Positions 1 through 64,000 of a DNA stretch of 64,000 bases are shown one piece after another. A model generated the notes under the pieces. That model did no database searches. It had not been told where the DNA came from and was given only the letters and a program-made list of their open reading frames with translations. The stretch is from NCBI RefSeq assembly GCF_029961765.1, contig NZ_CP124681.1, positions 620,001 through 684,000 of the forward strand, read 5' to 3'. The DNA comes from Nocardioides sp. QY071 (GTDB lineage Bacteria; Actinomycetota; Actinomycetes; Propionibacteriales; Nocardioidaceae). The translations under genes were made by a program, and so were the position numbers. Each line of letters starts with the position of its first letter. The stretch's first letter is position 1.

Positions 1-779
1 AGCGCGACGCCGACGACGGCGATGGGCGGGGGCGTCATCGCGTCGACGACGGTCGAGTACAGCCGGGCCGTGAAGATCGCGAGCATGCCGACGCCGATGC
101 GGGCAGTGGCCCATCCCGGCAGCGCGGAGGTCGCCAGCTGGAGGCCGATCGCCACCAGGACCAGGCCGACCAGCGCCATGATCGCGATGTCGACGGGATC
201 CCGGGTGCCGAGGACCCCCGAGTCGTGGATGTAGGCCTTCACCAGCCGATGCAGGCCGAGCGTCGCCGTCGAGGCGGTCAGACCGAGCACGACGCCGGTC
301 ACCATCAGGTACTTGCCCGGGACGGCGGCGCGGCGTCCCCGATGGATCACGACGACCACGATCAGCACCGTGACCAGGTGTCCACTCGTCAGCCGGAAGG
401 CGAGCGGGCTCAGTGACCGGTCGATCATCCCGAGCACCTCCAGCGGTGCGTCCTGGAGTGCCACCACGGCAGCGGCGACGGCCATGCTGCCGCGCAGGCC
501 GTCGTACATCAGGCGTGCGTCGACGGCGAGCGCCACGCTCGCGCCGAGCACCAGCAGGTCGGACAGCAGCATCACCGCGTGCCCGGCGAGGATCACCCGC
601 TCGCCGTCGGGGTCGCCGATCATCGCGACGACGAGGTACGGGTACAGCAGCAGGCCGGCGACGGCAGCACTCCACCACCACGACGAGTGCCTTGCTCTGT
701 GCCCGTCGCGGCGGATCCACCGCCGGGTGGGCGACCCGGCGGGGTCACGGTCCCGACGGCCCCCCAGGTGCGCCGTCAC
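1..779 (-). CDS. Multi-pass membrane protein, C-terminus cut off by window edge
   Basis: An uninterrupted minus-strand frame runs from a GTG near 779 to the left edge (259 codons visible). After an Arg-rich, tryptophan-containing N-terminus of about 45 residues it shows at least five hydrophobic segments, for example LLLYPYLVVAM, VMLLSDLLVLGASVALAV, a segment rich in V/I before IHRGRR, and LMVTGVVLGLT. Family not recognised. The start is uncertain: no in-frame ATG is available, and the GGGAGG next to the GTG is too close to be an ideal ribosome binding site. It is divergent from the S66 peptidase gene, about 90 bp away. No catalytic motif was seen. Confidence 0.55.
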   Translation of the reverse strand, partial: MTAHLGGRRDRDPAGSPTRRWIRRDGHRARHSSWWWSAAVAGLLLYPYLVVAMIGDPDGERVILAGHAVMLLSDLLVLGASVALAVDARLMYDGLRGSMAVAAAVVALQDAPLEVLGMIDRSLSPLAFRLTSGHLVTVLIVVVVIHRGRRAAVPGKYLMVTGVVLGLTASTATLGLHRLVKAYIHDSGVLGTRDPVDIAIMALVGLVLVAIGLQLATSALPGWATARIGVGMLAIFTARLYSTVVDAMTPPPIAVVGVA

Positions 780-870
780 CCTCCCATTGTCGGCAGCGCT
801 GCCCGGTTCCGGGCGGGATCGGCCGGATTCGGTACGCCGGTCCCGGTCCGACCCGTGCTTGGCTGGCTCC

Positions 871-1920
871 ATGACCCGTGCTCCGGCCCACCCGCCCAAG
901 GCCCGACCCGGCGACAAGGTCGCGGTGCTGTCGCCGTCCTTCGCCGCGCCGGGGTTCGCGCCGGCCGTGCACGAGCAGGCGATGCGGCGGCTGGCGGAGG
1001 TGACCGAGCTGGTGCCGGTGGAGTACCCGACCACCCGTGTGCTGGGGGCGTCGCCGGAGCAGCGGGCAGCCGACGTCAACGCCGCCCTCGCGGACCCGGA
1101 GGTGCGCGCGATCGTCGCCACGATCGGCGGCGAGGACCAGGTCACCGTCGTGCCCCACCTCGACGCGGCGGCGGCTCGTCGCGACCCCAAGCCGTTCCTC
1201 GGCACCAGCGACAACACCAACCTGCACCAGTGGCTGTGGTCGCTCGGCATCGCCAGTTTCTACGGCGGCTCCACCCAGGTGCACCTCGGCCCGGGGCCCG
1301 GCCTCGATCCCGTGCACGAAGCCTCCCTGCGGGCGGCCCTGCTCGACGGCGGGCGGCTGGAGGTGACCGACCCGGGCGAGTCCGAGGACGTCGGCCGGGA
1401 CTGGAACGACCCCCGTGCCCTCACGGAGTACGGCGACCGGGAGCCCACCGAGCCGTGGGCCTGGTCGGGCCCCGCCCGGTCGGTGACGGGGCCGACCTGG
1501 GGCGGCTGTCTCGAGGTGCTCCAGTGGGTGCTGACCGCGGGCCGGTTCCGCGAGGAGCCGGACGCCCTGGCCGGCGGCGTGCTGCTGCTCGAGACCTCGG
1601 AGGAGCTGCTCCCCGCCCGTGAGGTCGGCTGGATCGTGCGTGCCCTGGGGGAGCGCGGTCTCATCGCCGCAGCCGACGCGGTGCTGGTGGCGCGACCACC
1701 GGTCTCCGACTTCGAGCGACGGCCGGACCCGGCCGAGCGGGCTGCCCTGCGCGCCGCCCAGCGTGACGTCGTCCTCGAGCAGGTGAGCCGCTACAACCCC
1801 GACGCCGTCGTCTGCGTCGGCATCCCCTTCGGGCACACCCGACCGCAGTGGATCCTCCCCCACGGAGGAGCCGTCACGGTCGACGGCGCCGCCCGGCGGG
1901 TGTGGGCCGACTTCGGCTGA
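871..1920 (+). CDS. S66 family peptidase, MccF/LD-carboxypeptidase-like
   Basis: A 349-residue cytoplasmic serine peptidase. The family includes LD-carboxypeptidases that trim murein tetrapeptides and MccF, which cleaves the amide of microcin C-type nucleotides. The N-terminus GDKVAVLSPS is the typical first strand. The presumed catalytic triad is Ser113 (in GTSDNT), Glu241 (in LLLETSEE) and His322 (in GIPFGHTRPQ), with spacing close to that of MccF. The motif follows MccF-type proteins more than LdcA, so a role in self-protection or peptide detoxification is possible, but the substrate cannot be read. The ATG at 871 is the first start giving the conserved N-terminus; the longer open frame upstream is spurious. 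Confidence 0.85.
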   Translation: MTRAPAHPPKARPGDKVAVLSPSFAAPGFAPAVHEQAMRRLAEVTELVPVEYPTTRVLGASPEQRAADVNAALADPEVRAIVATIGGEDQVTVVPHLDAAAARRDPKPFLGTSDNTNLHQWLWSLGIASFYGGSTQVHLGPGPGLDPVHEASLRAALLDGGRLEVTDPGESEDVGRDWNDPRALTEYGDREPTEPWAWSGPARSVTGPTWGGCLEVLQWVLTAGRFREEPDALAGGVLLLETSEELLPAREVGWIVRALGERGLIAAADAVLVARPPVSDFERRPDPAERAALRAAQRDVVLEQVSRYNPDAVVCVGIPFGHTRPQWILPHGGAVTVDGAARRVWADFG

Positions 1921-1948
1921 CCCGACCCACACCCGGGCCCGACCGAGA

Positions 1949-3319
1949 TCAGATGCCGTGGTTGGCCACGAGCAGCCGCTCGGGGTCGACGGCGTCGCGC
2001 ACGCGGCACAGCCGGACCCAGTCCTCGCCGTCGTAGAACCTGCTCGGGTCGACGCGGGTCTCGGCGAATGTCGGCACCAGGCTGGTCCGCGACCACGCGC
2101 CCAGCGCCCGCACGACCGTGAAGGCCGCCGCCCGGCCGGCGACCGCGGCCTGCGGGGTGGGGGCCATGGCGACACAGAGGAGCGCGTACTCGCCGGGCAC
2201 GTGCGACAGCACGCCCCCGTCCGCATCCGGTACGGCGAACGCCCCGCCCAGGTGCCGCAGCTCGGCGAACATCAGCCCGCCGCGGGTGCCTGGACCGACC
2301 TGCTCGAGGAAGACCTCGACCGCGGCGTCGTCCAGGGAGCCCAGCACGCTGTGGTCGGCGACTGCCGGCGACGGGCCCGGCGGGTCCATGTGGACCTGCA
2401 GCAGCGCCGTCGTCGGGATCCGTCCGAAGGTGTCCAGCTCCGGCTGGAGCGCCCGCAGGGGCGCCAGCACGGCGGCCGCGTCCTCGTCGGACTCGAGCAC
2501 GGCGCCGTCGACGACGACGATGTCGCGCCCGGACAGGAACGGGGGCAGCTCGGGCAGCGGCGGGAAGCTCATCACCCGTAGCGACGTGGTCGCCGACTCC
2601 GGTGCGGAGCGGGTCCACTCGACCCAGGCCCGGACCACCTCGGGAGCCCGCTCGCGGTCCCACAGCAGCATGCCGGCGTACACGTCGGCGTACGGCAGCA
2701 GCTCGAGCTCGACGGCGACGACGACGCCGACGTTGCCTCCCGCGCCGCGCACGGCCCAGAACAGGTCCGGCTCCTCGGTGGCGCTCAGCCGCCTCAGCGC
2801 GCCGTCGGCGGTGACGACCTCGACGGCCCGGATCGAGCCGGATGCCAGGCCGTGCCGGCGACCGTAGAAGGACAGCCCGCCGGCCAGCGCGAAGCCGGCG
2901 ACGGCCACGTCAGGAGCCGAGCCGTGCAGCGCGGTCAGCCCGTGCGCGGCCGCCGTGGTGACGACGTCCTCCCACAGGGTCCCGCCGAGGACCCGTGCGG
3001 TGCGGGTCGCCGGGTCGACACTGACACCGGTCAGGGCGTGCAGCCGGAGCAGGACGACGTCGTCGAGGGCGCCCTCGCCGAGGGGCGCGGCACCGTGGCC
3101 GGTGCTCTGCGGGGCGACCCGCAGGTCGGCGGCTGCCGCGGCCCGGACGACCGCCTGCACCTCGGCGACGGTGCGCGGGACGGCGACCGCGGCCGGCCGC
3201 AGGTCGACGGCCAGGTTCCACGGTGTGCGGGCGACGTCGTACCCGTCGTCGCCGGGCAGGTGGAGCTCGCAACCGGCGCCGAGCCGGGTCAGGGACGTGA
3301 GGTCAGGAGTGGTGGTCAT
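1949..3319 (-). CDS. FAD-linked oxidase, PCMH/BBE type
   Basis: A 456-residue flavoprotein oxidase. The N-terminal PCMH-type FAD domain (about 35-210) contains VAPQSTGHG, where His75 is in place for covalent 8-alpha-histidyl FAD, followed by GGTLWEDV and an FALAGGLSFYG segment. The C-terminal part ends in VRDAVDPERLLVANHGI, the usual berberine-bridge-enzyme-like tail. The Cys needed for the second covalent FAD bond is not at its usual place (GGLSFYGRRHGLA), so probably only one covalent bond forms. The substrate (sugar, alcohol or secondary metabolite) is unknown. ATG at 3319 is preferred because AGGGTGGG lies 4-11 nt upstream; a GTG at 3328 is the alternative. Confidence 0.8.
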   Translation of the reverse strand: MTTTPDLTSLTRLGAGCELHLPGDDGYDVARTPWNLAVDLRPAAVAVPRTVAEVQAVVRAAAAADLRVAPQSTGHGAAPLGEGALDDVVLLRLHALTGVSVDPATRTARVLGGTLWEDVVTTAAAHGLTALHGSAPDVAVAGFALAGGLSFYGRRHGLASGSIRAVEVVTADGALRRLSATEEPDLFWAVRGAGGNVGVVVAVELELLPYADVYAGMLLWDRERAPEVVRAWVEWTRSAPESATTSLRVMSFPPLPELPPFLSGRDIVVVDGAVLESDEDAAAVLAPLRALQPELDTFGRIPTTALLQVHMDPPGPSPAVADHSVLGSLDDAAVEVFLEQVGPGTRGGLMFAELRHLGGAFAVPDADGGVLSHVPGEYALLCVAMAPTPQAAVAGRAAAFTVVRALGAWSRTSLVPTFAETRVDPSRFYDGEDWVRLCRVRDAVDPERLLVANHGI

Positions 3320-3456
3320 GGCGCCCACCCTGCGGTCGCGCGACGGGTCCGGACCATCCCTGTTCCGGGTGGTGCTGCGCGTACTGGCGACTGGGATCGG
3401 GACTTCCCCAGAAAAGTGGGATACGCACCCCCGGATGCATCCGCCACACTGCTGGC

Positions 3457-4584
3457 ATGGCCCGAGGACTGACCGCTGAGCGCGTGCGCCAGGACGTGGA
3501 CGTCGTCGCGCGCGCCGGCCTCGACCTCGAGACCTTCCTCGAGGAGGCGATGACCTCCCTACGCCGGGCCGTCCCCTGGGAGAGCGCCTGCGTGGCGACC
3601 CACGACCCCGGCACCCACCTGCTCACCAGCGGCCGCAAGTACGGTGCCCTCGCGGGCGAGAGCGAGCACGATCACGAGTTCGCGCTGATCGAGTACGGCG
3701 ACATCGAGGCCACCGCGTTCACCGAGCTGGTCCGCACCCAGACCGATGCCGCCGGCGTGCACCTCGTGCACGGCGGGGAGGTCGAGCGTTCGCCCCGGAT
3801 GGAGCGGTTCATGGTGCCGCGCTTCGGTATCGGCGACGAGGCCCGGGTGGCCTTCCGTGACGGCCGGGAGATGTGGGGCGCCGCGGCGCTGTTCCGCGGC
3901 CCCGACGACCGGCCGTTCGACGCCGGGGAGATCGACTTCCTCGCCTCGCTGACCGGCATGTTCGCCCGCGGCGTCCGCGCCGGCGTGCTCACCCGGATGG
4001 CAGACGTCGTCGCGCCGGCTCCCGGTCCCGGTCCCGCCGTGATCATCGTCGGCCCCGACGACCGGGCCACCCAGATGACGCCGACCGCTGAGCAGTGGCT
4101 CGGCGAGCTGGCCGGCAGCCCCACCCACCCTGACCCGGTCTCCCCGGTCGCCGCGCTCATCGCGTCGGCCCGCCGCTACGCACGCGGCGAGATCCCCGCG
4201 CCCCCGCGCTGCCGGCTGCGCACCGCAGGTGGCATGTGGTTGGTCCTCCAGGCCGGTCCACTCAGCACCTTCCGCGACCGTGAGGGCGACGTCGTGATCA
4301 CCATCGAGGAGGCGCGTCCGCCGGAGATCGTGGCGCTTGTCGTCGCCGCCTTCGGCCTGACCCCGCGCGAGCGCGACGTCACCCAGCTGGTGCTGCAGGG
4401 CGTCGACACCAAGGAGATCGCGAGCACGCTGCACCTGTCGGCGTACACCGTCCAGGACCACCTCAAGGCCGTCTTCGACAAAGCAGGCGTGCGGTCACGA
4501 CGCGAGCTGATCTCGCGGGTCTACTTCGACCAGTACGTCCCTCGCATGGGCAGCGAGCTGGCCCCGTCCGGTTGGTTCTCCTGA
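3457..4584 (+). CDS. LuxR-type transcriptional regulator, first of tandem pair
   Basis: A 375-residue regulator. The C-terminal LuxR/GerE helix-turn-helix (about 300-357: FGLTPRERDVTQLVLQG, then EIASTLHLSAYTVQDHLKAV) is clear. The N-terminal 200 residues look like a GAF-type sensor, unassigned. A short linker rich in Pro/Gly precedes a conserved stretch ending in VVITIEEARPPEIV. No receiver-domain Asp pocket is seen, so it probably responds to a small ligand rather than a kinase. Its stop overlaps the start of the next gene as TGATG, so the two paralogues are co-translated. A CACACT hexamer lies 6 nt before the ATG, which would fit a leaderless start. Targets are not evident from the neighbours. 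Confidence 0.82.
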   Translation: MARGLTAERVRQDVDVVARAGLDLETFLEEAMTSLRRAVPWESACVATHDPGTHLLTSGRKYGALAGESEHDHEFALIEYGDIEATAFTELVRTQTDAAGVHLVHGGEVERSPRMERFMVPRFGIGDEARVAFRDGREMWGAAALFRGPDDRPFDAGEIDFLASLTGMFARGVRAGVLTRMADVVAPAPGPGPAVIIVGPDDRATQMTPTAEQWLGELAGSPTHPDPVSPVAALIASARRYARGEIPAPPRCRLRTAGGMWLVLQAGPLSTFRDREGDVVITIEEARPPEIVALVVAAFGLTPRERDVTQLVLQGVDTKEIASTLHLSAYTVQDHLKAVFDKAGVRSRRELISRVYFDQYVPRMGSELAPSGWFS

Positions 4585-5726
4585 TGGCCTCGACGCTGAC
4601 CCGCGAGCGCGTGCGGCAAGACGTCGGGGTGGTGGCACAGGCCGGCCTCGACCTCGACTCCTTCCTGGTGGAGGCCGTGGAGTCGCTGCGTCGAGCGGTG
4701 CCGTGGGTGAGTGCCTGCGTCGGCACCCACGACCCGCGGACCCTCCTCCTGACAAGCGACCGCAAGTTCGGGCACCTGCTGACCCAGGACCCGCGTGACG
4801 ACGAGTTCGGCCTGCTCGAGTACGGCAGCCCGGAAGCGACCTCGTTCACTGAGCTCGCGACGGCGGAGCGTCCGGCCGCGGGCGTCTTCCTGCAGACCGG
4901 CGGCGACGTCGAGCGTTCGATGCGGATCGCGTCCTACCACCTGCTCCACTTCGGCCACGCCGACGAGGCCCGCCTGGTCTTCCGCGAGGGCACCGAGGTG
5001 TGGGGCGGCATGGGTCTGATGCGCGGCGCCGACGACCGGCCCTTCGACAATGCCGAGATCGACTTCCTCGCCTCCCTCGCGCCCGCCTTCGCTCGTGGCG
5101 TGCGCGCCGGCCTGATGGCCCGGCTGGCCGAGGTCGACGAACCCGAGGACGGGGGCACCGAGCTCCCCGGCCCGGCCGTCGTCATCATCGGCGCCGGGTA
5201 CCGGATCGCCCAGATGACGCCCACCGCTGAGCACCGGCTCCGCGAGCTCGCCCGCGCCCCCCAGGGCGGGATCCCCGTCGCTCTGCTCTCTGGCCTGGTC
5301 GGCGCAGCGCGCCGCTATGCCCGGGGCGAGTCCACCGTGCTGCCCCGCTGCCGCGCCCGCACCCGGCTCGGCCGCTGGCTGATCCTCCAGGCAGGACCGC
5401 TCAGCAGCACCGGCGACCACGACGGCGATGTCGTGATCACCATCGAGGAGGCCCGTCCGCCCGAGATCGTCGGCCTCGTCGTCGCCGCCTTCGGCCTGAC
5501 CCCGCGCGAGCGCGACGTCACCCAGCTGGTGCTGCAGGGCGTCGGCACCCAAGAGATCGGCCGCACCCTGCATCTGTCGGCGTACACCGTCCAGGACCAC
5601 CTCAAGGCCGTCTTCGACAAGGCGGGCGTGCGGTCACGACGCGAGCTGATCGCGCGGGTGTTCTTCGACCAGTACGTGCCGCGGATGGGTGGGGAGATCG
5701 GGCCCGCCGGCTGGTACGTGGGCTAG
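4584..5726 (+). CDS. LuxR-type transcriptional regulator, second of tandem pair
   Basis: A 380-residue paralogue of the preceding gene, aligned end to end with it. The last about 95 residues, including the whole LuxR helix-turn-helix and the FDQYVPRMG tail, are nearly identical, while the N-terminal sensor halves differ. This implies similar DNA targets but different input signals (inference). The ATG at 4584 shares its A with the upstream TGA (TGATG), so expression is tied to the first gene. It ends 17 bp from the convergent end of fbpC, with no terminator visible in that gap. Confidence 0.82.
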   Translation: MASTLTRERVRQDVGVVAQAGLDLDSFLVEAVESLRRAVPWVSACVGTHDPRTLLLTSDRKFGHLLTQDPRDDEFGLLEYGSPEATSFTELATAERPAAGVFLQTGGDVERSMRIASYHLLHFGHADEARLVFREGTEVWGGMGLMRGADDRPFDNAEIDFLASLAPAFARGVRAGLMARLAEVDEPEDGGTELPGPAVVIIGAGYRIAQMTPTAEHRLRELARAPQGGIPVALLSGLVGAARRYARGESTVLPRCRARTRLGRWLILQAGPLSSTGDHDGDVVITIEEARPPEIVGLVVAAFGLTPRERDVTQLVLQGVGTQEIGRTLHLSAYTVQDHLKAVFDKAGVRSRRELIARVFFDQYVPRMGGEIGPAGWYVG

Positions 5727-5743
5727 GCGCGGGGGCCGGTGGA

Positions 5744-6781
5744 TCAGTCGGCGAACGCGATCACGTCGCCGACGACCACGACGCGCACCTGGTCCCCGGC
5801 GGCCGGCACCGAGTCGGCCGGCGTACGTGCGGTGACCTGCTCGCCCGACGCGAGCCGCACTCGGATAGTGGCGTCGTGGCCGAAGAAGCTGACGTCGACG
5901 ACCTCGCCGGGGACGCCGTCGGCGGAGCCGGAGGGCCGCACCTGCAGCTGCTCGGACCGTACGGCGAACCGTGCCGTGCCCGCCGAGCCACCGGACCGCA
6001 GCGTCACCTCGCCGAGCGCGCACCGCCCGCGACCCTCGCCGAGCACCTCGCCCGGCAGCAGCGACGCGTGGCCGATGAACGCCGCGACCCGGGGGTCGGC
6101 GGGGGACAGGTAGACCGAGGCGGGGGCGGCGACCTGCAGGAACTGGCCGGCGACCATCACGGCCACCTGGTCGGCCAGGGAGAGCGCCTCGCCCTGGTCG
6201 TGCGTGACGAGTACGGCGGCCGCTCCGGCTGCGCGCAGCGCCCGGACCACCGCGCGACCGGTCTCCTCGCGCAGGGAGGCGTCGAGCGAGGAGAACGGCT
6301 CGTCGAGCAGCACCAGCGCGGGCCGCGGGGCCAGCGCCCGGGCCAGGGCGACCCGCTGCTGCTGGCCGCCGGACAGCTCGTGGGGGTAGCGCTCGGCCAG
6401 GGCGGGGTCGAGCTCGACCAGCTGCAGCGCCTCGGCGACGACCGCACCGGCATCGCGGCGGCGGGACCGGGGCAGGCCGAAGGCGACGTTGCGGGCCACG
6501 CTCAGGTGCGGGAAGAGCGCACCTTCCTGGGGGACGTACCCGATCCCGCGATCACGCGCCGGGACCGGGCGCGGGCCGCCGACGACCGGTCGCCCGGCGA
6601 CCGCGATGGTGCCGGCGGTGGGCTCGACGAAGCCCGCGACCGCCCGCAGCAGCGTGGTCTTGCCGCAGCCCGACGAGCCAAGGATCGCGGTGACGCCGGA
6701 GCCGACGTGGAGGTCGACCCCTTGGAGCACGGTGGTGCGGCCGTAGCCGGCCGTCAGGCCGCGGATCTCGAGTGCGGTCAT
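5744..6781 (-). CDS. fbpC: Fe(III) ABC transporter ATP-binding protein
   Basis: A 345-residue ATPase of the FbpC/PotA type. Walker A is GSSGCGKTT (35-43), the Q-loop is Gln85, the signature is LSGGQ (136-140), Walker B is VLLDEP (157-162) and the switch is His194 (THD). A C-terminal TOBE-like regulatory domain follows (about 235-345). It energises the FbpB permease to bring ferric iron delivered by FbpA into the cytoplasm. The ATG overlaps the permease stop as TGATG. The open frame continues far upstream, but that part is Arg/Gly/Pro-rich antiframe translation, so the true start is MTALEIRGL. Confidence 0.92.
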   Translation of the reverse strand: MTALEIRGLTAGYGRTTVLQGVDLHVGSGVTAILGSSGCGKTTLLRAVAGFVEPTAGTIAVAGRPVVGGPRPVPARDRGIGYVPQEGALFPHLSVARNVAFGLPRSRRRDAGAVVAEALQLVELDPALAERYPHELSGGQQQRVALARALAPRPALVLLDEPFSSLDASLREETGRAVVRALRAAGAAAVLVTHDQGEALSLADQVAVMVAGQFLQVAAPASVYLSPADPRVAAFIGHASLLPGEVLGEGRGRCALGEVTLRSGGSAGTARFAVRSEQLQVRPSGSADGVPGEVVDVSFFGHDATIRVRLASGEQVTARTPADSVPAAGDQVRVVVVGDVIAFAD

Positions 6782-8310
6782 CAGCGGCTCCTGATCGACA
6801 GTCGGGCCAGCAGCCACGTGGACGGGACGGACAAGACGATGAGGGCGAGGGCGTACGGCGCCGCGGCGCCGTAGGCGATCGAGGACGCGTCGGACCAGAA
6901 CTTCGTCGCGAGCGTCTCGGTGCCGAGCGGCGCGAGCAGCAGGGTCGCGGTCAGCTCGGTGGACACGGCGAGGGCGACGAGGGCGGCGCCCGACGCCAGG
7001 CCGGGTACGACGAGCGGCAGGGTCACCCGGCGTGCGACCTCGGGCCCGGAGCAGCCCAGGCTGCGAGCCACCTCCTCGAGGCCGGGCGGCACCAGCTCGA
7101 AGGTGCCGCGCACGCTGACCACGGCCCGCGGCAGGAACAGGATGAGGTAGCCGACCAGGAGGAGCAGCAGGGTCTGGTAGAGGTCCGGCACCACCCGGAT
7201 CGAGACCGTCACCAGGGCCAGTGCGATCACGATGCCCGGCATCGCACTCGCGGTATAGACGCTGCGCTCGATGGCGGTCGTGACCCAGCCGCGGTGCCGG
7301 ACGGCCAGCCACACCACGGGGATCGCGGCGGCCGTGGTCAGCGCGCCGGCGAGCACCGCGAGCAGCAGTGTGTTGCCGAGCGCGCCGGCCAGCTCGCCGG
7401 TCTCGAGCCCGGTCGAGGTGCCGCGGACCAGCCAGCGCACCAGGGCGGCGAGGGGGACGCCGAGCGCCCAGAGCGCGAGCCCGGCCAGACCCGCGACGAC
7501 CAGCGGCCGCCGCCGGCCGAGCCGGACCCGGGAGAACTCCCGGCTGGTGCCGGCACCCACGCGCGAACGTGGCCGTCGGCCCCGCAGCAGCAGCTCGATG
7601 CCCAGCAGGAGCAGGCAGAAGGTGACGAGGACGAGTGCCAGCAGGGTCGCCTCGGGGCCGTTGAAGACGGTGGCGTACTGCTGCAGGATCGCCGTGGTCA
7701 GGGTCGGGTAGTTGAGCAGCTGCAGGGCGCCGTACTCCGCCAGCAGGTGCAGCCCGACCAGCAGCGCACCGCCCAGCACCGCCGGGCTGATCGCCGGGAG
7801 GGTGACCCGGAGGAACACCTGCCAGGGCCCCTTGCCGAGCGCCGTCGCGACCTCCTCGACCGCCGGGTCCAGCCGCCGAAGCGCGGCGACCGTGGGCAGG
7901 TAGACGAGGGGGTAGTAGGACAGCGTCACCACCATCACCGCACCCGGGTACGACTGCACCGCGTGCGTCGTCGAGACCCAGCCGAAGCCGTTGACGAACG
8001 CGGGTACGGCGAGCGGCGCGCACAGCAGGCCGTGCCACCATCCGCGACCCGGTACGTCGGTCCGCTCGACCACCCACGCTCCGGCCACGCCGACCACGAC
8101 GCTCGTGAGCACCCCCACGACCAGCAGCCGCGACGTGTTCCATAGCAGCTCCCCGATCCGGGGGCGCCACAAGAAGTCGACGGCCTCCGTCCGGCCGAGC
8201 TCGGCCGTGGTCCACAGGACGTAGCCGAGTGGAACCAGCGCCAGGGCGGCGATCGCCAGCCCGACGAGGAGGAGAGCGGGGGTCGAGCGGCTCGACGTAC
8301 GGACGATCAG
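6781..8310 (-). CDS. fbpB: Fe(III) ABC transporter permease, probable CTG start
   Basis: A long duplicated permease of the FbpB/SfuB type with two binding-protein-dependent transport domains; family length is about 510-530 residues. The EAA-type loops are visible (VATALGKGPWQVFLRVTLP and VARSLGCSGPEVARRVTLP). The only ATG/GTG/TTG start nearby is TTG at 8172, which would remove the first transmembrane helix. The frame stays open upstream and encodes that helix (LLLVGLAIAALALVPLGYVL), back to a CTG at 8310 that overlaps the fbpA TGA (CTGA) behind a GAGGAGG. This gives 509 residues. The CTG start is an inference; the product call is firm. Confidence 0.85.
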   Translation of the reverse strand: MIVRTSSRSTPALLLVGLAIAALALVPLGYVLWTTAELGRTEAVDFLWRPRIGELLWNTSRLLVVGVLTSVVVGVAGAWVVERTDVPGRGWWHGLLCAPLAVPAFVNGFGWVSTTHAVQSYPGAVMVVTLSYYPLVYLPTVAALRRLDPAVEEVATALGKGPWQVFLRVTLPAISPAVLGGALLVGLHLLAEYGALQLLNYPTLTTAILQQYATVFNGPEATLLALVLVTFCLLLLGIELLLRGRRPRSRVGAGTSREFSRVRLGRRRPLVVAGLAGLALWALGVPLAALVRWLVRGTSTGLETGELAGALGNTLLLAVLAGALTTAAAIPVVWLAVRHRGWVTTAIERSVYTASAMPGIVIALALVTVSIRVVPDLYQTLLLLLVGYLILFLPRAVVSVRGTFELVPPGLEEVARSLGCSGPEVARRVTLPLVVPGLASGAALVALAVSTELTATLLLAPLGTETLATKFWSDASSIAYGAAAPYALALIVLSVPSTWLLARLSIRSR

Positions 8311-9320
8311 AGGAAGCCGACCTCCTCGAGGAGGTCGACGACCTTCTCGGCGTCCAGGTCGGACACGTTGACCTGCGGCGGCTGCAGCTCGCTGAACGGC
8401 TTGGTGACGCCCTCGAGCTGGACGTCCGGGTTGAGCGGGTACTCCAGCGCGTAGCTGTCGGCGAGGATCTGCTGGCCCTTGCGGTCCACCAGGAACTTCA
8501 CGAACTTGCGGGCCTCGGGCTTCATGTCGCTCGACTTGAGGACGCCGGCGCCGGAGACGCTCACGAATGCGCCGGGGTCGCCGCCGGTGAAGTAGTGCTG
8601 CGCCGAGTGGTCGCTGACGTCGCCGTTCTCCTTGCGGTCACGCTCCCAGTAGTAGTGGTAGACGATGCCGACCTCGACCTGGCCGGAGTCCACCGCCTCG
8701 AGCACGAGGTTGTTGCCGTCGTACACCTTGCCGTTGGCCTTGATCCCCTCGAGCCACGCCTTGGTGGCCTCCTCGCCCTCGAGCTCGAGGACGGCGGCGA
8801 CGATGGCCTGGAAGTCCGCTCCGGTGGGGGAGAACGAGATCCGCCCCTTCCACTCCGGCTTGGCGAGGTCGAGCAGCGAGGCGGGCAGCTGCGAGTCCTG
8901 GACCTGGTCGGTGTTGTAGACCAGGACCGTCGAGCGGGCCACGAAGCCGGTCCACAGGCCGCTGTGCGGGCGGTACTGCTCGGGGATCACGCCGAGGACG
9001 TCGGCGGGCAGCTTGTCGAACAGGCCGGCGGCCTCGACCTGCGACATGGCGGGGGAGTTCTCGGTGAGGAACACGTCGGCGGGCGAGGCCTTGCCCTCGG
9101 CGATGATCTGGTTCGACATCTCCAGGTCCTTGCCGTTGCGCAGCTCGACCTTGATGCCGGTCTCCTTGGTGAACTCCGGCGCGAGCTCCTTGAGCAGCGG
9201 CTCGTGCTGGGCGTTGTAGACCACCAGCGTCGGCTCGTCGTCGCCGCAGGCCGCCAGGAACGGGGCGACCAGGGTCAGGCCCGCGATGGCGAGACCCGTG
9301 CGGAGGAGCTTGTTCTTCAT
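8307..9320 (-). CDS. fbpA: Fe(III)-binding lipoprotein of ABC importer
   Basis: A 337-residue extracellular solute-binding lipoprotein. The signal peptide ends in the lipobox LAAC with Cys25 as the lipid anchor. The mature N-terminus TLVVYNAQHE places His39 where FbpA-type proteins keep a ligand, and YHYYWER has the adjacent tyrosines (Tyr223, Tyr224) that clamp Fe(III) in this family. It should bind ferric iron outside the membrane and pass it to FbpB/FbpC. Its ATG overlaps the stop of the upstream carrier-protein/acyltransferase gene by 4 bp (ATGA), so the importer is coupled to that enzyme. Confidence 0.92.
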   Translation of the reverse strand: MKNKLLRTGLAIAGLTLVAPFLAACGDDEPTLVVYNAQHEPLLKELAPEFTKETGIKVELRNGKDLEMSNQIIAEGKASPADVFLTENSPAMSQVEAAGLFDKLPADVLGVIPEQYRPHSGLWTGFVARSTVLVYNTDQVQDSQLPASLLDLAKPEWKGRISFSPTGADFQAIVAAVLELEGEEATKAWLEGIKANGKVYDGNNLVLEAVDSGQVEVGIVYHYYWERDRKENGDVSDHSAQHYFTGGDPGAFVSVSGAGVLKSSDMKPEARKFVKFLVDRKGQQILADSYALEYPLNPDVQLEGVTKPFSELQPPQVNVSDLDAEKVVDLLEEVGFL

Positions 9321-11869
9321 CGGACTTCCTCATCGATCGGATGGACGGGAGCGTAGTGAGACGGTCGGCGCAGGGGCGCGGAGACCCGGGCGGAGGCGCG
9401 GTTGACGACCTGCCACGCCACGACGCCGACAGCGAGCGAGGCGAGCAGCCCGCCCAGCGGCCAGCGGGTCTCGAACCAGGGATAGACCTGCCAGTGGGTC
9501 AGGTAGACGTACAGTGACGCGCTCGCGACCACGCCGGTCGGGCCGACCAGCAGTCGCGGCCACGGCACCGTCCGGACCCACACCAGGACGACCACGCCCG
9601 CGATGATCAGCAGGTCCCGCGCGGTGTCGCCGGTGAAGCCCCAGCAGCCCGCGAGCAGCACCGCGGTGACCACCGCGCGGTCGCGGGGGCCGCGCGCGAC
9701 GGCGGCGGCCCAGCCGGCGAGGAAGAGCCAGGCGACGAAGAGCGTGGAGTGGATGACGTCGCCGTCGTACGACGCCAGCGTGGCCGCGTGGCGCGGGACG
9801 AGTGCGACGGCGGCCAGGACCAGCGCCAGCGGGAACCGGTGGCGGCGCTCGAACGCCATGACCCGCGGCACGGCGGTGAGCAGCCCGGCGCCGACGGTGA
9901 GGATCAGGACCACCTCGACGAACCAGTAGTACCAGGCGGGCTCGGACCAGTCGCGCGAGCCGAGCAGGTCGTTGAGCAGGAACACGGTGCGCCACCCGGG
10001 CTCGCCGGTCAGCAGCGCCACCGCACCGATCCACAGCACCGACGGGACGGCGACCCGCGCCGCGGCCCGGGTGACCCGCCCCACGCGCTCGCGCGGGCCG
10101 TCGTCGGCGAGGTGGAAGCGGGCGAAGTTCACGCCGGCGACGGCGAGCAGCACGTGCGCGCCGCCGAGCACCACCCACAGGTTCGTGTGGGAGCCGACGA
10201 TGAGCACGATCGCCAGCGCGCGCAGCACGATCGTGACGTCGACCCGCGCCCAGACCCGATGGCGACGAGGCGCGGGAGCGCCGGGTGCCAGGCGGGCGGC
10301 GAGCTCGGCCACGGTCCGGTTCGGCCAGTCGGCGGGCAGCCGGCCCAGGCGGCTCTCCAGGCGCAGCGAGAGCTCGACGTACGACAGCGAGTCGCCACCG
10401 AGCCCGACGAAGGACTGGTCCGGGCCGACGTGGGGGTGGCCGAGGACGCGGGCGTAGAGCCGCGCGATCGACGCCTCGGGCGGGTCGGCGACCGGCGTCG
10501 GCGCGTTCTCGAGCCGGGCGACGGCCTGCTGGTCGAGCTTGCCGTTGGGCAGCCGCGGGAGCTCGGCGACCGCGACGACGCGGACCGCGTGCGCGGGAAG
10601 CCCGGTCGCGGCGGTGGTCGCCGCGGCGACGTCGGCCAGGTGGTCGCCGTCCGGGCGGCCGGGTACGGCGACCACGAGCTGTCGCCCGTCGACCGACTCC
10701 GCGCACCCGACGTCGTGGCCGCCCAGGCCGAGCAGCGTCTGCACCCGGTCGAGGTCGATCCGCTGGCCGAACAGCTTGGCGAAGCGCGAGCGCCGCCCCA
10801 CGATCTCGACCAGGCCCTCGGGGGTGAAGCGGGCGAGGTCGCCGGTGCGCAGTTCGCCGGGGCCGGAGCCGAGCGCGAGGTCGGCCGGCGCCTCGGCGTA
10901 CCCCATCATCACGTTGGGTCCGCGGTAGACGAGCTCGCCGACGCCGTCCCCGGCGCCCGCGACCGGGTCGATCCGGAACGCCCCGCCGGGCACCGCGACG
11001 CCCACGGTGCCGGGGTGGGTCGTGGCCCGCTCGGGCGGCAGGTACGCCATCCGGGCGGTGGCCTCGGTCTGGCCGTACATCACGACCAGCTCCCAGCCCT
11101 CGCGCGCGCCCTGGCGGGCCAGCGCACGCACCCGGTCCGGCGCGAGCCGGCCGCCGGCCTGGGTGACCTGGCGCAGCGTCGGCAGCTCGGGCCAGCCGGC
11201 GGTGCCGAGCAGGTCGAAGGTGTGGGGCACGCCCGCGAAGGACGTCACGCCCTCCGCCCGGGCCCGCTCCCACAGGGCCGGGTCGGTCACCGAGCGGTCG
11301 TCGAGCACCACGCTCGCGCCGGCCAGCAGGTGGCTGTGCAGCACGGACAGTCCGTAGCAGTAGTCGAGCGGCAGCGTCGTCAGCGCGACGTCGTCGCCGG
11401 TGAGCCCGAGGTAGGAGGCGATGGCGGTGGCGTTGGCGTCGAGGTTGTCCGCGGACAGCCGCACCAGCTTGGGGGACCCGGTCGAGCCCGAGGTGCTCAG
11501 CAGCAGCCGCAGGTCGGGGTGCAGCCCCGGCGCGGTGGCTCCGGTCGGCTGCCAGTGGCCGGCGGCGTGCTCGACCGAGACGCCGTACGCACGGGCCAGG
11601 CCGTCGTCGTGGGTGAGCAGCGTGGCGTGCCCGCCGGTGAGGGCCGCCAGCCAGGCCACCACGAACTCAGCCGTCGGAGCCGGCCTGAGCCGCACCAGGT
11701 GGGCCTCGCCGAGGGCGGCCAGCTGGTCGCGGGACGTCGCGACCCGGCGGTCGAGGTCGGCGTACGTCAGGGTTCGGGTGGGCGTGCGCAGCGCGGGGTG
11801 GTCGCCGTGGCGAGCGAGGTCGCCGGCGATGCGCGCCGCGACCTGTGCCCCTCCTGTGCCGACCCCCAT
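9317..11869 (-). CDS. Adenylation, carrier and membrane acyltransferase fusion enzyme
   Basis: 850 residues in three parts. Residues about 10-455 are an ANL adenylating domain: STSGSTGSPK (P-loop-like, near 125-134), YGQTE (265-269), RTGD (341-344) and PNGK with catalytic Lys444. Residues about 465-530 are a peptidyl/acyl carrier domain with phosphopantetheine site Ser494 in GLGGDSLS. From about 540 to 840 lies a multi-helix acyltransferase-3 type membrane domain, with the family's Arg-X10-His (Arg550, His561). It should activate a carboxylic acid, load it on its own carrier and hand it to an acceptor at the membrane. The pocket (FAGVPHTFDLL) lacks the Asp that typically marks alpha-amino acid substrates, suggesting an aryl or fatty acid; this is a weak inference. 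It leads the Fe(III)-uptake operon. Confidence 0.8.
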   Translation of the reverse strand: MGVGTGGAQVAARIAGDLARHGDHPALRTPTRTLTYADLDRRVATSRDQLAALGEAHLVRLRPAPTAEFVVAWLAALTGGHATLLTHDDGLARAYGVSVEHAAGHWQPTGATAPGLHPDLRLLLSTSGSTGSPKLVRLSADNLDANATAIASYLGLTGDDVALTTLPLDYCYGLSVLHSHLLAGASVVLDDRSVTDPALWERARAEGVTSFAGVPHTFDLLGTAGWPELPTLRQVTQAGGRLAPDRVRALARQGAREGWELVVMYGQTEATARMAYLPPERATTHPGTVGVAVPGGAFRIDPVAGAGDGVGELVYRGPNVMMGYAEAPADLALGSGPGELRTGDLARFTPEGLVEIVGRRSRFAKLFGQRIDLDRVQTLLGLGGHDVGCAESVDGRQLVVAVPGRPDGDHLADVAAATTAATGLPAHAVRVVAVAELPRLPNGKLDQQAVARLENAPTPVADPPEASIARLYARVLGHPHVGPDQSFVGLGGDSLSYVELSLRLESRLGRLPADWPNRTVAELAARLAPGAPAPRRHRVWARVDVTIVLRALAIVLIVGSHTNLWVVLGGAHVLLAVAGVNFARFHLADDGPRERVGRVTRAAARVAVPSVLWIGAVALLTGEPGWRTVFLLNDLLGSRDWSEPAWYYWFVEVVLILTVGAGLLTAVPRVMAFERRHRFPLALVLAAVALVPRHAATLASYDGDVIHSTLFVAWLFLAGWAAAVARGPRDRAVVTAVLLAGCWGFTGDTARDLLIIAGVVVLVWVRTVPWPRLLVGPTGVVASASLYVYLTHWQVYPWFETRWPLGGLLASLAVGVVAWQVVNRASARVSAPLRRPSHYAPVHPIDEEVR

Positions 11870-11875
11870 GAGGGA

Positions 11876-11881
11876 AGGCTA
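11876..11881 (-). promoter_or_regulatory. -10 element of iron operon promoter, leaderless layout
   Basis: TAGCCT on the minus strand ends 6 nt before the ATG at 11869, so transcription would begin at or next to the start codon. It overlaps the first DtxR/IdeR-like box. No good -35 is seen. Confidence 0.5.
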
Positions 11882-11898
11882 AAGCAAGGCTGCCCTTC
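11880..11898. promoter_or_regulatory. DtxR/IdeR-like iron box 1
   Basis: A 19-bp site (TAAAGCAAGGCTGCCCTTC on plus) that keeps the AGGCT..CCT core of the actinobacterial iron box, with 11 of 19 matches to the palindromic consensus TTAGGTTAGGCTAACCTAA by eye. It covers the -10 of the operon containing the carrier/acyltransferase enzyme and fbpABC, so iron-loaded repressor would block transcription. Confidence 0.45.
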
Positions 11899-11899
11899 C

Positions 11900-11918
11900 T
11901 GCGGAAAGCCTGCCCTTA
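11900..11918. promoter_or_regulatory. DtxR/IdeR-like iron box 2
   Basis: On the minus strand this reads TAAGGGCAGGCTTTCCGCA, 13 of 19 matches to the iron-box consensus. It starts 20 bp (two helical turns) from box 1, as expected for paired repressor dimers, and overlaps the stop codon of the upstream nitroreductase-like gene. Confidence 0.5.
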
Positions 11919-12386
11919 CTGAGATGGGGTGAGGAGGAAGACCGGGATCACCCGGTCGGTCCACTCGACGTACTTGTCGTAGTTGGGCCAGATGGTCACC
12001 ATGTGCGCCCAGGCCCTGACCTTCTCCTCGCCGGTCAGCTCGCGCCAGGCGCAGGTGTGGTGGCGGCGCCGGTAGTCGACCTCCACCGTGTCCGCCGCGC
12101 GCAGGTTCGCCGACCAGACCGGCGGCTTCGGGGCGCCGAAGGATGAGCCGGCGATCAGCCAGCCGCCCTGCCAGGGCACGCACAGCAGCGGCGTGGAGCG
12201 GGGGATGCCCGACTTTCGGCCCTTCACGGTGAGCAGCAGGCTCGGCAGGCCGGCGAGCCCGACCAGGCTCACCCGGCGGCCGGTGAGCCGCTGCAGGTGT
12301 TTGTCGGTCCAGGTGATCTGGGGGAGCAGCCCCGGCATCCACGGCTGGGAGCCGAGCTTGATCGCGACGGGGGTGAACAGGCCCAT
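11916..12386 (-). CDS. F420-type nitroreductase family (DDN-like) protein
   Basis: A 156-residue protein of the deazaflavin-dependent nitroreductase family (Ddn-like, split beta-barrel). Diagnostic is LLTVKGRKSGIPRSTPLLCV, followed by WLIAGS and PVWSANLRA, which match the F420-binding strands of the family. Family members use F420H2 to reduce quinones, nitro compounds or unsaturated lactones; the substrate here is unknown. The N-terminal helix segment (IKLGSQPWMPGLL) suggests membrane association. A TAGGGT hexamer 6 nt before the ATG suggests a leaderless transcript separate from the RDD gene. Its stop is 46 bp before the iron-operon start. Confidence 0.85.
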   Translation of the reverse strand: MGLFTPVAIKLGSQPWMPGLLPQITWTDKHLQRLTGRRVSLVGLAGLPSLLLTVKGRKSGIPRSTPLLCVPWQGGWLIAGSSFGAPKPPVWSANLRAADTVEVDYRRRHHTCAWRELTGEEKVRAWAHMVTIWPNYDKYVEWTDRVIPVFLLTPSQ

Positions 12387-12392
12387 GGGCGA

Positions 12393-12398
12393 ACCCTA
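12393..12398 (-). promoter_or_regulatory. -10 element, leaderless promoter of DDN-like gene
   Basis: TAGGGT on the minus strand, 6 nt upstream of the ATG at 12386; this spacing would put the first transcribed base at the start codon. Confidence 0.5.
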
Positions 12399-12429
12399 GA
12401 ACCTGTTCTCCCCCGGTGCGACGATCGGG

Positions 12430-13032
12430 TCAGCCGACCTGCATGACGCGGGTGCCGCCCGCGAACTTGTCGTGCCAGCCCTGGTGGTTGGGCTGGTCGT
12501 TGTTGAGTGTGATCGCGATGTAGATCACCGCGGCGAGCGGGACCGCCCAGCCCAGGAAGAACCACCCGATGAACGGGATGATGCTGAGCAGGCCCAGCGC
12601 CGAGTAGGCGTTGCGCTTGATCGCCTGCTCCATGGTCGGCTTGCTGACGCCGTCGGGGCCGTAGGTCCGCAGCTTCAGCACCATCTTGCCGACGGTCTGC
12701 CCGGAGTTGGACTCCATGAAGGCGAAGTAGCCGAGGTAGATGGCGGCCTGGAGGATCGCGGTCACGGTCCAGAACAGGAAGTACTCGCCGAAGGAGTGGA
12801 TGAAGCCGGTCAGGAAGATCCCGCTGAACACCGCGTAGATGATCGCGTAGACCACGCCGAGCAGCACGTGGTCGATCAGGCGGGCCAGGAACCGGTTGAG
12901 CAGCTCGCCCGGACGCGGCACGCCGGCGGCGGTGCCGCCCGGCTGGGGCTGCGGCGGGCCGCCGTACCCACCCGGCGGGGGCGGCGGCGTACCGCCCGGC
13001 GGGGGCGGCGGGGGCGGCTGGTTCTGGGACAT
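12430..13032 (-). CDS. RDD family membrane protein
   Basis: A 200-residue protein: a Pro/Gly-rich cytoplasmic N-terminus (about 1-45, with polyproline runs) and an RDD domain with Arg-Asp in LNRFLARLIDHVLLG, then three to four membrane helices and the conserved SGQTVGKMVLKLR loop. The function of RDD proteins is poorly defined; some act in transport or Na+/H+ exchange, others are accessory. The start at 13032 is preferred because GAGGAG lies 5-10 nt upstream; a longer frame begins at 13083. Single gene, with no obvious operon partner. Confidence 0.85.
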   Translation of the reverse strand: MSQNQPPPPPPPGGTPPPPPGGYGGPPQPQPGGTAAGVPRPGELLNRFLARLIDHVLLGVVYAIIYAVFSGIFLTGFIHSFGEYFLFWTVTAILQAAIYLGYFAFMESNSGQTVGKMVLKLRTYGPDGVSKPTMEQAIKRNAYSALGLLSIIPFIGWFFLGWAVPLAAVIYIAITLNNDQPNHQGWHDKFAGGTRVMQVG

Positions 13033-13171
13033 GCGAGCTCCTCGGGTCATGGGGTGCGCGTGCGCACCCGGGGGTGGCAGCAATGTAGTGCGGAAAGGCG
13101 CCTCCGAGTCGGCATTGCGAGCGTTCTTGCCCCGTTGTCCCGACGTTCAACCCACTGCCGTCGCGCGCCCC

Positions 13172-13177
13172 TACCTT
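13172..13177 (+). promoter_or_regulatory. -10 element, leaderless promoter
   Basis: TACCTT ends 6 nt before the GTG at 13184 of the mannosyltransferase-like gene; there is no ribosome binding site in the gap. Confidence 0.45.
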
Positions 13178-13183
13178 GCGACC

Positions 13184-14722
13184 GTGATCGCTCGCGGAAC
13201 GCTCGGCAGCCTGCTCGTGCTGCTCGGCGGACTCGTCACCGCCACCCTCCCCGCCTCCACCCCGGTGCTGCGCATCGGCACCCTCGAGGCGCTGCGGGCA
13301 CACGAGGTGGGCCGGATGACCGGCCTGGTGGTGGTCCTGGTCGGCCTCGGCCTGCTCGCCAACGCCTGGCTGCGGCTGTGCCGCACGGTCGCGGTGGGCG
13401 AGCGCGAGACCACCGACCCGGTCGAGGGCGTGGCCCTCGCGCGCTTCGCCGCGATCGTGTGGACCGCGCCGCTGATGCTCGCCCCGCCGCTGTTCTCCCG
13501 CGACGGCTGGTCGTACGCCGCGCAGGGCAAGCTCGCGGAGGTGGGGCTCTCGCCGTACGTCGTCGGGCCGGGGGCGCTGGCCCCCGACACCTTCCTCCCG
13601 CTACCGGGCTGGATCACCGGCCCGCCGATCGTCCAGGCCGTCGACCCGCTGTGGTGGGACACCGCCACGCCGTACGGGCCGGTGCCGGTGTTCCTCGGCG
13701 CGATCGTCGCGGGCATCACCGGCAACCCGTGGATCCTGGTGATCGCGCACCGCGGGTTCGCACTGATCGGCCTCGTGCTGCTGGCCTGGGCGGTCCCGCG
13801 GCTGGCGGCGTGGGGCGGCGCCAACCCGGCCGTCGCGACCGCGCTGGTCATTGTGTCGCCGCTGATGATGGCCAACGGTGTCGCGGGCCTGCACAACGAC
13901 CTGCTCATGGTCGGTCTGATGGCCGCCGCCCTCGTCGTGGCCGTCGAGCGCGGCTGGGCCTGGGGCGCGGTGCTCGCCGGCGTGGCGGCGGGCGTCAAGG
14001 TGCCCGGAGGCCTGGTGGCGGTGGGGATCGTGCTGGTCTCGCTGCCCGTCGGCGCCGACCTGGTCGCCCGGCTGCGGCGGCTCGGCGCCGTCGGCGCGGT
14101 GTCCGTCGGCACCCTGGTCGGGCTCGGCGTCGCCACCGGCATCGGCAACGGCTGGCTGCGCGCGCTCACCGTCCCCGGCGAGGTCAACACCCCGCTGTCC
14201 GCCACCACCCTGGTCGGCGGCGTCCTCGACTGGCTGGCCCTGCATCTCGGCCTCGGCACCGAGCCCGCCCTGTTCCGCGACCTGGTCCGTGCCCTCGGCC
14301 TGCTCGCCTCGCTGGGCGTCGGCGCCTTGGTCGGGCTGCGCTGGCCGACCGGCTCCCGGCGTACGGCGCTCGCGGCCGTCGCCACCGTGGGCTCTGCGTT
14401 CGTGCTGCTCTCGCCGGTCGTCCACCTCTGGTACTTCCTGCTGCTGCCGCCCTTCCTCGCCACCCAGCGCCTCCCGCGCCACGCCACCGGAGCCCTCGTC
14501 GCCGTCTCGGTCCTGCTCGGCCTGGTCGCGCCGCTCGACTCCTCGCTGCACGGCGCCTACTACGCGATCGTGATCGGCTGCATGACCGTCGCTCTGCTCC
14601 TGCCGGTCCTGCTGCTCACCCCGCCCGCGCGCGAACGCCTGGCCCGCATCGTCGCGCCGCTCGCCCCTCCGCTTGTAACTAAGGGTTACAGCACGAAAAC
14701 CGGTGCGGGAACGCCCGGGTAG
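13184..14722 (+). CDS. Polyprenol-phosphate-mannose-dependent mannosyltransferase (MptB-like)
   Basis: 512 residues with about 11-13 hydrophobic segments, typical of GT-C glycosyltransferases that use polyprenyl-phosphate mannose on the outer face of the membrane. The first loop contains SRDGWSYAAQGKLAEVGLSPY, in which the Asp and Tyr resemble the catalytic loop of the MptA/MptB alpha-1,6-mannosyltransferases. Later motifs such as GLHNDLLMVGLM and VAAGVKVPG also fit that group. A role in lipomannan-like glycolipid synthesis is probable. The last 16 residues (from LVTKGY to TPG) are encoded entirely by the left inverted repeat of the element that begins at 14672, so the native C-terminus may have been altered. 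Confidence 0.75.
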   Translation: MIARGTLGSLLVLLGGLVTATLPASTPVLRIGTLEALRAHEVGRMTGLVVVLVGLGLLANAWLRLCRTVAVGERETTDPVEGVALARFAAIVWTAPLMLAPPLFSRDGWSYAAQGKLAEVGLSPYVVGPGALAPDTFLPLPGWITGPPIVQAVDPLWWDTATPYGPVPVFLGAIVAGITGNPWILVIAHRGFALIGLVLLAWAVPRLAAWGGANPAVATALVIVSPLMMANGVAGLHNDLLMVGLMAAALVVAVERGWAWGAVLAGVAAGVKVPGGLVAVGIVLVSLPVGADLVARLRRLGAVGAVSVGTLVGLGVATGIGNGWLRALTVPGEVNTPLSATTLVGGVLDWLALHLGLGTEPALFRDLVRALGLLASLGVGALVGLRWPTGSRRTALAAVATVGSAFVLLSPVVHLWYFLLLPPFLATQRLPRHATGALVAVSVLLGLVAPLDSSLHGAYYAIVIGCMTVALLLPVLLLTPPARERLARIVAPLAPPLVTKGYSTKTGAGTPG

Positions 14723-14740
14723 TAGCCGCAGCGCCCGGGT
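14672..14740 (+). repeat. Left 69-bp terminal inverted repeat
   Basis: From outside in: CTTGTAACT start, a GTAAC/GTTAC hairpin with a 5-nt loop (14675-14689), AAAACCGGT, and two CGCCCGGGT boxes starting 20 bp apart (14712 and 14732). It encodes the end of the mannosyltransferase-like protein, whose TAG is at 14720-14722. Confidence 0.8.
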
Positions 14741-14845
14741 GGTGATGGGACGTCATGTCGGATCGAGCGCCCGTCGTACACGGTCATCCACAGGCGCCGA
14801 TTGCCGATGTGTCGACAACGAGGTCGGCGGCAACCGTGCCCAGTC

Positions 14846-15895
14846 ATGCACCCTCGAGCCCTGGCGGCGATGGCCGCGAACGGTGGTCTGATCACTCGGC
14901 ACCAACTCCACGACCTGGGCATCGGCCCGGGCCAGATCCGGTCGATGCTGCGCCGCCGCCGAGGCGAGCTGGAACCCCGTCTGCGCGTTCTCCGTCGCGG
15001 CATCTACACGACCACCGAGATCTGGAATGCTCTCGATGCGTACGTCGGCCAGCCGCTGCTCCTCGCGCGTGCAGCCGGGCTCGCCGCCAAGCGCGACTGG
15101 GTGCTGAGCCACGACTCGTCCTGCCACCTCCAGAAGCTTCCGATGCTTCGTCCGGAGGTGCCGCTGGTCCATCTCACCCGCCCCGGCTGGACGAATGCCT
15201 GGACGGAGTACGGCATCAAGCACCACCTGGCGAGGTTCGCTGGCGAGCAGGTGGTCGTCGTGGACGGACTCCGCGCCCTCGACCTTCCCCGCACTGCCGT
15301 CGACGTCGCCCGGGAGCACGGGTTCCGCCACGGCCTGGTGGCCTGTGACGCGGCGATGAGGCGGGGAGTCAGCCGTGCCGAGTTCTGGAGTGCGGTCGAG
15401 ATCATGACGAACTGGCCCGGCGTGAAGGACGCACGACTCGCTGTGGCCCTGGCCGATCCGGGTGCGGAGAGCGTCCTGGAGACCTTGGCGCGCGAACTGG
15501 TGATCGAGTCCGGGATCGGTGATCCGGAGACGCAGTTCCCGGTGCGTACGACGCGAGGCGTGGCGTGGTGCGACCTGCGGGTCGGCAACCTGATGATCGA
15601 GGCAGATGGTGAGGTCAAGTACCTCGACCAGGAGGACGGCGGGCTGTCGAGCGACCCGCGGCAGACGTGGTTCGACGAGAAGGTCAGGGAGCGGGCGGTC
15701 ACCGACCGTGGGCTCGTCGTGGTGCGGGTCGTGAACGACGACATCTGGAAGGGGCGCCGCCGCGCGGAGGCGATCGACCGGATCCGACGCGCGAATGCCG
15801 AGGCGGTCCAGCGGTTCGGTGCTGAGATCCGCCCGGAGCTGGCTCGGGAGGCGGAAGAGCTCCGGCGGCAGTACGGCGATCGCCGTTCGGCCTGA
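14846..15895 (+). CDS. AbiEi-type HTH plus DUF559/PD-(D/E)XK nuclease-like protein
   Basis: 349 residues. The N-terminal 60 residues (ALAAMAANGGLITRHQLHDLGI, then RGIYTT) match the winged-helix start of AbiEi-type antitoxin proteins. The C-terminal part resembles DUF559/Vsr-like PD-(D/E)XK folds: Glu208 in a helix, Asp243 in WCDLRVG, and E252-A-D-G-E-V-K258, then strand VVVRVVND. No AbiEii-like toxin gene lies beside it, so a classic type IV toxin-antitoxin pair is not supported. The ATG at 14846 fits the family N-terminus. Codon use looks somewhat less GC-rich than the neighbours, which suggests transfer. The gene fills the space between the two inverted repeats. Confidence 0.75.
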   Translation: MHPRALAAMAANGGLITRHQLHDLGIGPGQIRSMLRRRRGELEPRLRVLRRGIYTTTEIWNALDAYVGQPLLLARAAGLAAKRDWVLSHDSSCHLQKLPMLRPEVPLVHLTRPGWTNAWTEYGIKHHLARFAGEQVVVVDGLRALDLPRTAVDVAREHGFRHGLVACDAAMRRGVSRAEFWSAVEIMTNWPGVKDARLAVALADPGAESVLETLARELVIESGIGDPETQFPVRTTRGVAWCDLRVGNLMIEADGEVKYLDQEDGGLSSDPRQTWFDEKVRERAVTDRGLVVVRVVNDDIWKGRRRAEAIDRIRRANAEAVQRFGAEIRPELAREAEELRRQYGDRRSA

Positions 15896-15902
15896 AGCGA
15901 CT

Positions 15903-15971
15903 ACCCGGGCGCTCTGACACCTACCCGGGCGTTGTTGCACCGGTTTTCGCGACGTAACACGTAGTTACAAG
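15903..15971 (-). repeat. Right 69-bp terminal inverted repeat
   Basis: Inverted copy of 14672-14740 with 13 substitutions. It keeps the GTAAC/GTTAC hairpin (15954-15968), the CCGGTTTT block and two ACCCGGGCG boxes 20 bp apart (15903 and 15923). It begins 7 bp after the gene stop. Confidence 0.8.
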
Positions 15972-15974
15972 GGC

Positions 15975-17096
15975 TCAGGCGCTGAGCACCCCGACCCGGT
16001 CGCCGGCATGCAGCGCCAGCATCCGGGCGACGGTGCGGTCCCAGCCGAACTGCTCGGCCCGCACCCGGGCAGCGGTACGACGACGCGACTCGGGCAGCGA
16101 GAGGAGCCGCAGCACGGCGTCGGCCAGCGCCTCGGGCGTCGGCGCACCCCACGCGCCGCACGAGGCGTCGACGAGCTCGCGGGCGCCGCCGCGGTCGGCG
16201 GTCACGACGGGGGTGCCGCAGGCGAGGGCCTCGAGGACGGCGAGGCCGAAGGTCTCGCCGGGGCACACGGACAAGGACACGTCCGCGGCGGCGAGCCGGT
16301 CGCGCAGGGCGGCCCGGCCGTCGACGTACCCGTGGAAGTGGACGGGCGCCCCGGCGGCGAGGGCCTCGAGCTCGTCGCGGTGCGGGCCCTCGCCGTACAC
16401 GTCGAGGCGCAGCGGGATCCCGCGCCGGTGCAGCTCCACGGCCGTCGCGACGGCCAGGTGCGGGGACTTCTCCCGGGACAGCCGGCCGGCGTGGACCAGT
16501 CGCAGCTCCCCACTGCCGCCGACCGGACGAGGAACGGGCCGGAAGGTCGCCAGGTCGACCCCGAGCGGCACCCGCGACACCGGGCAGCCGGCAGCGTCGG
16601 CGACCGAGCGGAACTCACCCTCGGCGTACGCCGACGTGACGACCACCGTGTCGAAGCTGCGCACGATCAGCCGGTTGAGCAGCCCGATCGAGACCTTCGA
16701 GGTGGTCTCGAGACCGGTGCGCATCGCGAACATGTCGCCCATCCGCTCGTGCGACAGCAGCACCGAGCGCACGCCGTTGCGTCGCGCCCACCACGCGACC
16801 GGAAGCAGGGTCAGCTTGTCGCTCCACTCGACGCTGGTCGGCGCGAACCGCTCCAGGACCTCGGTGACCCGCCACGGCTCGACGATCAGCCGGTACCCGC
16901 CGCCCACTCGCGGCGCGCGCACCTGGACGACGTCCCCCAACGGCGTCGTCCGTACGGCGTCGACCGGTCCCGGGATGACGAGGAGACGCTCGGCACCGGC
17001 GGCGACGTACCCCTGGCCGAGCTGCTCGATCGCAGTCCGCATGCCTCCCGAGGTCGCGCCGACGAAGTTGGCCAGCTGGGCGATCCGCACGGGCAC
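15975..17096 (-). CDS. GT4-family glycosyltransferase
   Basis: 373 residues with the GT-B fold. The N-terminus QLANFVGATSGGMRTAIEQLG is the usual acceptor-side start. LVHAGRLSREKSPHLAV opens the nucleotide-sugar domain, and GETFGLAVLEALACGTPVV supplies the E-X7-E pair (Glu281, Glu289) of retaining family-4 enzymes. It resembles GDP-mannose- or UDP-sugar-dependent transferases acting on lipid acceptors; the exact sugar cannot be told. With the convergent MptB-like enzyme nearby, a cell-envelope glycolipid or glycan pathway is plausible. The start is GTG at 17096, with a second GTG two codons later; no strong ribosome binding site is seen. Confidence 0.82.
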   Translation of the reverse strand: MPVRIAQLANFVGATSGGMRTAIEQLGQGYVAAGAERLLVIPGPVDAVRTTPLGDVVQVRAPRVGGGYRLIVEPWRVTEVLERFAPTSVEWSDKLTLLPVAWWARRNGVRSVLLSHERMGDMFAMRTGLETTSKVSIGLLNRLIVRSFDTVVVTSAYAEGEFRSVADAAGCPVSRVPLGVDLATFRPVPRPVGGSGELRLVHAGRLSREKSPHLAVATAVELHRRGIPLRLDVYGEGPHRDELEALAAGAPVHFHGYVDGRAALRDRLAAADVSLSVCPGETFGLAVLEALACGTPVVTADRGGARELVDASCGAWGAPTPEALADAVLRLLSLPESRRRTAARVRAEQFGWDRTVARMLALHAGDRVGVLSA

Positions 17097-17160
17097 ACCA
17101 TCGCCGGAACGGGTGAACCCTCGCCCACCTGCCGGTTGACGGGGGCGGAAGGATGGACGC

Positions 17161-18159
17161 ATGAGCAACCCGGAAGCCAAGCCCGACGAGGTGATCTGCG
17201 AGGGCCGGCAGGCCGCCGGCATCGAGCTGATGGAGCCGCGGGAGGTGCCGCTGGGCGGACCCCGCGCGATGCCGGTACGACGCACGCTGCCGCAGCGGCA
17301 CCGCTCGCTGATCGGGGCCTGGTGCTTCCTCGACCACTACGGCCCGGACCTGGTCAGCGAGAGCGGCGGCATGGAGGTCGCCCCGCACCCGCACACCGGC
17401 CTGCAGACCGTGAGCTGGCTGTTCACCGGCGAGATCGAGCACCGTGACAGCGCGGGCAACGTGGCGATGGTGCGGCCCCAGGAGGTCAACCTGATGACCG
17501 CCGGCCAGGGCATCAGCCACTCCGAGGTGTCGACGCCGGGCACGACGGTGCTGCACGGCGCCCAGCTCTGGGTGGCGCTGCCGGACGCCGCTCGCGACAC
17601 CGACCCCGGGTTCCAGCACTACGCACCGGCCGAGGTCGCCGGCGACGGCTGGCGGGCCCATGTCTTCCTCGGCTCGCTGCTCGGCGACAGCTCACCGGTC
17701 ACCACCTTCACGCCGCTGCTCGGCGCCGAGCTGGTCCTCGACCCGGGCACCACGCTGCGCGTGCCCGTCGACCCGGCCTTCGAGCTCGGCGTCCTCGTCG
17801 ACCTCGGGTCGGTGTCGGTGGGTGAGGTGGACGCGAAGGTCGCCGACCTCGCCTTCGTCCCGCCCGGCGGCGACGAGCTGGTCCTGGTCGCCGGCGACGA
17901 GGGGGCGCGGCTGCTGGTGCTCGGCGGGCCGCCGTTCGGCGAGTCGATCGTGATGTGGTGGAACTTCGTGGGCCGCACCCACGAGGAGATCGTCGCGTAC
18001 CGCGCCGCCTGGCAGCAGCAGATCACCGGCCCCGACGGCAACCTCGTCCCCGACAGCCGCCAGGTCGCGCCGGGCCGGTTCGGCGTCGTACCCGACCAGC
18101 CCCTGCGCCCGATCCCCGCACCCGGGCTGCCCAACGCCCGGTTGAGGGAACGCCGGTGA
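17161..18159 (+). CDS. Pirin family cupin protein
   Basis: 332 residues, double cupin. The metal ligands of pirins are all present: His76 and His78 in APHPHTGLQ, His120 and Glu122 in GISHSEV. The C-terminal half carries PPFGESIVMWWNFVGRTHEE, a typical pirin_C stretch. Family members act as quercetin dioxygenases or as redox-sensitive metal-binding modulators; which applies here is unknown. It is the first gene of a tightly overlapped set with LrgA, LrgB and a lipoprotein; its stop overlaps the next start as GTGA. Confidence 0.9.
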   Translation: MSNPEAKPDEVICEGRQAAGIELMEPREVPLGGPRAMPVRRTLPQRHRSLIGAWCFLDHYGPDLVSESGGMEVAPHPHTGLQTVSWLFTGEIEHRDSAGNVAMVRPQEVNLMTAGQGISHSEVSTPGTTVLHGAQLWVALPDAARDTDPGFQHYAPAEVAGDGWRAHVFLGSLLGDSSPVTTFTPLLGAELVLDPGTTLRVPVDPAFELGVLVDLGSVSVGEVDAKVADLAFVPPGGDELVLVAGDEGARLLVLGGPPFGESIVMWWNFVGRTHEEIVAYRAAWQQQITGPDGNLVPDSRQVAPGRFGVVPDQPLRPIPAPGLPNARLRERR

Positions 18160-18551
18160 TCGCAGGCCTCACCTGGCTGGTCGCGTTCCAGGTGCTCGGG
18201 GAGGTCGTCGTCCGCGTCCTCGACGTCACGGTGCCGGGTCCGGTCGCCGGGATGCTGCTGCTGTTCGTGTTCCTGCGCGTGCGCCGGTACGGCGACGACG
18301 GCGCCATCGTCCGCGCCGGCACCGCGCTGCTGCGGCACCTGCAGCTGTTCTTCGTCCCCGCGGGCGTCGGCATCGTCGTCTACCTCGCGGTGCTGCGAGA
18401 CGACGCGCTGCCGATCGCGGCCGCGGTCCTGGGCTCCTGGCTGCTCGGGCTCGTGGTGGTCGCCTGGACGGCGGTCGGCCTGGAGCGGTTGCTCGGCAAG
18501 CCCCGCGACGACCTCGGCGCCCGCCCGGACGGTGCGGGGGAGGCGGTGTGA
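18156..18551 (+). CDS. lrgA: LrgA/CidA family holin-like membrane protein
   Basis: 131 residues, four membrane helices. The segment VTVPGPVAGMLLLFVFLR is the CidA/LrgA hallmark (P-G-x-x-G-M-x-L), followed by LLRHLQLFFVPAGVGIVVYL, the second signature. Such proteins form small oligomeric membrane channels linked to murein hydrolase control or to pyruvate and related export, together with LrgB. The GTG start overlaps the pirin stop by 4 bp, and the stop overlaps the lrgB start by 4 bp. Confidence 0.85.
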   Translation: MIAGLTWLVAFQVLGEVVVRVLDVTVPGPVAGMLLLFVFLRVRRYGDDGAIVRAGTALLRHLQLFFVPAGVGIVVYLAVLRDDALPIAAAVLGSWLLGLVVVAWTAVGLERLLGKPRDDLGARPDGAGEAV

Positions 18552-19255
18552 GGGACGACCTGCTCGACCTCGCCCGCTCGCCGGTGACGCTGCTGCTGGT
18601 CACCCTGGTCGGCTACCAGGCCGGCCGCTGGCTGCGGACCCGCACCGGCGGGCACGCCCTGGCCCAGCCGGTGCTGCCCGCGATCGCTGTGGCGGCGGTG
18701 GCGATCACCGTCCTCGACGTCGACTACGCCGACTACCGCAGCGCCACCGAGCTGATCGCGTTCTGGCTCGGCCCGGCGACGGTGGCGCTGGCGATCCCGC
18801 TGCACCGCCAGGCCGACCGGCTCGCTGGTTTCGTCGTCCCCCTGCTCGTGGCGGTCGTCGCCGGGGCGGTGACCTCGATCGTCACCGCGGTCCTGATCGC
18901 CCGCGCGCTGGGCGCCGACGAGGTCCTCGAGAAGACCCTCGCCACCAAGGCCGCGACCACGCCGGTCGCGATCGCGCTCACCCAGACCCTCGGCGGGATC
19001 CCGCCACTGGCGGCGGTGTTCGCGATCGGCATCGGCATCGTCAGCGCCGTCATCGCGCCGGCGACCCTGAACCTGCTGCGCATCCGCGACCGGCGGGCCC
19101 GGGGGCTCGCCGTCGGCGCGGTGTCGCACGGCATCGGTGCCTCCCGGATGCTGAGGGAGGACGAGACGGAGGGCGCCTTCGCCGGCCTCGGCATGGGGCT
19201 CTCGGCGCTCGCGATCAGCATGCTCGTCCCGCTGCTGGCGCTGGTCCTGTTCTGA
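18548..19255 (+). CDS. lrgB: LrgB family membrane protein
   Basis: 235 residues with six to seven helices. LATKAATTPVAIALTQTLGGIPPLAAVFAI is the diagnostic LrgB segment (K-S/A-x-T-x-P-I/V-A), shown here in part. RGLAVGAVSHGIGASRML is the second family signature. It partners LrgA in a CidAB/LrgAB-type system. The GTG start overlaps the lrgA TGA (GTGA), and its own TGA overlaps the next ATG (TGATG), so stoichiometry is probably set by coupling. Confidence 0.87.
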   Translation: MRDDLLDLARSPVTLLLVTLVGYQAGRWLRTRTGGHALAQPVLPAIAVAAVAITVLDVDYADYRSATELIAFWLGPATVALAIPLHRQADRLAGFVVPLLVAVVAGAVTSIVTAVLIARALGADEVLEKTLATKAATTPVAIALTQTLGGIPPLAAVFAIGIGIVSAVIAPATLNLLRIRDRRARGLAVGAVSHGIGASRMLREDETEGAFAGLGMGLSALAISMLVPLLALVLF

Positions 19256-20307
19256 TGGGGCTGCGCAGGCTCGGGGCGGCGGTCGCCGGCGTCGTGCTCC
19301 TCGGCCTCGTTGCGGCGTGTGGGACGGCCGGTCCGCCCGGCCCGGCGTCCGACCTGCGCGACCTCCCCGGGGTGCGGGACGTCGCACTCGAGCGGGTCGC
19401 GCTCGACACCGACTACTACGGCTACCACGGCGTCGTCGACATGGAGCCGGATGCGACACCCGACCAGGTCGCCGACGTCCTCGACGAGCTGGGCCGCTGG
19501 AAGAGCACCCGCGACGCCGAGGAGGTCACCACCGCGGTGTTCCTCGGCGCCGGCACGACCGAGCTCCACGACGCCGCCTGGCTCGACGGCTCCGCCGCCG
19601 GCGTCGGCCGGGTCCGCGACCACGCCGGCAACCGGGCCGACGCCGAGCTGCTGGTCCGGGCCACCGCCGCGCTGGGGCTGCCGGTCACGATCGAGGAGGG
19701 CGAGTGGGACGTGGTCACCCCCACGCCCCGCGAGACCGCCGCCGCCATCGTGACCATGCCCGACCTCGCCGCGGTCCCCGACCTGGTGGTCCGTCGGCCG
19801 TACCCGCCGCCCGACACGGACTGGTGGGGGCGGACCGGCTCGATCGGTGCGTCGCCCCGGCTCACCCCCGAGGTGCTGACGGCCTACGACCGCGTCGTCG
19901 ACAGCACCCGCCTGGTCCCCGAGGGCGAGGCCTCCCTGCTGTTCGTCGGCAACCCCAGCCGCCGCGCGCTGGGGGAGGAGTACGACGAGGCCGGCAATGT
20001 CGTCGAGCAGCCCGTCGGGACCTTCCAGGTGCAGGTCGACGTCCGGCTCCCCGACGGTGCCGGTCCACGCACCCGGCAGCCGCGGCTCTCCGACGACCCG
20101 CTGTGGCCGATGGTCCGCGCCCAGCTCGACGTGCTGCGCGACCAGCCGGCCGGCTCGCACCTGTGGATCACCCTGCAGTTCACCCGCCCCGGCGGGATCG
20201 CGTACGACGAGAGCCGCCCGCTCGTCGAGGTGACCCGCGGGGAGCACCTCCCGAAGCGGGCCCGGACGCCGTGGAACCTCGAGGCGTCGGCGTACCTCAA
20301 CGGCTGA
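19255..20307 (+). CDS. Lipoprotein of unknown function, pirin-lrgAB operon
   Basis: 350 residues. The signal peptide ends in LVAAC with Cys22 as the lipid site. No family is recognised. The mature part has Asp/Glu-rich alpha/beta-looking segments such as DTDYYGYHGVVDMEPDA and a central repeat-free region; no catalytic motif was seen. It is the last gene of the pirin, lrgA, lrgB set, coupled to lrgB by TGATG, so it may be an extracytoplasmic partner of the LrgAB channel (inference from context only). Confidence 0.7.
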   Translation: MGLRRLGAAVAGVVLLGLVAACGTAGPPGPASDLRDLPGVRDVALERVALDTDYYGYHGVVDMEPDATPDQVADVLDELGRWKSTRDAEEVTTAVFLGAGTTELHDAAWLDGSAAGVGRVRDHAGNRADAELLVRATAALGLPVTIEEGEWDVVTPTPRETAAAIVTMPDLAAVPDLVVRRPYPPPDTDWWGRTGSIGASPRLTPEVLTAYDRVVDSTRLVPEGEASLLFVGNPSRRALGEEYDEAGNVVEQPVGTFQVQVDVRLPDGAGPRTRQPRLSDDPLWPMVRAQLDVLRDQPAGSHLWITLQFTRPGGIAYDESRPLVEVTRGEHLPKRARTPWNLEASAYLNG

Positions 20308-20352
20308 GCGGACTTACGACCCTGGTCGGACGTTCGGCGCCCGACGAAGCGC

Positions 20353-20358
20353 TAGGTT
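20353..20358 (+). promoter_or_regulatory. -10 element, leaderless amidase promoter
   Basis: TAGGTT ends 6 nt before the ATG at 20365, with no ribosome binding site between, which fits a leaderless transcript. Confidence 0.5.
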
Positions 20359-20364
20359 CCCTGC

Positions 20365-21762
20365 ATGCGCGTGCACGCCTTCACCGACGACGCCCTCGCC
20401 GACCTCGACGCGGTCGGCCTCGCCGAGCACCTCGCCGCCGGGAAGGTCTCCGCGGCGGAGGCCACAGAGGCCGCGATCGCCCGGATCGAGGCGGTCAACC
20501 CGGAGCTCAACGCGATGGCGTACGCCGCCTTCGACCGCGCCCGCAGCGACGCCCGGGACCCGCGCCCGGGCTTCCTGTCCGGCGTGCCGACGCTGGTGAA
20601 GGACAACGTCGACGTCGCCGGCATGCCGACCCGGTCGGGCACCGACGCGTGGGAGCCGCGGCCGGCCAGGCGCAACGGCGACTTCGCCGACATGTTCCTC
20701 GCGACCGGGCTGGTGCCGCTCGGCAAGAGCCAGCTCTCGGAGTACGGCTTCAGCGCCTCCGCGGAGCACCCGCGCCTGGGTGCCGTCCGCAGCCCCTGGG
20801 ACACCGAGCGGACCGCCGGTGCCTCCAGCTCCGGCTCCGCGGCGCTGGTGGCCGCGGGTGCCGTACCCATCGCGCACGCCAACGACGGCGGCGGGTCCAT
20901 CCGGATCCCCGCCGCGGTCAACGGCCTGGTCGGGCTCAAGCCCACCCGCGGCCGGCTGGCGCAGGACAAGATGTTCCGCGACATGCCGATCCGGATCATC
21001 TCCGACGGCGTCGTGACCCGCTCCGTGCGCGACACGGCCGTGTTCTACCGCGAGGCAGAGCGCCACTACCGCAACCTGCACCTGCCGCCGATCGGCGACC
21101 TGACCCGGCCGATCAAGCGCCGACTGCGGGTCGCGCTCAACACCAGCGGCGTGGGCCGCAGCGCCGACGCCGAGACCCGGGCGCTGACCGAGCAGACCGC
21201 GAGCCTGCTCGAGGACCTGGGCCACACGGTGACCGAGACCGACGCCCCGGTCGCCCCGAGCTTCGTCGACGACTTCCTGCTCTACTGGGCGCTGCTCGCG
21301 CAGGTCATGCTCACGACGGGGCGCGCGTTCCACGGCCGCACCTGGGACGCGTCGAAGCACGACAACCTCACCCTCGGCCTGGCCCGGCACGCCCGACGCA
21401 ACCTGCACAAGGTGCCCGGTGCGATCACCCGGCTCAAGCGCGCCAACGCGCAGGCCGAGCTCTACTACGACAAGTACGACGTCGCGCTCACCCCCACCCT
21501 CGCCACCGCGACGCCGAAGGTCGGTCACCTCGACCCGACCCAGGACTACGCGACGATCATCGACCGGCTGCTCGACTGGGTGGCCTTCACCCCGTGGCAG
21601 AACGTCACCGGAGCGCCGGCGATCTCGCTGCCCCTTGCGACCACCGCCGCGGGGCTCCCGCAGGGCATGATGCTGGGGGCCGCCCCGGGCCAGGAGGCGG
21701 TGCTCATCGAGCTCGCCTACGAGCTCGAGCAGGCCTCTCCGTTCGCCCGGATCCAGGGCTGA
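20365..21762 (+). CDS. Amidase signature family hydrolase
   Basis: 465 residues. The Ser-cisSer-Lys triad is visible: Lys79 in TLVKDNVDV, Ser154 in the AGASSSGSAA stretch and Ser178 in NDGGGSIRIPAA. This family hydrolyses amide bonds of varied carboxamides. GatA is unlikely because no gatC or gatB neighbours exist and the length is short; a catabolic amidase is more probable. The gene is monocistronic, starting from its own leaderless-type promoter and followed by a tRNA. Confidence 0.88.
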   Translation: MRVHAFTDDALADLDAVGLAEHLAAGKVSAAEATEAAIARIEAVNPELNAMAYAAFDRARSDARDPRPGFLSGVPTLVKDNVDVAGMPTRSGTDAWEPRPARRNGDFADMFLATGLVPLGKSQLSEYGFSASAEHPRLGAVRSPWDTERTAGASSSGSAALVAAGAVPIAHANDGGGSIRIPAAVNGLVGLKPTRGRLAQDKMFRDMPIRIISDGVVTRSVRDTAVFYREAERHYRNLHLPPIGDLTRPIKRRLRVALNTSGVGRSADAETRALTEQTASLLEDLGHTVTETDAPVAPSFVDDFLLYWALLAQVMLTTGRAFHGRTWDASKHDNLTLGLARHARRNLHKVPGAITRLKRANAQAELYYDKYDVALTPTLATATPKVGHLDPTQDYATIIDRLLDWVAFTPWQNVTGAPAISLPLATTAAGLPQGMMLGAAPGQEAVLIELAYELEQASPFARIQG

Positions 21763-21795
21763 TCCAGGTCGGCAACACCGAAATGCGGCGCCGAT

Positions 21796-21824
21796 TTCTG
21801 ACCGTACGGGAGCGCGTGTATCGT
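21796..21824 (+). promoter_or_regulatory. Promoter of tRNA-Thr/tRNA-Met/rpmG unit
   Basis: -10 TATCGT at 21819-21824, 17-bp spacer, weak -35 TTCTGA at 21796-21801. It ends 11 bp before the mature tRNA-Thr. Confidence 0.5.
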
Positions 21825-21835
21825 TCTCCGTCGTT

Positions 21836-21908
21836 GCCCCTTTAGCTCAGTCGGCAGAGCGTCTCCATGGTAAGGAGAAGGTCTACGGTTCGATTCCGTA
21901 AAGGGGCT
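21836..21908 (+). tRNA. tRNA-Thr (GGT)
   Basis: 73 nt, full cloverleaf: 7-bp acceptor GCCCCTT/AAGGGGC, D stem GCTC/GAGC, anticodon stem TCTCC/GGAGA around ATGGTAA (anticodon GGT), T arm with GGTTCGATTCC. Discriminator T. CCA is not encoded. Confidence 0.95.
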
Positions 21909-21916
21909 CTGAGATG

Positions 21917-21949
21917 GGGCGCCGCCCGCGGGAGACGCGGAAGGCGCCC
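21917..21949 (+). other. Hairpin between tRNA-Thr and tRNA-Met
   Basis: GGGCGCC (21917-21923) pairs with GGCGCCC (21943-21949) across a 19-nt loop. There is no T tract, so it is probably a processing or pausing structure rather than a terminator. Confidence 0.4.
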
Positions 21950-21958
21950 TCCTCACGT

Positions 21959-22032
21959 GGCGGGATAGCTCAGACGGTTAGAGCGCACGACTCATAATCG
22001 TGAGGTCACGGGTTCGATCCCCGTTCCCGCTA
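21959..22032 (+). tRNA. tRNA-Met (CAT), elongator type
   Basis: 74 nt: acceptor GGCGGGA/TCCCGCT with a G-U closing pair, D arm GCTCAGACGGTTAGAGC, anticodon stem CACGA/TCGTG around CTCATAA (anticodon CAT), T arm GGGTTCGATCC. It lacks the features of an initiator tRNA in the anticodon stem (no GGG/CCC), so elongator Met is preferred. Same order as in mycobacteria (Thr, Met, rpmG). Confidence 0.93.
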
Positions 22033-22074
22033 CCGAGTACCCCGGCACCACCACCAGCAACTGAAGGACTTCCT

Positions 22075-22245
22075 GTGGCCAGCAAGAGCAGCGACGTTCG
22101 CCCCAAGATCACGCTCGCGTGCGTGGACTGCAAGGAGCGCAACTACATCACCAAGAAGAACCGGCGCAACGACCCCGACCGCATCGAGCTGTCGAAGTTC
22201 TGCCCGCGGTGCCGCAAGCACACCGCGCACCGCGAGACCCGCTGA
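22075..22245 (+). CDS. rpmG: 50S ribosomal protein L33 (bL33), zinc-type
   Basis: 56 residues, bL33. Two Cys pairs (CVDC and CPRC) show the zinc-binding C+ form. The [18 protein letters not shown] segment is the standard L33 core. GTG start at 22075 with GAAGGA about 8 nt upstream; the longer frame into the tRNA is spurious. It is 43 bp after tRNA-Met, probably on the same transcript. Confidence 0.97.
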
Positions 22246-22261
22246 CGCTGCGCCGTCGACC

Positions 22262-22290
22262 GCCCGCCGTCCCCCCAGGGGACCGCGGGC
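22262..22290 (+). terminator. Hairpin after rpmG
   Basis: GCCCGC pairs with GCGGGC, with an inner CCCC/GGGG, followed by TGTTGTCGTTTT. A plausible intrinsic terminator separating rpmG from the hadA-like gene. Confidence 0.55.
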
Positions 22291-22310
22291 TGTTGTCGTT
22301 TTCCGGCCAG

Positions 22311-22316
22311 TAGTGT
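22311..22316 (+). promoter_or_regulatory. -10 element, leaderless promoter of hadA-like gene
   Basis: TAGTGT ends 6 nt before the ATG at 22323; no ribosome binding site intervenes. Confidence 0.5.
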
Positions 22317-22322
22317 TGAGCC

Positions 22323-22721
22323 ATGCCGATCGACGCTGACCTGGTCGGGCGGGCCTTCCCGCCGACCGCGCCCGTGGAGGTGACCGCGGACTCCGTGGCC
22401 GCCTTCGCCACCTCCGTCGGTGGTCGGGCCGACGGACCGGTCCCGCCGACGTACCCCATCGTGGTCACCTTCGCCGCCCTCCAGGACTTCCTGGCGGCCG
22501 AGCAGATCGAGCTGTCGCGGATCGTCCACGGTGACCAGCGCTTCCGCTACGCGCGCCCGGTCGTCGTCGGCGACGAGCTGACCGCCACCCTCACCGTCAC
22601 CGGGGTCCGCTCCATCGGCGGCAACGACATCATCGCCACGTCGAGCGACATCACCGACGCGACCGGCGCCGTGGTCGCCACCGCCACCGCCACCCTCGTC
22701 CACCGCGGAGGTGCCGCATGA
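22323..22721 (+). CDS. hadA: FAS1-like dehydratase domain protein, HadA-like
   Basis: 132 residues, hot-dog fold (MaoC N-terminal/UPF0336 type). Family features include YPIVVTFAALQDFL and VHGDQRFRYARPVVVGDEL. In mycobacteria the homologue HadA lacks the catalytic pair and stabilises substrate binding by HadB in 3-hydroxyacyl-ACP dehydration. The same arrangement holds here: it overlaps the hadB-like gene by 4 bp (ATGA) and sits next to rpmG. Since no mycolate genes are visible in the window, the acyl substrate here remains open. Confidence 0.78.
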   Translation: MPIDADLVGRAFPPTAPVEVTADSVAAFATSVGGRADGPVPPTYPIVVTFAALQDFLAAEQIELSRIVHGDQRFRYARPVVVGDELTATLTVTGVRSIGGNDIIATSSDITDATGAVVATATATLVHRGGAA

Positions 22722-23116
22722 GTGACCTGACCCCCGGTGCCCCGCTCGAGCCGCTCACCTACGAGATCACCCGCGCCGACCTCGTCGCGTACGCCGGCGC
22801 GAGCGGCGACCACAACCCGATCCACCAGGACGAGGAGATCGCCCTCGCGGTCGGCCTTCCCGGCGTGATCGCCCACGGCATGTACACCCTCGCCCTGGTC
22901 GGCCGCGCGGTCGCGAACTGGACCGACGAGGCCGAGGTAATCGAGCTCGGCGCGAAGTTCGTCGCTCCGGTCGTCGTACCTGCTGAGGGGGCGGCGCGGG
23001 TCACCGTCGCCGGCACCGTCGGCGAGCGCACCGACGCCGGACTGACCCTCGCCCTGGAGATCACCGCCGACGGCACCAAGGTGCTGGGCGCACCCAAGGT
23101 CCTGGTCCGTGCCTGA
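22718..23116 (+). CDS. hadB: MaoC-like (3R)-hydroxyacyl dehydratase, HadB-like
   Basis: 132 residues with the hydratase 2 catalytic motif SGDHNPIH (Asp31, His36), then AHGMYTLALVGRAV. It should dehydrate (3R)-hydroxyacyl thioesters with the upstream HadA-like subunit. The start overlaps the hadA-like stop (ATGA), and its 3' end overlaps the murB start by 8 bp, so all three are one translational unit. Confidence 0.82.
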   Translation: MSDLTPGAPLEPLTYEITRADLVAYAGASGDHNPIHQDEEIALAVGLPGVIAHGMYTLALVGRAVANWTDEAEVIELGAKFVAPVVVPAEGAARVTVAGTVGERTDAGLTLALEITADGTKVLGAPKVLVRA

Positions 23117-24137
23117 TCCCGCTCTCGCGGACCTCACCACCCTCCGCCTCGGCGGACCCGCGCGCCGCTACGTCGCCGCGTCCGACGCCGAGTCGCTGGT
23201 CGCCGCGGTCACCGAGGCCGACCTGGCCGGCGAGCCGGTGCTCCTCGTGGGTGGTGGCAGCAACCTCGTCGTCGCCGACGAGGGCTTCGCCGGGACCGTC
23301 GTCCACCTGACCGGTGGCGGCGTCCGGGTCGAGGAGTCCGCCCAGGGCGTGTCCGTGACCGTCGCCGCCGGCGAACCGTGGGACGCCTTCGTCGCGCGCG
23401 CCGTGGCCGAGGGTTGGGTCGGCATCGAGGCGCTGTCCGGCATCCCCGGTACGACGGGGGCCACCCCCGTCCAGAACGTCGGCGCCTACGGTCAGGAGGT
23501 CTCCCGCACGATCACCTCGGTCACCGTGTGGGACCGGGTGCTGCGCGGGTCGCGGACCTTCTCCGGCGAGGAGTGCCGCTTCTCCTACCGCCACTCCCGC
23601 TTCAAGGCCGACCCCGGCCGCCACCTCGTGCTCGACGTGACCTTCGGCTTCGACCGCGGCGAGCTGTCCGCGCCGGTCGCGTACGCCGAGCTGGCCCGCA
23701 CGCTCGGCGTCAAGGTGGGGGAGCGGGCCCCGCTCGCCGCCGTCCGCGACGCCGTGCTGGGGCTGCGCCGCGGCAAGGGGATGGTCCTCGACGCCGCCGA
23801 CCACGACACGTGGAGCGCCGGCTCGTTCTTCACCAACCCGTTCGTCGACCCCGAGCGGGTCCCCGGCGGCGCGCCGTCGTACCCCCAGCCGGACGGCAGC
23901 GTGAAGACCAGCGCCGCCTGGCTGATCGAGCACGCCGGCTTCGGCAAGGGGTTCGGCCTCGACCGCGACGGAGCCCGGGTCTCCCTGTCGACCAAGCACA
24001 CGCTCGCCCTCACCAACCGGGGCGGCGCCACCACCGCGGAACTGCTCGACCTCGCGCGCGAGGTGCGTGCCGGCGTCCGTGAGCGGTACGGGATCGAGCT
24101 CGTCAACGAGCCGGTACTGGTCGGCTGCTCGCTCTGA
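23109..24137 (+). CDS. murB: UDP-N-acetylenolpyruvoylglucosamine reductase
   Basis: 342 residues; reduces UDP-GlcNAc-enolpyruvate to UDP-MurNAc in peptidoglycan synthesis, FAD- and NADPH-dependent, cytoplasmic. FAD domain motifs are VGGGSNLVV and SGIPGTTGATPVQNVGAYGQE. The catalytic residues line up with E. coli: Arg161 (YRHSRFK), Ser239 (SAGSFFTNPF) and Glu334 (ELVNEPVLVG). It starts with GTG inside the end of the hadB-like gene. Linking murB to had genes joins wall and lipid synthesis in one operon. Confidence 0.96.
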   Translation: MPDPALADLTTLRLGGPARRYVAASDAESLVAAVTEADLAGEPVLLVGGGSNLVVADEGFAGTVVHLTGGGVRVEESAQGVSVTVAAGEPWDAFVARAVAEGWVGIEALSGIPGTTGATPVQNVGAYGQEVSRTITSVTVWDRVLRGSRTFSGEECRFSYRHSRFKADPGRHLVLDVTFGFDRGELSAPVAYAELARTLGVKVGERAPLAAVRDAVLGLRRGKGMVLDAADHDTWSAGSFFTNPFVDPERVPGGAPSYPQPDGSVKTSAAWLIEHAGFGKGFGLDRDGARVSLSTKHTLALTNRGGATTAELLDLAREVRAGVRERYGIELVNEPVLVGCSL

Positions 24138-24267
24138 CGTCGCGCCCGGGTGAAGGCCCGGGCGACAAAACTGCCAAACCATCCACGAGAGCGGGACTTT
24201 GGTCCTAGCCTGCGAACTACGAGGCGGTGCTCCCCCCGTGCCGTCGTGTTTTCGAGGAGTGTCTCGG

Positions 24268-25380
24268 ATGAAGAATGTCTCTGCTCGGCGCGTGGTCGCC
24301 GGCATCTCGCTCGGCGCGCTGGCGGGCCTCGGTCTCGTCAGCGTCCCCTCTGCCGCCCACGCGAAGGTCGAGGAGCCGCAGATCGGCGGCCAGTACAGCA
24401 TCTACTCGTACAACTGCGAAGGCGAGGGCGAGGGCGACTGGAACGACCAGGACATCGCCTCGTGGGCCGACGACAACGTCCCGGTGTCGAAGTCCACGTC
24501 GGCTTCGGGGACCTTCACCGCCGGTGAGGGCGACTCCGTCGCCGCGAAGACGTCGACGAACGCCTCGATCACCGCCTCCCCGCTCGGCAGCGGCCCGGCG
24601 ACCATCACCGGCACGGCCACCGCGACCGCCTCCGCCCTGCCGTCCGGGGCGGAGACCGAGTGCGAGGTCACCACGCAGGCACTCGCGATGGCCACCGGCG
24701 TCTTCACGCTCACCCAGCCGACCTGGATCACCGTGAGCGCCACTGGTCAGGGCCAGCACCAGGGGCAGTCCGTCGGCACCAGCATCGTCGGCATCGGCAG
24801 CGTCGACTCCTTCTTCGGCTCGTGGGAGGGCCTGTTCGGCGGCTTCGGCGGCGACGGTCTCTCGGTGTCGGCGGGCGACCGCGGCACCGCGACCTCGAGC
24901 ACGCTGCTCCCGGCCGGCGACTACGGCGTGCTCTTCGGCTCCCTCGCCTTCGCCGGGACCGACAGCGACCTGCCCGTGCGGAAGGTCCCGGGCCTGCAGC
25001 CCGCCGCGACCGACGCGGTCGGCGGCAGCGCAACGTCCACCGGCAGCTTCAAGATCGAGTTCTCCAAGCCCGGCACGGCCACCCCGGCCACCGGGAAGGG
25101 CGCGTCCAAGGTCCAGTTCGGTGAGCGCGACTGCGCCACCGGCAACATCGCGGTCAACCTCAGCAAGAAGACCGTGAAGAAGGCCAAGCGCGTGGCGGTC
25201 CGCATCAACGGCGCCAAGGGCCCGGTCCTCAAGGGCAAGAAGCTCAAGGGCAAGCACCCGAAGGCCAAGACGATCACGGTCCCGACCTCTCTCACCGGCA
25301 CGGTCAAGGTGAAGGTCAAGATCACGCTCGCCAACGGCCGGCGGGTGCAGGCGACGAGGTCGTACCTCCCCTGCAAGTGA
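24268..25380 (+). CDS. Secreted protein with C-terminal lysine-rich domain, paralogue 1
   Basis: 370 residues. The signal peptide (MKNVSARRVVAG...) ends near SAAHA. The mature part is Ser/Thr/Gly/Ala-rich with ITGTATATASAL-like beta segments. The last about 110 residues begin with FGERDCATGNIAVNL and continue into a Lys-rich stretch (KKTVKKAKRVAVRING, LKGKKLKGK), ending in RSYLPC. The paired Cys suggest a disulfide-stabilised beta-sandwich. It is paralogous to the gene at 25822, and a relic at 25515 keeps only the C-terminal domain. Function unknown; a surface or matrix protein is conceivable. GAGGAG lies 8-9 nt before the ATG; the longer frame upstream is rejected. Confidence 0.75.
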   Translation: MKNVSARRVVAGISLGALAGLGLVSVPSAAHAKVEEPQIGGQYSIYSYNCEGEGEGDWNDQDIASWADDNVPVSKSTSASGTFTAGEGDSVAAKTSTNASITASPLGSGPATITGTATATASALPSGAETECEVTTQALAMATGVFTLTQPTWITVSATGQGQHQGQSVGTSIVGIGSVDSFFGSWEGLFGGFGGDGLSVSAGDRGTATSSTLLPAGDYGVLFGSLAFAGTDSDLPVRKVPGLQPAATDAVGGSATSTGSFKIEFSKPGTATPATGKGASKVQFGERDCATGNIAVNLSKKTVKKAKRVAVRINGAKGPVLKGKKLKGKHPKAKTITVPTSLTGTVKVKVKITLANGRRVQATRSYLPCK

Positions 25381-25414
25381 GCGGGTGATTCGCCGGGCGA
25401 CATCCGGCGTTCCA

Positions 25415-25444
25415 GCGGGCCCGGTCGAGACCGACCGGGCCCGC
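25415..25444 (+). terminator. Strong hairpin after secreted paralogue 1
   Basis: GCGGGCCCGGTC pairs with GACCGGGCCCGC (perfect 12-bp stem, 6-nt loop), followed by TTCC. Intrinsic terminator of the GC-rich type. Confidence 0.75.
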
Positions 25445-25445
25445 T

Positions 25446-25704
25446 TCCGCCCACGCCGCCCTCGACTGGGGCCAGGTCGGCGACGGCCCGCAGCCGTGGA
25501 GCGGCGCCGCGACCGGCGCCAAGCTCAAGGGTAGGAAGCTCAAGCCCCGCACGCTCGTCGTACCCGCCGCCCGCGGCGCCGCCGTCGAGGTCACCGTCCA
25601 GGTCAAGCTCGAGAACGGCAAGAAGGCCACGATCAAGCGGTCGTACCAGGCCTGCTCCTCACCTGCTCATGTTCACCAGCACCCTCGGATCCGAGGGTGC
25701 CGAT
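25446..25704 (+). pseudogene. Relic of third paralogue: C-terminal domain only
   Basis: An in-frame stretch without a usable start. It reads PASAHAALDWGQ (like a signal-peptide tail) and then at 25515-25658 GAKLKGRKLKPRTLVVPA...ATIKRSYQACS, clearly homologous to the ends of the two flanking secreted proteins. The stop that ends the homologous gene at 26844 (TGA after ACS) is TCA here, and the frame runs on to 25704. The signal start and the whole middle are missing, so this is a decayed or deleted copy. Confidence 0.65.
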
Positions 25705-25821
25705 GAAAGTAAAGAAAGCGCGAATGGTCCGTCGCCGGCTCGCGCAGATCACTAGCGTCCCGAGATGACTCCCTGACGACGCCGACCGAGGCGCCGTCGA
25801 ACCCCTCTCGAGGAGCTATTG

Positions 25822-26844
25822 ATGAAGCGACTTCTCGTCCGACGCAGCGCCGTCGGACTCGCCCTGGGCGCGCTGGCGGCCGCGGGCATGGCCAGCATCC
25901 CGGCGCCCGCACATGCGGTGATCGCCGACCCGACCGTCGGCGCCAGCGTGAACTCCTACTCGGAGTACTACGACGACGACGTCGACCACTGGGTCAACTG
26001 TGACGAGACCGGCGTGGTGGACGTCGACGACTCAGTCGTGTGGAGCGACAACGGCGTTCCCGTCAGTCGCAGCGTGAGCGCCGCAGGCACCTACACTGAC
26101 CCGAACAACGCGGCGGACAAGGTCAACGTGAGCGCAAGCGGCTCTGCGACCGTGTCGTCCACCCCATTCACGGGCGGAACGGCTCCCACGACCATCACCG
26201 GCTCGGCGCAGGCGACGGCGTCGGCGATCTCGCAGGGCGCTTCGACGAAGTGTGACACCAACGTCAACAGCGAGGCCGGCGCTTCCGGTGGACTCGTGTT
26301 GACCCAGCCGATGTGGGTGACGCTGACCGTCAACGGCGATGGCAGTGGCTACGGCGGCGTCTCCTTCGGCGGCTCGGACGGCGGAGCACAGATCGCCGCG
26401 GGCAAGCGAGGCTCGGCCAGTGCCAGCGCGCTGATCCCCGCGGGCGAGGCCTACTTCTACTTCTCCGCGTCGGCGAGCGCGGAGGCCGACGGTGCCGACG
26501 AGGGTTCGCGGTCGTACGCTGCGACCTTCAAGATCGAGCTGCAGCCGCTCGGCTCGGCCACCGTGCTCACCGGGAAGGGCAAGGGCTACGCCCAGTTCGC
26601 AGCCCGTGACTGCGCGACCGGCAACGTGACTGCAGCCATCACGAAGAAGGCCAAGAAGAAGGCCAAGCAGGTCCTGATCAACGTCAACGGTGCCAAGGTG
26701 GCGAAGCTCAAGGGCAAGAAGCTGAAGAAGCGCACCCTCGTTCTTCCGGCTGCGCCGTCCTCTGCCGCCGAGGTGGTCGCGACGATCACCCTGAAGAACG
26801 GCAAGAAGGTCACGGTCACCAGGTCCTACCTGGCCTGCTCCTGA
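25822..26844 (+). CDS. Secreted protein with C-terminal lysine-rich domain, paralogue 2
   Basis: 340 residues. The signal peptide (MKRLLVRRSAVGLALGALA) is cleaved near APAHA. The mature N-terminus is acidic (YSEYYDDDVDHW), then come Ser/Ala/Gly-rich beta-like segments. The C-terminal domain AARDCATGNVTAAIT, with KKAKKKAKQVLINVNGAK and RSYLACS, parallels paralogue 1. GAGGAG sits 7 nt before the ATG. It is followed by a perfect bidirectional hairpin. Role unknown; the tandem copies suggest lineage-specific expansion. Confidence 0.75.
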   Translation: MKRLLVRRSAVGLALGALAAAGMASIPAPAHAVIADPTVGASVNSYSEYYDDDVDHWVNCDETGVVDVDDSVVWSDNGVPVSRSVSAAGTYTDPNNAADKVNVSASGSATVSSTPFTGGTAPTTITGSAQATASAISQGASTKCDTNVNSEAGASGGLVLTQPMWVTLTVNGDGSGYGGVSFGGSDGGAQIAAGKRGSASASALIPAGEAYFYFSASASAEADGADEGSRSYAATFKIELQPLGSATVLTGKGKGYAQFAARDCATGNVTAAITKKAKKKAKQVLINVNGAKVAKLKGKKLKKRTLVLPAAPSSAAEVVATITLKNGKKVTVTRSYLACS

Positions 26845-26860
26845 TCCTCGCCTGAGACGT

Positions 26861-26891
26861 CTGCGGGCCCGGCCATCGGCCGGGCCCGCAG
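26861..26891. terminator. Bidirectional hairpin between converging genes
   Basis: Perfect 14-bp stem (CTGCGGGCCCGGCC with its complement) and a 3-nt ATC loop, between the end of secreted paralogue 2 and the end of the adenosine deaminase gene on the other strand. Confidence 0.8.
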
Positions 26892-26901
26892 TGCGTCCAG
26901 G

Positions 26902-27924
26902 TCAGCGCTCCGACTCCCCGGCGAGCCACGCGTCGATGCCGGCCAGCCCTGCGTCCGCGACGTCCTTCGGCGCCCGGCTGGCGCGGAACGACATCCGCGC
27001 GAGCTCGGCGAGCCGCTCGTCGTCGAGGTCGTGCGCGGCACGCATCGTGGCGTACTGCCCCGCGAGGCGCGAGCCGAACAGCAGCGGGTCGTCGGCGCCG
27101 AGGGCGATCGTGGCGCCAGCGTCCAGCAAGGTGGGCAGCGGGACCGAGGTCAGGTCGCTGTAGACGCCGAGGGCCACGTTGGACACCGGGCAGACCTCGA
27201 GGGCCACGCCGGCGTCGACGATGCGGGCCAGCAGGGCGGGGTCCTCGGCCGCGCGTACGCCGTGCCCGAGGCGGCCCGCATGCAGGTCGTCGAGGCACAC
27301 CCGGATGTGCTCGGGCCCGCGCAGCTCGCCGCCGTGGGGCGCGAGCAGCAGGCCGGCGCGCTCGGCGATGGCGAAGGCGGCCGCGAAGTCGGAGGTACGG
27401 CCGCGGCGCTCGTCGTTGGAGAGCCCGAAGCCGACGACGCCGCGGTCGACGTACTGGCTCGCGAGGCGGGCCAGGGTGCGGGCGTCGAGCGGGTGGCGGG
27501 TCCGGTTGGCGGCGATGACCACCGCGATCCCGAGGCCGGTGCGGGCCGACGCGTCGTGCACGGCGTCGAGCACCAGGTCAGTGAAGGCGGTGATGCCGCC
27601 GAAGCGGGCGGCGTACCCGCTCGGGTCGACCTGGATCTCCAGCCACCGGCCGCCGTCGGCCACGTCGTCCTCGGCGGCCTCGAGCACGAGCCGGCGTACG
27701 TCGGCCTCGGTGCGCAGCACGGACCGCGCGACGTCGTAGAGCCGCTGGAAGCGGAACCAGCCCTTCTCGTCGGCCGCGGTCAGCTGCGGCGGCCACTCCT
27801 CGACGAGCGCGTCGGGCAGGTGGATCCGGTCGCGGGCGGCCAGCTCCAGGAGGGTCGCGTGGCGCATCGAGCCGGTGAAGTGCAGGTGGAGGTGCGCCTT
27901 GGGCAACGCCTTGAGATCCCGCAC
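26902..27924 (-). CDS. add: Adenosine deaminase family protein
   Basis: 340 residues, cytoplasmic amidohydrolase. Zinc and catalytic motifs: KAHLHLHFTGS near the N-terminus (His13, His15), LAPHGGE, LGHGVRA and ALGADDPLLFGS. It converts adenosine (or a related purine nucleoside) to inosine. The GADDP variant and short length leave open a related activity such as aminodeoxyfutalosine deaminase. GTG start at 27924. It is divergent from the operator-controlled membrane-protein gene; the operators may reach its promoter. Confidence 0.85.
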   Translation of the reverse strand: MRDLKALPKAHLHLHFTGSMRHATLLELAARDRIHLPDALVEEWPPQLTAADEKGWFRFQRLYDVARSVLRTEADVRRLVLEAAEDDVADGGRWLEIQVDPSGYAARFGGITAFTDLVLDAVHDASARTGLGIAVVIAANRTRHPLDARTLARLASQYVDRGVVGFGLSNDERRGRTSDFAAAFAIAERAGLLLAPHGGELRGPEHIRVCLDDLHAGRLGHGVRAAEDPALLARIVDAGVALEVCPVSNVALGVYSDLTSVPLPTLLDAGATIALGADDPLLFGSRLAGQYATMRAAHDLDDERLAELARMSFRASRAPKDVADAGLAGIDAWLAGESER

Positions 27925-27971
27925 GCGGACATCCTAGGAGGACGCCTGTCTGGGCCGTCCGGAGGGAAGAC

Positions 27972-27985
27972 TTGAACACGTTCAA
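27972..27985. promoter_or_regulatory. Palindromic operator 1 (TetR-type)
   Basis: TTGAACACGTTCAA: 6-bp perfect arms around a 2-bp centre. It also fits the TNNAACNNGTTNNA pattern bound by KstR-type regulators. The likely ligand-binding regulator is the TetR protein encoded two genes downstream. Confidence 0.7.
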
Positions 27986-28000
27986 AACATGACCTAGAGT
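27972..28000 (+). promoter_or_regulatory. Promoter overlapping operator 1
   Basis: -35 TTGAAC (27972-27977), exactly 17-bp spacer, -10 TAGAGT (27995-28000). The -35 is the left arm of the first palindromic operator, so repressor binding would exclude polymerase. Confidence 0.65.
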
Positions 28001-28016
28001 CCATCCCGTCAGGGTT

Positions 28017-28030
28017 TTGAACACGTTCAA
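28017..28030. promoter_or_regulatory. Palindromic operator 2 (TetR-type)
   Basis: An identical TTGAACACGTTCAA, centred 45 bp from operator 1, downstream of the -10 and just before the ribosome binding site of the gene at 28045. Two identical operators bracket the start of transcription. Confidence 0.7.
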
Positions 28031-28044
28031 GAAAGGGGTCCGCC

Positions 28045-28455
28045 ATGAGCTGGACCATCGCCGGCTACGTCGGCTACCTCGTCATCACCGTCCCGCTGAC
28101 CATCTGGGTCGCGAGCACGCTCTCGCGCAACGGCCGGGTGTTCCTGGCCGACGTCTTCGGTGGAGACGACGCCCTCGCCGACGCGGTCAACCGGCTGCTC
28201 GTCGTCGGCTTCTACCTGCTCAACCTGGGCTTCGTCTCCCTCTACCTGCGCAGCGGCGTCTCGAACAGCGCCGAGGACGTGTTCGACGTGCTGAGCGTCA
28301 AGGTCGGCGTGGTGCTGCTGACCCTCGGCGTGCTGCACTTCTTCAACGTCTACGTCTTCAACCGGCTGCGCCGCCGGCACCGCCTGGACCAGATGACGCC
28401 GATGCCCCCGACGACGCAGTACGGCGTCCCGGCGTACCCCATGTCCCCGCGCTGA
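28045..28455 (+). CDS. Small three-helix membrane protein under TetR-type operators
   Basis: 136 residues with three membrane segments (AGYVGYLVITVPLTIWV, LLVVGFYLLNLGFVSLYL, VGVVLLTLGVLHFFNVYVF) and a Pro/Tyr-rich cytoplasmic tail. No catalytic motif; family not recognised beyond small actinobacterial membrane proteins found beside TetR regulators. GAAAGGGG precedes the ATG. It is the first gene behind the two-operator promoter, followed after 19 bp by the TetR gene, so its expression is probably induced by the TetR ligand. Confidence 0.75.
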   Translation: MSWTIAGYVGYLVITVPLTIWVASTLSRNGRVFLADVFGGDDALADAVNRLLVVGFYLLNLGFVSLYLRSGVSNSAEDVFDVLSVKVGVVLLTLGVLHFFNVYVFNRLRRRHRLDQMTPMPPTTQYGVPAYPMSPR

Positions 28456-28461
28456 GGTCTC

Positions 28462-28467
28462 TAGGGT
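28462..28467 (+). promoter_or_regulatory. -10 element before TetR gene
   Basis: TAGGGT ends 7 nt before the GTG at 28475, allowing an independent leaderless transcript for the regulator in addition to read-through. Confidence 0.45.
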
Positions 28468-28474
28468 GGGCATC

Positions 28475-29158
28475 GTGCCGGACTCCCCGCTGACGCCCAA
28501 GGCGGCCCAGACCCGCGCGACGATCCTCGCGACGGCGCTGCAGCTCTTCCGCGAGGACGGCTACGACCGCACCACGATGCGGGCCGTCGCCAAGGGCGCG
28601 GGCGTCTCGCTCGGCAGCGCGTACTACTACTTCGCCTCCAAGGAGCACCTCGTCCAAGCGTTCTACGACGAGCTCTTGGCCGAGCACGAGGCGGCCGTCG
28701 AGGCGGTGCTGGCGAAGGAGTCCGGCTTCGCGGGCCGGCTCCGGGGCAGCCTCGAGGCCTGGCTCGACATCGCGGAGCCGCACCACGCCTTCGCGGCGCA
28801 GTTCTTCCGCAACGCGGCCGACCCCGCCAGCCCGCTGTCCCCGTTCAGTCCCGAGTCCGCGCCGGCCCGCGACGGCAGCATCGCCCTGATGCGCCGCCTG
28901 CTGGCGGGCTCGGACGCGAAGGTGTCGCGCCGCCTCGAGGGTCGCCTGCCCGAGCTGCTCTGGCTGCTGCAGATGGGCGTCGTCCTGTTCTGGGTGTACG
29001 ACGGCAGCCCGGGCCAGCAGCGCTCGCGGACGCTGGCCCGGGGCGTCGTACCGCTCGTCGACCGACTGGTCCGGATGAGCCGGCTGCCGGTGCTGCGCGG
29101 CGTCGTCGACGACGTCCTCGGACTGCTCGACGCGATCCGGGGCCCGGGCCCCGGTTAG
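28475..29158 (+). CDS. TetR family transcriptional regulator
   Basis: 227 residues. The N-terminal helix-turn-helix is typical: TRATILATALQLFREDGYDRTTMRAVAK, then GVSLGSAYYYFASKEHLVQAFY. The C-terminal ligand domain is rich in aromatic and hydrophobic residues, compatible with a lipid or acyl ligand. It most probably binds the two TTGAACACGTTCAA sites 450-500 bp upstream and represses the membrane-protein gene and itself (inference). The GTG at 28475 is chosen because AGGGTGGG and the -10 precede it; a GTG at 28466 is in frame too. Confidence 0.85.
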   Translation: MPDSPLTPKAAQTRATILATALQLFREDGYDRTTMRAVAKGAGVSLGSAYYYFASKEHLVQAFYDELLAEHEAAVEAVLAKESGFAGRLRGSLEAWLDIAEPHHAFAAQFFRNAADPASPLSPFSPESAPARDGSIALMRRLLAGSDAKVSRRLEGRLPELLWLLQMGVVLFWVYDGSPGQQRSRTLARGVVPLVDRLVRMSRLPVLRGVVDDVLGLLDAIRGPGPG

Positions 29159-29173
29159 GAACCGGTCCGTACT

Positions 29174-29202
29174 TTGGTCGGCACCCGGTGCATCTGTAGA
29201 GT
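29174..29202 (+). promoter_or_regulatory. Promoter of tRNA-Trp-secE-nusG unit
   Basis: -35 TTGGTC (29174-29179), 17-bp spacer, -10 TAGAGT (29197-29202), 74 bp before tRNA-Trp. Confidence 0.65.
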
Positions 29203-29276
29203 GCTCCCCGGTGGATCTTTCCCCCATGCTCGGTCGCGCCCTTCGGCCGGACGGCGTGGGCGGGGAGAAGCCGCGG

Positions 29277-29349
29277 AGGGCACTAGCTCAACTGGCAGAG
29301 CATCGGTCTCCAAAACCGAAGGTTGGGGGTTCAAGTCCCTCGTGCCCTG
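29277..29349 (+). tRNA. tRNA-Trp (CCA)
   Basis: 73 nt: acceptor AGGGCAC/GTGCCCT, D arm GCTCAACTGGCAGAGC, anticodon stem TCGGT/ACCGA around CTCCAAA (anticodon CCA), T arm with GGTTCAAGTCC, discriminator G. It sits immediately before secE, as in mycobacteria. Confidence 0.95.
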
Positions 29350-29408
29350 CAAGACGTGACGACCAGCCGGCCGGACGGTCGGCTGCTGACAAGGAGAAGG
29401 TGAGCAGC

Positions 29409-29672
29409 GTGGCGGATGCTCCGGCAGTCCGTGGAGGCCGCAAGGACTCCTCGGGTGGCAAGCAGCCCGAGAACCGCACCGGGCCGGTGACCTTCTACCG
29501 CCAGGTCGTGGCCGAGCTCCGCAAGGTCGTCTGGCCGACGCGGGAGCAGCTCGGCACCTACTTCGTAGTCGTCATCGCCTTCGTCCTCGTGATGATCGCC
29601 CTCGTGTCGGTCCTCGATCTCGCGCTCGGAAAGCTCGCGTTCGAGATCTTCACCGGCGCCGACGACATCTGA
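29409..29672 (+). CDS. secE: Preprotein translocase subunit SecE
   Basis: 87 residues, single-pass inner-membrane subunit of the SecYEG channel. The conserved amphipathic segment FYRQVVAELRKVVWPTREQL is followed by one helix (TYFVVVIAFVLVMIALVSVLD). The N-terminal 25 residues are a basic, poorly conserved extension usual in actinobacteria. Of two in-frame GTG codons, 29409 is preferred because AAGGAG at 29391-29396 is then well spaced. Confidence 0.95.
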   Translation: MADAPAVRGGRKDSSGGKQPENRTGPVTFYRQVVAELRKVVWPTREQLGTYFVVVIAFVLVMIALVSVLDLALGKLAFEIFTGADDI

Positions 29673-29731
29673 GCGCCGGCGCGCACCCGCGTCGGCTGAC
29701 CTGATTTTTCTCTCAACTGATGGAGCAGCAC

Positions 29732-30559
29732 GTGTCCGAGCAGTACGACCCGGCCCAGGCTGACGAGGCGCTCGCCGAGGCGGCCCACGACGTCGCCGAC
29801 GTCGAGGACGCGGAGGACACCGCCCTCGAGGAGACCGTCGAGGCCGACCTGGCCGACGACGCCGACGACGCCGACGAGGACGACGCCGACGACGCCGACG
29901 AGGACGAGCCCGCCGAGGAGCAGGCCGACGAGGACCCGCTCGAGGCGTTCCGTCGTGAGCTGTGGGCCAAGCCCGGTGACTGGTTCGTGGTGCACACCTA
30001 CTCCGGCATGGAGAACCGGGTGAAGCAGAACCTCGAGAACCGGATCCACTCCCTCAACATGGAGGACTACATCCACGAGATCGTGGTCCCCACCGAGGAG
30101 GTCGCCGAGATCAAGAACGGCCAGCGCAAGATGGTCAAGCGCACCGTTCTCCCCGGCTACGTCCTGGTCCGGATGGACCTCACCGACGAGTCCTGGGCCG
30201 CTGTACGGCACACCCCGTCGGTCACCGGCTTCGTCGGTCACAGCCACCAGCCGGTGCCGCTGAGCATGGACGAGGTCGAGAAGATGCTCGCCCCGGCCGT
30301 GGTCACCGCTGCTGCCGCCGAGGCCGAGGCCGCCGCGGCCAGCACCCCCGGCTCCGCTGTGACGCCGGCCAAGAAGCCGATCGAGGTCGCCGACTTCGAC
30401 GTCAACGACTCCGTCCTCATCGTCGACGGCGCGTTCGCCACGCTCCACGCGACGATCACCGAGATCAACGCCGAGGCCCAGCGGGTCAAGGCGCTCGTCG
30501 AGATCTTCGGCCGCGAGACCCCGGTCGAGCTCTCGTTCTCCCAGATCCAGCGGGTCTGA
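29732..30559 (+). CDS. nusG: Transcription termination/antitermination factor NusG
   Basis: 275 residues. An acidic N-terminal extension (about 1-70, rich in DADDADED repeats) precedes the NGN domain starting at [18 protein letters not shown]. The segment [15 protein letters not shown] is the conserved NGN core. The C-terminal KOW domain follows ([23 protein letters not shown]). NusG binds RNA polymerase and links it to Rho or the ribosome. Long acidic extensions are common in high-GC actinobacteria. GTG at 29732 has GGAG 6 nt upstream; the ATG at 29720 has no ribosome binding site. Confidence 0.95.
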
Positions 30560-30569
30560 ATTTCGCCGT

Positions 30570-30585
30570 CCCCGCCTCGGCGGGG
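30570..30585 (+). terminator. Short hairpin after nusG
   Basis: CCCCGC/GCGGGG with a CTCG loop, followed by AAGAATGT rather than a T tract. Weak; it may be an attenuator between nusG and rplK. Confidence 0.35.
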
Positions 30586-30684
30586 AAGAATGTCTGGGTT
30601 GCCCGGTCGACGCGCCGGCAGCGCAGGTGGCAGAGACGTACGACGTGCGTCTCGTCATGACCACGAGAAGAAAGAGATAGAGGA

Positions 30685-31113
30685 ATGCCTCCCAAGAAGA
30701 AGATCGCCGCACTGGTCAAGGTGCAGCTGCAGGCCGGTTCGGCCACCCCGGCTCCGCCGGTCGGTACCGCGCTCGGTCCGCACGGCGTCAACATCATGGA
30801 CTTCTGCAAGGCGTACAACGCCCAGACCGAGTCCATGCGCGGCAACGTCATCCCCGTCGAGATCACCATCTACGAGGACCGGACGTTCGACTTCATCACG
30901 AAGACCCCGCCGGCCGCGGAGCTGATCAAGAAGGCCGCCGGCCTCCAGAAGGGCTCGGGCGTCCCGCACAAGGAGAAGGTCGGCAAGCTGACCAAGGACC
31001 AGGTGCGCGAGATCGCGACGACCAAGCTCCCCGACCTCAACGCCAACGACATCGACGCCGCGATGAAGATCGTGGAGGGCACTGCGCGCTCCATGGGCGT
31101 CACCGTCGACTGA
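30685..31113 (+). CDS. rplK: 50S ribosomal protein L11 (uL11)
   Basis: 142 residues, the normal length. [27 protein letters not shown] is the standard start (proline-rich hinge), and the C-terminal rRNA-binding domain ends in [13 protein letters not shown]. It forms part of the GTPase-associated centre and is needed for stringent factor activation. It is 125 bp after nusG and 63 bp before rplA. Confidence 0.97.
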
Positions 31114-31176
31114 AAGACCGTGGAAGGGCCGCGCTGGCCCGCTGACCACACCTCCTCTCCGACTTAAGGAATCACC

Positions 31177-31890
31177 ATGCAGCGCAGCAAGACCTACCGC
31201 GCGGCTGCCGAGACGTTCGACAAGAACGAGCTCTACGCGCCGCTGGCCGCGATCAAGATCGCCAAGGCCGCCAGCAAGAAGAAGTTCGACGAGACCGTCG
31301 ACGTCGTCATGCGCCTGGGTGTCGACCCGCGCAAGGCCGACCAGATGGTCCGCGGCACCGTCAACCTGCCCCACGGCACCGGCAAGACCGCTCGCGTCCT
31401 CGTGTTCGCGAACGGCGACAAGGCCGACGCCGCCCGCGAGGCCGGCGCCGACTTCGTCGGCAGCGACGACCTGATCGACAAGGTCGCCGGCGGCTGGACC
31501 GACTTCGACGCCGTGGTCGCCACCCCGGACCTGATGGGCAAGGTCGGCCGTCTCGGCCGCGTGCTCGGTCCCCGTGGCCTCATGCCGAACCCGAAGGTCG
31601 GCACCGTGACGCCGGACCCGGCCAAGGCCGTGACCGACATCAAGGGCGGCAAGATCGAGTTCCGCGTCGACCGCCACGCCAACCTCCACTTCATCGTGGG
31701 CAAGGCCTCGTTCTCCGAGCAGCAGCTCGCCGAGAACTACGCCGCCGCCCTCGACGAGGTGCTGCGGCTCAAGCCGGCCAGCTCCAAGGGCCGCTACCTG
31801 AAGAAGGTCACCGTCTCCACGACCATGGGCCCCGGCGTCCAGGTCGACCCCAACCGCGTCAAGAACGTCGCGGTCGAGGACGAGGCCTGA
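31177..31890 (+). CDS. rplA: 50S ribosomal protein L1 (uL1)
   Basis: 237 residues. Conserved [16 protein letters not shown] lies in the second domain, and the start [10 protein letters not shown] is typical. It binds 23S rRNA at the L1 stalk and represses its own rplKA mRNA in bacteria where this was tested. AAGGAA precedes the ATG. A repeat copy and a strong terminator follow. Confidence 0.97.
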
Positions 31891-31906
31891 TTCCTCTCTG
31901 AGACTC

Positions 31907-31944
31907 GGTGGTCGAGGAGGTCGCGCAGCGACCGTCTCGAGACC
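31907..31944 (+). repeat. Dispersed palindromic repeat, copy 1
   Basis: 38 bp starting GGTGGTCGAGGAGG and ending CGTCTCGAGACC, with a central GGTCGC/GCGACC palindrome. One mismatch from the copy at 47578. Confidence 0.8.
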
Positions 31945-31982
31945 CGACGCCCGCCGCTCCCCTCGGGGGACGGCGGGCGTCG
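31945..31982 (+). terminator. Terminator after rplA
   Basis: 12-bp stem CGACGCCCGCCG with its exact complement, plus an inner CCCC/GGGG, followed by GCATTTCC. It begins directly after the dispersed repeat. Confidence 0.75.
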
Positions 31983-32000
31983 GCATTTCCGGTGCCGGCC

Positions 32001-32006
32001 TAGGGT
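32001..32006 (+). promoter_or_regulatory. -10 element, leaderless lipoprotein promoter
   Basis: TAGGGT ends 7 nt before the GTG at 32014. Confidence 0.5.
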
Positions 32007-32013
32007 GTGCGGC

Positions 32014-32712
32014 GTGAGGCGTGTTCTCGGGTCGCTCGCGTTCGCGGCCGTGCTGTCGGTCCTCTCCGCCTGCACCCTCGAGCCCGGGGCCGAGGCCGAT
32101 CCGGTGCCCGGGACGACCCGCGCGCCGGTGCCGGAACCCTCCGCGACGACCGCCGCGCCGGGGCACGAGGAGCTCGCGCCTGGCTGGGACGAGAGCCCCG
32201 ACGGGCCCACGCCGACGCCCGACGTCGAGCTCGACGACGCGGCGCTCACGGCACTGTTGCGCACCCTGGCCACGGCCGCCGGGCCGGACCACTGCACCGC
32301 CGACCGGGTTGCGGTCACCCTCGAGGGCTTCGACCAGGCGGCGGGCCACCGCTACAGCCGGCTCGTGGTGCGCAACAGCGGCCACGAGCCGTGCGTGGTC
32401 GAGGGCGTGCCCGGCGTCGGCGCCCGCGGTGCGTGGGGCACGACCTTCGTCAACGAGATCGGGCCGGGCGCCTCCGGCGCGCCGGCCGACCCGGTCCGGC
32501 TGGCGCCGGGGGAGCAGGCGACCAGCGACCTCGAGTGGACCGGTGACCTGGCCGGTGCCGAGTCCGAGCACGTGTCGCTGCTCGTCCTCCAGCTGGCGCG
32601 CGGTCAGGTACCGGTCGCGTTGCCCGCGCGTCTCGCCGGGGACGCCGCCGACGCTCCGCCGCTCGACATCGGGCCGCTGACGACCGTGCGGCTGACCCCG
32701 TTCAGGCGGTGA
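32014..32712 (+). CDS. Lipoprotein with DUF4232-like domain
   Basis: 232 residues. Lipobox LSAC with Cys20, then a long Pro/Thr/Glu linker (about 21-75), then a DUF4232-like beta-sandwich: CTADRVAVTLEGFDQAAGHRY, LVVRNSGHEPCVVEGVPGVG and LAPGEQATSDLEW. These proteins are exported in many actinobacteria and their function is unknown. A distant homologue is encoded at 55636. The 3' end overlaps the convergent aminotransferase gene by 11 bp. Confidence 0.78.
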   Translation: MRRVLGSLAFAAVLSVLSACTLEPGAEADPVPGTTRAPVPEPSATTAAPGHEELAPGWDESPDGPTPTPDVELDDAALTALLRTLATAAGPDHCTADRVAVTLEGFDQAAGHRYSRLVVRNSGHEPCVVEGVPGVGARGAWGTTFVNEIGPGASGAPADPVRLAPGEQATSDLEWTGDLAGAESEHVSLLVLQLARGQVPVALPARLAGDAADAPPLDIGPLTTVRLTPFRR

Positions 32713-33982
32713 GCTTCTCCAGCGCGGCCAGCTCGACGCACACGGCCACCCCGGCCATCGCGGCCTCGACCTCGTCGAGGACGGGGAAGGTCGGCGCGAG
32801 GCGGATGTTGCGGTCTCGCGGGTCGTTGCCGTGGGGGAACGCCGAGCCGGCGGGCGTCAACGCGATGCCGGCTTCCTTGGCGAGCTGGACCACGCGGGTC
32901 GCCGTACCGTCGAGGACGTCGAGGTTCACGAAGTAGCCGCCCGTGGGGACGGTCCACTCGGCGATCCCCAGGCCGCCCAGCCGCGAGGACAGGGCGTCCT
33001 CGACCGCCGCGAACTTCGGCGCGATCAGGTCGCGGTGCTTGCGCATGTGGGCGCGCACGCCGTCGGCGTCGCCGAAGAACTCGACGTGGCGCAGGTGGTT
33101 GACCTTGTCGGGGCCGATGGCGGCGAAGCCGAGCCGCTCGAGGTACCACGCCTTGTTCTCGGGCGAGGCCGCGAGCGCGGCCACGCCCGCGCCGGCGAAG
33201 GTGATCTTCGAGGTCGAGGCGAACATGATCGGCCGGTTCGGGTGACCCGAGGCGGCGGCCAGCCCCAGCGCGTCGGCGCTCTTGGTCTCCTCGTCGGTGA
33301 GGTGGTGCACGGCGTACGCGTTGTCCCACAGGATCCGGAAGTCGGGCGCCGCGGTCGGCATCGCCATCAGCTCGGCGGCGACCTCGGCCGAGCAGACCGC
33401 CCCCGTCGGGTTGGCGTACGTCGGCACGATCCACATGCCCTTGACGGCCGGGTCGTCGACGAGGGCGCGCACGGCCTGCACGTCGGGGCCGTCGGCGTTC
33501 ATCGGGACGCTCAGCATCTCGATGCCGAGCTCGGCCAGCATCGTGAAGTGACGGTCGTAGCCGGGCACCGGGCAGATGAACTTCACGACCGGCTCCTGCG
33601 ACCACGGCCGCGGCGAGTCGGGGCCGCCCTTGAGCAGCAGCGCGGTGAGCACCTGGTACATCATCGTGAGGCTGGAGTTGCCACCGCACACGACGCTCGC
33701 GACGTCGACGCCCAGCAGGTCGGCGAAGATCTCGCGCATCTCCACCAGGCCCTCGAGCCCGCCGTAGTTGCGCACGTCCGCGCCCGAGCGGTCGCGGTAC
33801 GACGACGGCAGGCCGAGCAGGTCGTTGGACAGGTCGAGCTGGTCGGCGCCGGGCTTGCCCCGGGTGAGGTCGAGCTTGAGACCCCGCGCCTTCAGCTCGT
33901 CGTAGGCGGCGCGCACCGTCGTCAGGCGCGCGGCGAGGTCGTCGGCGGACAGGGCGGACAGCGGCGTCGCGGAGGAGGTCAC
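32702..33982 (-). CDS. PLP-dependent aminotransferase, class I (aspartate type Ic-like)
   Basis: 426 residues, cytoplasmic fold-type I enzyme. RNYGGLEGLVEMREIFADLLG is the N-terminal substrate loop region, NPTGAVCS carries the Asn/Pro/Thr cofactor site, and FASTSKITFAGAGVAAL holds the PLP lysine (Lys in TSKITF). The late RLAPTFP Arg would bind the substrate carboxylate. It resembles the unusual long aspartate aminotransferase subgroup of actinobacteria; the exact amino acid is unproven. GTG start at 33982 with a CACGAT hexamer 6 nt upstream. Confidence 0.85.
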   Translation of the reverse strand: MTSSATPLSALSADDLAARLTTVRAAYDELKARGLKLDLTRGKPGADQLDLSNDLLGLPSSYRDRSGADVRNYGGLEGLVEMREIFADLLGVDVASVVCGGNSSLTMMYQVLTALLLKGGPDSPRPWSQEPVVKFICPVPGYDRHFTMLAELGIEMLSVPMNADGPDVQAVRALVDDPAVKGMWIVPTYANPTGAVCSAEVAAELMAMPTAAPDFRILWDNAYAVHHLTDEETKSADALGLAAASGHPNRPIMFASTSKITFAGAGVAALAASPENKAWYLERLGFAAIGPDKVNHLRHVEFFGDADGVRAHMRKHRDLIAPKFAAVEDALSSRLGGLGIAEWTVPTGGYFVNLDVLDGTATRVVQLAKEAGIALTPAGSAFPHGNDPRDRNIRLAPTFPVLDEVEAAMAGVAVCVELAALEKLTA

Positions 33983-34031
33983 GGGACCATCGTGCCAAGT
34001 CCGCGCGCGACACGCGCGCCCGGTCCGCGAC

Positions 34032-34403
34032 TCAAGCCCCGCGGTGCACGTCGGCCGGCGACCAGAACGCCCGCATGCTCGTGATCAGGCCGTCCTCGGA
34101 GAAGGTCATCACGTCGATCGGCTCGATCACCGACTGCTCCGCGCCGGCGCCCGACACGACCCGGAAGGTGAACGCCGCCTCGCTGCCGGCGACCCGGATC
34201 GCGAGCAGCTCGGTGCTGCGCTGCCGGGTGGTCAGCACCTCGTAGAACGCCGCGATCTCGTCGGTGCCCTTGCGAGCCGGCGAGCCCACCGGGTCCTCGA
34301 GGGTGGCGTCGGCGGCGTACAGGGCGGCGATCTGCGCGCCACTGGTCGCGTTCGCGACCAGGTCGAGGTAGCGGACGACGGTGGCGCGGATGTCTGCGGT
34401 CAT
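34032..34403 (-). CDS. SnoaL/ketosteroid-isomerase-like protein
   Basis: 123 residues, NTF2-like cone fold. IAALYAADATLEDPVGSPARKGTDEIAAFY is the family signature, including the ATxEDPVGS stretch of steroid delta-isomerase relatives. The C-terminal strand TSMRAFWSP is also typical. Such proteins are isomerases, hydratases or ligand binders, so the reaction is not assignable. It may share a minus-strand transcript with the aminotransferase gene 49 bp downstream. Confidence 0.75.
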   Translation of the reverse strand: MTADIRATVVRYLDLVANATSGAQIAALYAADATLEDPVGSPARKGTDEIAAFYEVLTTRQRSTELLAIRVAGSEAAFTFRVVSGAGAEQSVIEPIDVMTFSEDGLITSMRAFWSPADVHRGA

Positions 34404-34472
34404 GCCCGCATCGTCGGCCGAGCACGGTGGAGGACGGGCGGCCGGTCCCGATCGCCGGGACCACTCCCCGAT

Positions 34473-34502
34473 TTGGCCGCGGGCGGGCTGCCGCCGTACC
34501 GT
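34473..34502 (+). promoter_or_regulatory. Promoter of rplJ-rplL
   Basis: -35 TTGGCC (34473-34478), 18-bp spacer, -10 TACCGT (34497-34502), about 200 bp before rplJ. Confidence 0.55.
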
Positions 34503-34704
34503 TGTCCACTGAAACCTTTAGACCGCCGGTCGTCCGGGCTCCGAGCCCTGACCGAAGGTTCCGCCGAGAGGCGGACGGCCTGCGCAGGGGATCAGAGCAA
34601 CACCGAGCGCGTCACGCGCGAGGTCCACGCCCTGAGCGCCTGCGCTCGGGGCGTCCGTCATTTGGCGGAGACTTCGCAGCGGTCTTCCATCCGGAAGGAG
34701 ACCC
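34503..34704 (+). promoter_or_regulatory. Probable L10-type leader of rplJL
   Basis: A 200-nt untranslated stretch rich in inverted sequences (for example GCCTGCGCAGG and GCGCGTCACGCGC). Its position matches the L10 leader that binds the L10-L12 complex for autoregulation in other bacteria. No gene is seen between 34404 and 34704. The structure is inferred from position and not proved from sequence. Confidence 0.45.
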
Positions 34705-35382
34705 ATGGCGCGGGCAGACAAGCAGGCCGCCGTCGCGGAGATCGCTGAGTCCTTCAGCGAGTCCGCAGGCGCTGTGCTGACCGAGTACCGCGGTCTCACC
34801 GTCAAGGAGCTGCAGGACCTTCGCCGCTCCCTCGGTGCGAACGCCAACTACGCCGTGGTCAAGAACACGCTGGCCAAGCTCGCCGCCAAGGAGGCGGGCA
34901 TCGAGGGCTTCGACGAGCTCCTCACCGGTCCGACCGCGATCGCCTTCATCAAGGGCGACGTCGTCGAGGCCGCCAAGGGTCTGCGTGACTTTGCCAAGGC
35001 GAACCCCACCCTGGTCATCAAGGGTGGCGTTCTCGACGGCGCGCTCCTCGACGCGAAGGAGATCGCCAAGCTGGCCGATCTCGAGTCGCGCGAGGTGCTC
35101 CTGGGCAAGCTCGCGGGCGCCATGCTCGCTTCGCTCAGCCAGGCCGTCTACCTCCTCAACGCCCCGCTCGCCCAGGCTGCCCGGCTCGCCGGTGCCCTGG
35201 AGGCGAAGGCCCAGGAGGACCCCTCGATCCTCGCAGGTGGTGCCGGTACGCCGGTCGCCGCCGAGGAGGCTCCGGCCGCTGAGGCCGAGGCCCCCGCTGA
35301 CGAGGCACCCGCCGAGGAGGCGGCTCCTGAGGAGCCCGCCGCCGAGGCCGCCTCTGACGAGGGCGACACCGCCGAGGCCTGA
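34705..35382 (+). CDS. rplJ: 50S ribosomal protein L10 (uL10)
   Basis: 225 residues. The N-terminal domain has [20 protein letters not shown] and [11 protein letters not shown], the rRNA-binding part; a helix that holds L7/L12 dimers follows. The last about 45 residues are an Ala/Glu/Pro low-complexity acidic tail ([12 protein letters not shown] and so on), longer than in E. coli (165 residues) but usual in this phylum. GGAAGGAG is 5 nt before the ATG. It is followed by rplL after 80 bp. Confidence 0.96.
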
Positions 35383-35462
35383 GGCCCCGGCGTCACCACC
35401 ACCTGAAACCCGGCCGGCGCGCGACGTACGCACGCCGACCACCTGAGAAAGGAACCGCCACC

Positions 35463-35855
35463 ATGGCGAAGCTCACCACCGACGAGCTCCTCGACGCGTT
35501 CAAGGAGATGACCCTCATCGAGCTCTCCGAGTTCGTGAAGCAGTTCGAGGAGACCTTCGGCGTCACCGCCGCTGCCCCCGTTGCCGTTGCCGCTGCCCCC
35601 GCCGCCGGCGGTGCCGCGGGCGGTGCCGAGGAGGCCGCCGCGCAGGACGAGTTCGACGTCATCCTCGAGGCCGCTGGTGACAAGAAGATCAACGTCATCA
35701 AGGAGGTCCGCGCGCTGACCTCCCTCGGCCTCAAGGAGGCCAAGGACCTCGTCGAGGGCGCCCCGAAGGCGATCCTGGAGAAGGTCAACAAGGAGGCCGC
35801 TGACAAGGCCAAGGAGGCCCTCGAGGGCGCCGGCGCCACCGTCACCCTCAAGTGA
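35463..35855 (+). CDS. rplL: 50S ribosomal protein L7/L12 (bL12)
   Basis: 130 residues. N-terminal dimerisation domain ([23 protein letters not shown]), Ala/Gly/Pro hinge (about 35-58) and C-terminal factor-binding domain ([29 protein letters not shown]). It recruits translation GTPases. AGAAAGGA precedes the ATG. A perfect 38-bp palindrome terminates the transcript downstream. Confidence 0.97.
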
Positions 35856-35882
35856 CCCGTCCCTGAGACGACTCACTCCGGT

Positions 35883-35920
35883 CACGAGGCCGGCAGAGCA
35901 GCTGCTCTGCCGGCCTCGTG
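35883..35920. terminator. Perfect 38-bp palindromic terminator after rplL
   Basis: Arms CACGAGGCCGGCAGAGCAG and exact complement with no spacer, followed by CCATTTCTC. Separates rplJL from the mce operon. Confidence 0.85.
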
Positions 35921-36117
35921 CCATTTCTCGTCCGTGCGGACCGCCCCGCTACCACTACTCGCGAGTTGGACGCTAGGTGCTACTCGCCAGTACCTTTCGG
36001 GTCTCGGTGTCCGGGTACGCGTGACGCATGCCACGGTTGCCGCGTAACGTGCGCCACGCGGTTGCGTTGTTCCTTCGCAGCCGGGGCCGGCGAGCGGACG
36101 TAGGGAGAGGGTTCAAC

Positions 36118-37080
36118 ATGGGCGTCGACGTACAGGTCACCAACCTGACGAAGCAGTTCGGGAAGCAGCTGATCTGGAAGGGTGTGACGCTGACCCTTCC
36201 GGCAGGCGAGATCTCCGTGATGCTGGGCCCGTCGGGCACTGGAAAGTCCGTCTTCCTCAAGGCCCTGATCGGCCTGATCAAGCCCGACGAGGGCTCGATC
36301 GTCATCGAGGGCACCGACATCGCCTCCTGCTCCGAGAAGGAGCTCTACGAGATCCGTAAGCTGTTCGGCGTGCTGTTCCAGGACGGCGCGATGTTCGGCT
36401 CGATGAACCTCTACGACAACGTCGCCTTCCCGCTGCGCGAGCACACCAAGAAGAGCGAGTCCCAGATCCGTGACATCGTCATGGAGAAGATGGACATGGT
36501 CGGTCTGCTCGGCGCGGAGATGAAGCTCCCGGGCGAGATCTCCGGCGGTATGCGCAAGCGTGCCGGCCTGGCCCGCGCGCTGGTCCTCGACCCCGAGATC
36601 CTGCTGATCGACGAGCCCGACTCCGGCCTGGACCCCGTGCGCACGTCGTTCATCAACCAGCTCTTCGTCGACCTCAACGCCCAGATCGACGCGACCTTCC
36701 TGATCGTCACGCACGACATCCACAGCGTCCGCGTGGTCCCCGACCAGATCGGCCTGCTCTACCACAAGCACCTGGCCATGTACGGCCCGCGCGAGATGCT
36801 CCTGTCCTCGGACGAGCCCGTCGTGCGCCAGTTCCTCAACGCGCAGACGATCGGGCCGATCGGCATGTCGGAGGAGAAGGACGCCGACCAGCTGGCAGCC
36901 GAGAAGGACATGGACCTGCCGCCGCTGCCGCCGATCCCGCTGCAGATGGAGCCCTCCAACGGCATCCCACGCCGTGCGCAGGCCGCGCCCGGCGCCTGGT
37001 GCCGGGCCAACGGCGTCACCCCGCCCCCCGGTTCGTTCACCCGCGAGGCCGAGCACGCGTCGGGCAGCCAGCAGCACTGA
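36118..37080 (+). CDS. mceG: MCE transporter ATPase (MceG/Mkl type)
   Basis: 320 residues. Walker A GPSGTGKS (37-44), signature ISGGM (141-145, the SGGM variant of MlaF/Mkl proteins), Walker B ILLIDEP (161-167), switch THDIH. The C-terminal extension (about 245-320) is Pro-rich and typical of actinobacterial Mkl. It powers lipid import through the YrbE permeases and Mce ring/tube proteins. In M. tuberculosis mkl also lies downstream of rplL. ATG at 36118; the 30 codons upstream in frame are not conserved-looking. Confidence 0.93.
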   Translation: MGVDVQVTNLTKQFGKQLIWKGVTLTLPAGEISVMLGPSGTGKSVFLKALIGLIKPDEGSIVIEGTDIASCSEKELYEIRKLFGVLFQDGAMFGSMNLYDNVAFPLREHTKKSESQIRDIVMEKMDMVGLLGAEMKLPGEISGGMRKRAGLARALVLDPEILLIDEPDSGLDPVRTSFINQLFVDLNAQIDATFLIVTHDIHSVRVVPDQIGLLYHKHLAMYGPREMLLSSDEPVVRQFLNAQTIGPIGMSEEKDADQLAAEKDMDLPPLPPIPLQMEPSNGIPRRAQAAPGAWCRANGVTPPPGSFTREAEHASGSQQH

Positions 37081-37133
37081 ACGAGCAGCACACCCGGAGG
37101 AACGGCACACAAGGACAAGGAAAGGGGCGGTAG

Positions 37134-37916
37134 GTGTCGCTCACTGCTGCGCGCGTGGTCGCCCCGCTCGGGACCGCCGGCAAGCTGTTCGCCTTCGCGC
37201 TCGACGTGGGCCGCGGGCTGTTCCGTCGTCCGTTCCAGGGCCGGGAGTTCATCCAGCAGGCCTGGTTCATCGCGTCGGTCACGATCATCCCGACCGCCCT
37301 CGTCGCGATCCCGTTCGGTGCTGTCATCGCACTGCAGGTCGGTGGCCTGATCAAGCAGTTCGGCGCCCAGTCCTTCACCGGATCCGCCTCGGTCCTCGCG
37401 GTCATCCAGCAGGCCGGCCCGATCGCGACCGCACTGCTGATCGCGGGAGCCGGCGGCTCGGCCATCGCGGCCGACCTCGGCGCGCGCAAGATCCGCGAGG
37501 AGCTCGACGCCATGATGGTGCTGGGCATCGACCCGATCCAGCGCCTCGTGGTGCCTCGGGTGCTCGCCTGCATGCTCGTCGCCGTGTTCCTCAACGGCAT
37601 GGTCAGCGTCGTCGGCGTCGCCGGCGGCTACGTCTTCAACGTCATCCTGCAGGACGGCACGCCCGGCGCCTACGTCTCGAGCTTCACCGCCCTGGCCCAG
37701 CTGCCCGACGTGTGGATCGGCATGATCAAGGCGCTGGTCTTCGGCCTCATCGCCGCGGTAGTGGCCGCCTACAAGGGCATGAACGCCGGCGGCGGACCGA
37801 AGGGCGTCGGTGACGCCGTCAACGAGTCCGTCGTCATCACCTTCCTGCTTCTGTTCGTCGTCAACTTCACCCTGAGCACGATCTACCTGCAGGTCGTGCC
37901 CCCGAAGACGGGTTAG
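37134..37916 (+). CDS. yrbEA: MCE permease YrbE, first subunit
   Basis: 260 residues, MlaE/YrbE fold with five to six helices. ADLGARKIREELDAMMVLGIDPIQRLVVPRVLA is the signature (E-x-D-A-x-x-x-x-G-x-x-P) contacting the ATPase. GTG start at 37134 behind AAAGGGGCGG. Together with the next gene it forms the permease heterodimer of the lipid importer in the plasma membrane. Confidence 0.93.
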   Translation: MSLTAARVVAPLGTAGKLFAFALDVGRGLFRRPFQGREFIQQAWFIASVTIIPTALVAIPFGAVIALQVGGLIKQFGAQSFTGSASVLAVIQQAGPIATALLIAGAGGSAIAADLGARKIREELDAMMVLGIDPIQRLVVPRVLACMLVAVFLNGMVSVVGVAGGYVFNVILQDGTPGAYVSSFTALAQLPDVWIGMIKALVFGLIAAVVAAYKGMNAGGGPKGVGDAVNESVVITFLLLFVVNFTLSTIYLQVVPPKTG

Positions 37917-37925
37917 GGGGCGGAC

Positions 37926-38753
37926 ATGGCGAGCATCAAGGCGATCTACGACAAGCCCATGAAGGGCCTGGACAACCTCGGTCACGAGCTGTCCTTCTAC
38001 ATCAAGGTGCTGCTGGCACTGCCGCGCTCGGTCAAGCGCTACCCGCGCGAGATCCTGCGGATCCTGGCCGAGGTCACCCTCGGGTCGGGCGCGCTGGCGG
38101 TCATCGGCGGCACCGTCGGCGTCATCATCGGCATGACCTTCTTCACCGGCGCCCAGGTCGGCCTGTCCGGCTACGCCGCGCTCAACCAGCTCGGCACGGC
38201 CGCGTTCGCCGGCTTCGTGTCCGCCTACTTCAACACCCGTGAGATCGCCCCCCTGGTCGCCGGCATCGCGCTCGCGGCCACGGTCGGCTGCGGCTTCACC
38301 GCCCAGCTCGGCGCCATGCGGATCTCGGAGGAGATCGACGCCGTCGAGGTGATGGCGATCCCCTCGATGCAGTTCCTCGTGACCACCCGCGTCGTCGGCG
38401 GCCTGATCGCGATCGTGCCGCTGTACGTCGTGGGCCTGCTGTCGTCGTACGTCGCCAGCAGGCTCGTGGTGACGAAGTTCTACGGCCAGTCGTCGGGCAC
38501 CTACGACCACTACTTCAACCAGTTCCTGCCACCCGGCGACGTGCTGTGGTCCTTCGGCAAGGTGCTGGTGTTCGCGGTGGTCGTGATCCTGATCCACTGC
38601 TACCACGGCTACACCGCCTCGGGCGGGCCCGCGGGCGTGGGCGTCGCGGTCGGCAAGGCGGTGCGGACCAGCATCGTGGCGATCAACGTGATCGACCTGT
38701 TCCTGTCGATGGCCATCTGGGGCGCCTCGACCACCGTCAGGCTCGCGGGGTGA
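37926..38753 (+). CDS. yrbEB: MCE permease YrbE, second subunit
   Basis: 275 residues, paralogue of the preceding permease. AQLGAMRISEEIDAVEVMAIPSMQFLVTTR is the coupling-helix signature. The ATG lies 10 bp after the previous stop with GGGGGCGG upstream. It probably pairs with YrbEA under the Mce hexamer. Confidence 0.93.
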   Translation: MASIKAIYDKPMKGLDNLGHELSFYIKVLLALPRSVKRYPREILRILAEVTLGSGALAVIGGTVGVIIGMTFFTGAQVGLSGYAALNQLGTAAFAGFVSAYFNTREIAPLVAGIALAATVGCGFTAQLGAMRISEEIDAVEVMAIPSMQFLVTTRVVGGLIAIVPLYVVGLLSSYVASRLVVTKFYGQSSGTYDHYFNQFLPPGDVLWSFGKVLVFAVVVILIHCYHGYTASGGPAGVGVAVGKAVRTSIVAINVIDLFLSMAIWGASTTVRLAG

Positions 38754-38760
38754 TCGGCTG

Positions 38761-40008
38761 ATGGACAAGATCCTCTCCGCCCACAAGGCGCTCGGCGTCA
38801 TCTTCGTGGCGCTGCTGGTGCTCGGCGTGTGGCTCACCTACGCGACCTTCACCAAGAAGTTCACCGACTACGACGAGGTCACCCTCAAGACGTCGTCGAT
38901 CGGCCTCCAGCTCCCCACGCGCGCGGACGTCAAGGTCCGTGGCGTGATCGTCGGCGAGGTGCTCGACGCCAGCTCCGGTGTGGACGGCGCGGAGCTCAAG
39001 CTCGGCATCTACCCCGACAAGATCGGCGTGATCCCGGCCAACGTGACCGGCTCGATCGTGCCGAAGACGCTGTTCGGCGAGAAGTACGTCTCGCTCGTCG
39101 TCCCCGACACCGGCCCCAGCGGCACGATGCGCGCCGGCGCGACCATCGACCGCACCGAGGTGTCGACCGAGCTCGAGGAGGTCCTCTCCGACCTCTACCC
39201 GCTGCTGCGGACCGTTCAGCCGGCCGACCTCAACGCGACGCTGACCGCGATCGCCACCGCGCTCGAGGGCCGGGGCGAGCTGCTCGGCAAGAACCTCGAG
39301 ACCCTCGACGGCTACCTCAAGCGGCTCAACCCGCAGATCCCGGCCCTGCTCGAGGACCTCAAGCTGACCGCCGAGGTGTCCGACACGTACGCCGACATCC
39401 TTCCCCAGGTGGCCCAGATCCTCGACGACACCGTGAAGACCACCGGCACCATCGAGGAGCGCGAGGCGGCGCTGACCGCCACGCTGCGCGACATCCGCAG
39501 CTTCTCCGACACCGCGCGCTCCTTCCTCGACGCCAACGCCGAGCGCCTCAAGCGGGCCGGCGAGCTGAGCACGCAGGTTCTCACGGTCGTCGCCCGCTAC
39601 GCGCCGACCATCCCCTGCATGTCGGCCGGCATCGTCAAGGCCCAGGGCCGCCTGGCCGAGGCGTTCCGTGGCTTCGAGCTCCACATCGTGCTCGAGACGC
39701 TGCAGGACCAGCCGCGCAAGTACACGCCGGCGGACCGGCCGATCTTCGGCGACGACCGCGGTCCCAACTGCCTGGGCCTGCCGGACATCCCGTGGAGCCA
39801 GGACAACCCGTTCCCGCCGCTGCCGCACCTCAACGACGGCATGAACGGCAACACCGGCAAGGGCAACCTGCGCCCGGCGCCGACCGGCTACACCGGCAGC
39901 CCCGACGACGTGACCGCCCTGCGCGGCGCGCTCGACCAGGAGTACGGCACCGACGCCGACCTCACCGTCCTGCTGACCGGTCCGCTCGTCGCGGGAGGCG
40001 CCCGATGA
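38761..40008 (+). CDS. mceA: MCE family protein MceA
   Basis: 415 residues: N-terminal membrane helix (GVIFVALLVLGVWLTYATF), MCE domain (about 35-115, with ADVKVRGVIVGEVLDASS) and a long helical region with regular DLNATLTAIATALEGRGELLG-type segments (only part shown), forming the periplasmic-side tube. The C-terminal part has Cys-containing, Pro-rich sequence (CLGLPDIPWSQDNPFPPLPH) typical of MceA. Position A is from gene order. The start is 7 bp after the yrbEB stop; the stop overlaps mceB by ATGA. Confidence 0.92.
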   Translation: MDKILSAHKALGVIFVALLVLGVWLTYATFTKKFTDYDEVTLKTSSIGLQLPTRADVKVRGVIVGEVLDASSGVDGAELKLGIYPDKIGVIPANVTGSIVPKTLFGEKYVSLVVPDTGPSGTMRAGATIDRTEVSTELEEVLSDLYPLLRTVQPADLNATLTAIATALEGRGELLGKNLETLDGYLKRLNPQIPALLEDLKLTAEVSDTYADILPQVAQILDDTVKTTGTIEEREAALTATLRDIRSFSDTARSFLDANAERLKRAGELSTQVLTVVARYAPTIPCMSAGIVKAQGRLAEAFRGFELHIVLETLQDQPRKYTPADRPIFGDDRGPNCLGLPDIPWSQDNPFPPLPHLNDGMNGNTGKGNLRPAPTGYTGSPDDVTALRGALDQEYGTDADLTVLLTGPLVAGGAR

Positions 40009-41048
40009 GCGTGCGCGGCCTCGACAAGAAGACCAGCGGCGACCTGATCCGCCTGGTCGTGTTCATGGTGACCACGGCGCTCGCGACGAGCGTCCTCATC
40101 ATCACCATCGGCAACCTGTCCTTCGGCTCCACGAAGGAGTACGCCGCCGACTTCGTCGACGCCACCGGCGTCAACAAGGGCGACGACATCCGGATCGCGG
40201 GCGTCAAGGTCGGCACAGTGCAGAAGGTCGCGATCGTCGACGCCGACCGCGCCCGGGTCACCTTCACCGTCGACGCCGACACCAAGCTCGACGACGCGAC
40301 GCACGCCACGGTCAAGTACCGCAACCTGATCGGGCAGCGCTACATCTCGCTGACCCAGGAGGGCGACGGCGGGGCGCAGCTCAAGGAGGATGCCGCGATC
40401 CCGGTCGACCGCACCAAGCCGGCGCTCGACCTGACCGTGCTGTTCAACGGCTTCAAGCCGCTCTTCCAGGCGCTCTCGCCCGACGACATCAACAAGCTGT
40501 CCTACGAGATCGTCCAGGTCTTCCAGGGCGAGGGCGGCACCGTCGAGGGCCTGCTGTCGAGCACCGCGTCGGTCACCCAGACCCTCGCGGACCGCGACAA
40601 GGTGATCGGCGAGCTGCTGAGCAACCTCGACTACGTCCTCGACCACGTGGCCGACCGCGACAAGCAGCTCACCAACCTGATCGACAGCTTCCGCAGCCTG
40701 GTCGGCGGCCTCAACGACGACCGCGAGGCGATCCTCGGCTCGCTCGACTCGATCTCGGACCTTTCGGTGCAGACCGCCGCGCTGGTCACCGACATCAAGG
40801 ACCCGTTCGTCAAGGACATCAAGGAGCTGCGGAAGGTCGCCGGCACGCTCGACGACAACCGCCAGGAGATCGACCGCGCGCTCCAGGTACTGCCGATCAA
40901 GCTCACCAAGATCGGCCGCACGGCGACCTACGGCTCCTGGTTCAACTTCTACCTGTGCCACTTCAAGGCCACCATCAAGGTCCCCGGACTCAACAACCCG
41001 GTCAGCGCCACCTACGGCGCGACCGCCGACCGCTGCACGCTCGGATGA
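40005..41048 (+). CDS. mceB: MCE family protein MceB
   Basis: 347 residues: membrane helix (LVVFMVTTALATSVLIITI), MCE domain with GVNKGDDIRIAGVKVGTVQKV, then helical repeats. The end FNFYLCHFKATIKVPG with two Cys is characteristic of MceB. ATG overlaps the mceA stop by 4 bp. A much longer frame upstream is antiframe translation of mceA. Confidence 0.92.
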   Translation: MSVRGLDKKTSGDLIRLVVFMVTTALATSVLIITIGNLSFGSTKEYAADFVDATGVNKGDDIRIAGVKVGTVQKVAIVDADRARVTFTVDADTKLDDATHATVKYRNLIGQRYISLTQEGDGGAQLKEDAAIPVDRTKPALDLTVLFNGFKPLFQALSPDDINKLSYEIVQVFQGEGGTVEGLLSSTASVTQTLADRDKVIGELLSNLDYVLDHVADRDKQLTNLIDSFRSLVGGLNDDREAILGSLDSISDLSVQTAALVTDIKDPFVKDIKELRKVAGTLDDNRQEIDRALQVLPIKLTKIGRTATYGSWFNFYLCHFKATIKVPGLNNPVSATYGATADRCTLG

Positions 41049-41061
41049 GGGGAGGACACTG

Positions 41062-42030
41062 ATGAAGCCCTTCCGCGAGCGCAACCCCGTGGTGATCGGT
41101 GCCGTGAGCATCGCCGTGCTCCTGCTCGGCCTGGTCGCGGCCTTCCGGGCCAACGACCTCCCGCTGATCGGCGGCGGCGACACCTACTACGCCTCCTTCT
41201 CCGAGGCCGGTGGGCTCAAGCCGAAGGACGAGGTCCGCATCGCCGGTGTCCGCGTCGGCCAGGTGACCTCGATGGAGCTCGACGGCAACTCGGTCAAGGT
41301 CGCCTTCAAGATCAAGACCGACACGCCCTTCGGCGACGAGACCCGCGCCGACATCAAGGTCAAGACGATCCTCGGCTCGATGTTCCTGGCACTCGACCCG
41401 GCCGGTCAGGGCCAGCTGGCCGAGGGCTCGGTCATCCCGGTCGACCGCACCAGCTCGCCGTACGACGTCGTCGACGCGTTCTCCGGCCTCGCCGAGACCT
41501 CGGCCGACATCGACACCGACCAGCTCGCCGGCGCGCTGACCACGCTGGCCGACCTGACCCGCAACACGCCCGAGGAGTTCCGCTCGGCGCTCGACGGCCT
41601 CTCGGCGCTCGCCAAGACGGTGGCCTCGCGCGACGACGAGATCAACTCGCTGCTCAAGAACCTCAACCGGGTCTCCACGGTGCTCGACTCGCGCGACGAG
41701 GACATCGTGGCGCTGATGAAGGACGCCGACACGCTGTTCACCGCGCTGCTGCAGCGCAAGGAGCAGATCCACCGGCTGCTGGTGTCGACGAGCACGCTCA
41801 GCACCAAGTTGACCGGCCTGATCAAGGAGAGCCGCGCCGACCTCAAGCCCGCGCTCGACCACCTCGACTCGGTGCTGCAGGTCGTGAAGAAGAACGAGGA
41901 CAACCTTGAGGACTCGATCCACCTGATGGCGCCGTTCTACCGCGTGTTCGCGAGCACGCTCGGCAACGGGCCGTGGTTCGACACCTACATCTTCAACCTG
42001 CCGCCGGTGCCCGGGACGGTGGGCCAGTGA
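41062..42030 (+). CDS. mceC: MCE family protein MceC
   Basis: 322 residues: helix VVIGAVSIAVLLLGLVAAF, MCE domain with GLKPKDEVRIAGVRVGQVTS, then coiled helical region with NLNRVSTVLDSRDEDIVALM. It ends in NGPWFDTYIFNLPPVPG. GGGGAGG precedes the ATG, the only strong ribosome binding site inside the mceA-F series. The stop overlaps mceD as GTGA. Confidence 0.92.
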   Translation: MKPFRERNPVVIGAVSIAVLLLGLVAAFRANDLPLIGGGDTYYASFSEAGGLKPKDEVRIAGVRVGQVTSMELDGNSVKVAFKIKTDTPFGDETRADIKVKTILGSMFLALDPAGQGQLAEGSVIPVDRTSSPYDVVDAFSGLAETSADIDTDQLAGALTTLADLTRNTPEEFRSALDGLSALAKTVASRDDEINSLLKNLNRVSTVLDSRDEDIVALMKDADTLFTALLQRKEQIHRLLVSTSTLSTKLTGLIKESRADLKPALDHLDSVLQVVKKNEDNLEDSIHLMAPFYRVFASTLGNGPWFDTYIFNLPPVPGTVGQ

Positions 42031-43163
42031 ACGGGCTGCGGCGCTGGCTGCCGCTCGCCGTCATCGGGGTCCTGGTCGTCACCGGCCTGGTCTGGATGCT
42101 CGGCAGCGGCAGCAACGACAAGACCGTGACGGCGTACTTCCCGCGGGCCGTGTCGGTCTACGAGGGCAGCGAGGTCCGGATCCTCGGCATCCCGGTCGGC
42201 CAGGTCCGCGAGGTGGTGCCCGAGGGCACCAAGGTCAAGGTCGTGATGGCCTACAAGTCCGACATCAAGGTGCCGGCCGACGCCGACGCCGTCATCGTGT
42301 CGCCCTCCGTGGTCGGCGACCGCTACATCCAGCTCTCGCCGGCCTTCGAGGACGGCGACAAGGTGATGGCCGACAACACGGTCATCGACGCGACCAAGAC
42401 CGCGATCCCGCTGGAGCTCGACGAGATCTACGGCAGCATCGACAAGCTGACCGTCGCGCTCGGTCCCGAGGGCGCCAACAAGGACGGTGCGCTCAGCGAC
42501 CTCCTCGAGCAGACCGCCAAGAACTTCGGCGGCCAGGGTGCCCAGTTCCACCAGACGATCGAGGACTTCGGGCGCCTGAGCGAGACGCTCGACAACAACA
42601 AGGACGACCTGTTCGAGTCGGCCAAGCAGCTCGAGTCCTTCCTCAAGACGCTCGCCGACAACGACACCACGGTGCGCGACTTCAGCAAGTCGCTCGGCGA
42701 CGTCTCGACGCTGCTGGCCGACGAGCGCCAGGAGCTGACCACCGCCCTGTCCAACCTCGGTACGGCGCTCGACCAGGTCGCCCGGTTCGTCAAGCGCAAC
42801 CGCGCGGTGCTGGGCCGCAACATCCGCGACGTCAACCGGGTCGCCAAGGTGCTGGTCCGCCAGCGCGGCGCCCTCGACGAGCTGCTGCAGGCCGGTCCGC
42901 TGGCGATCACGAACCTGTACCACACGTACAACCCCAAGGACGCCACGCTCGACACCAACGCCAACCTCGGCAACATCCTGCACGAGCTGACGTCCAACCC
43001 GTCGGCGGTGGTGTGCGCCCTGGTGTCGGGTGCCGACGCCAACGGCAACATCTGCGACCTGGTCGAGAAGCTGCTGCCGCGCAGCGCTCCGTTCGGCACC
43101 GGCTCCTGGTACGGCCAGGCGTACGATCCGACGCTCAACGGACTGGTGGAGGTGGACCGATGA
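42027..43163 (+). CDS. mceD: MCE family protein MceD
   Basis: 378 residues: N-terminal helix WLPLAVIGVLVVTGLVWML, MCE domain with VSVYEGSEVRILGIPVGQV, then a long helical tail with NRNVAKV-like segments and a Cys pair (CALVSGADANGNICDLV). GTG start overlaps the mceC TGA, and its own stop overlaps mceE as ATGA. One subunit of the presumed hetero-hexamer. Confidence 0.92.
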   Translation: MNGLRRWLPLAVIGVLVVTGLVWMLGSGSNDKTVTAYFPRAVSVYEGSEVRILGIPVGQVREVVPEGTKVKVVMAYKSDIKVPADADAVIVSPSVVGDRYIQLSPAFEDGDKVMADNTVIDATKTAIPLELDEIYGSIDKLTVALGPEGANKDGALSDLLEQTAKNFGGQGAQFHQTIEDFGRLSETLDNNKDDLFESAKQLESFLKTLADNDTTVRDFSKSLGDVSTLLADERQELTTALSNLGTALDQVARFVKRNRAVLGRNIRDVNRVAKVLVRQRGALDELLQAGPLAITNLYHTYNPKDATLDTNANLGNILHELTSNPSAVVCALVSGADANGNICDLVEKLLPRSAPFGTGSWYGQAYDPTLNGLVEVDR

Positions 43164-44626
43164 CCCGCCGCTCCGGCCTCCGCGCCCGCCTGCGGGCCGG
43201 TGTCGCGCTGCTCGCGGGCGCGCTGCTGCTCACCGGCTGCGACTTCGACGTCTACGAGCTGCCGCTACCCGGTGGCGCCGACACCGGCAAGGACCCGATC
43301 ACGGTCAGCGTCCGCTTCGACGACGTCCTCGACCTGGTCCCGAAGTCGTCGGTCAAGGTCAACGACGTCGCGGTGGGCCAGGTGACCGAGGTCCGCCTCG
43401 ACGGCTACCAGGCCGTGGTCACCCTCGAGCTGCGCAAGGACGTCGACCTTCCCGACAACCCCGTCGCCTCGATCCGCCAGACCAGCCTCCTGGGCGAGAA
43501 GTTCGTCTCCCTCGCGCCCCCGACCACGGGCGCGCAGGGTCGCCTCTCCGACGGCGACGTGATCAAGGACGGCGGACGCAACCCGGAGGTCGAGGAGGTG
43601 CTCGGCGCGCTCAGCCTGGTCCTCAACGGCGGCGGCATCGCCCAGCTCAAGACCATCTCGACCGAGCTCAACCTCGCCCTCGAGGGCCGGGAGGACTCCG
43701 CCAAGTCGGTGCTCACCCAGGTCTCGTCGCTGATGGGCCAGCTCGACCAGCGCAAGCAGGACATCGTCCGCGCCATCGAGTCGGTCAACCGGCTCGCGGT
43801 CACCGCCAAGCAGCACCAGGCGAGCATCGACCGGGCGTTGGACGAGCTGCCCAGCGCGCTCGAGTCGCTCGACCGGCAGCGCGCCGACCTGGTCAAGATG
43901 CTCGACGGCCTCACCCAGCTCAGCGACGTCGGCGTCCGGGTCATCAAGACCACGAAGACCGCCACCGTCGACACCCTCAAGATGCTCGACCCGGTGCTCT
44001 TCCAGATCTCCCAGGCCGGCGACGACTTCGCCAAGGGCTTCAGCACCTTCCTGACCTACCCGTTCATCGACGAGTCCGTCGGCCGTGACCCGCAGGTCGC
44101 CCGCAACCTCCACATGGGCGACTACGTCAACCTGTCGATCGACCTCGCGCTCGACGTCGGCAACCTGAAGCTGCCCGACCTCGCGTGCATCCCGATCAAC
44201 GAGCTCCCGGACCTGCCGCTCGACGTCCTGATCGACCTGAAGACGCTGTGTGCCGGTGCCACGCAGACGTTGCAGAGCTGCCTGCAGACGCCGCCGAACC
44301 CGTCGGCCTGCCTTCAGCTGCCCGGTGCGCTGATCGACAACGTCTGCCAGGCCGTCAAGCTGCTCTGCCGCCAGGCCGCCGATGCCAAGACCGGTGCCAC
44401 CGCCGGCAGCCCGGCCGCGGCCGGCGACCCGCTCGGCACCCTGCTCTCGAGCGTGCTCACCGGAGGTGGCCTCGGTCGAGCGGCCCCGGGCGGGCACAGC
44501 GAGGCCGACGACATGTGGCGCGACTTCGACACGACGTACGACGCCAGCCTGGTCGGCCTGTACGCCGCGCCCCTGGTCGCGAGCCGGCAGACCGAGCTGC
44601 AGCAGAAGGGGAGGCCGGCGAAGTGA
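43160..44626 (+). CDS. mceE: MCE family lipoprotein MceE (LprK-like)
   Basis: 488 residues, the only Mce protein here with a lipobox (LLTGC, Cys27), as is usual for MceE. MCE domain with VPKSSVKVNDVAVGQVTEV, then helical repeats (LMGQLDQRKQDIVRAIESV). The C-terminal region carries six or more Cys (CIPINELP, CAGATQTLQSCLQTPPNPSACL) likely forming disulfides outside the membrane. ATGA overlap with mceD and GTGA overlap with mceF. Confidence 0.92.
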   Translation: MTRRSGLRARLRAGVALLAGALLLTGCDFDVYELPLPGGADTGKDPITVSVRFDDVLDLVPKSSVKVNDVAVGQVTEVRLDGYQAVVTLELRKDVDLPDNPVASIRQTSLLGEKFVSLAPPTTGAQGRLSDGDVIKDGGRNPEVEEVLGALSLVLNGGGIAQLKTISTELNLALEGREDSAKSVLTQVSSLMGQLDQRKQDIVRAIESVNRLAVTAKQHQASIDRALDELPSALESLDRQRADLVKMLDGLTQLSDVGVRVIKTTKTATVDTLKMLDPVLFQISQAGDDFAKGFSTFLTYPFIDESVGRDPQVARNLHMGDYVNLSIDLALDVGNLKLPDLACIPINELPDLPLDVLIDLKTLCAGATQTLQSCLQTPPNPSACLQLPGALIDNVCQAVKLLCRQAADAKTGATAGSPAAAGDPLGTLLSSVLTGGGLGRAAPGGHSEADDMWRDFDTTYDASLVGLYAAPLVASRQTELQQKGRPAK

Positions 44627-45930
44627 TCACCCGTCGTACCCGCATCCAGCTCATCGTCTTCGCGATCATCACGCTGCTGGGCGTCTCGTTCGTGGGCGCC
44701 CGCTATGCCAAGCTCGACCGGATGGTCGTCGACGGCGACTACACGGTCACCGCCCACTACCCGGTGTCCGGCGGCATCTTCACCGGCGCTGAGGTGACCT
44801 ACCGCGGCGTCGGCATCGGCACGGTCGGCGACCTCGTGCTCACCGACGAGGGCGTCGACGTGAAGCTCGACATCGACAAGAAGTGGGACAAGATCCCCAG
44901 CGACACCCGCGCGCTGGTCGGCAACCGCTCCGCCGTCGGTGAGCAGTACGTCGAGCTGCAGCCGCAGAAGGACGGCGGGCCCTACCTGCGCGAGGGCTCC
45001 CAGATCACCGACGTCGCGACCCCGATCGCGACCGAGAAGCTCCTCGGCGACCTGTCCGCCACCGTCTCCAGCGTCGACCGCGAGGCCCTGAGCACCACGG
45101 TCCACGAGCTCGGCGAGGCGTTCGCCGGCACCGGCCCCGACCTCCAGCGGATCATCGACACCGGCAACTCGTTCATCGAGACCGCCGACGAGAACTTCGA
45201 CCTGACCACCGCCCTGATCAAGGACAGCAACACCGTCCTGCAGGGCCAGGTGGCCTCCGAGTCGTCGCTGCGGACCTTCGCCCAGCAGCTCTCGCTGTTC
45301 AGCTCGGCGCTCGCCGACGCGGACCCCGCGCTGCGCAAGGTGATCGACTCCGGCTCGGTCGCCGCGACCCAGCTGCGGACCTTCCTGGAGCAGAACGGCG
45401 TCGAGCTCAGTGAGCTGCTCGCCAACCTGGTCGCCACCGGCGAGGTCGTCGTCCAGCACCTCGACGCGCTCAAGCAGATGCTGGTCGTCTACCCGTACGC
45501 CGTCGGCGCGGGCCAGGTCGTCGTGGGTCGCAAGTCCAAGCAGGACGGCGGCAGCGGCTTCTGGGACGCCCACTTCGGCCTGATCCTGTCGCCGACCAGC
45601 ACCCCCTGCTACGCCGGCTACCTCAAGACCCGCCGCAACCCGGAGTCCGACCGCGGCAACGCCCCGATGCCCGACGACGTCGGCTGCACCGAGCCGATCA
45701 CCAAGAGCAACCCGCGTGGACCGCAGAACCTGCCCCGGGTCGCCCCGGGCGTGCAGGGCTACGACGTGGGCGTGCGGGTGGACCCCACAACCGGTGAGCT
45801 GGAGTGGGGCGTGACGGCCCAGGACCAGGCGTGGTCCGACGCGCGCGGTAACGTGGCGCCGCCGTCGCTGGGGAAGGATTCGTGGAAGTGGCTCTACCTC
45901 CAACCGCTGCTCGACCCGTCCACCCGGTGA
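44623..45930 (+). CDS. mceF: MCE family protein MceF
   Basis: 435 residues: helix IQLIVFAIITLLGVSFVGARY, MCE domain with GGIFTGAEVTYRGVGIGTVG, helical stretch, and a C-terminal domain with CYAGYLKTRRNPES and GCTEPI ending in SWKWLYLQPLLDP. GTG overlaps the mceE stop. Last of the six core Mce subunits; the Mce-associated gene starts 20 bp later. Confidence 0.92.
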   Translation: MITRRTRIQLIVFAIITLLGVSFVGARYAKLDRMVVDGDYTVTAHYPVSGGIFTGAEVTYRGVGIGTVGDLVLTDEGVDVKLDIDKKWDKIPSDTRALVGNRSAVGEQYVELQPQKDGGPYLREGSQITDVATPIATEKLLGDLSATVSSVDREALSTTVHELGEAFAGTGPDLQRIIDTGNSFIETADENFDLTTALIKDSNTVLQGQVASESSLRTFAQQLSLFSSALADADPALRKVIDSGSVAATQLRTFLEQNGVELSELLANLVATGEVVVQHLDALKQMLVVYPYAVGAGQVVVGRKSKQDGGSGFWDAHFGLILSPTSTPCYAGYLKTRRNPESDRGNAPMPDDVGCTEPITKSNPRGPQNLPRVAPGVQGYDVGVRVDPTTGELEWGVTAQDQAWSDARGNVAPPSLGKDSWKWLYLQPLLDPSTR

Positions 45931-45949
45931 GCACGTCGAGGCGCATCGC

Positions 45950-46657
45950 GTGAAGGGCACCAGTGCCACGCTCCGCTGGAGCGTGATCGGGCTGCTGCTC
46001 GGCGTCGTCGTCGCCGCGCTCGGCGTCAGCGTGTGGACGCTCGCCGACAAGGGCGTCGCCGGCAACCCCGGCAAGAAGCTCGACTCGCTGCTCGACCCGC
46101 CCCGCGACGAGACGGCCGACCGCGAGAAGGTGCTGGCCGCCGGGCGCACCTTCGTGCAGCGATTCAACACCTACGGCCCCGACCTGCTCGACAGCGCCGG
46201 CAAGATGCCCGAGTACGCCGCCGTCGGCAAGCTGATGACCGCGAAGTTCCGCACCGTGTTCGACAAGAACGTCGGCTACGCCGAGGAGACGGTCAAGCAG
46301 ACCCAGATCGACCGCAAGGGCACGCCCTACGCCGTCGGCGTGGCCAGCATCGACGAGGACTCCGCGCAGCTGCTCGTCGCCGGCGTCGTGCAGTTCGCCT
46401 ACCCCTCACCCGCCGACGGCAGCGAGAAGGTCCAGCTCGAGCCGCTGCGGTTCCGCTACGAGGTGTCGCTGGTCAAGCAGCACGGCACCTGGCTGGTCGA
46501 TGACCTCGACGACCTCGACGACCAGCTCCCGTCCTTCGGCGAGGCCTCGATCCCCGAGGGCGGCGCCACCGGCGGCCAGCCGTCGGGCCAGCCGTCGGGG
46601 CAGCCGTCGGGCCAGCCGTCGGGCCAGCCGTCGCCGAGCACGGGGGAGGGCCAGTGA
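45950..46657 (+). CDS. Mce-associated membrane protein with GQPS tail
   Basis: 235 residues: short cytoplasmic start, membrane helix (WSVIGLLLGVVVAALGVSVWTL), then an NTF2-like extracytoplasmic domain (about 60-185) typical of Mce-associated proteins, including QFAYPSPADGSEK and SLVKQHGTWLVDDL. The C-terminus is a tandem GQPS repeat (five units), probably a flexible cell-wall linker. Such proteins stabilise or accompany the Mce complex in mycobacteria. GTG start at 45950. The stop overlaps the next gene (GTGA). Confidence 0.87.
   Translation: MKGTSATLRWSVIGLLLGVVVAALGVSVWTLADKGVAGNPGKKLDSLLDPPRDETADREKVLAAGRTFVQRFNTYGPDLLDSAGKMPEYAAVGKLMTAKFRTVFDKNVGYAEETVKQTQIDRKGTPYAVGVASIDEDSAQLLVAGVVQFAYPSPADGSEKVQLEPLRFRYEVSLVKQHGTWLVDDLDDLDDQLPSFGEASIPEGGATGGQPSGQPSGQPSGQPSGQPSPSTGEGQ
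46574..46633 (+). repeat. 12-bp tandem repeat, five units (GQPS)
   Basis: Units of GGCCAGCCGTCG (one with a C-to-G change) at 46574-46633, encoding repeated Gly-Gln-Pro-Ser in the Mce-associated protein. Confidence 0.95.
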
Positions 46658-47571
46658 GCACCAACCTCTACGACCTCCTCGACGTCGAGGAGGACGCCAC
46701 CGAGGACCAGATCCGCGCCGCGTGGAAGACCGCGATCGCCGACCTGGACCCGACCGAGCGCCGCTTCCGTGCCTTCAACGACGCGGCCGGAGTGCTGCTC
46801 GACGCCGACAAGCGGGCGGCGTACGACGCAGACCTGGCCGCCGAGCGCGCCGCCGCCGAGACGGTCGCCGCCGAGACGGTCGCCGCCGAGACGGTCGCCG
46901 CCGAGGAGGTCGCGGACAAGCCTGGACGAGAAAACTCGCGCTTGGACGAGGATGCTTCCTCGTCCAACCATGAGTTTCACCGGCCGGCCGGTGAAACTCC
47001 CGCTCGGGCCGCAACCGCCACCCGCGGGGACGGCCCGGGCGGGGTCGCCCTGGTCGCGGCCGCCGTCGCCGCGGTGCTCTCCGTCGCCCTGGCGGTCGTC
47101 CTCGTGCTGACGCCCGGCGCGCGCGGCGAGCACTCGGCCAAGCAGCTGGCGCAGGGCAACGTGCGCGTCGAGCGGGCCGCGGTCGACGCCGAGGCGGCGG
47201 CCGAGCAGATGGTCGCGCCGGTGCTGTCGTACAGCCACAAGTCGATGGCCGCCGACCTCGACCGGCGGGCGCAGTACATGACCAAGGCGTTCCAGGCGAA
47301 GACCGAGCGCAGCTGGCCGGAGATCACCAAGGAGGCCGAGACCCAGAAGGTCGAGGTCGAGGCCAAGTCGGCCGGCGCCGCGCTGACCCGGGTGAGCTCG
47401 AACGGCAAGCGGGCGACGGTCGTGGTCTTCATCGACCAGTACGTCACCAAGGCCGGCCAGGAGCCGTTCGTGCTGCGGATGTGGGCCACGTTCCTGCTGG
47501 TCAGGGCCGCGGGGAGCGACTCGAAGTGGCTCCTCGACGACCTGTGCACCGACGACCGCTGCGACAAGTGA
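46654..47571 (+). CDS. J-like domain fused to Mce-associated membrane protein
   Basis: 305 residues. Residues 1-62 resemble a DnaJ-type helix set (NLYDLLDVEEDATEDQIRAAW ending in DADKRAAYDADL), but the HPD loop is replaced by LDP, so Hsp70 stimulation is doubtful. A repeat-rich linker (about 66-130) contains four TVAAE/EVAAE units and a segment encoded by a palindromic element. A membrane helix (ALVAAAVAAVLSVALAVVLVL) and an NTF2-like Mce-associated domain follow, with FIDQYVTKAGQEPFVLRMWA. It ends the mce operon and overlaps the previous gene by 4 bp. The two-domain fusion is unusual; the function is inferred from context. Confidence 0.75.
   Translation: MSTNLYDLLDVEEDATEDQIRAAWKTAIADLDPTERRFRAFNDAAGVLLDADKRAAYDADLAAERAAAETVAAETVAAETVAAEEVADKPGRENSRLDEDASSSNHEFHRPAGETPARAATATRGDGPGGVALVAAAVAAVLSVALAVVLVLTPGARGEHSAKQLAQGNVRVERAAVDAEAAAEQMVAPVLSYSHKSMAADLDRRAQYMTKAFQAKTERSWPEITKEAETQKVEVEAKSAGAALTRVSSNGKRATVVVFIDQYVTKAGQEPFVLRMWATFLLVRAAGSDSKWLLDDLCTDDRCDK
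46852..46911 (+). repeat. 15-bp tandem repeat, four units
   Basis: GCCGCCGAGACGGTC three times plus GCCGCCGAGGAGGTC, in the linker of the J-like/Mce-associated gene. Confidence 0.95.
46922..46999. repeat. Double-hairpin palindromic element inside a coding region
   Basis: Hairpin 1 at 46942-46967: TTGGACGAGGA with its exact complement, loop TGCT. Hairpin 2 at 46972-46999: a perfect 28-bp palindrome with arms GAGTTTCACCGGCC. A small CGAG-AAAA-CTCG hairpin precedes them (46927-46938). The whole stretch is in frame and encodes a hydrophilic linker. Confidence 0.7.
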
Positions 47572-47577
47572 CCGACC

Positions 47578-47615
47578 GGTGGTCGAGGAGGTCGCGCCGC
47601 GACCGTCTCGAGACC
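47578..47615 (+). repeat. Dispersed palindromic repeat, copy 2
   Basis: 38 bp, identical to copy 1 at 31907 except for one base. Starts 6 bp after the stop of the last mce-operon gene. Confidence 0.8.
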
Positions 47616-47667
47616 CCCGACCATGCTCTCGCCACCCGTCCACCGACGGTCCCGGCGCACCACGCCT

Positions 47668-47730
47668 GGTCTCGTGACGCGCCACGACCTCGCTGGCCTC
47701 GCTGCGCGAGGTCGTCGGCGTTCCTCGACC
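47668..47730 (-). repeat. Dispersed palindromic repeat, copy 4, expanded
   Basis: The minus strand begins GGTCGAGGAACG and ends GTCACGAGACC like the other copies, but the central palindrome is longer (GACCTCG/CGAGGTC). The rest of 47616-47870 holds no gene that could be recognised. Confidence 0.55.
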
Positions 47731-47871
47731 TGCGACCTTCATCCGCGCGTTCGCTTCGCTCACGCGCGGCGGCCTTGACCTCGGCGCCCGCGCCGAGCAT
47801 GATCGGCGCACCGGATTCCGCCGGCCTCCGACGGTGCCGCTCCTCGGCTGTGTGAAGTTGCGCAGCCGACA

Positions 47872-47900
47872 TTGTGGAGCGCTCGTGTGTCGTGTATCGT
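47872..47900 (+). promoter_or_regulatory. rpoB-rpoC promoter
   Basis: -35 TTGTGG (47872-47877), exact 17-bp spacer, -10 TATCGT (47895-47900), leaving about a 97-nt leader before the rpoB TTG. The best promoter in the 432-bp gap between the mce operon and rpoB. Confidence 0.65.
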
Positions 47901-48003
47901 GGCTCCTTGCGCCTGCCCTCAGATGCGCTTCGGCCTGCCCGGTGGCCGATGACGTGGTGGGTCAGGGCGCTCTCGAAGAGTCGAACCCGTCGAAGGACAA
48001 CTC

Positions 48004-51513
<3,510 letters not shown>

Positions 51514-51527
51514 GCGTCCCCGCCGGG

Positions 51528-51562
51528 GGTCTCGTGACGGTTGCTGCGCAACCTCCTCGACC
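51528..51562 (-). repeat. Dispersed palindromic repeat, copy 3 (rpoB-rpoC gap)
   Basis: Inverted relative to copies 1 and 2. The central palindrome is GGTTGCGCAGCAACC, a paired change from GGTCGC/GCGACC that keeps the stem. Confidence 0.7.
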
Positions 51563-51623
51563 TCCGGCGGCCCTCAGTCCCCAGCCTCACCTTTCACAGA
51601 ACTAACGAAGGACAGCAGCCATC

Positions 51624-55502
<3,879 letters not shown>

Positions 55503-55541
55503 GCGAAGCGAAGTTCTGGTGTAAGAGCCAGATCGAGTAGA

Positions 55542-55577
55542 CGAAGGCCCCTGCGAGCTTGCTCGCGGGGGCCTTCG
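55542..55577 (+). terminator. Terminator after rpoC
   Basis: Stem CGAAGGCCCC...GGGGGCCTTCG with inner GCGAGC/GCTCGC and a TT loop, 40 bp after the stop. Confidence 0.8.
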
Positions 55578-55635
55578 GCGTATCGAGATCCGGTCGTGAA
55601 GCAACCACACCGACCTGCCGTTCGTCCTACAAGGT

Positions 55636-56160
55636 GTGAACAGGTTCCTGCTTCTGCCCGCTGTCGCGCTCATCGTGGCGGCGGGGTCGTTCTCCGTGCC
55701 GGTTCTCGCCGGCACCCCGTCCGCGGCCGCAGCGTCGGCCGTCCCGCGCTGCCACAACGCCGACCTGCACGCCCGCTACCGCGCCACCGACAACGGCGCC
55801 GGGCACCGGTTCGGGAGGATCGTGCTGCGCAACGTGTCCGGGCACCGGTGCCGCACGGGCGGCTTCGGCGGCCTGTCGTACGTCGGTGACGGCAACGGCA
55901 CCCAGATCGGCGCGCCCGCGGATCGCCAGGGCTCCGGAGGCTCGTTCGTCCTGCGACCCGGGCAACGCGCTGTGAGCCGCGTCGACGAGACCGTCGCCGA
56001 GAACTACGACGCCGCGGCCTGCCGGCCGCACGCCGTCGACGGCTTCCGGATCTACGTCCCGAACGCGACCCGGTCGCAGTTCGTGGCGCACCCGACCACC
56101 GGCTGCCTGGACCCGGCGGTCCACCTGATCTCGCACACGGCGTACCGGAAGCGGGGATGA
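55636..56160 (+). CDS. Secreted DUF4232-like protein
   Basis: 174 residues. Signal peptide (FLLLPAVALIVAAGSFSVPVLA) cleaved near AAAASA. The mature part reads CHNADLHARYRATDNGAGHRFGRI (part of the family start), VLRNVSGHRCRTGGFGGLSYVG and LRPGQRAVSRVDE, the DUF4232 pattern with two conserved Cys pairs. Exported, function unknown. Distant relative of the lipoprotein at 32014 but without a lipobox. GTG start at 55636. Confidence 0.8.
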   Translation: MNRFLLLPAVALIVAAGSFSVPVLAGTPSAAAASAVPRCHNADLHARYRATDNGAGHRFGRIVLRNVSGHRCRTGGFGGLSYVGDGNGTQIGAPADRQGSGGSFVLRPGQRAVSRVDETVAENYDAAACRPHAVDGFRIYVPNATRSQFVAHPTTGCLDPAVHLISHTAYRKRG

Positions 56161-56186
56161 GTCGGGTCGCCTGAGAGAATCACGGG

Positions 56187-57425
56187 GTGAGCGCACCCCT
56201 GCAGACCGACGTCCTCGTCGTCGGTGCCGGTCCCGCCGGCTCCGCGGCCGCCGCCTGGGCGGCCCGCGCCGGCCTCGACGTCGTCCTGGCCGACGCAGCG
56301 GTGTTCCCGCGCGACAAGACCTGTGGTGACGGACTGACGCCGCGCGCGATCGGTGAGCTGGAGCGGCTGGGGCTGCGCGACTGGGTCCGCTCGCACACCG
56401 TCAACCAGGGGCTCCGGGCGCACGGGTTCGGCCAGACCCTGCACCTGCCGTGGCCCGGCGGCAACCTGCCCGACTGGGGCAGCGCCATCGCGCGCACCGA
56501 GCTCGACGACCACCTGCGCACCACCGCGATCAAGGCGGGCGCGACCGCGCTCGACGGGGCCCGCGCGGTCGACGTACGCATGGAGGGGGAGCGGGTCGCC
56601 GCGGTCGTGCTCAAGGACGGCCGCGAGATCGCCTGCAGGCGGCTGGTCGTGGCCGACGGCGTGCGCTCGCCGCTGGGCAAGGTGCTCGGGCGGGAGTGGC
56701 ACCGCGACACGGTCTACGGCGTCGCCGGGCGCTCCTACGTCACCTCGACCCGCGCCGACGACCCGTGGATCAGCTCGCACCTCGAGCTGCGCGGCGAGCA
56801 GGACGAGATCCTGTCCGGCTACGGCTGGATCTTCCCGCTCGGCGCCGGCACCGGCGAGGTCAACCTCGGCGCCGGCACGCTCGCGACCGCGAAGCGGCCC
56901 GCGGACGTGGCGATCAAGCCCCTCATGAAGCTGTACGCCGACCGGTTGCGCGAGGAGTTCGGCCTGGGTGACGAGCTGCGCGCCCCGACCTCCGCGCTGC
57001 TGCCGATGGGCGGCGCGGTGTCCCACGTCGCCGGCCGCAACTGGGCGCTGATCGGCGACGCCGCCGCGTGCGTCAACCCGCTCAACGGCGAGGGCATCGA
57101 CTACGGCCTGGAGACCGGCCGGGTGGTCGCCGAGCTGCTCGCCACGACACCTGAGGCCGACCTCGCCGTGGTGTGGCCCGCGATCCTGCGCGAGCACTAC
57201 GGCGAGTCCTTCTCGATCGCGCGCCGGCTCGCCGGCCTGGTCACCGTGCCGCGGCTGCTGCCGGCCCTCGGCCCGGTCGGGATGCGCTCGGACCTGCTGA
57301 TGACCCTCGCCCTGCGCTGGATGGGCAACCTGGTCACCGACGAGGACCGGGACCGCTCCGCACGCGTCTGGCGCTGGGCCGGACGCCACTCGCTGGCCCG
57401 CGACAGCCGCCCGCCCTTCAGTTGA
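56187..57425 (+). CDS. Geranylgeranyl/menaquinone reductase family flavoprotein
   Basis: 412 residues. Dinucleotide site VVGAGPAGSAAA (near 11-22), DKTCGDGLTPR, the second flavin motif IGDAAACVNPLNGEGIDYG. The family saturates isoprenoid chains; actinobacterial members near respiratory genes often act as MenJ-type menaquinone reductases. No menaquinone gene is visible here, so the substrate is open. GTG start with GAGAAT 6 nt upstream fits a leaderless mRNA. Its stop codon lies inside the first unit of the 22-bp iteron array. Confidence 0.85.
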   Translation: MSAPLQTDVLVVGAGPAGSAAAAWAARAGLDVVLADAAVFPRDKTCGDGLTPRAIGELERLGLRDWVRSHTVNQGLRAHGFGQTLHLPWPGGNLPDWGSAIARTELDDHLRTTAIKAGATALDGARAVDVRMEGERVAAVVLKDGREIACRRLVVADGVRSPLGKVLGREWHRDTVYGVAGRSYVTSTRADDPWISSHLELRGEQDEILSGYGWIFPLGAGTGEVNLGAGTLATAKRPADVAIKPLMKLYADRLREEFGLGDELRAPTSALLPMGGAVSHVAGRNWALIGDAAACVNPLNGEGIDYGLETGRVVAELLATTPEADLAVVWPAILREHYGESFSIARRLAGLVTVPRLLPALGPVGMRSDLLMTLALRWMGNLVTDEDRDRSARVWRWAGRHSLARDSRPPFS

Positions 57426-57486
57426 GTTTCCCCATCCTCACCGTTGAGTTTCCCCATCCTTGCCCTTGAGTTGCCGGGCCTCCCAC
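57421..57486 (+). repeat. 22-bp iteron array, left arm (three units)
   Basis: Units at 57421, 57443 and 57465; the first two start GTTGAGTTTCCCCATCCT and differ by 2 bases in 22. The third is degenerate. The first unit contains the stop codon of the flavoprotein gene. Confidence 0.85.
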
Positions 57487-57534
57487 TGGTTCGCGAAGCC
57501 GTGCGACGGCATAGGCTCGGACCACGGCCTCATC

Positions 57535-57600
57535 CGTGACGGACCGGCAACTCGAAGGTGAGCATGCGGCAACTCAACGGTGAGGATGGGGCAACTCAAC
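57535..57600 (-). repeat. 22-bp iteron array, right arm (three inverted units)
   Basis: Units at 57579-57600, 57557-57578 and 57535-57556 on the minus strand, starting GTTGAGTTGCCCCATCCT and related forms. They face the left arm across a 48-bp core (57487-57534) in which no gene is seen. Confidence 0.85.
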
Positions 57601-57614
57601 GGATGGGGCAGGCG

Positions 57615-58499
57615 ATGGGGCAGCGGGTGCAGCGGCTGGCGGCGTACGCCGTCATCGTCCGCGGCGACCAGATCCTGCTCTCCCGGCTGGCCGAGCGGGT
57701 GACCAAGCGCGAGCTGTGGTCCCTGCCCGGCGGCGGTGTCGACCACGGGGAGGATCCGCGCGACGCGGTGGTGCGCGAGGTCTACGAGGAGACCGGACTG
57801 CACGCCGAGGTCGGCGAGACCGCCCACGTGCACTCCCTCCACGTCGCCGACTCGTGGCGCCGCGGGCGCCGGGTCGACGCCCACTCGGTACGGATCGTCT
57901 ACGAGGGCTGGGTGCCGGCCGACGCGCCCGAGCCGCACGTCACCGAGGTCGACGGCTCGACCGCCGAGGCGGCATGGAAGCCGATCGCGGCCGTGCTCGA
58001 CGGGACCGTGCCGACGGTGAGCCTGGTGAGCGACGCGCTGGCGTCGTACGCCGTGCGCCAGCGGCAGCGCACCGCCGCCTACGCCTATGTCGTCAGGGAC
58101 GGCGCGATCCTGCTGACCCGCACCTCCGACCTCGCGCCCGATCCCGGGACCTGGCACCTGCCGGGCGGCGGGATCGACCACGGCGAGTCGCCGGCCGACA
58201 CGATCCGCCGCGAGCTGTGGGAGGAGTGCGGGCTCGAGGGGGAGGCGGGCGACCTGCTGACCGTGCTCGACCACCACTTCACCGGCACCGCCCCCAACGG
58301 CCGCGAGGAGGACTTCCACGCGATCGGGATCATCTACCGCGCCGAGGTCGGGCCGGGGGAGCCGCGCGTCGTCGAGGAGGGCGGCACGACCGACGACGTC
58401 GCGTGGGTGCCGCTCGCCGACGTCGCCGAGCGCAGGCTCAAGGTCTACGGCTCGGTCAGGGCCGCCATCGAGGCAGCCGGCGATACTGTCGACGCGTGA
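57615..58499 (+). CDS. Tandem Nudix hydrolase, two domains
   Basis: 294 residues with two complete Nudix boxes: GGGVDHGEDPRDAVVREVYE then ETGL in the first half, GGGIDHGESPADTIRRELWE then ECGL in the second. Each domain hydrolyses nucleoside diphosphates linked to another moiety. Both halves retain the catalytic glutamates, so both may be active. Start uncertain: ATG at 57615 or 57603; the longer frame from 57558 is iteron sequence. The stop overlaps the next GTG (GTGA). Confidence 0.85.
   Translation: MGQRVQRLAAYAVIVRGDQILLSRLAERVTKRELWSLPGGGVDHGEDPRDAVVREVYEETGLHAEVGETAHVHSLHVADSWRRGRRVDAHSVRIVYEGWVPADAPEPHVTEVDGSTAEAAWKPIAAVLDGTVPTVSLVSDALASYAVRQRQRTAAYAYVVRDGAILLTRTSDLAPDPGTWHLPGGGIDHGESPADTIRRELWEECGLEGEAGDLLTVLDHHFTGTAPNGREEDFHAIGIIYRAEVGPGEPRVVEEGGTTDDVAWVPLADVAERRLKVYGSVRAAIEAAGDTVDA
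58484..58489 (+). promoter_or_regulatory. -10 element inside Nudix gene
   Basis: TACTGT ends 6 nt before the GTG at 58496, allowing an internal leaderless promoter for the dehydrogenase gene. Confidence 0.4.
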
Positions 58500-59770
58500 C
58501 TGAGACCGTCTTCACGTACGCCGCGCCCGCCCTCAAGTTCGGACGGGGTGCCGCCGCCGAGGTCGGGTACGACGTCCGCGGCTGGGGCGCGCGCCGGGCC
58601 CTGCTGGTCACCGACCCGGGCGTGCTGGCCGCCGGCCACGCCGAGACCGTCGCCGCCTCCCTGCGCAGCCACGGCGTCGAGGTGGTGACCTACGCCGGCG
58701 CGCGGGTCGAGCCGACCGATGCCTCGCTGGAGGAGGCGGTCGCCTTCGCCCGCGGCGAGGGCCCGTTCGACGCGGTGGTCGCCGTCGGCGGCGGCTCGTC
58801 GATCGACACCGCGAAGGCGGTGGCGCTGCTGGTGACCAACCCGGGCGAGCTGATGGACTACGTCAACGCGCCCATCGGCAAGGCGCGGGGACCCGAGCAG
58901 CCCGTGCTGCCGCTGGCCGCCGTACCGACGACGACGGGGACGGGTGCGGAGTCCACCACGATCTGCGTGATGGACGTGCTGGCGCTCAAGGTGAAGACCG
59001 GCATCAGCCACCCCGCGCTGCGTCCGCGGCTGGCCGTCGTGGACCCCGCGCTGTCGGCGACCCAGCCCGCGGGCGTGATCGCGGCGGCCGGGATGGACAT
59101 CCTGTGCCACGCGCTGGAGAGCTACACCGCCCGCTGGTACGGCGAGTTCCCGGCCAAGGAGCCGCAACAGCGGGTGCCGTACTGCGGCTCGAACCCGATC
59201 GCGGACCTGTGGTCGGAGAAGGCGATGGGGATGCTCTCCGGGGCGTTCCGGGCCGCCGTACGCGCGGCGCGGGAGGGCGACGACGGCGGCGAGGCGGCCG
59301 AGCAGATGGCGCTCGCGGCGACCTTCGCCGGGCTCGGGTTCGGCAATGCCGGCGTGCACATCCCGCACGCCAACGCGTACCCGATCGCCGGCCGGGTCCG
59401 CGACTTCCGTCCCGCCGACTACCCGCAGGACGAGGCGATGGTGCCGCACGGCATGGCCGTGGCGCTGACCGCTCCCGAGGCCTTCCGGTTCACCTTCGAC
59501 GCGGCGCCCGAGCGACACCTGCGGGCCGCGCGGCTGCTCTCGCCCGGCGTCTCCGGCTCCGACGCGTCCGTGCTGCCCGGGGTGATCGCGTCGCTGATGC
59601 GCGACATCGGGATCCCGAACGGCCTGGCCGAGGTCGGGTACGGCGCCGGCGACGTCGACGCGCTCGTCGACGGTGCGCTGCAGCAGCAGCGGCTGCTCGC
59701 CACCGCGCCCAAGGACGTGGCCGGCGAGGACCTGGCCACGATCATGACCGCCTCGCTCGAGCACTGGTGA
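58496..59770 (+). CDS. Iron-containing dehydrogenase, hydroxyacid-oxoacid transhydrogenase-like
   Basis: 424 residues, Fe-ADH fold. VAVGGGSSIDTAKAVALL binds the cofactor, PTTTGTGAE follows, and metal ligand regions include AAGMDILCHALESYT and MVPHGMAVALTAPE. The insert with WYGEFPAKEPQQRVPYCGSN and the NAGVHIPHANAYPIAG motif resemble ADHFE1-type hydroxyacid-oxoacid transhydrogenases, which pass hydride from 4-hydroxybutyrate to 2-oxoglutarate. GTG start overlaps the Nudix stop. Confidence 0.87.
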   Translation: MTETVFTYAAPALKFGRGAAAEVGYDVRGWGARRALLVTDPGVLAAGHAETVAASLRSHGVEVVTYAGARVEPTDASLEEAVAFARGEGPFDAVVAVGGGSSIDTAKAVALLVTNPGELMDYVNAPIGKARGPEQPVLPLAAVPTTTGTGAESTTICVMDVLALKVKTGISHPALRPRLAVVDPALSATQPAGVIAAAGMDILCHALESYTARWYGEFPAKEPQQRVPYCGSNPIADLWSEKAMGMLSGAFRAAVRAAREGDDGGEAAEQMALAATFAGLGFGNAGVHIPHANAYPIAGRVRDFRPADYPQDEAMVPHGMAVALTAPEAFRFTFDAAPERHLRAARLLSPGVSGSDASVLPGVIASLMRDIGIPNGLAEVGYGAGDVDALVDGALQQQRLLATAPKDVAGEDLATIMTASLEHW

Positions 59771-59795
59771 TCGCGGCCGGCGGAGCGGGCCACCG

Positions 59796-59801
59796 TAGGA
59801 T
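59796..59801 (+). promoter_or_regulatory. -10 element, leaderless small-peptide gene
   Basis: TAGGAT ends 6 nt before the GTG at 59808. Confidence 0.5.
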
Positions 59802-59807
59802 TGCCGG

Positions 59808-59894
59808 GTGAACCCCCGCCACCGCCGCCTGATCATCCCGGCCGCGTTGGTGGCACTCCTGCTCATCGTGATCGTGGCGGCCCTGGTCAAGTGA
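59808..59894 (+). CDS. 28-residue single-helix membrane peptide
   Basis: The short frame encodes a basic start (MNPRHRRL) and one hydrophobic helix (IIPAALVALLLIVIVAAL) ending VK. It has its own TAGGAT -10 six bases upstream, and its TGA overlaps the GTG of the methyltransferase gene (GTGA), which argues for real translation. The topology of a small tail-anchored or regulatory peptide is plausible; no family is known to me. Confidence 0.6.
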   Translation: MNPRHRRLIIPAALVALLLIVIVAALVK

Positions 59895-61084
59895 GCACGC
59901 TCGCGCTGGAGGACGGGTTGGCGCGGGTCCGGGTGGACCTGCTGGCCGACGAGCGCCTGGTGCGGGCCGTCGCGTCGGGCCGCCGCAGGGCCGCCGTACC
60001 TCCGTGGCGGCGGGTCGAGCTGCGCTGGGTGGACCTCAAGGCGGGACGGCACCTCCAGGTCGTGCGGTACGACGCCACCCAGGCCCACACCGCCAACCAC
60101 GCGCGCGGGTCGGCGGCCGAGGAGGCCGTCGACGCGCTGTTGGCCGAGCCGTTCGGCAACTGGACCGTGGAGACCGACGAGCAGCAGCTGAGCCTGCGGG
60201 TGACCAAGAAGGGCTCCGCGGTGGTGCACACGGCGGCGCGGTCGGGGGAGGCGCCGGCGGACCGGAGCCACGACCGCGCCAAGGACCGGCTGCTGCCGGA
60301 GGACGACCCGGTGTTCGCCGCGCTCGGTCTCGCCGACGCACAAGGGCGGATCAAGCCGAGCCGGATGGCGAAGTACCGCCAGGTCGAGGACTTCCTGCGG
60401 ATCCTGGACCGGTCGGTCACCGAGGCGATCGCCAAGAGCCGCCTGCGCAAGCCGACGGCCGAGGACCCGCTGCGGGTGGTCGACCTCGGCTGCGGCAACG
60501 GCTACCTCACCTTCGCCGCGCAGCGCTACCTCAGCGAGCGCCGCGGCCTGCCGGTGCGGCTGACCGGCGTCGACGTGAAGGAGCAGTCGCGCGACCACAA
60601 CGCCTCCGTGGCCCGGGAGCTGGGGATCGACGCGACCTTCGTCGCCGGCACCATCGGTGCCGCCGAGCTGGAGCAGGCGCCCGACGTCGTGCTCGCCCTG
60701 CACGCCTGCGACACCGCCACCGACGACGCGCTCGCCCGCGCGGTCGGCTGGTCCGCGCCGCTGGTGCTGGCCGCCCCCTGCTGCCACCACGACATCGCGG
60801 CGCAGCTGCGCGGCGCGCAGCCGCCGGCGCCGTACGCCTCGCTCGTGCGCGACGGCATCCTGCGCGAGCGGTTCGCCGACACCCTGACCGACACGCTGCG
60901 CGCGCTGCTGCTGCGGCGGGCCGGCTACCGGGTCGACGTGATGGAGTTCGTCGACAGCCAGCACACGCCGCGCAACACGCTGCTGCGGGCGGTGCGGACC
61001 GGCACCGTCGCCGACGAGGGGGAGTACGACGCCCTCGTGGCCGCGTGGGAGATCCGCCCGCGGCTCGGGGAGCTGCTCGGGTGA
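59891..61084 (+). CDS. SAM-dependent methyltransferase, METTL25/Methyltransf_32-like
   Basis: 397 residues. The Rossmann fold starts with VVDLGCGNGYLTFAA (about 196-210); GVDVKEQSRDHN is the acidic ribose loop, and LVLAAPCCHHD (about 291-301) is the Cys-Cys-His-His motif of the Methyltransf_32 group. The N-terminal 150 residues (with WVDLKAGRHLQVVRYD) are an unassigned domain probably for substrate recognition. The substrate may be rRNA or ribosomal protein by analogy, unproved. GTG overlaps the small peptide gene. Confidence 0.8.
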   Translation: MSTLALEDGLARVRVDLLADERLVRAVASGRRRAAVPPWRRVELRWVDLKAGRHLQVVRYDATQAHTANHARGSAAEEAVDALLAEPFGNWTVETDEQQLSLRVTKKGSAVVHTAARSGEAPADRSHDRAKDRLLPEDDPVFAALGLADAQGRIKPSRMAKYRQVEDFLRILDRSVTEAIAKSRLRKPTAEDPLRVVDLGCGNGYLTFAAQRYLSERRGLPVRLTGVDVKEQSRDHNASVARELGIDATFVAGTIGAAELEQAPDVVLALHACDTATDDALARAVGWSAPLVLAAPCCHHDIAAQLRGAQPPAPYASLVRDGILRERFADTLTDTLRALLLRRAGYRVDVMEFVDSQHTPRNTLLRAVRTGTVADEGEYDALVAAWEIRPRLGELLG

Positions 61085-62031
61085 GGAAGGTCCTGGCGCT
61101 GGTGCTGCTGGCGCCCTTCGCGATCGGCTTCCTCTCGCCGGGCGCCGCGGTCGAGCCGCCTGCTCCCGACCCGGTCTTCGCCTTCACCGACCCCGAGATC
61201 ACCGAGTCCAGCGGCCTGGTCGCCCGCGACGGCCTGGTGGTCACCATGAACGACTCCGGCGACCGCAACCGGGTCTTCACCGTCGACCCGGCCACCGGGG
61301 GCACCGTCGGCGTCACCCGCTGGCAGGGCGACGCCACCGACATCGAGGCGCTCGCCCCGGCGGGCGACCACGAGGTGTGGGTCGGCGACATCGGCGACAA
61401 CCTGGGCTCGCGCGACCACGTCGAGGTCGCGCGGGTGCCGTTCGGCCGCGGCGACCGCGAGGTCCACGCGCCGACGTACCGGCTCGTCTATCCCGACGGC
61501 CCGCACGACGCCGAGACGCTGCTCGCCGACCCCGCGACCGGCCGGCTGTACGTCGTCGCCAAGGAGTTCATCGGCCGCCTGTACGCCGCGCCCGAGCACC
61601 TCGACCCCGACGGACCGAACCGGCTGACCCTCGTCGACGAGGTGCTCGGCATCGCCACCGACGGCTCGTTCACCCCCGACGGCGCGCACCTGGTGCTGCG
61701 CAACTACGGGCAGGCGGCCGTCTACACGTGGCCGGGGCTGGAGCGGGTCGCGCAGGTCGACCTGCCGCAGCAGCCGCAGGGGGAGGGGCTCGCGATCAGC
61801 GAGTCCGGGGAGGTGCTGGTCGGCTCGGAGGGGGCGGGCGCGGAGGTGCTGCGGGTGGACCTGCCGCTGCCCGCGCCGGAGGCGACGCCCGGGCCGGTGC
61901 AGGACACCGACGACGACAGCGGGCGGGCGCCTGTCGAGGTCGAGCGGTCGTGGTGGCCGTGGGCGCTCGGTGGCGTGGCCGGCCTGGTGGTCGTGGGCGT
62001 GCTGCTGCGCTCGCTGCGGCCGCGGGACTGA
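61081..62031 (+). CDS. Exported propeller-like protein with C-terminal membrane anchor
   Basis: 316 residues. Signal-like start (VLALVLLAPFAIGFLSPGAAV). The repeated pattern of VWVGDIGDN, YVVAKEFIGRLY and LVLRNYGQAAVYTW suggests a beta-propeller of about six blades. An acidic linker (DTDDDSG) precedes one helix (WWPWALGGVAGLVVVGVLL) and a basic tail, a topology of a surface-anchored protein. No enzyme motif. GTG overlaps the methyltransferase stop. Confidence 0.7.
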   Translation: MRKVLALVLLAPFAIGFLSPGAAVEPPAPDPVFAFTDPEITESSGLVARDGLVVTMNDSGDRNRVFTVDPATGGTVGVTRWQGDATDIEALAPAGDHEVWVGDIGDNLGSRDHVEVARVPFGRGDREVHAPTYRLVYPDGPHDAETLLADPATGRLYVVAKEFIGRLYAAPEHLDPDGPNRLTLVDEVLGIATDGSFTPDGAHLVLRNYGQAAVYTWPGLERVAQVDLPQQPQGEGLAISESGEVLVGSEGAGAEVLRVDLPLPAPEATPGPVQDTDDDSGRAPVEVERSWWPWALGGVAGLVVVGVLLRSLRPRD

Positions 62032-62069
62032 TCGGGTCTGATCCGGCGGGTTGCGGGCACCTGACCGAC

Positions 62070-63023
62070 GTGGCCCGGCTGCGTCGTACCTCTCCCGATG
62101 AGCCGGGCTGGACCCGGCGCCGGGCCGGGCGCGGCTTCGTCCACCTCGGGCTCGACGGCCGTCCGCTCGGGGCCGAGGACGCGGCCCGGTGCAAGGCGCT
62201 GGTGATCCCGCCGGCCTGGACCGACGTGTGGATCTGCCCGCGACCCAACGGGCACCTGCAGGCGGTGGGCACCGACGCGGCCGGACGACGGCAGTACCTC
62301 TACCACCCGGACTGGGTCGAGCAGCGGGCCGCGCAGAAGCACGAGCGCGTCATGACGCTGGGACGGCGGCTGCCCCGGATCCGCAAGCGGGTGCTCGCCG
62401 ATCTCGACGACGACGTCGGACCGCAGGCGAGCTGCGCCCTGGCGGTCCGGCTGATCGACCTGGGCTGCTTCCGGATCGGCAACGACGTGTACGCCGAGGA
62501 GTACGGCTCGTTCGGGCTGACGACCCTCGAGCGGCAGCACGTGCACCGGTCCGGGGATGTGCTCGTCTTCGAGTTCACCGGGAAGTCGGGGATCGAGCAC
62601 CACGTGGAGATCGACGACCCGGTCGCGGTGCGCGCCCTCGAACGGCGGCGGCGCCGGCGCCGGAAGGACCCGCGGCTGCTCGACGTCACCGGCACCGACG
62701 TCAACGACTACCTGCGCGAGGTGAGCGGGCTGGAGATCACCGCGAAGGACTTCCGTACCTGGCACGGCACCGTCCTCGCGGCAGCGGCGCTCGCGCAGGC
62801 GCCCGGCCCGGAGGCGTCGAAGACGGCGCGGAAGCGTGCCGTCGCGGCGGCGATGCGGGAGGTGGCCGAGTTCCTCGGCAACACGCCCGCCCTGGCCCGG
62901 TCGGCGTACGTCGACCCGCGGGTGGTCGACGCCTACGCCGAGGGTCGCACCATCCGGGTCCGCGCCGGCGCGACCCGCGAGCAGCTGGAGCGGGCGACGC
63001 TGCGGCTTGTCGGCGGTCGGTGA
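62070..63023 (+). CDS. DNA topoisomerase IB
   Basis: 317 residues, the bacterial/poxvirus-type enzyme that relaxes supercoils by nicking one strand. Catalytic residues by family: Arg in KRVLADLDD-adjacent helix RIRKR, Lys in FTGKSGIEHHV, Arg/His in KDFRTWHGT, and nucleophile Tyr280 in ARSAYVDPRVVDAY. DVWICPRPNGHLQAVGTDAAG is the typical N-terminal DNA clamp. Start GTG at 62070 is the best fit; no ribosome binding site. Sporadic in bacteria, common in actinobacteria. Confidence 0.9.
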   Translation: MARLRRTSPDEPGWTRRRAGRGFVHLGLDGRPLGAEDAARCKALVIPPAWTDVWICPRPNGHLQAVGTDAAGRRQYLYHPDWVEQRAAQKHERVMTLGRRLPRIRKRVLADLDDDVGPQASCALAVRLIDLGCFRIGNDVYAEEYGSFGLTTLERQHVHRSGDVLVFEFTGKSGIEHHVEIDDPVAVRALERRRRRRRKDPRLLDVTGTDVNDYLREVSGLEITAKDFRTWHGTVLAAAALAQAPGPEASKTARKRAVAAAMREVAEFLGNTPALARSAYVDPRVVDAYAEGRTIRVRAGATREQLERATLRLVGGR

Positions 63024-63035
63024 CACGATCGGGGC

Positions 63036-63341
63036 GTGAGCGAGCACGAGTTCACCGCCGAGCTGTGGCGCTGGCAGGCACGCGACGAGGAGTCCGGCGG
63101 CGCCTGGTTCTTCGTCAGCCTGCCGTTCGAGGTCTCCGACCTCATCGACGAGACCGCGCCCAGCAAGGGATTCGGGAGCGTCCGGGTCGAGGTCACGGTG
63201 GGGTCCAGCACGTGGCGCACGTCGGTGTTCCCGAGTGCTGCGGAGAAGACCTTCGTGCTGCCGGTCAAGAAGGCGGTCCGCACCGCCGAGGGGCTGGTCG
63301 AGGGTGGACCCTGCACGGTGCGGCTGCGTACGGTCGAGTGA
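63036..63341 (+). CDS. DUF1905 protein
   Basis: 101 residues of the DUF1905 type (a small beta-barrel fold). The family pattern is clear: FTAELWRWQARDEESGGAWFFVSLP, GFGSVRVEVTVGSSTWRTSVFP and VLPVKKAVRTAEGL. No catalytic function is known. GTG start with CACGAT 6 nt upstream; the stop overlaps the macro-domain start (TGATG). Confidence 0.85.
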   Translation: MSEHEFTAELWRWQARDEESGGAWFFVSLPFEVSDLIDETAPSKGFGSVRVEVTVGSSTWRTSVFPSAAEKTFVLPVKKAVRTAEGLVEGGPCTVRLRTVE

Positions 63342-63832
63342 TGCAGATCGAGGTCGTCGAGGGCGACATCACCGCACAGCAGGTCGATGCGATCGTCAAC
63401 GCCGCCAACCGCCGGATGCGCGGAGGCGGTGGGGTCGACGGGGCGATCCACGCGGCCGGTGGGCCGGAGGTGCTCGCCGACTGCGTGCGCCGCTTCCCCG
63501 ACGGCCTGGCGACCGGCGACGCCGGCTGGACCACCGCCGGCCTGATGCCCGCGCGCTGGGTCATCCACGTCGTCGGCCCCAACCGCAACGCCGGCGAGAC
63601 CGACCGGACCCTGCTGACCTCCTGCTACCGCCGCGCGCTCGAGGTGGCCGACGAGCTCGGCGCCCGCTCGGTCGCCTTCCCGCTGGTGAGCGCCGGGGTC
63701 TACGGCTGGCCGAAGGACGACGCCGTCGACGCGGCGCTCGAGACGCTGCGCTCGACGCCCACCGAGGTCGAGCTGGCGCGGCTGGTGGCGTTCGGGCGCT
63801 CGGCGTACGAGCTCATCGCGGGCCGGCTGTAG
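63341..63832 (+). CDS. Macro-domain ADP-ribose hydrolase (MacroD type)
   Basis: 163 residues. VEGDITAQQVDAIVNAANRRM, GGGGVDGAIHAAGG and the phosphate-loop-like PLVSAGVYGWPKDDA are the MacroD/YmdB signature. These enzymes release ADP-ribose from O-acetyl-ADP-ribose or from modified proteins. The ATG shares its A with the DUF1905 stop. Overlaps the convergent GNAT gene by 20 bp. Confidence 0.92.
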   Translation: MQIEVVEGDITAQQVDAIVNAANRRMRGGGGVDGAIHAAGGPEVLADCVRRFPDGLATGDAGWTTAGLMPARWVIHVVGPNRNAGETDRTLLTSCYRRALEVADELGARSVAFPLVSAGVYGWPKDDAVDAALETLRSTPTEVELARLVAFGRSAYELIAGRL

Positions 63833-64000
63833 GGCGCACCCAGCGCCGCCAGTCGTCCTGGCGGGCGTAGCCGGCAGCGCGCCAGATGGTCTGGCCGAGG
63901 TCGTTGTGCTCGAGGACCATGGCGTCGATCCGGGACGCGCCGAGCGCGACCAGGCGCGCGGTCGCCGCGTCGACCAGCAGAGAGCCGATGCCGCACCGGC
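63813..64000 (-). CDS. GNAT acetyltransferase, N-terminus outside window
   Basis: The last 61 codons of a minus-strand gene that enters from the right edge. RCGIGSLLVDAATARLVALG is motif A of the GNAT fold (R-x-x-G-I-G, acetyl-CoA pyrophosphate loop), and MVLEHNDLGQTIWRAAGYARQDD is motif B with the conserved Asn and aromatic residue. Substrate unknown. Confidence 0.75.
   Translation of the reverse strand, partial: RCGIGSLLVDAATARLVALGASRIDAMVLEHNDLGQTIWRAAGYARQDDWRRWVRPTAGPR

Follow-up and report, generated by a model that had tools for sequence, protein, structure and literature searches.

The window, a stretch of 64,000 nucleotides from the genome of Nocardioides sp. QY071, contains a single gene which is bounded by the two inverted arms of a repeat and lies between two glycosyltransferase genes (Table 1). 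The left and right arms are 81% complementary over 72 nt without gaps, and are the same feature as the 69-bp repeats (56/69 identical) which the first-pass annotation had correctly placed on either side of one gene; the inner layout it gave for each arm, with a GTAAC/GTTAC hairpin and two CGCCCGGGT boxes exactly 20 bp apart, also agrees with the coordinates. The left arm is located upstream of the gene, with 102 bp between the end of the arm and the start of the gene. The inverted-repeat score of the flanks of this unit is 41.2, while mismatched flank pairs (from 53 loci, the window included) average 14.0, with 19.0 as their 95th percentile; the 99th percentile of 76.4, which no observed score exceeds, is inflated because there are related loci among the mismatched pairs. 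Of random 1050-bp segments of the window, 1/300 scored 25 or higher, and the top score of 41.2 was the unit's own value. When the window arms were folded the short end hairpin was formed and the whole arms were not unusually stable (z −1.4 and 0.07); the palindromes of genomes G047 and G001 do form unusually stable hairpins (z −14.6 and −7.5).

Table 1. Genes, protein domains and repeat elements at the locus (positions in the window).
Feature	Position	Strand	Remarks
Left neighbour, GT87-like gene	12896..14722	+	Below Pfam cut-off; open frame enters the left arm and stops there
Left arm of repeat, 72 nt	14672..14743	+	Recurs elsewhere in own genome
Terminal GTAAC-N5-GTTAC, left arm	14675..14689 (14675-14679/14685-14689)	+	5-6 bp hairpin on folding
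AAAACCGGT	14696-14704		Left arm
First CGCCCGGGT box, left arm	14712..14720	+	
Second CGCCCGGGT box, left arm	14732..14740	+	20 bp on from first
Gene, 349 aa (349 codons + stop)	14846..15895	+	Predicted AbiEi-like DNA-binding part and Vsr-like nuclease part; same frame also listed from an earlier TTG
AbiEi antitoxin fold (6y8q), residues 1-204	14846..15457	+	Predicted fold
Nuclease fold like I-Bth0305I and Vsr, residues 205-322	15458..15811	+	Predicted fold and conserved columns; D243, E252, K258 conserved
Right arm of repeat, 72 nt, inverted	15900..15971	-	
CGCCCGGGT box, right arm, gene-proximal	15903..15911	-	
CGCCCGGGT box, right arm, gene-distal	15923..15931	-	
Terminal GTAAC-N5-GTTAC, right arm	15954..15968 (15954-15958/15964-15968)	-	Motif match and hairpin folding
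Right neighbour, glycosyltransferase	15975..17285	-	Pfam Glycos_transf_1, Glyco_trans_4_4; convergent

No transposase or AbiEii gene was found between or beside the arms, where the adjacent genes are the glycosyltransferases, as the first-pass annotation had also stated. The gene unit occupies one locus within its clade, and in four of the 58 genomes searched (G020, G009, G004 and G027) both glycosyltransferase neighbours adjoin without the unit. The 1.1 kb separating the two glycosyltransferase genes in G035 was considered as another unit and rejected, since it holds an ordinary reductase-like gene instead (presumably an old yellow enzyme, judging from its translation). The more distant homologous units gave no tblastn match to these two neighbours in their 1.5–2.5 kb flanks, so the repeats are not tied to this pair of glycosyltransferase genes.

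With regard to the encoded protein, the window protein has no match in Pfam or NCBIfam, and its AbiEi and nuclease labels come from PADLOC, its relatives and the predicted fold; the HTH/nuclease-like character proposed earlier thus finds support for both parts from these three sources, although the protein itself lacks a family match. All three point to an N-terminal winged helix of the AbiEi type and an AbiEi fold, AbiEi_4 is matched by 44/46 homologs (E 0.1), and many relatives carry the database name AbiEi family antitoxin. The second part has a predicted Vsr-like or PD-(D/E)XK fold with acidic catalytic residues, of which residues 209–322 superpose on 3r3p and 1cw0, and its closest fold match is the catalytic domain of a homing endonuclease; a distant paralog (L033) has a DUF559 match, and a MTES_1575 match below the cut-off. 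The D-E-K motif is retained among the 46 homologs, dN/dS ranges from 0.11 to 0.20 in 10 pairs of five orthologs, and at the level of sequence comparison the gene is under purifying selection. The HUH/Y1 transposase family (Pfam 01797) is absent from the seven families matched by any of the 46 homologs at E 0.1, the invariant histidines 109 and 127 lie 18 apart, and there is no HUH among the conserved columns. By this absence and by the AbiEi plus Vsr/I-Bth0305I-like predicted fold, the protein is not a RAYT.

The repeat is dispersed over the QY071 genome. The arm query gave at least 50 matches at E up to 1 (with the best 40 of 58 candidates scored) and the end motif gave 26 forward and 25 reverse matches, while the reversed control gave 0; the end pattern is present in 6/96 genomes, again with 0 for the reversed control. 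The resulting inventory of 25 loci consists of at least 21 short pairs of 72–227 nt, the unit of 1298 nt and three loci with one end listed. Among the pairs listed, the only one longer than 230 nt is the unit holding the gene; the others are gene-less and none carries a transposase. The suggestion of a REP/RAYT-like layout without transposase is therefore borne out, with the flanking inverted repeats recurring as gene-less copies and not confined to this locus, whereas the several repeat-gene-repeat copies per genome looked for did not appear, the window family having one gene-bearing pair. With a crude ORF caller, 20 of the copies divide equally between convergent and tandem sites (10 each), with 0 at divergent sites. 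The central part of the chromosome has few window-family pairs: between 1.75 and 4.02 Mb the matches listed, setting aside those with E of 0.5 or more, comprise just 2483735 and a single arm at 3353695; the repeat family of paralog L034, unlike the window family, is spread throughout the chromosome.

We compared the pairs within the QY071 genome and with their orthologs in genome G034. In the 15 long QY071 pairs arm similarity is 75% from pair to pair and 74% between the two arms of one pair, whereas the inner DNA (43–85 nt) is unrelated (local score 8.1 versus 7.6 for shuffled sequences). Because this inner sequence is not shared, no recent copying is seen among these pairs, and the possibility that they are deletion derivatives of the unit was rejected for the same reason. 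The CC..GG of the CGCCCGGGT box is invariant in 32/32 arms of the QY071 genome, and the end motif and both boxes are retained in seven orthologous units (14 arms) with some changes, most of them in L202 and L212. The lengths of the pairs cluster at intervals of about 10.5 bp, with R = 0.90 for the QY071 pairs (n=15) as well as for QY071 and G034 combined (n=27), two sets which leave out six pairs of 72–95 nt and the gene unit and are not independent, as 10/12 G034 pairs are orthologous to QY071 pairs. In both sets 10.5 was the best of the periods scanned, and 0/20000 random sets scored as high. Such helical phasing places the arms on the same side of the DNA, and predicts a protein complex spanning two arms. 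In G034, 11 of the 20 loci fetched match the flanks of 20 QY071 loci, and in the 10 long orthologous pairs (the pair nearest in length being chosen where several ends fitted) the arms are 83% identical and the inner DNA 57%, with lengths differing by 0–3 nt or by 9 and 11 nt. Inner DNA drifts while arms and phase persist, which we read as protein fixing the two arms on one face of the DNA, so that on sequence grounds the arms appear to behave as paired protein sites; with arms constrained and phased at shared sites, the system looks kept in place and not only selfish. In several other genomes the repeat takes the form of a 70–72 nt palindrome, and for 15 distinct palindromes of G047 there were 16 doubly changed cells versus 7.3 in shuffles, although the number of pairs with such double change (6 versus 4.9 in shuffles) was not unusual.

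Gene and repeat also go together across genomes. Among named records, close relatives are Nocardioides, Pimelobacter and a Propionibacteriales MAG. Of the 96 relatives included in a protein search, 48 gave a hit (E up to 1e-20), of which 40 belong to the same genus, and the general palindrome pattern was found in 31/96 genomes, all of the same genus (reversed control 0 in all). The 59 same-genus genomes divide into 30 with gene and repeat, 18 with neither, 10 with the gene only and one with the repeat only, counts which are not corrected for kinship; the gene-only genomes G040, G057, G044, G051 and G056 have flanking repeats of types outside the general pattern. When the arms of 12 gene-bearing genomes were used as queries, at least 211 matches were obtained (at most 24 candidates scored per genome, flanking arms included and palindromes counted on both strands), and among the 150 of these 211 which were listed, 150/150 fall in the query arm's own genome; the same arms had 0 matches in eight gene-less genomes. 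G051 has three arm matches in all and hence little dispersal. At 45/53 loci the flanking inverted repeats score above the 95th percentile for mismatched flanks, and the eight exceptions are L035, L036, L086, L090, L095, L133, L134 and L139; at L035 and L036 (ORF start misplaced) and L095 (flank cut at 400 bp) the repeats were present on separate inspection. G047 (L139 and L146–L165) has 31 palindromes and a gene match which covers residues 7–207 only. G018 has three palindromes and no gene match at E up to 1e-20, and it is possible that these are remnants after gene loss.

The sites of the copies were searched for traces of movement. In 134 copies a target-duplication scan (offsets 0–4, lengths 2–9) gave highest z-scores of 2.6 and 2.2, both for two bases, and this 2-base signal fits a symmetry among the bases which immediately flank the ends, a symmetry which is weaker on permutation within one genome; for duplications of 4–9 bp there was no clear excess (highest z 1.8). 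Ten G001 sites with short pairs were searched, and in the nine which could be aligned with as many as four related genomes (26 matches with loci) certain pairs occur in more than one genome and others are missing, so presence differs between species at the same sites; the flanks of these nine sites are too diverged and gave no exact insertion junction or clean insertion with a defined target. By eye, a different palindromic sequence is present at the site of L189 in G015, G039 and G052 and at that of L184 in G052, and some intergenic sites seem to be re-used by different palindromes. Identical palindromes in G047 were considered as recent copies, but several of these lie inside longer multi-copy repeats and thus prove nothing about a palindrome moving alone. 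Of the mobile or domesticated unit envisaged by the first-pass annotation, mobility of the gene unit is not reflected in its single locus within the clade, while the constraint and phasing of the sites fit with their being maintained.

The closest known counterpart is the REPtron, described in parts of PMC8266576, PMC2817692 and PMC3733652 as a mostly single-copy RAYT (TnpA-REP) gene between inverted repeats, with the same repeats dispersed intergenically, the repeat sequence tied to the gene lineage, and the gene itself without evidence of moving. The window gene likewise lies between two inverted repeats which are dispersed in the genome and tied to the gene lineage, but RAYTs are HUH tyrosine enzymes and are unrelated to the predicted AbiEi plus Vsr-like nuclease. 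In addition, the window-type repeats are 70 to about 230 bp long, form helically phased pairs in the window family, and do not in general carry a GTAG head: GTAG is missing from the consensus of 16 palindromes of G047, and in the window family it is found inside the CCCGGGTAG box. Residues 1–204 share predicted fold and sequence with the AbiEi of AbiE type IV toxin-antitoxin systems, which binds inverted repeats in its own promoter (described in part of PMC3985639), but the window gene has no adjoining AbiEii nucleotidyltransferase toxin gene and so is not bicistronic, its protein has an extra nuclease domain, and its repeats are found on both sides and genome-wide. The nuclease part, similar as it is to Vsr, I-Bth0305I and DUF559 proteins, is here joined to an AbiEi part and associated with a repeat family, and no repair or intron-homing context was seen at the locus. 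MITEs, too, are short inverted-repeat elements which lack genes themselves and have a relative carrying one, but here a DDE transposase is missing, target duplications were not found and the inner DNA is not shared.

Taken with some confidence, our preferred explanation is that the product of a single-copy gene for a predicted AbiEi-like and Vsr-like nuclease, flanked by its own repeat, likely holds together the two arms of each gene-less pair and would nick or cut there, which would both spread and keep the repeats. The AbiEi part would grip both arms in a single complex through their boxes and end motifs, the nuclease part would nick or cut at the gripped arms, and cutting may copy pairs or re-make them at new sites; multiplication of the gene unit is not seen, and sites which are now maintained would make the system domesticated. 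We commit to a domesticated, REPtron-like nuclease-repeat system, for which we infer binding, cutting and spreading. The constraint at shared sites is unexpected for purely selfish repeats and counts against this explanation.

That constraint, together with the phasing at orthologous places, would suit pairs which do no more than bind a regulatory or architectural protein (as terminator, insulator or nucleoid site), with a nuclease inactive on them and no spreading; repression by AbiEi through inverted repeats (reported in part of PMC3985639) and the lack of divergent sites among the 20 QY071 copies point the same way. We nevertheless consider this unlikely, though with a real chance of being correct, as whole 72-nt arms occur in inverted pairs with sharp ends and a presence varying between species, and as the D-E-K motif is retained and the gene is under purifying selection. 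Spread in the manner of a homing endonuclease, where the enzyme cuts a target and break repair copies the pair in, would agree with the closest fold match of the nuclease part and with the absence of an outstanding 4–9 bp duplication, but is improbable given that the inner DNA is unshared between pairs and that the scan of 134 copies recognised no common target outside the ends. Some DDE elements have TGT...ACA ends with repeated inner boxes, and the ends of the pairs read likewise; still, it is very improbable that the pairs are miniature transposons which an unrelated DDE transposase mobilises, with the gene as passenger, since no transposase-bearing copy is present among the listed pairs, the sole pair exceeding 230 nt holds this gene, 4–9 bp duplications show no clear excess, and the gene follows the repeat from genome to genome and from one repeat family to the next. 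If the gene were an orphan AbiEi antitoxin beside its operator, and the second repeat had arisen by chance or duplication, the AbiEi domain and the names of the relatives would be accounted for, but this reading was already disfavoured and has very little left to recommend it with no AbiEii gene adjoining, dispersed arms and a downstream arm in 7/7 orthologous units.

Returning to the preferred nuclease-repeat explanation, the window family is one of several in the QY071 genome. The four paralogs L032, L034, L035 and L036 each have their own, different flanking repeats, with further places numbering at least 27 for L034, at least three each for L035 and L036 and at least one for L032 (best 40 of 141 candidates); the flank query of L033 returned nothing, with even its own flank missing. 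A search of 149 genomes of the phylum gave matches in three, the QY071 genome among them: for L277 and L280 in G103 (same class) and L278 in G135 (same phylum, other class) the flanks score 41.6, 25.0 and 17.8, respectively, the last being below the 95th percentile of 19.0, and further places were found for the repeats of L277 (six), L278 (eight) and L280 (one, weak). We lean slightly towards the view that orphan AbiEi-Vsr-like fusions in Actinomycetota are not antitoxins but owners of dispersed palindromes, independent of RAYTs, with several side by side in one genome, each paired with a separate repeat. In parts of PMC8266576, PMC2817692 and PMC3733652, ownership of bacterial short palindromic repeats is ascribed to RAYTs, and among the matches listed from the open-access literature nothing tied DUF559 or AbiEi-nuclease genes to dispersed palindromes. 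If correct, this would represent a second, unrelated kind of palindrome-owning enzyme, found in Actinomycetota, and a group of genes currently annotated as antitoxins would have to be renamed; the spread of such repeats and the reasons for their retention by hosts would become open to testing, while one repeat per gene lineage would provide many natural recognition pairs for comparison. A second family of palindromes likewise has an AbiEi-nuclease gene to itself (L034, L176–L181 and at least 27 further places); many of its copies are 85–94% alike, and it is better suited than the window family to spotting exact insertions. Finally, at C1:2401316-2402214 of the QY071 genome (L036, L279, L281) a paralog of another repeat family is split by a frame change, and its repeats remain.
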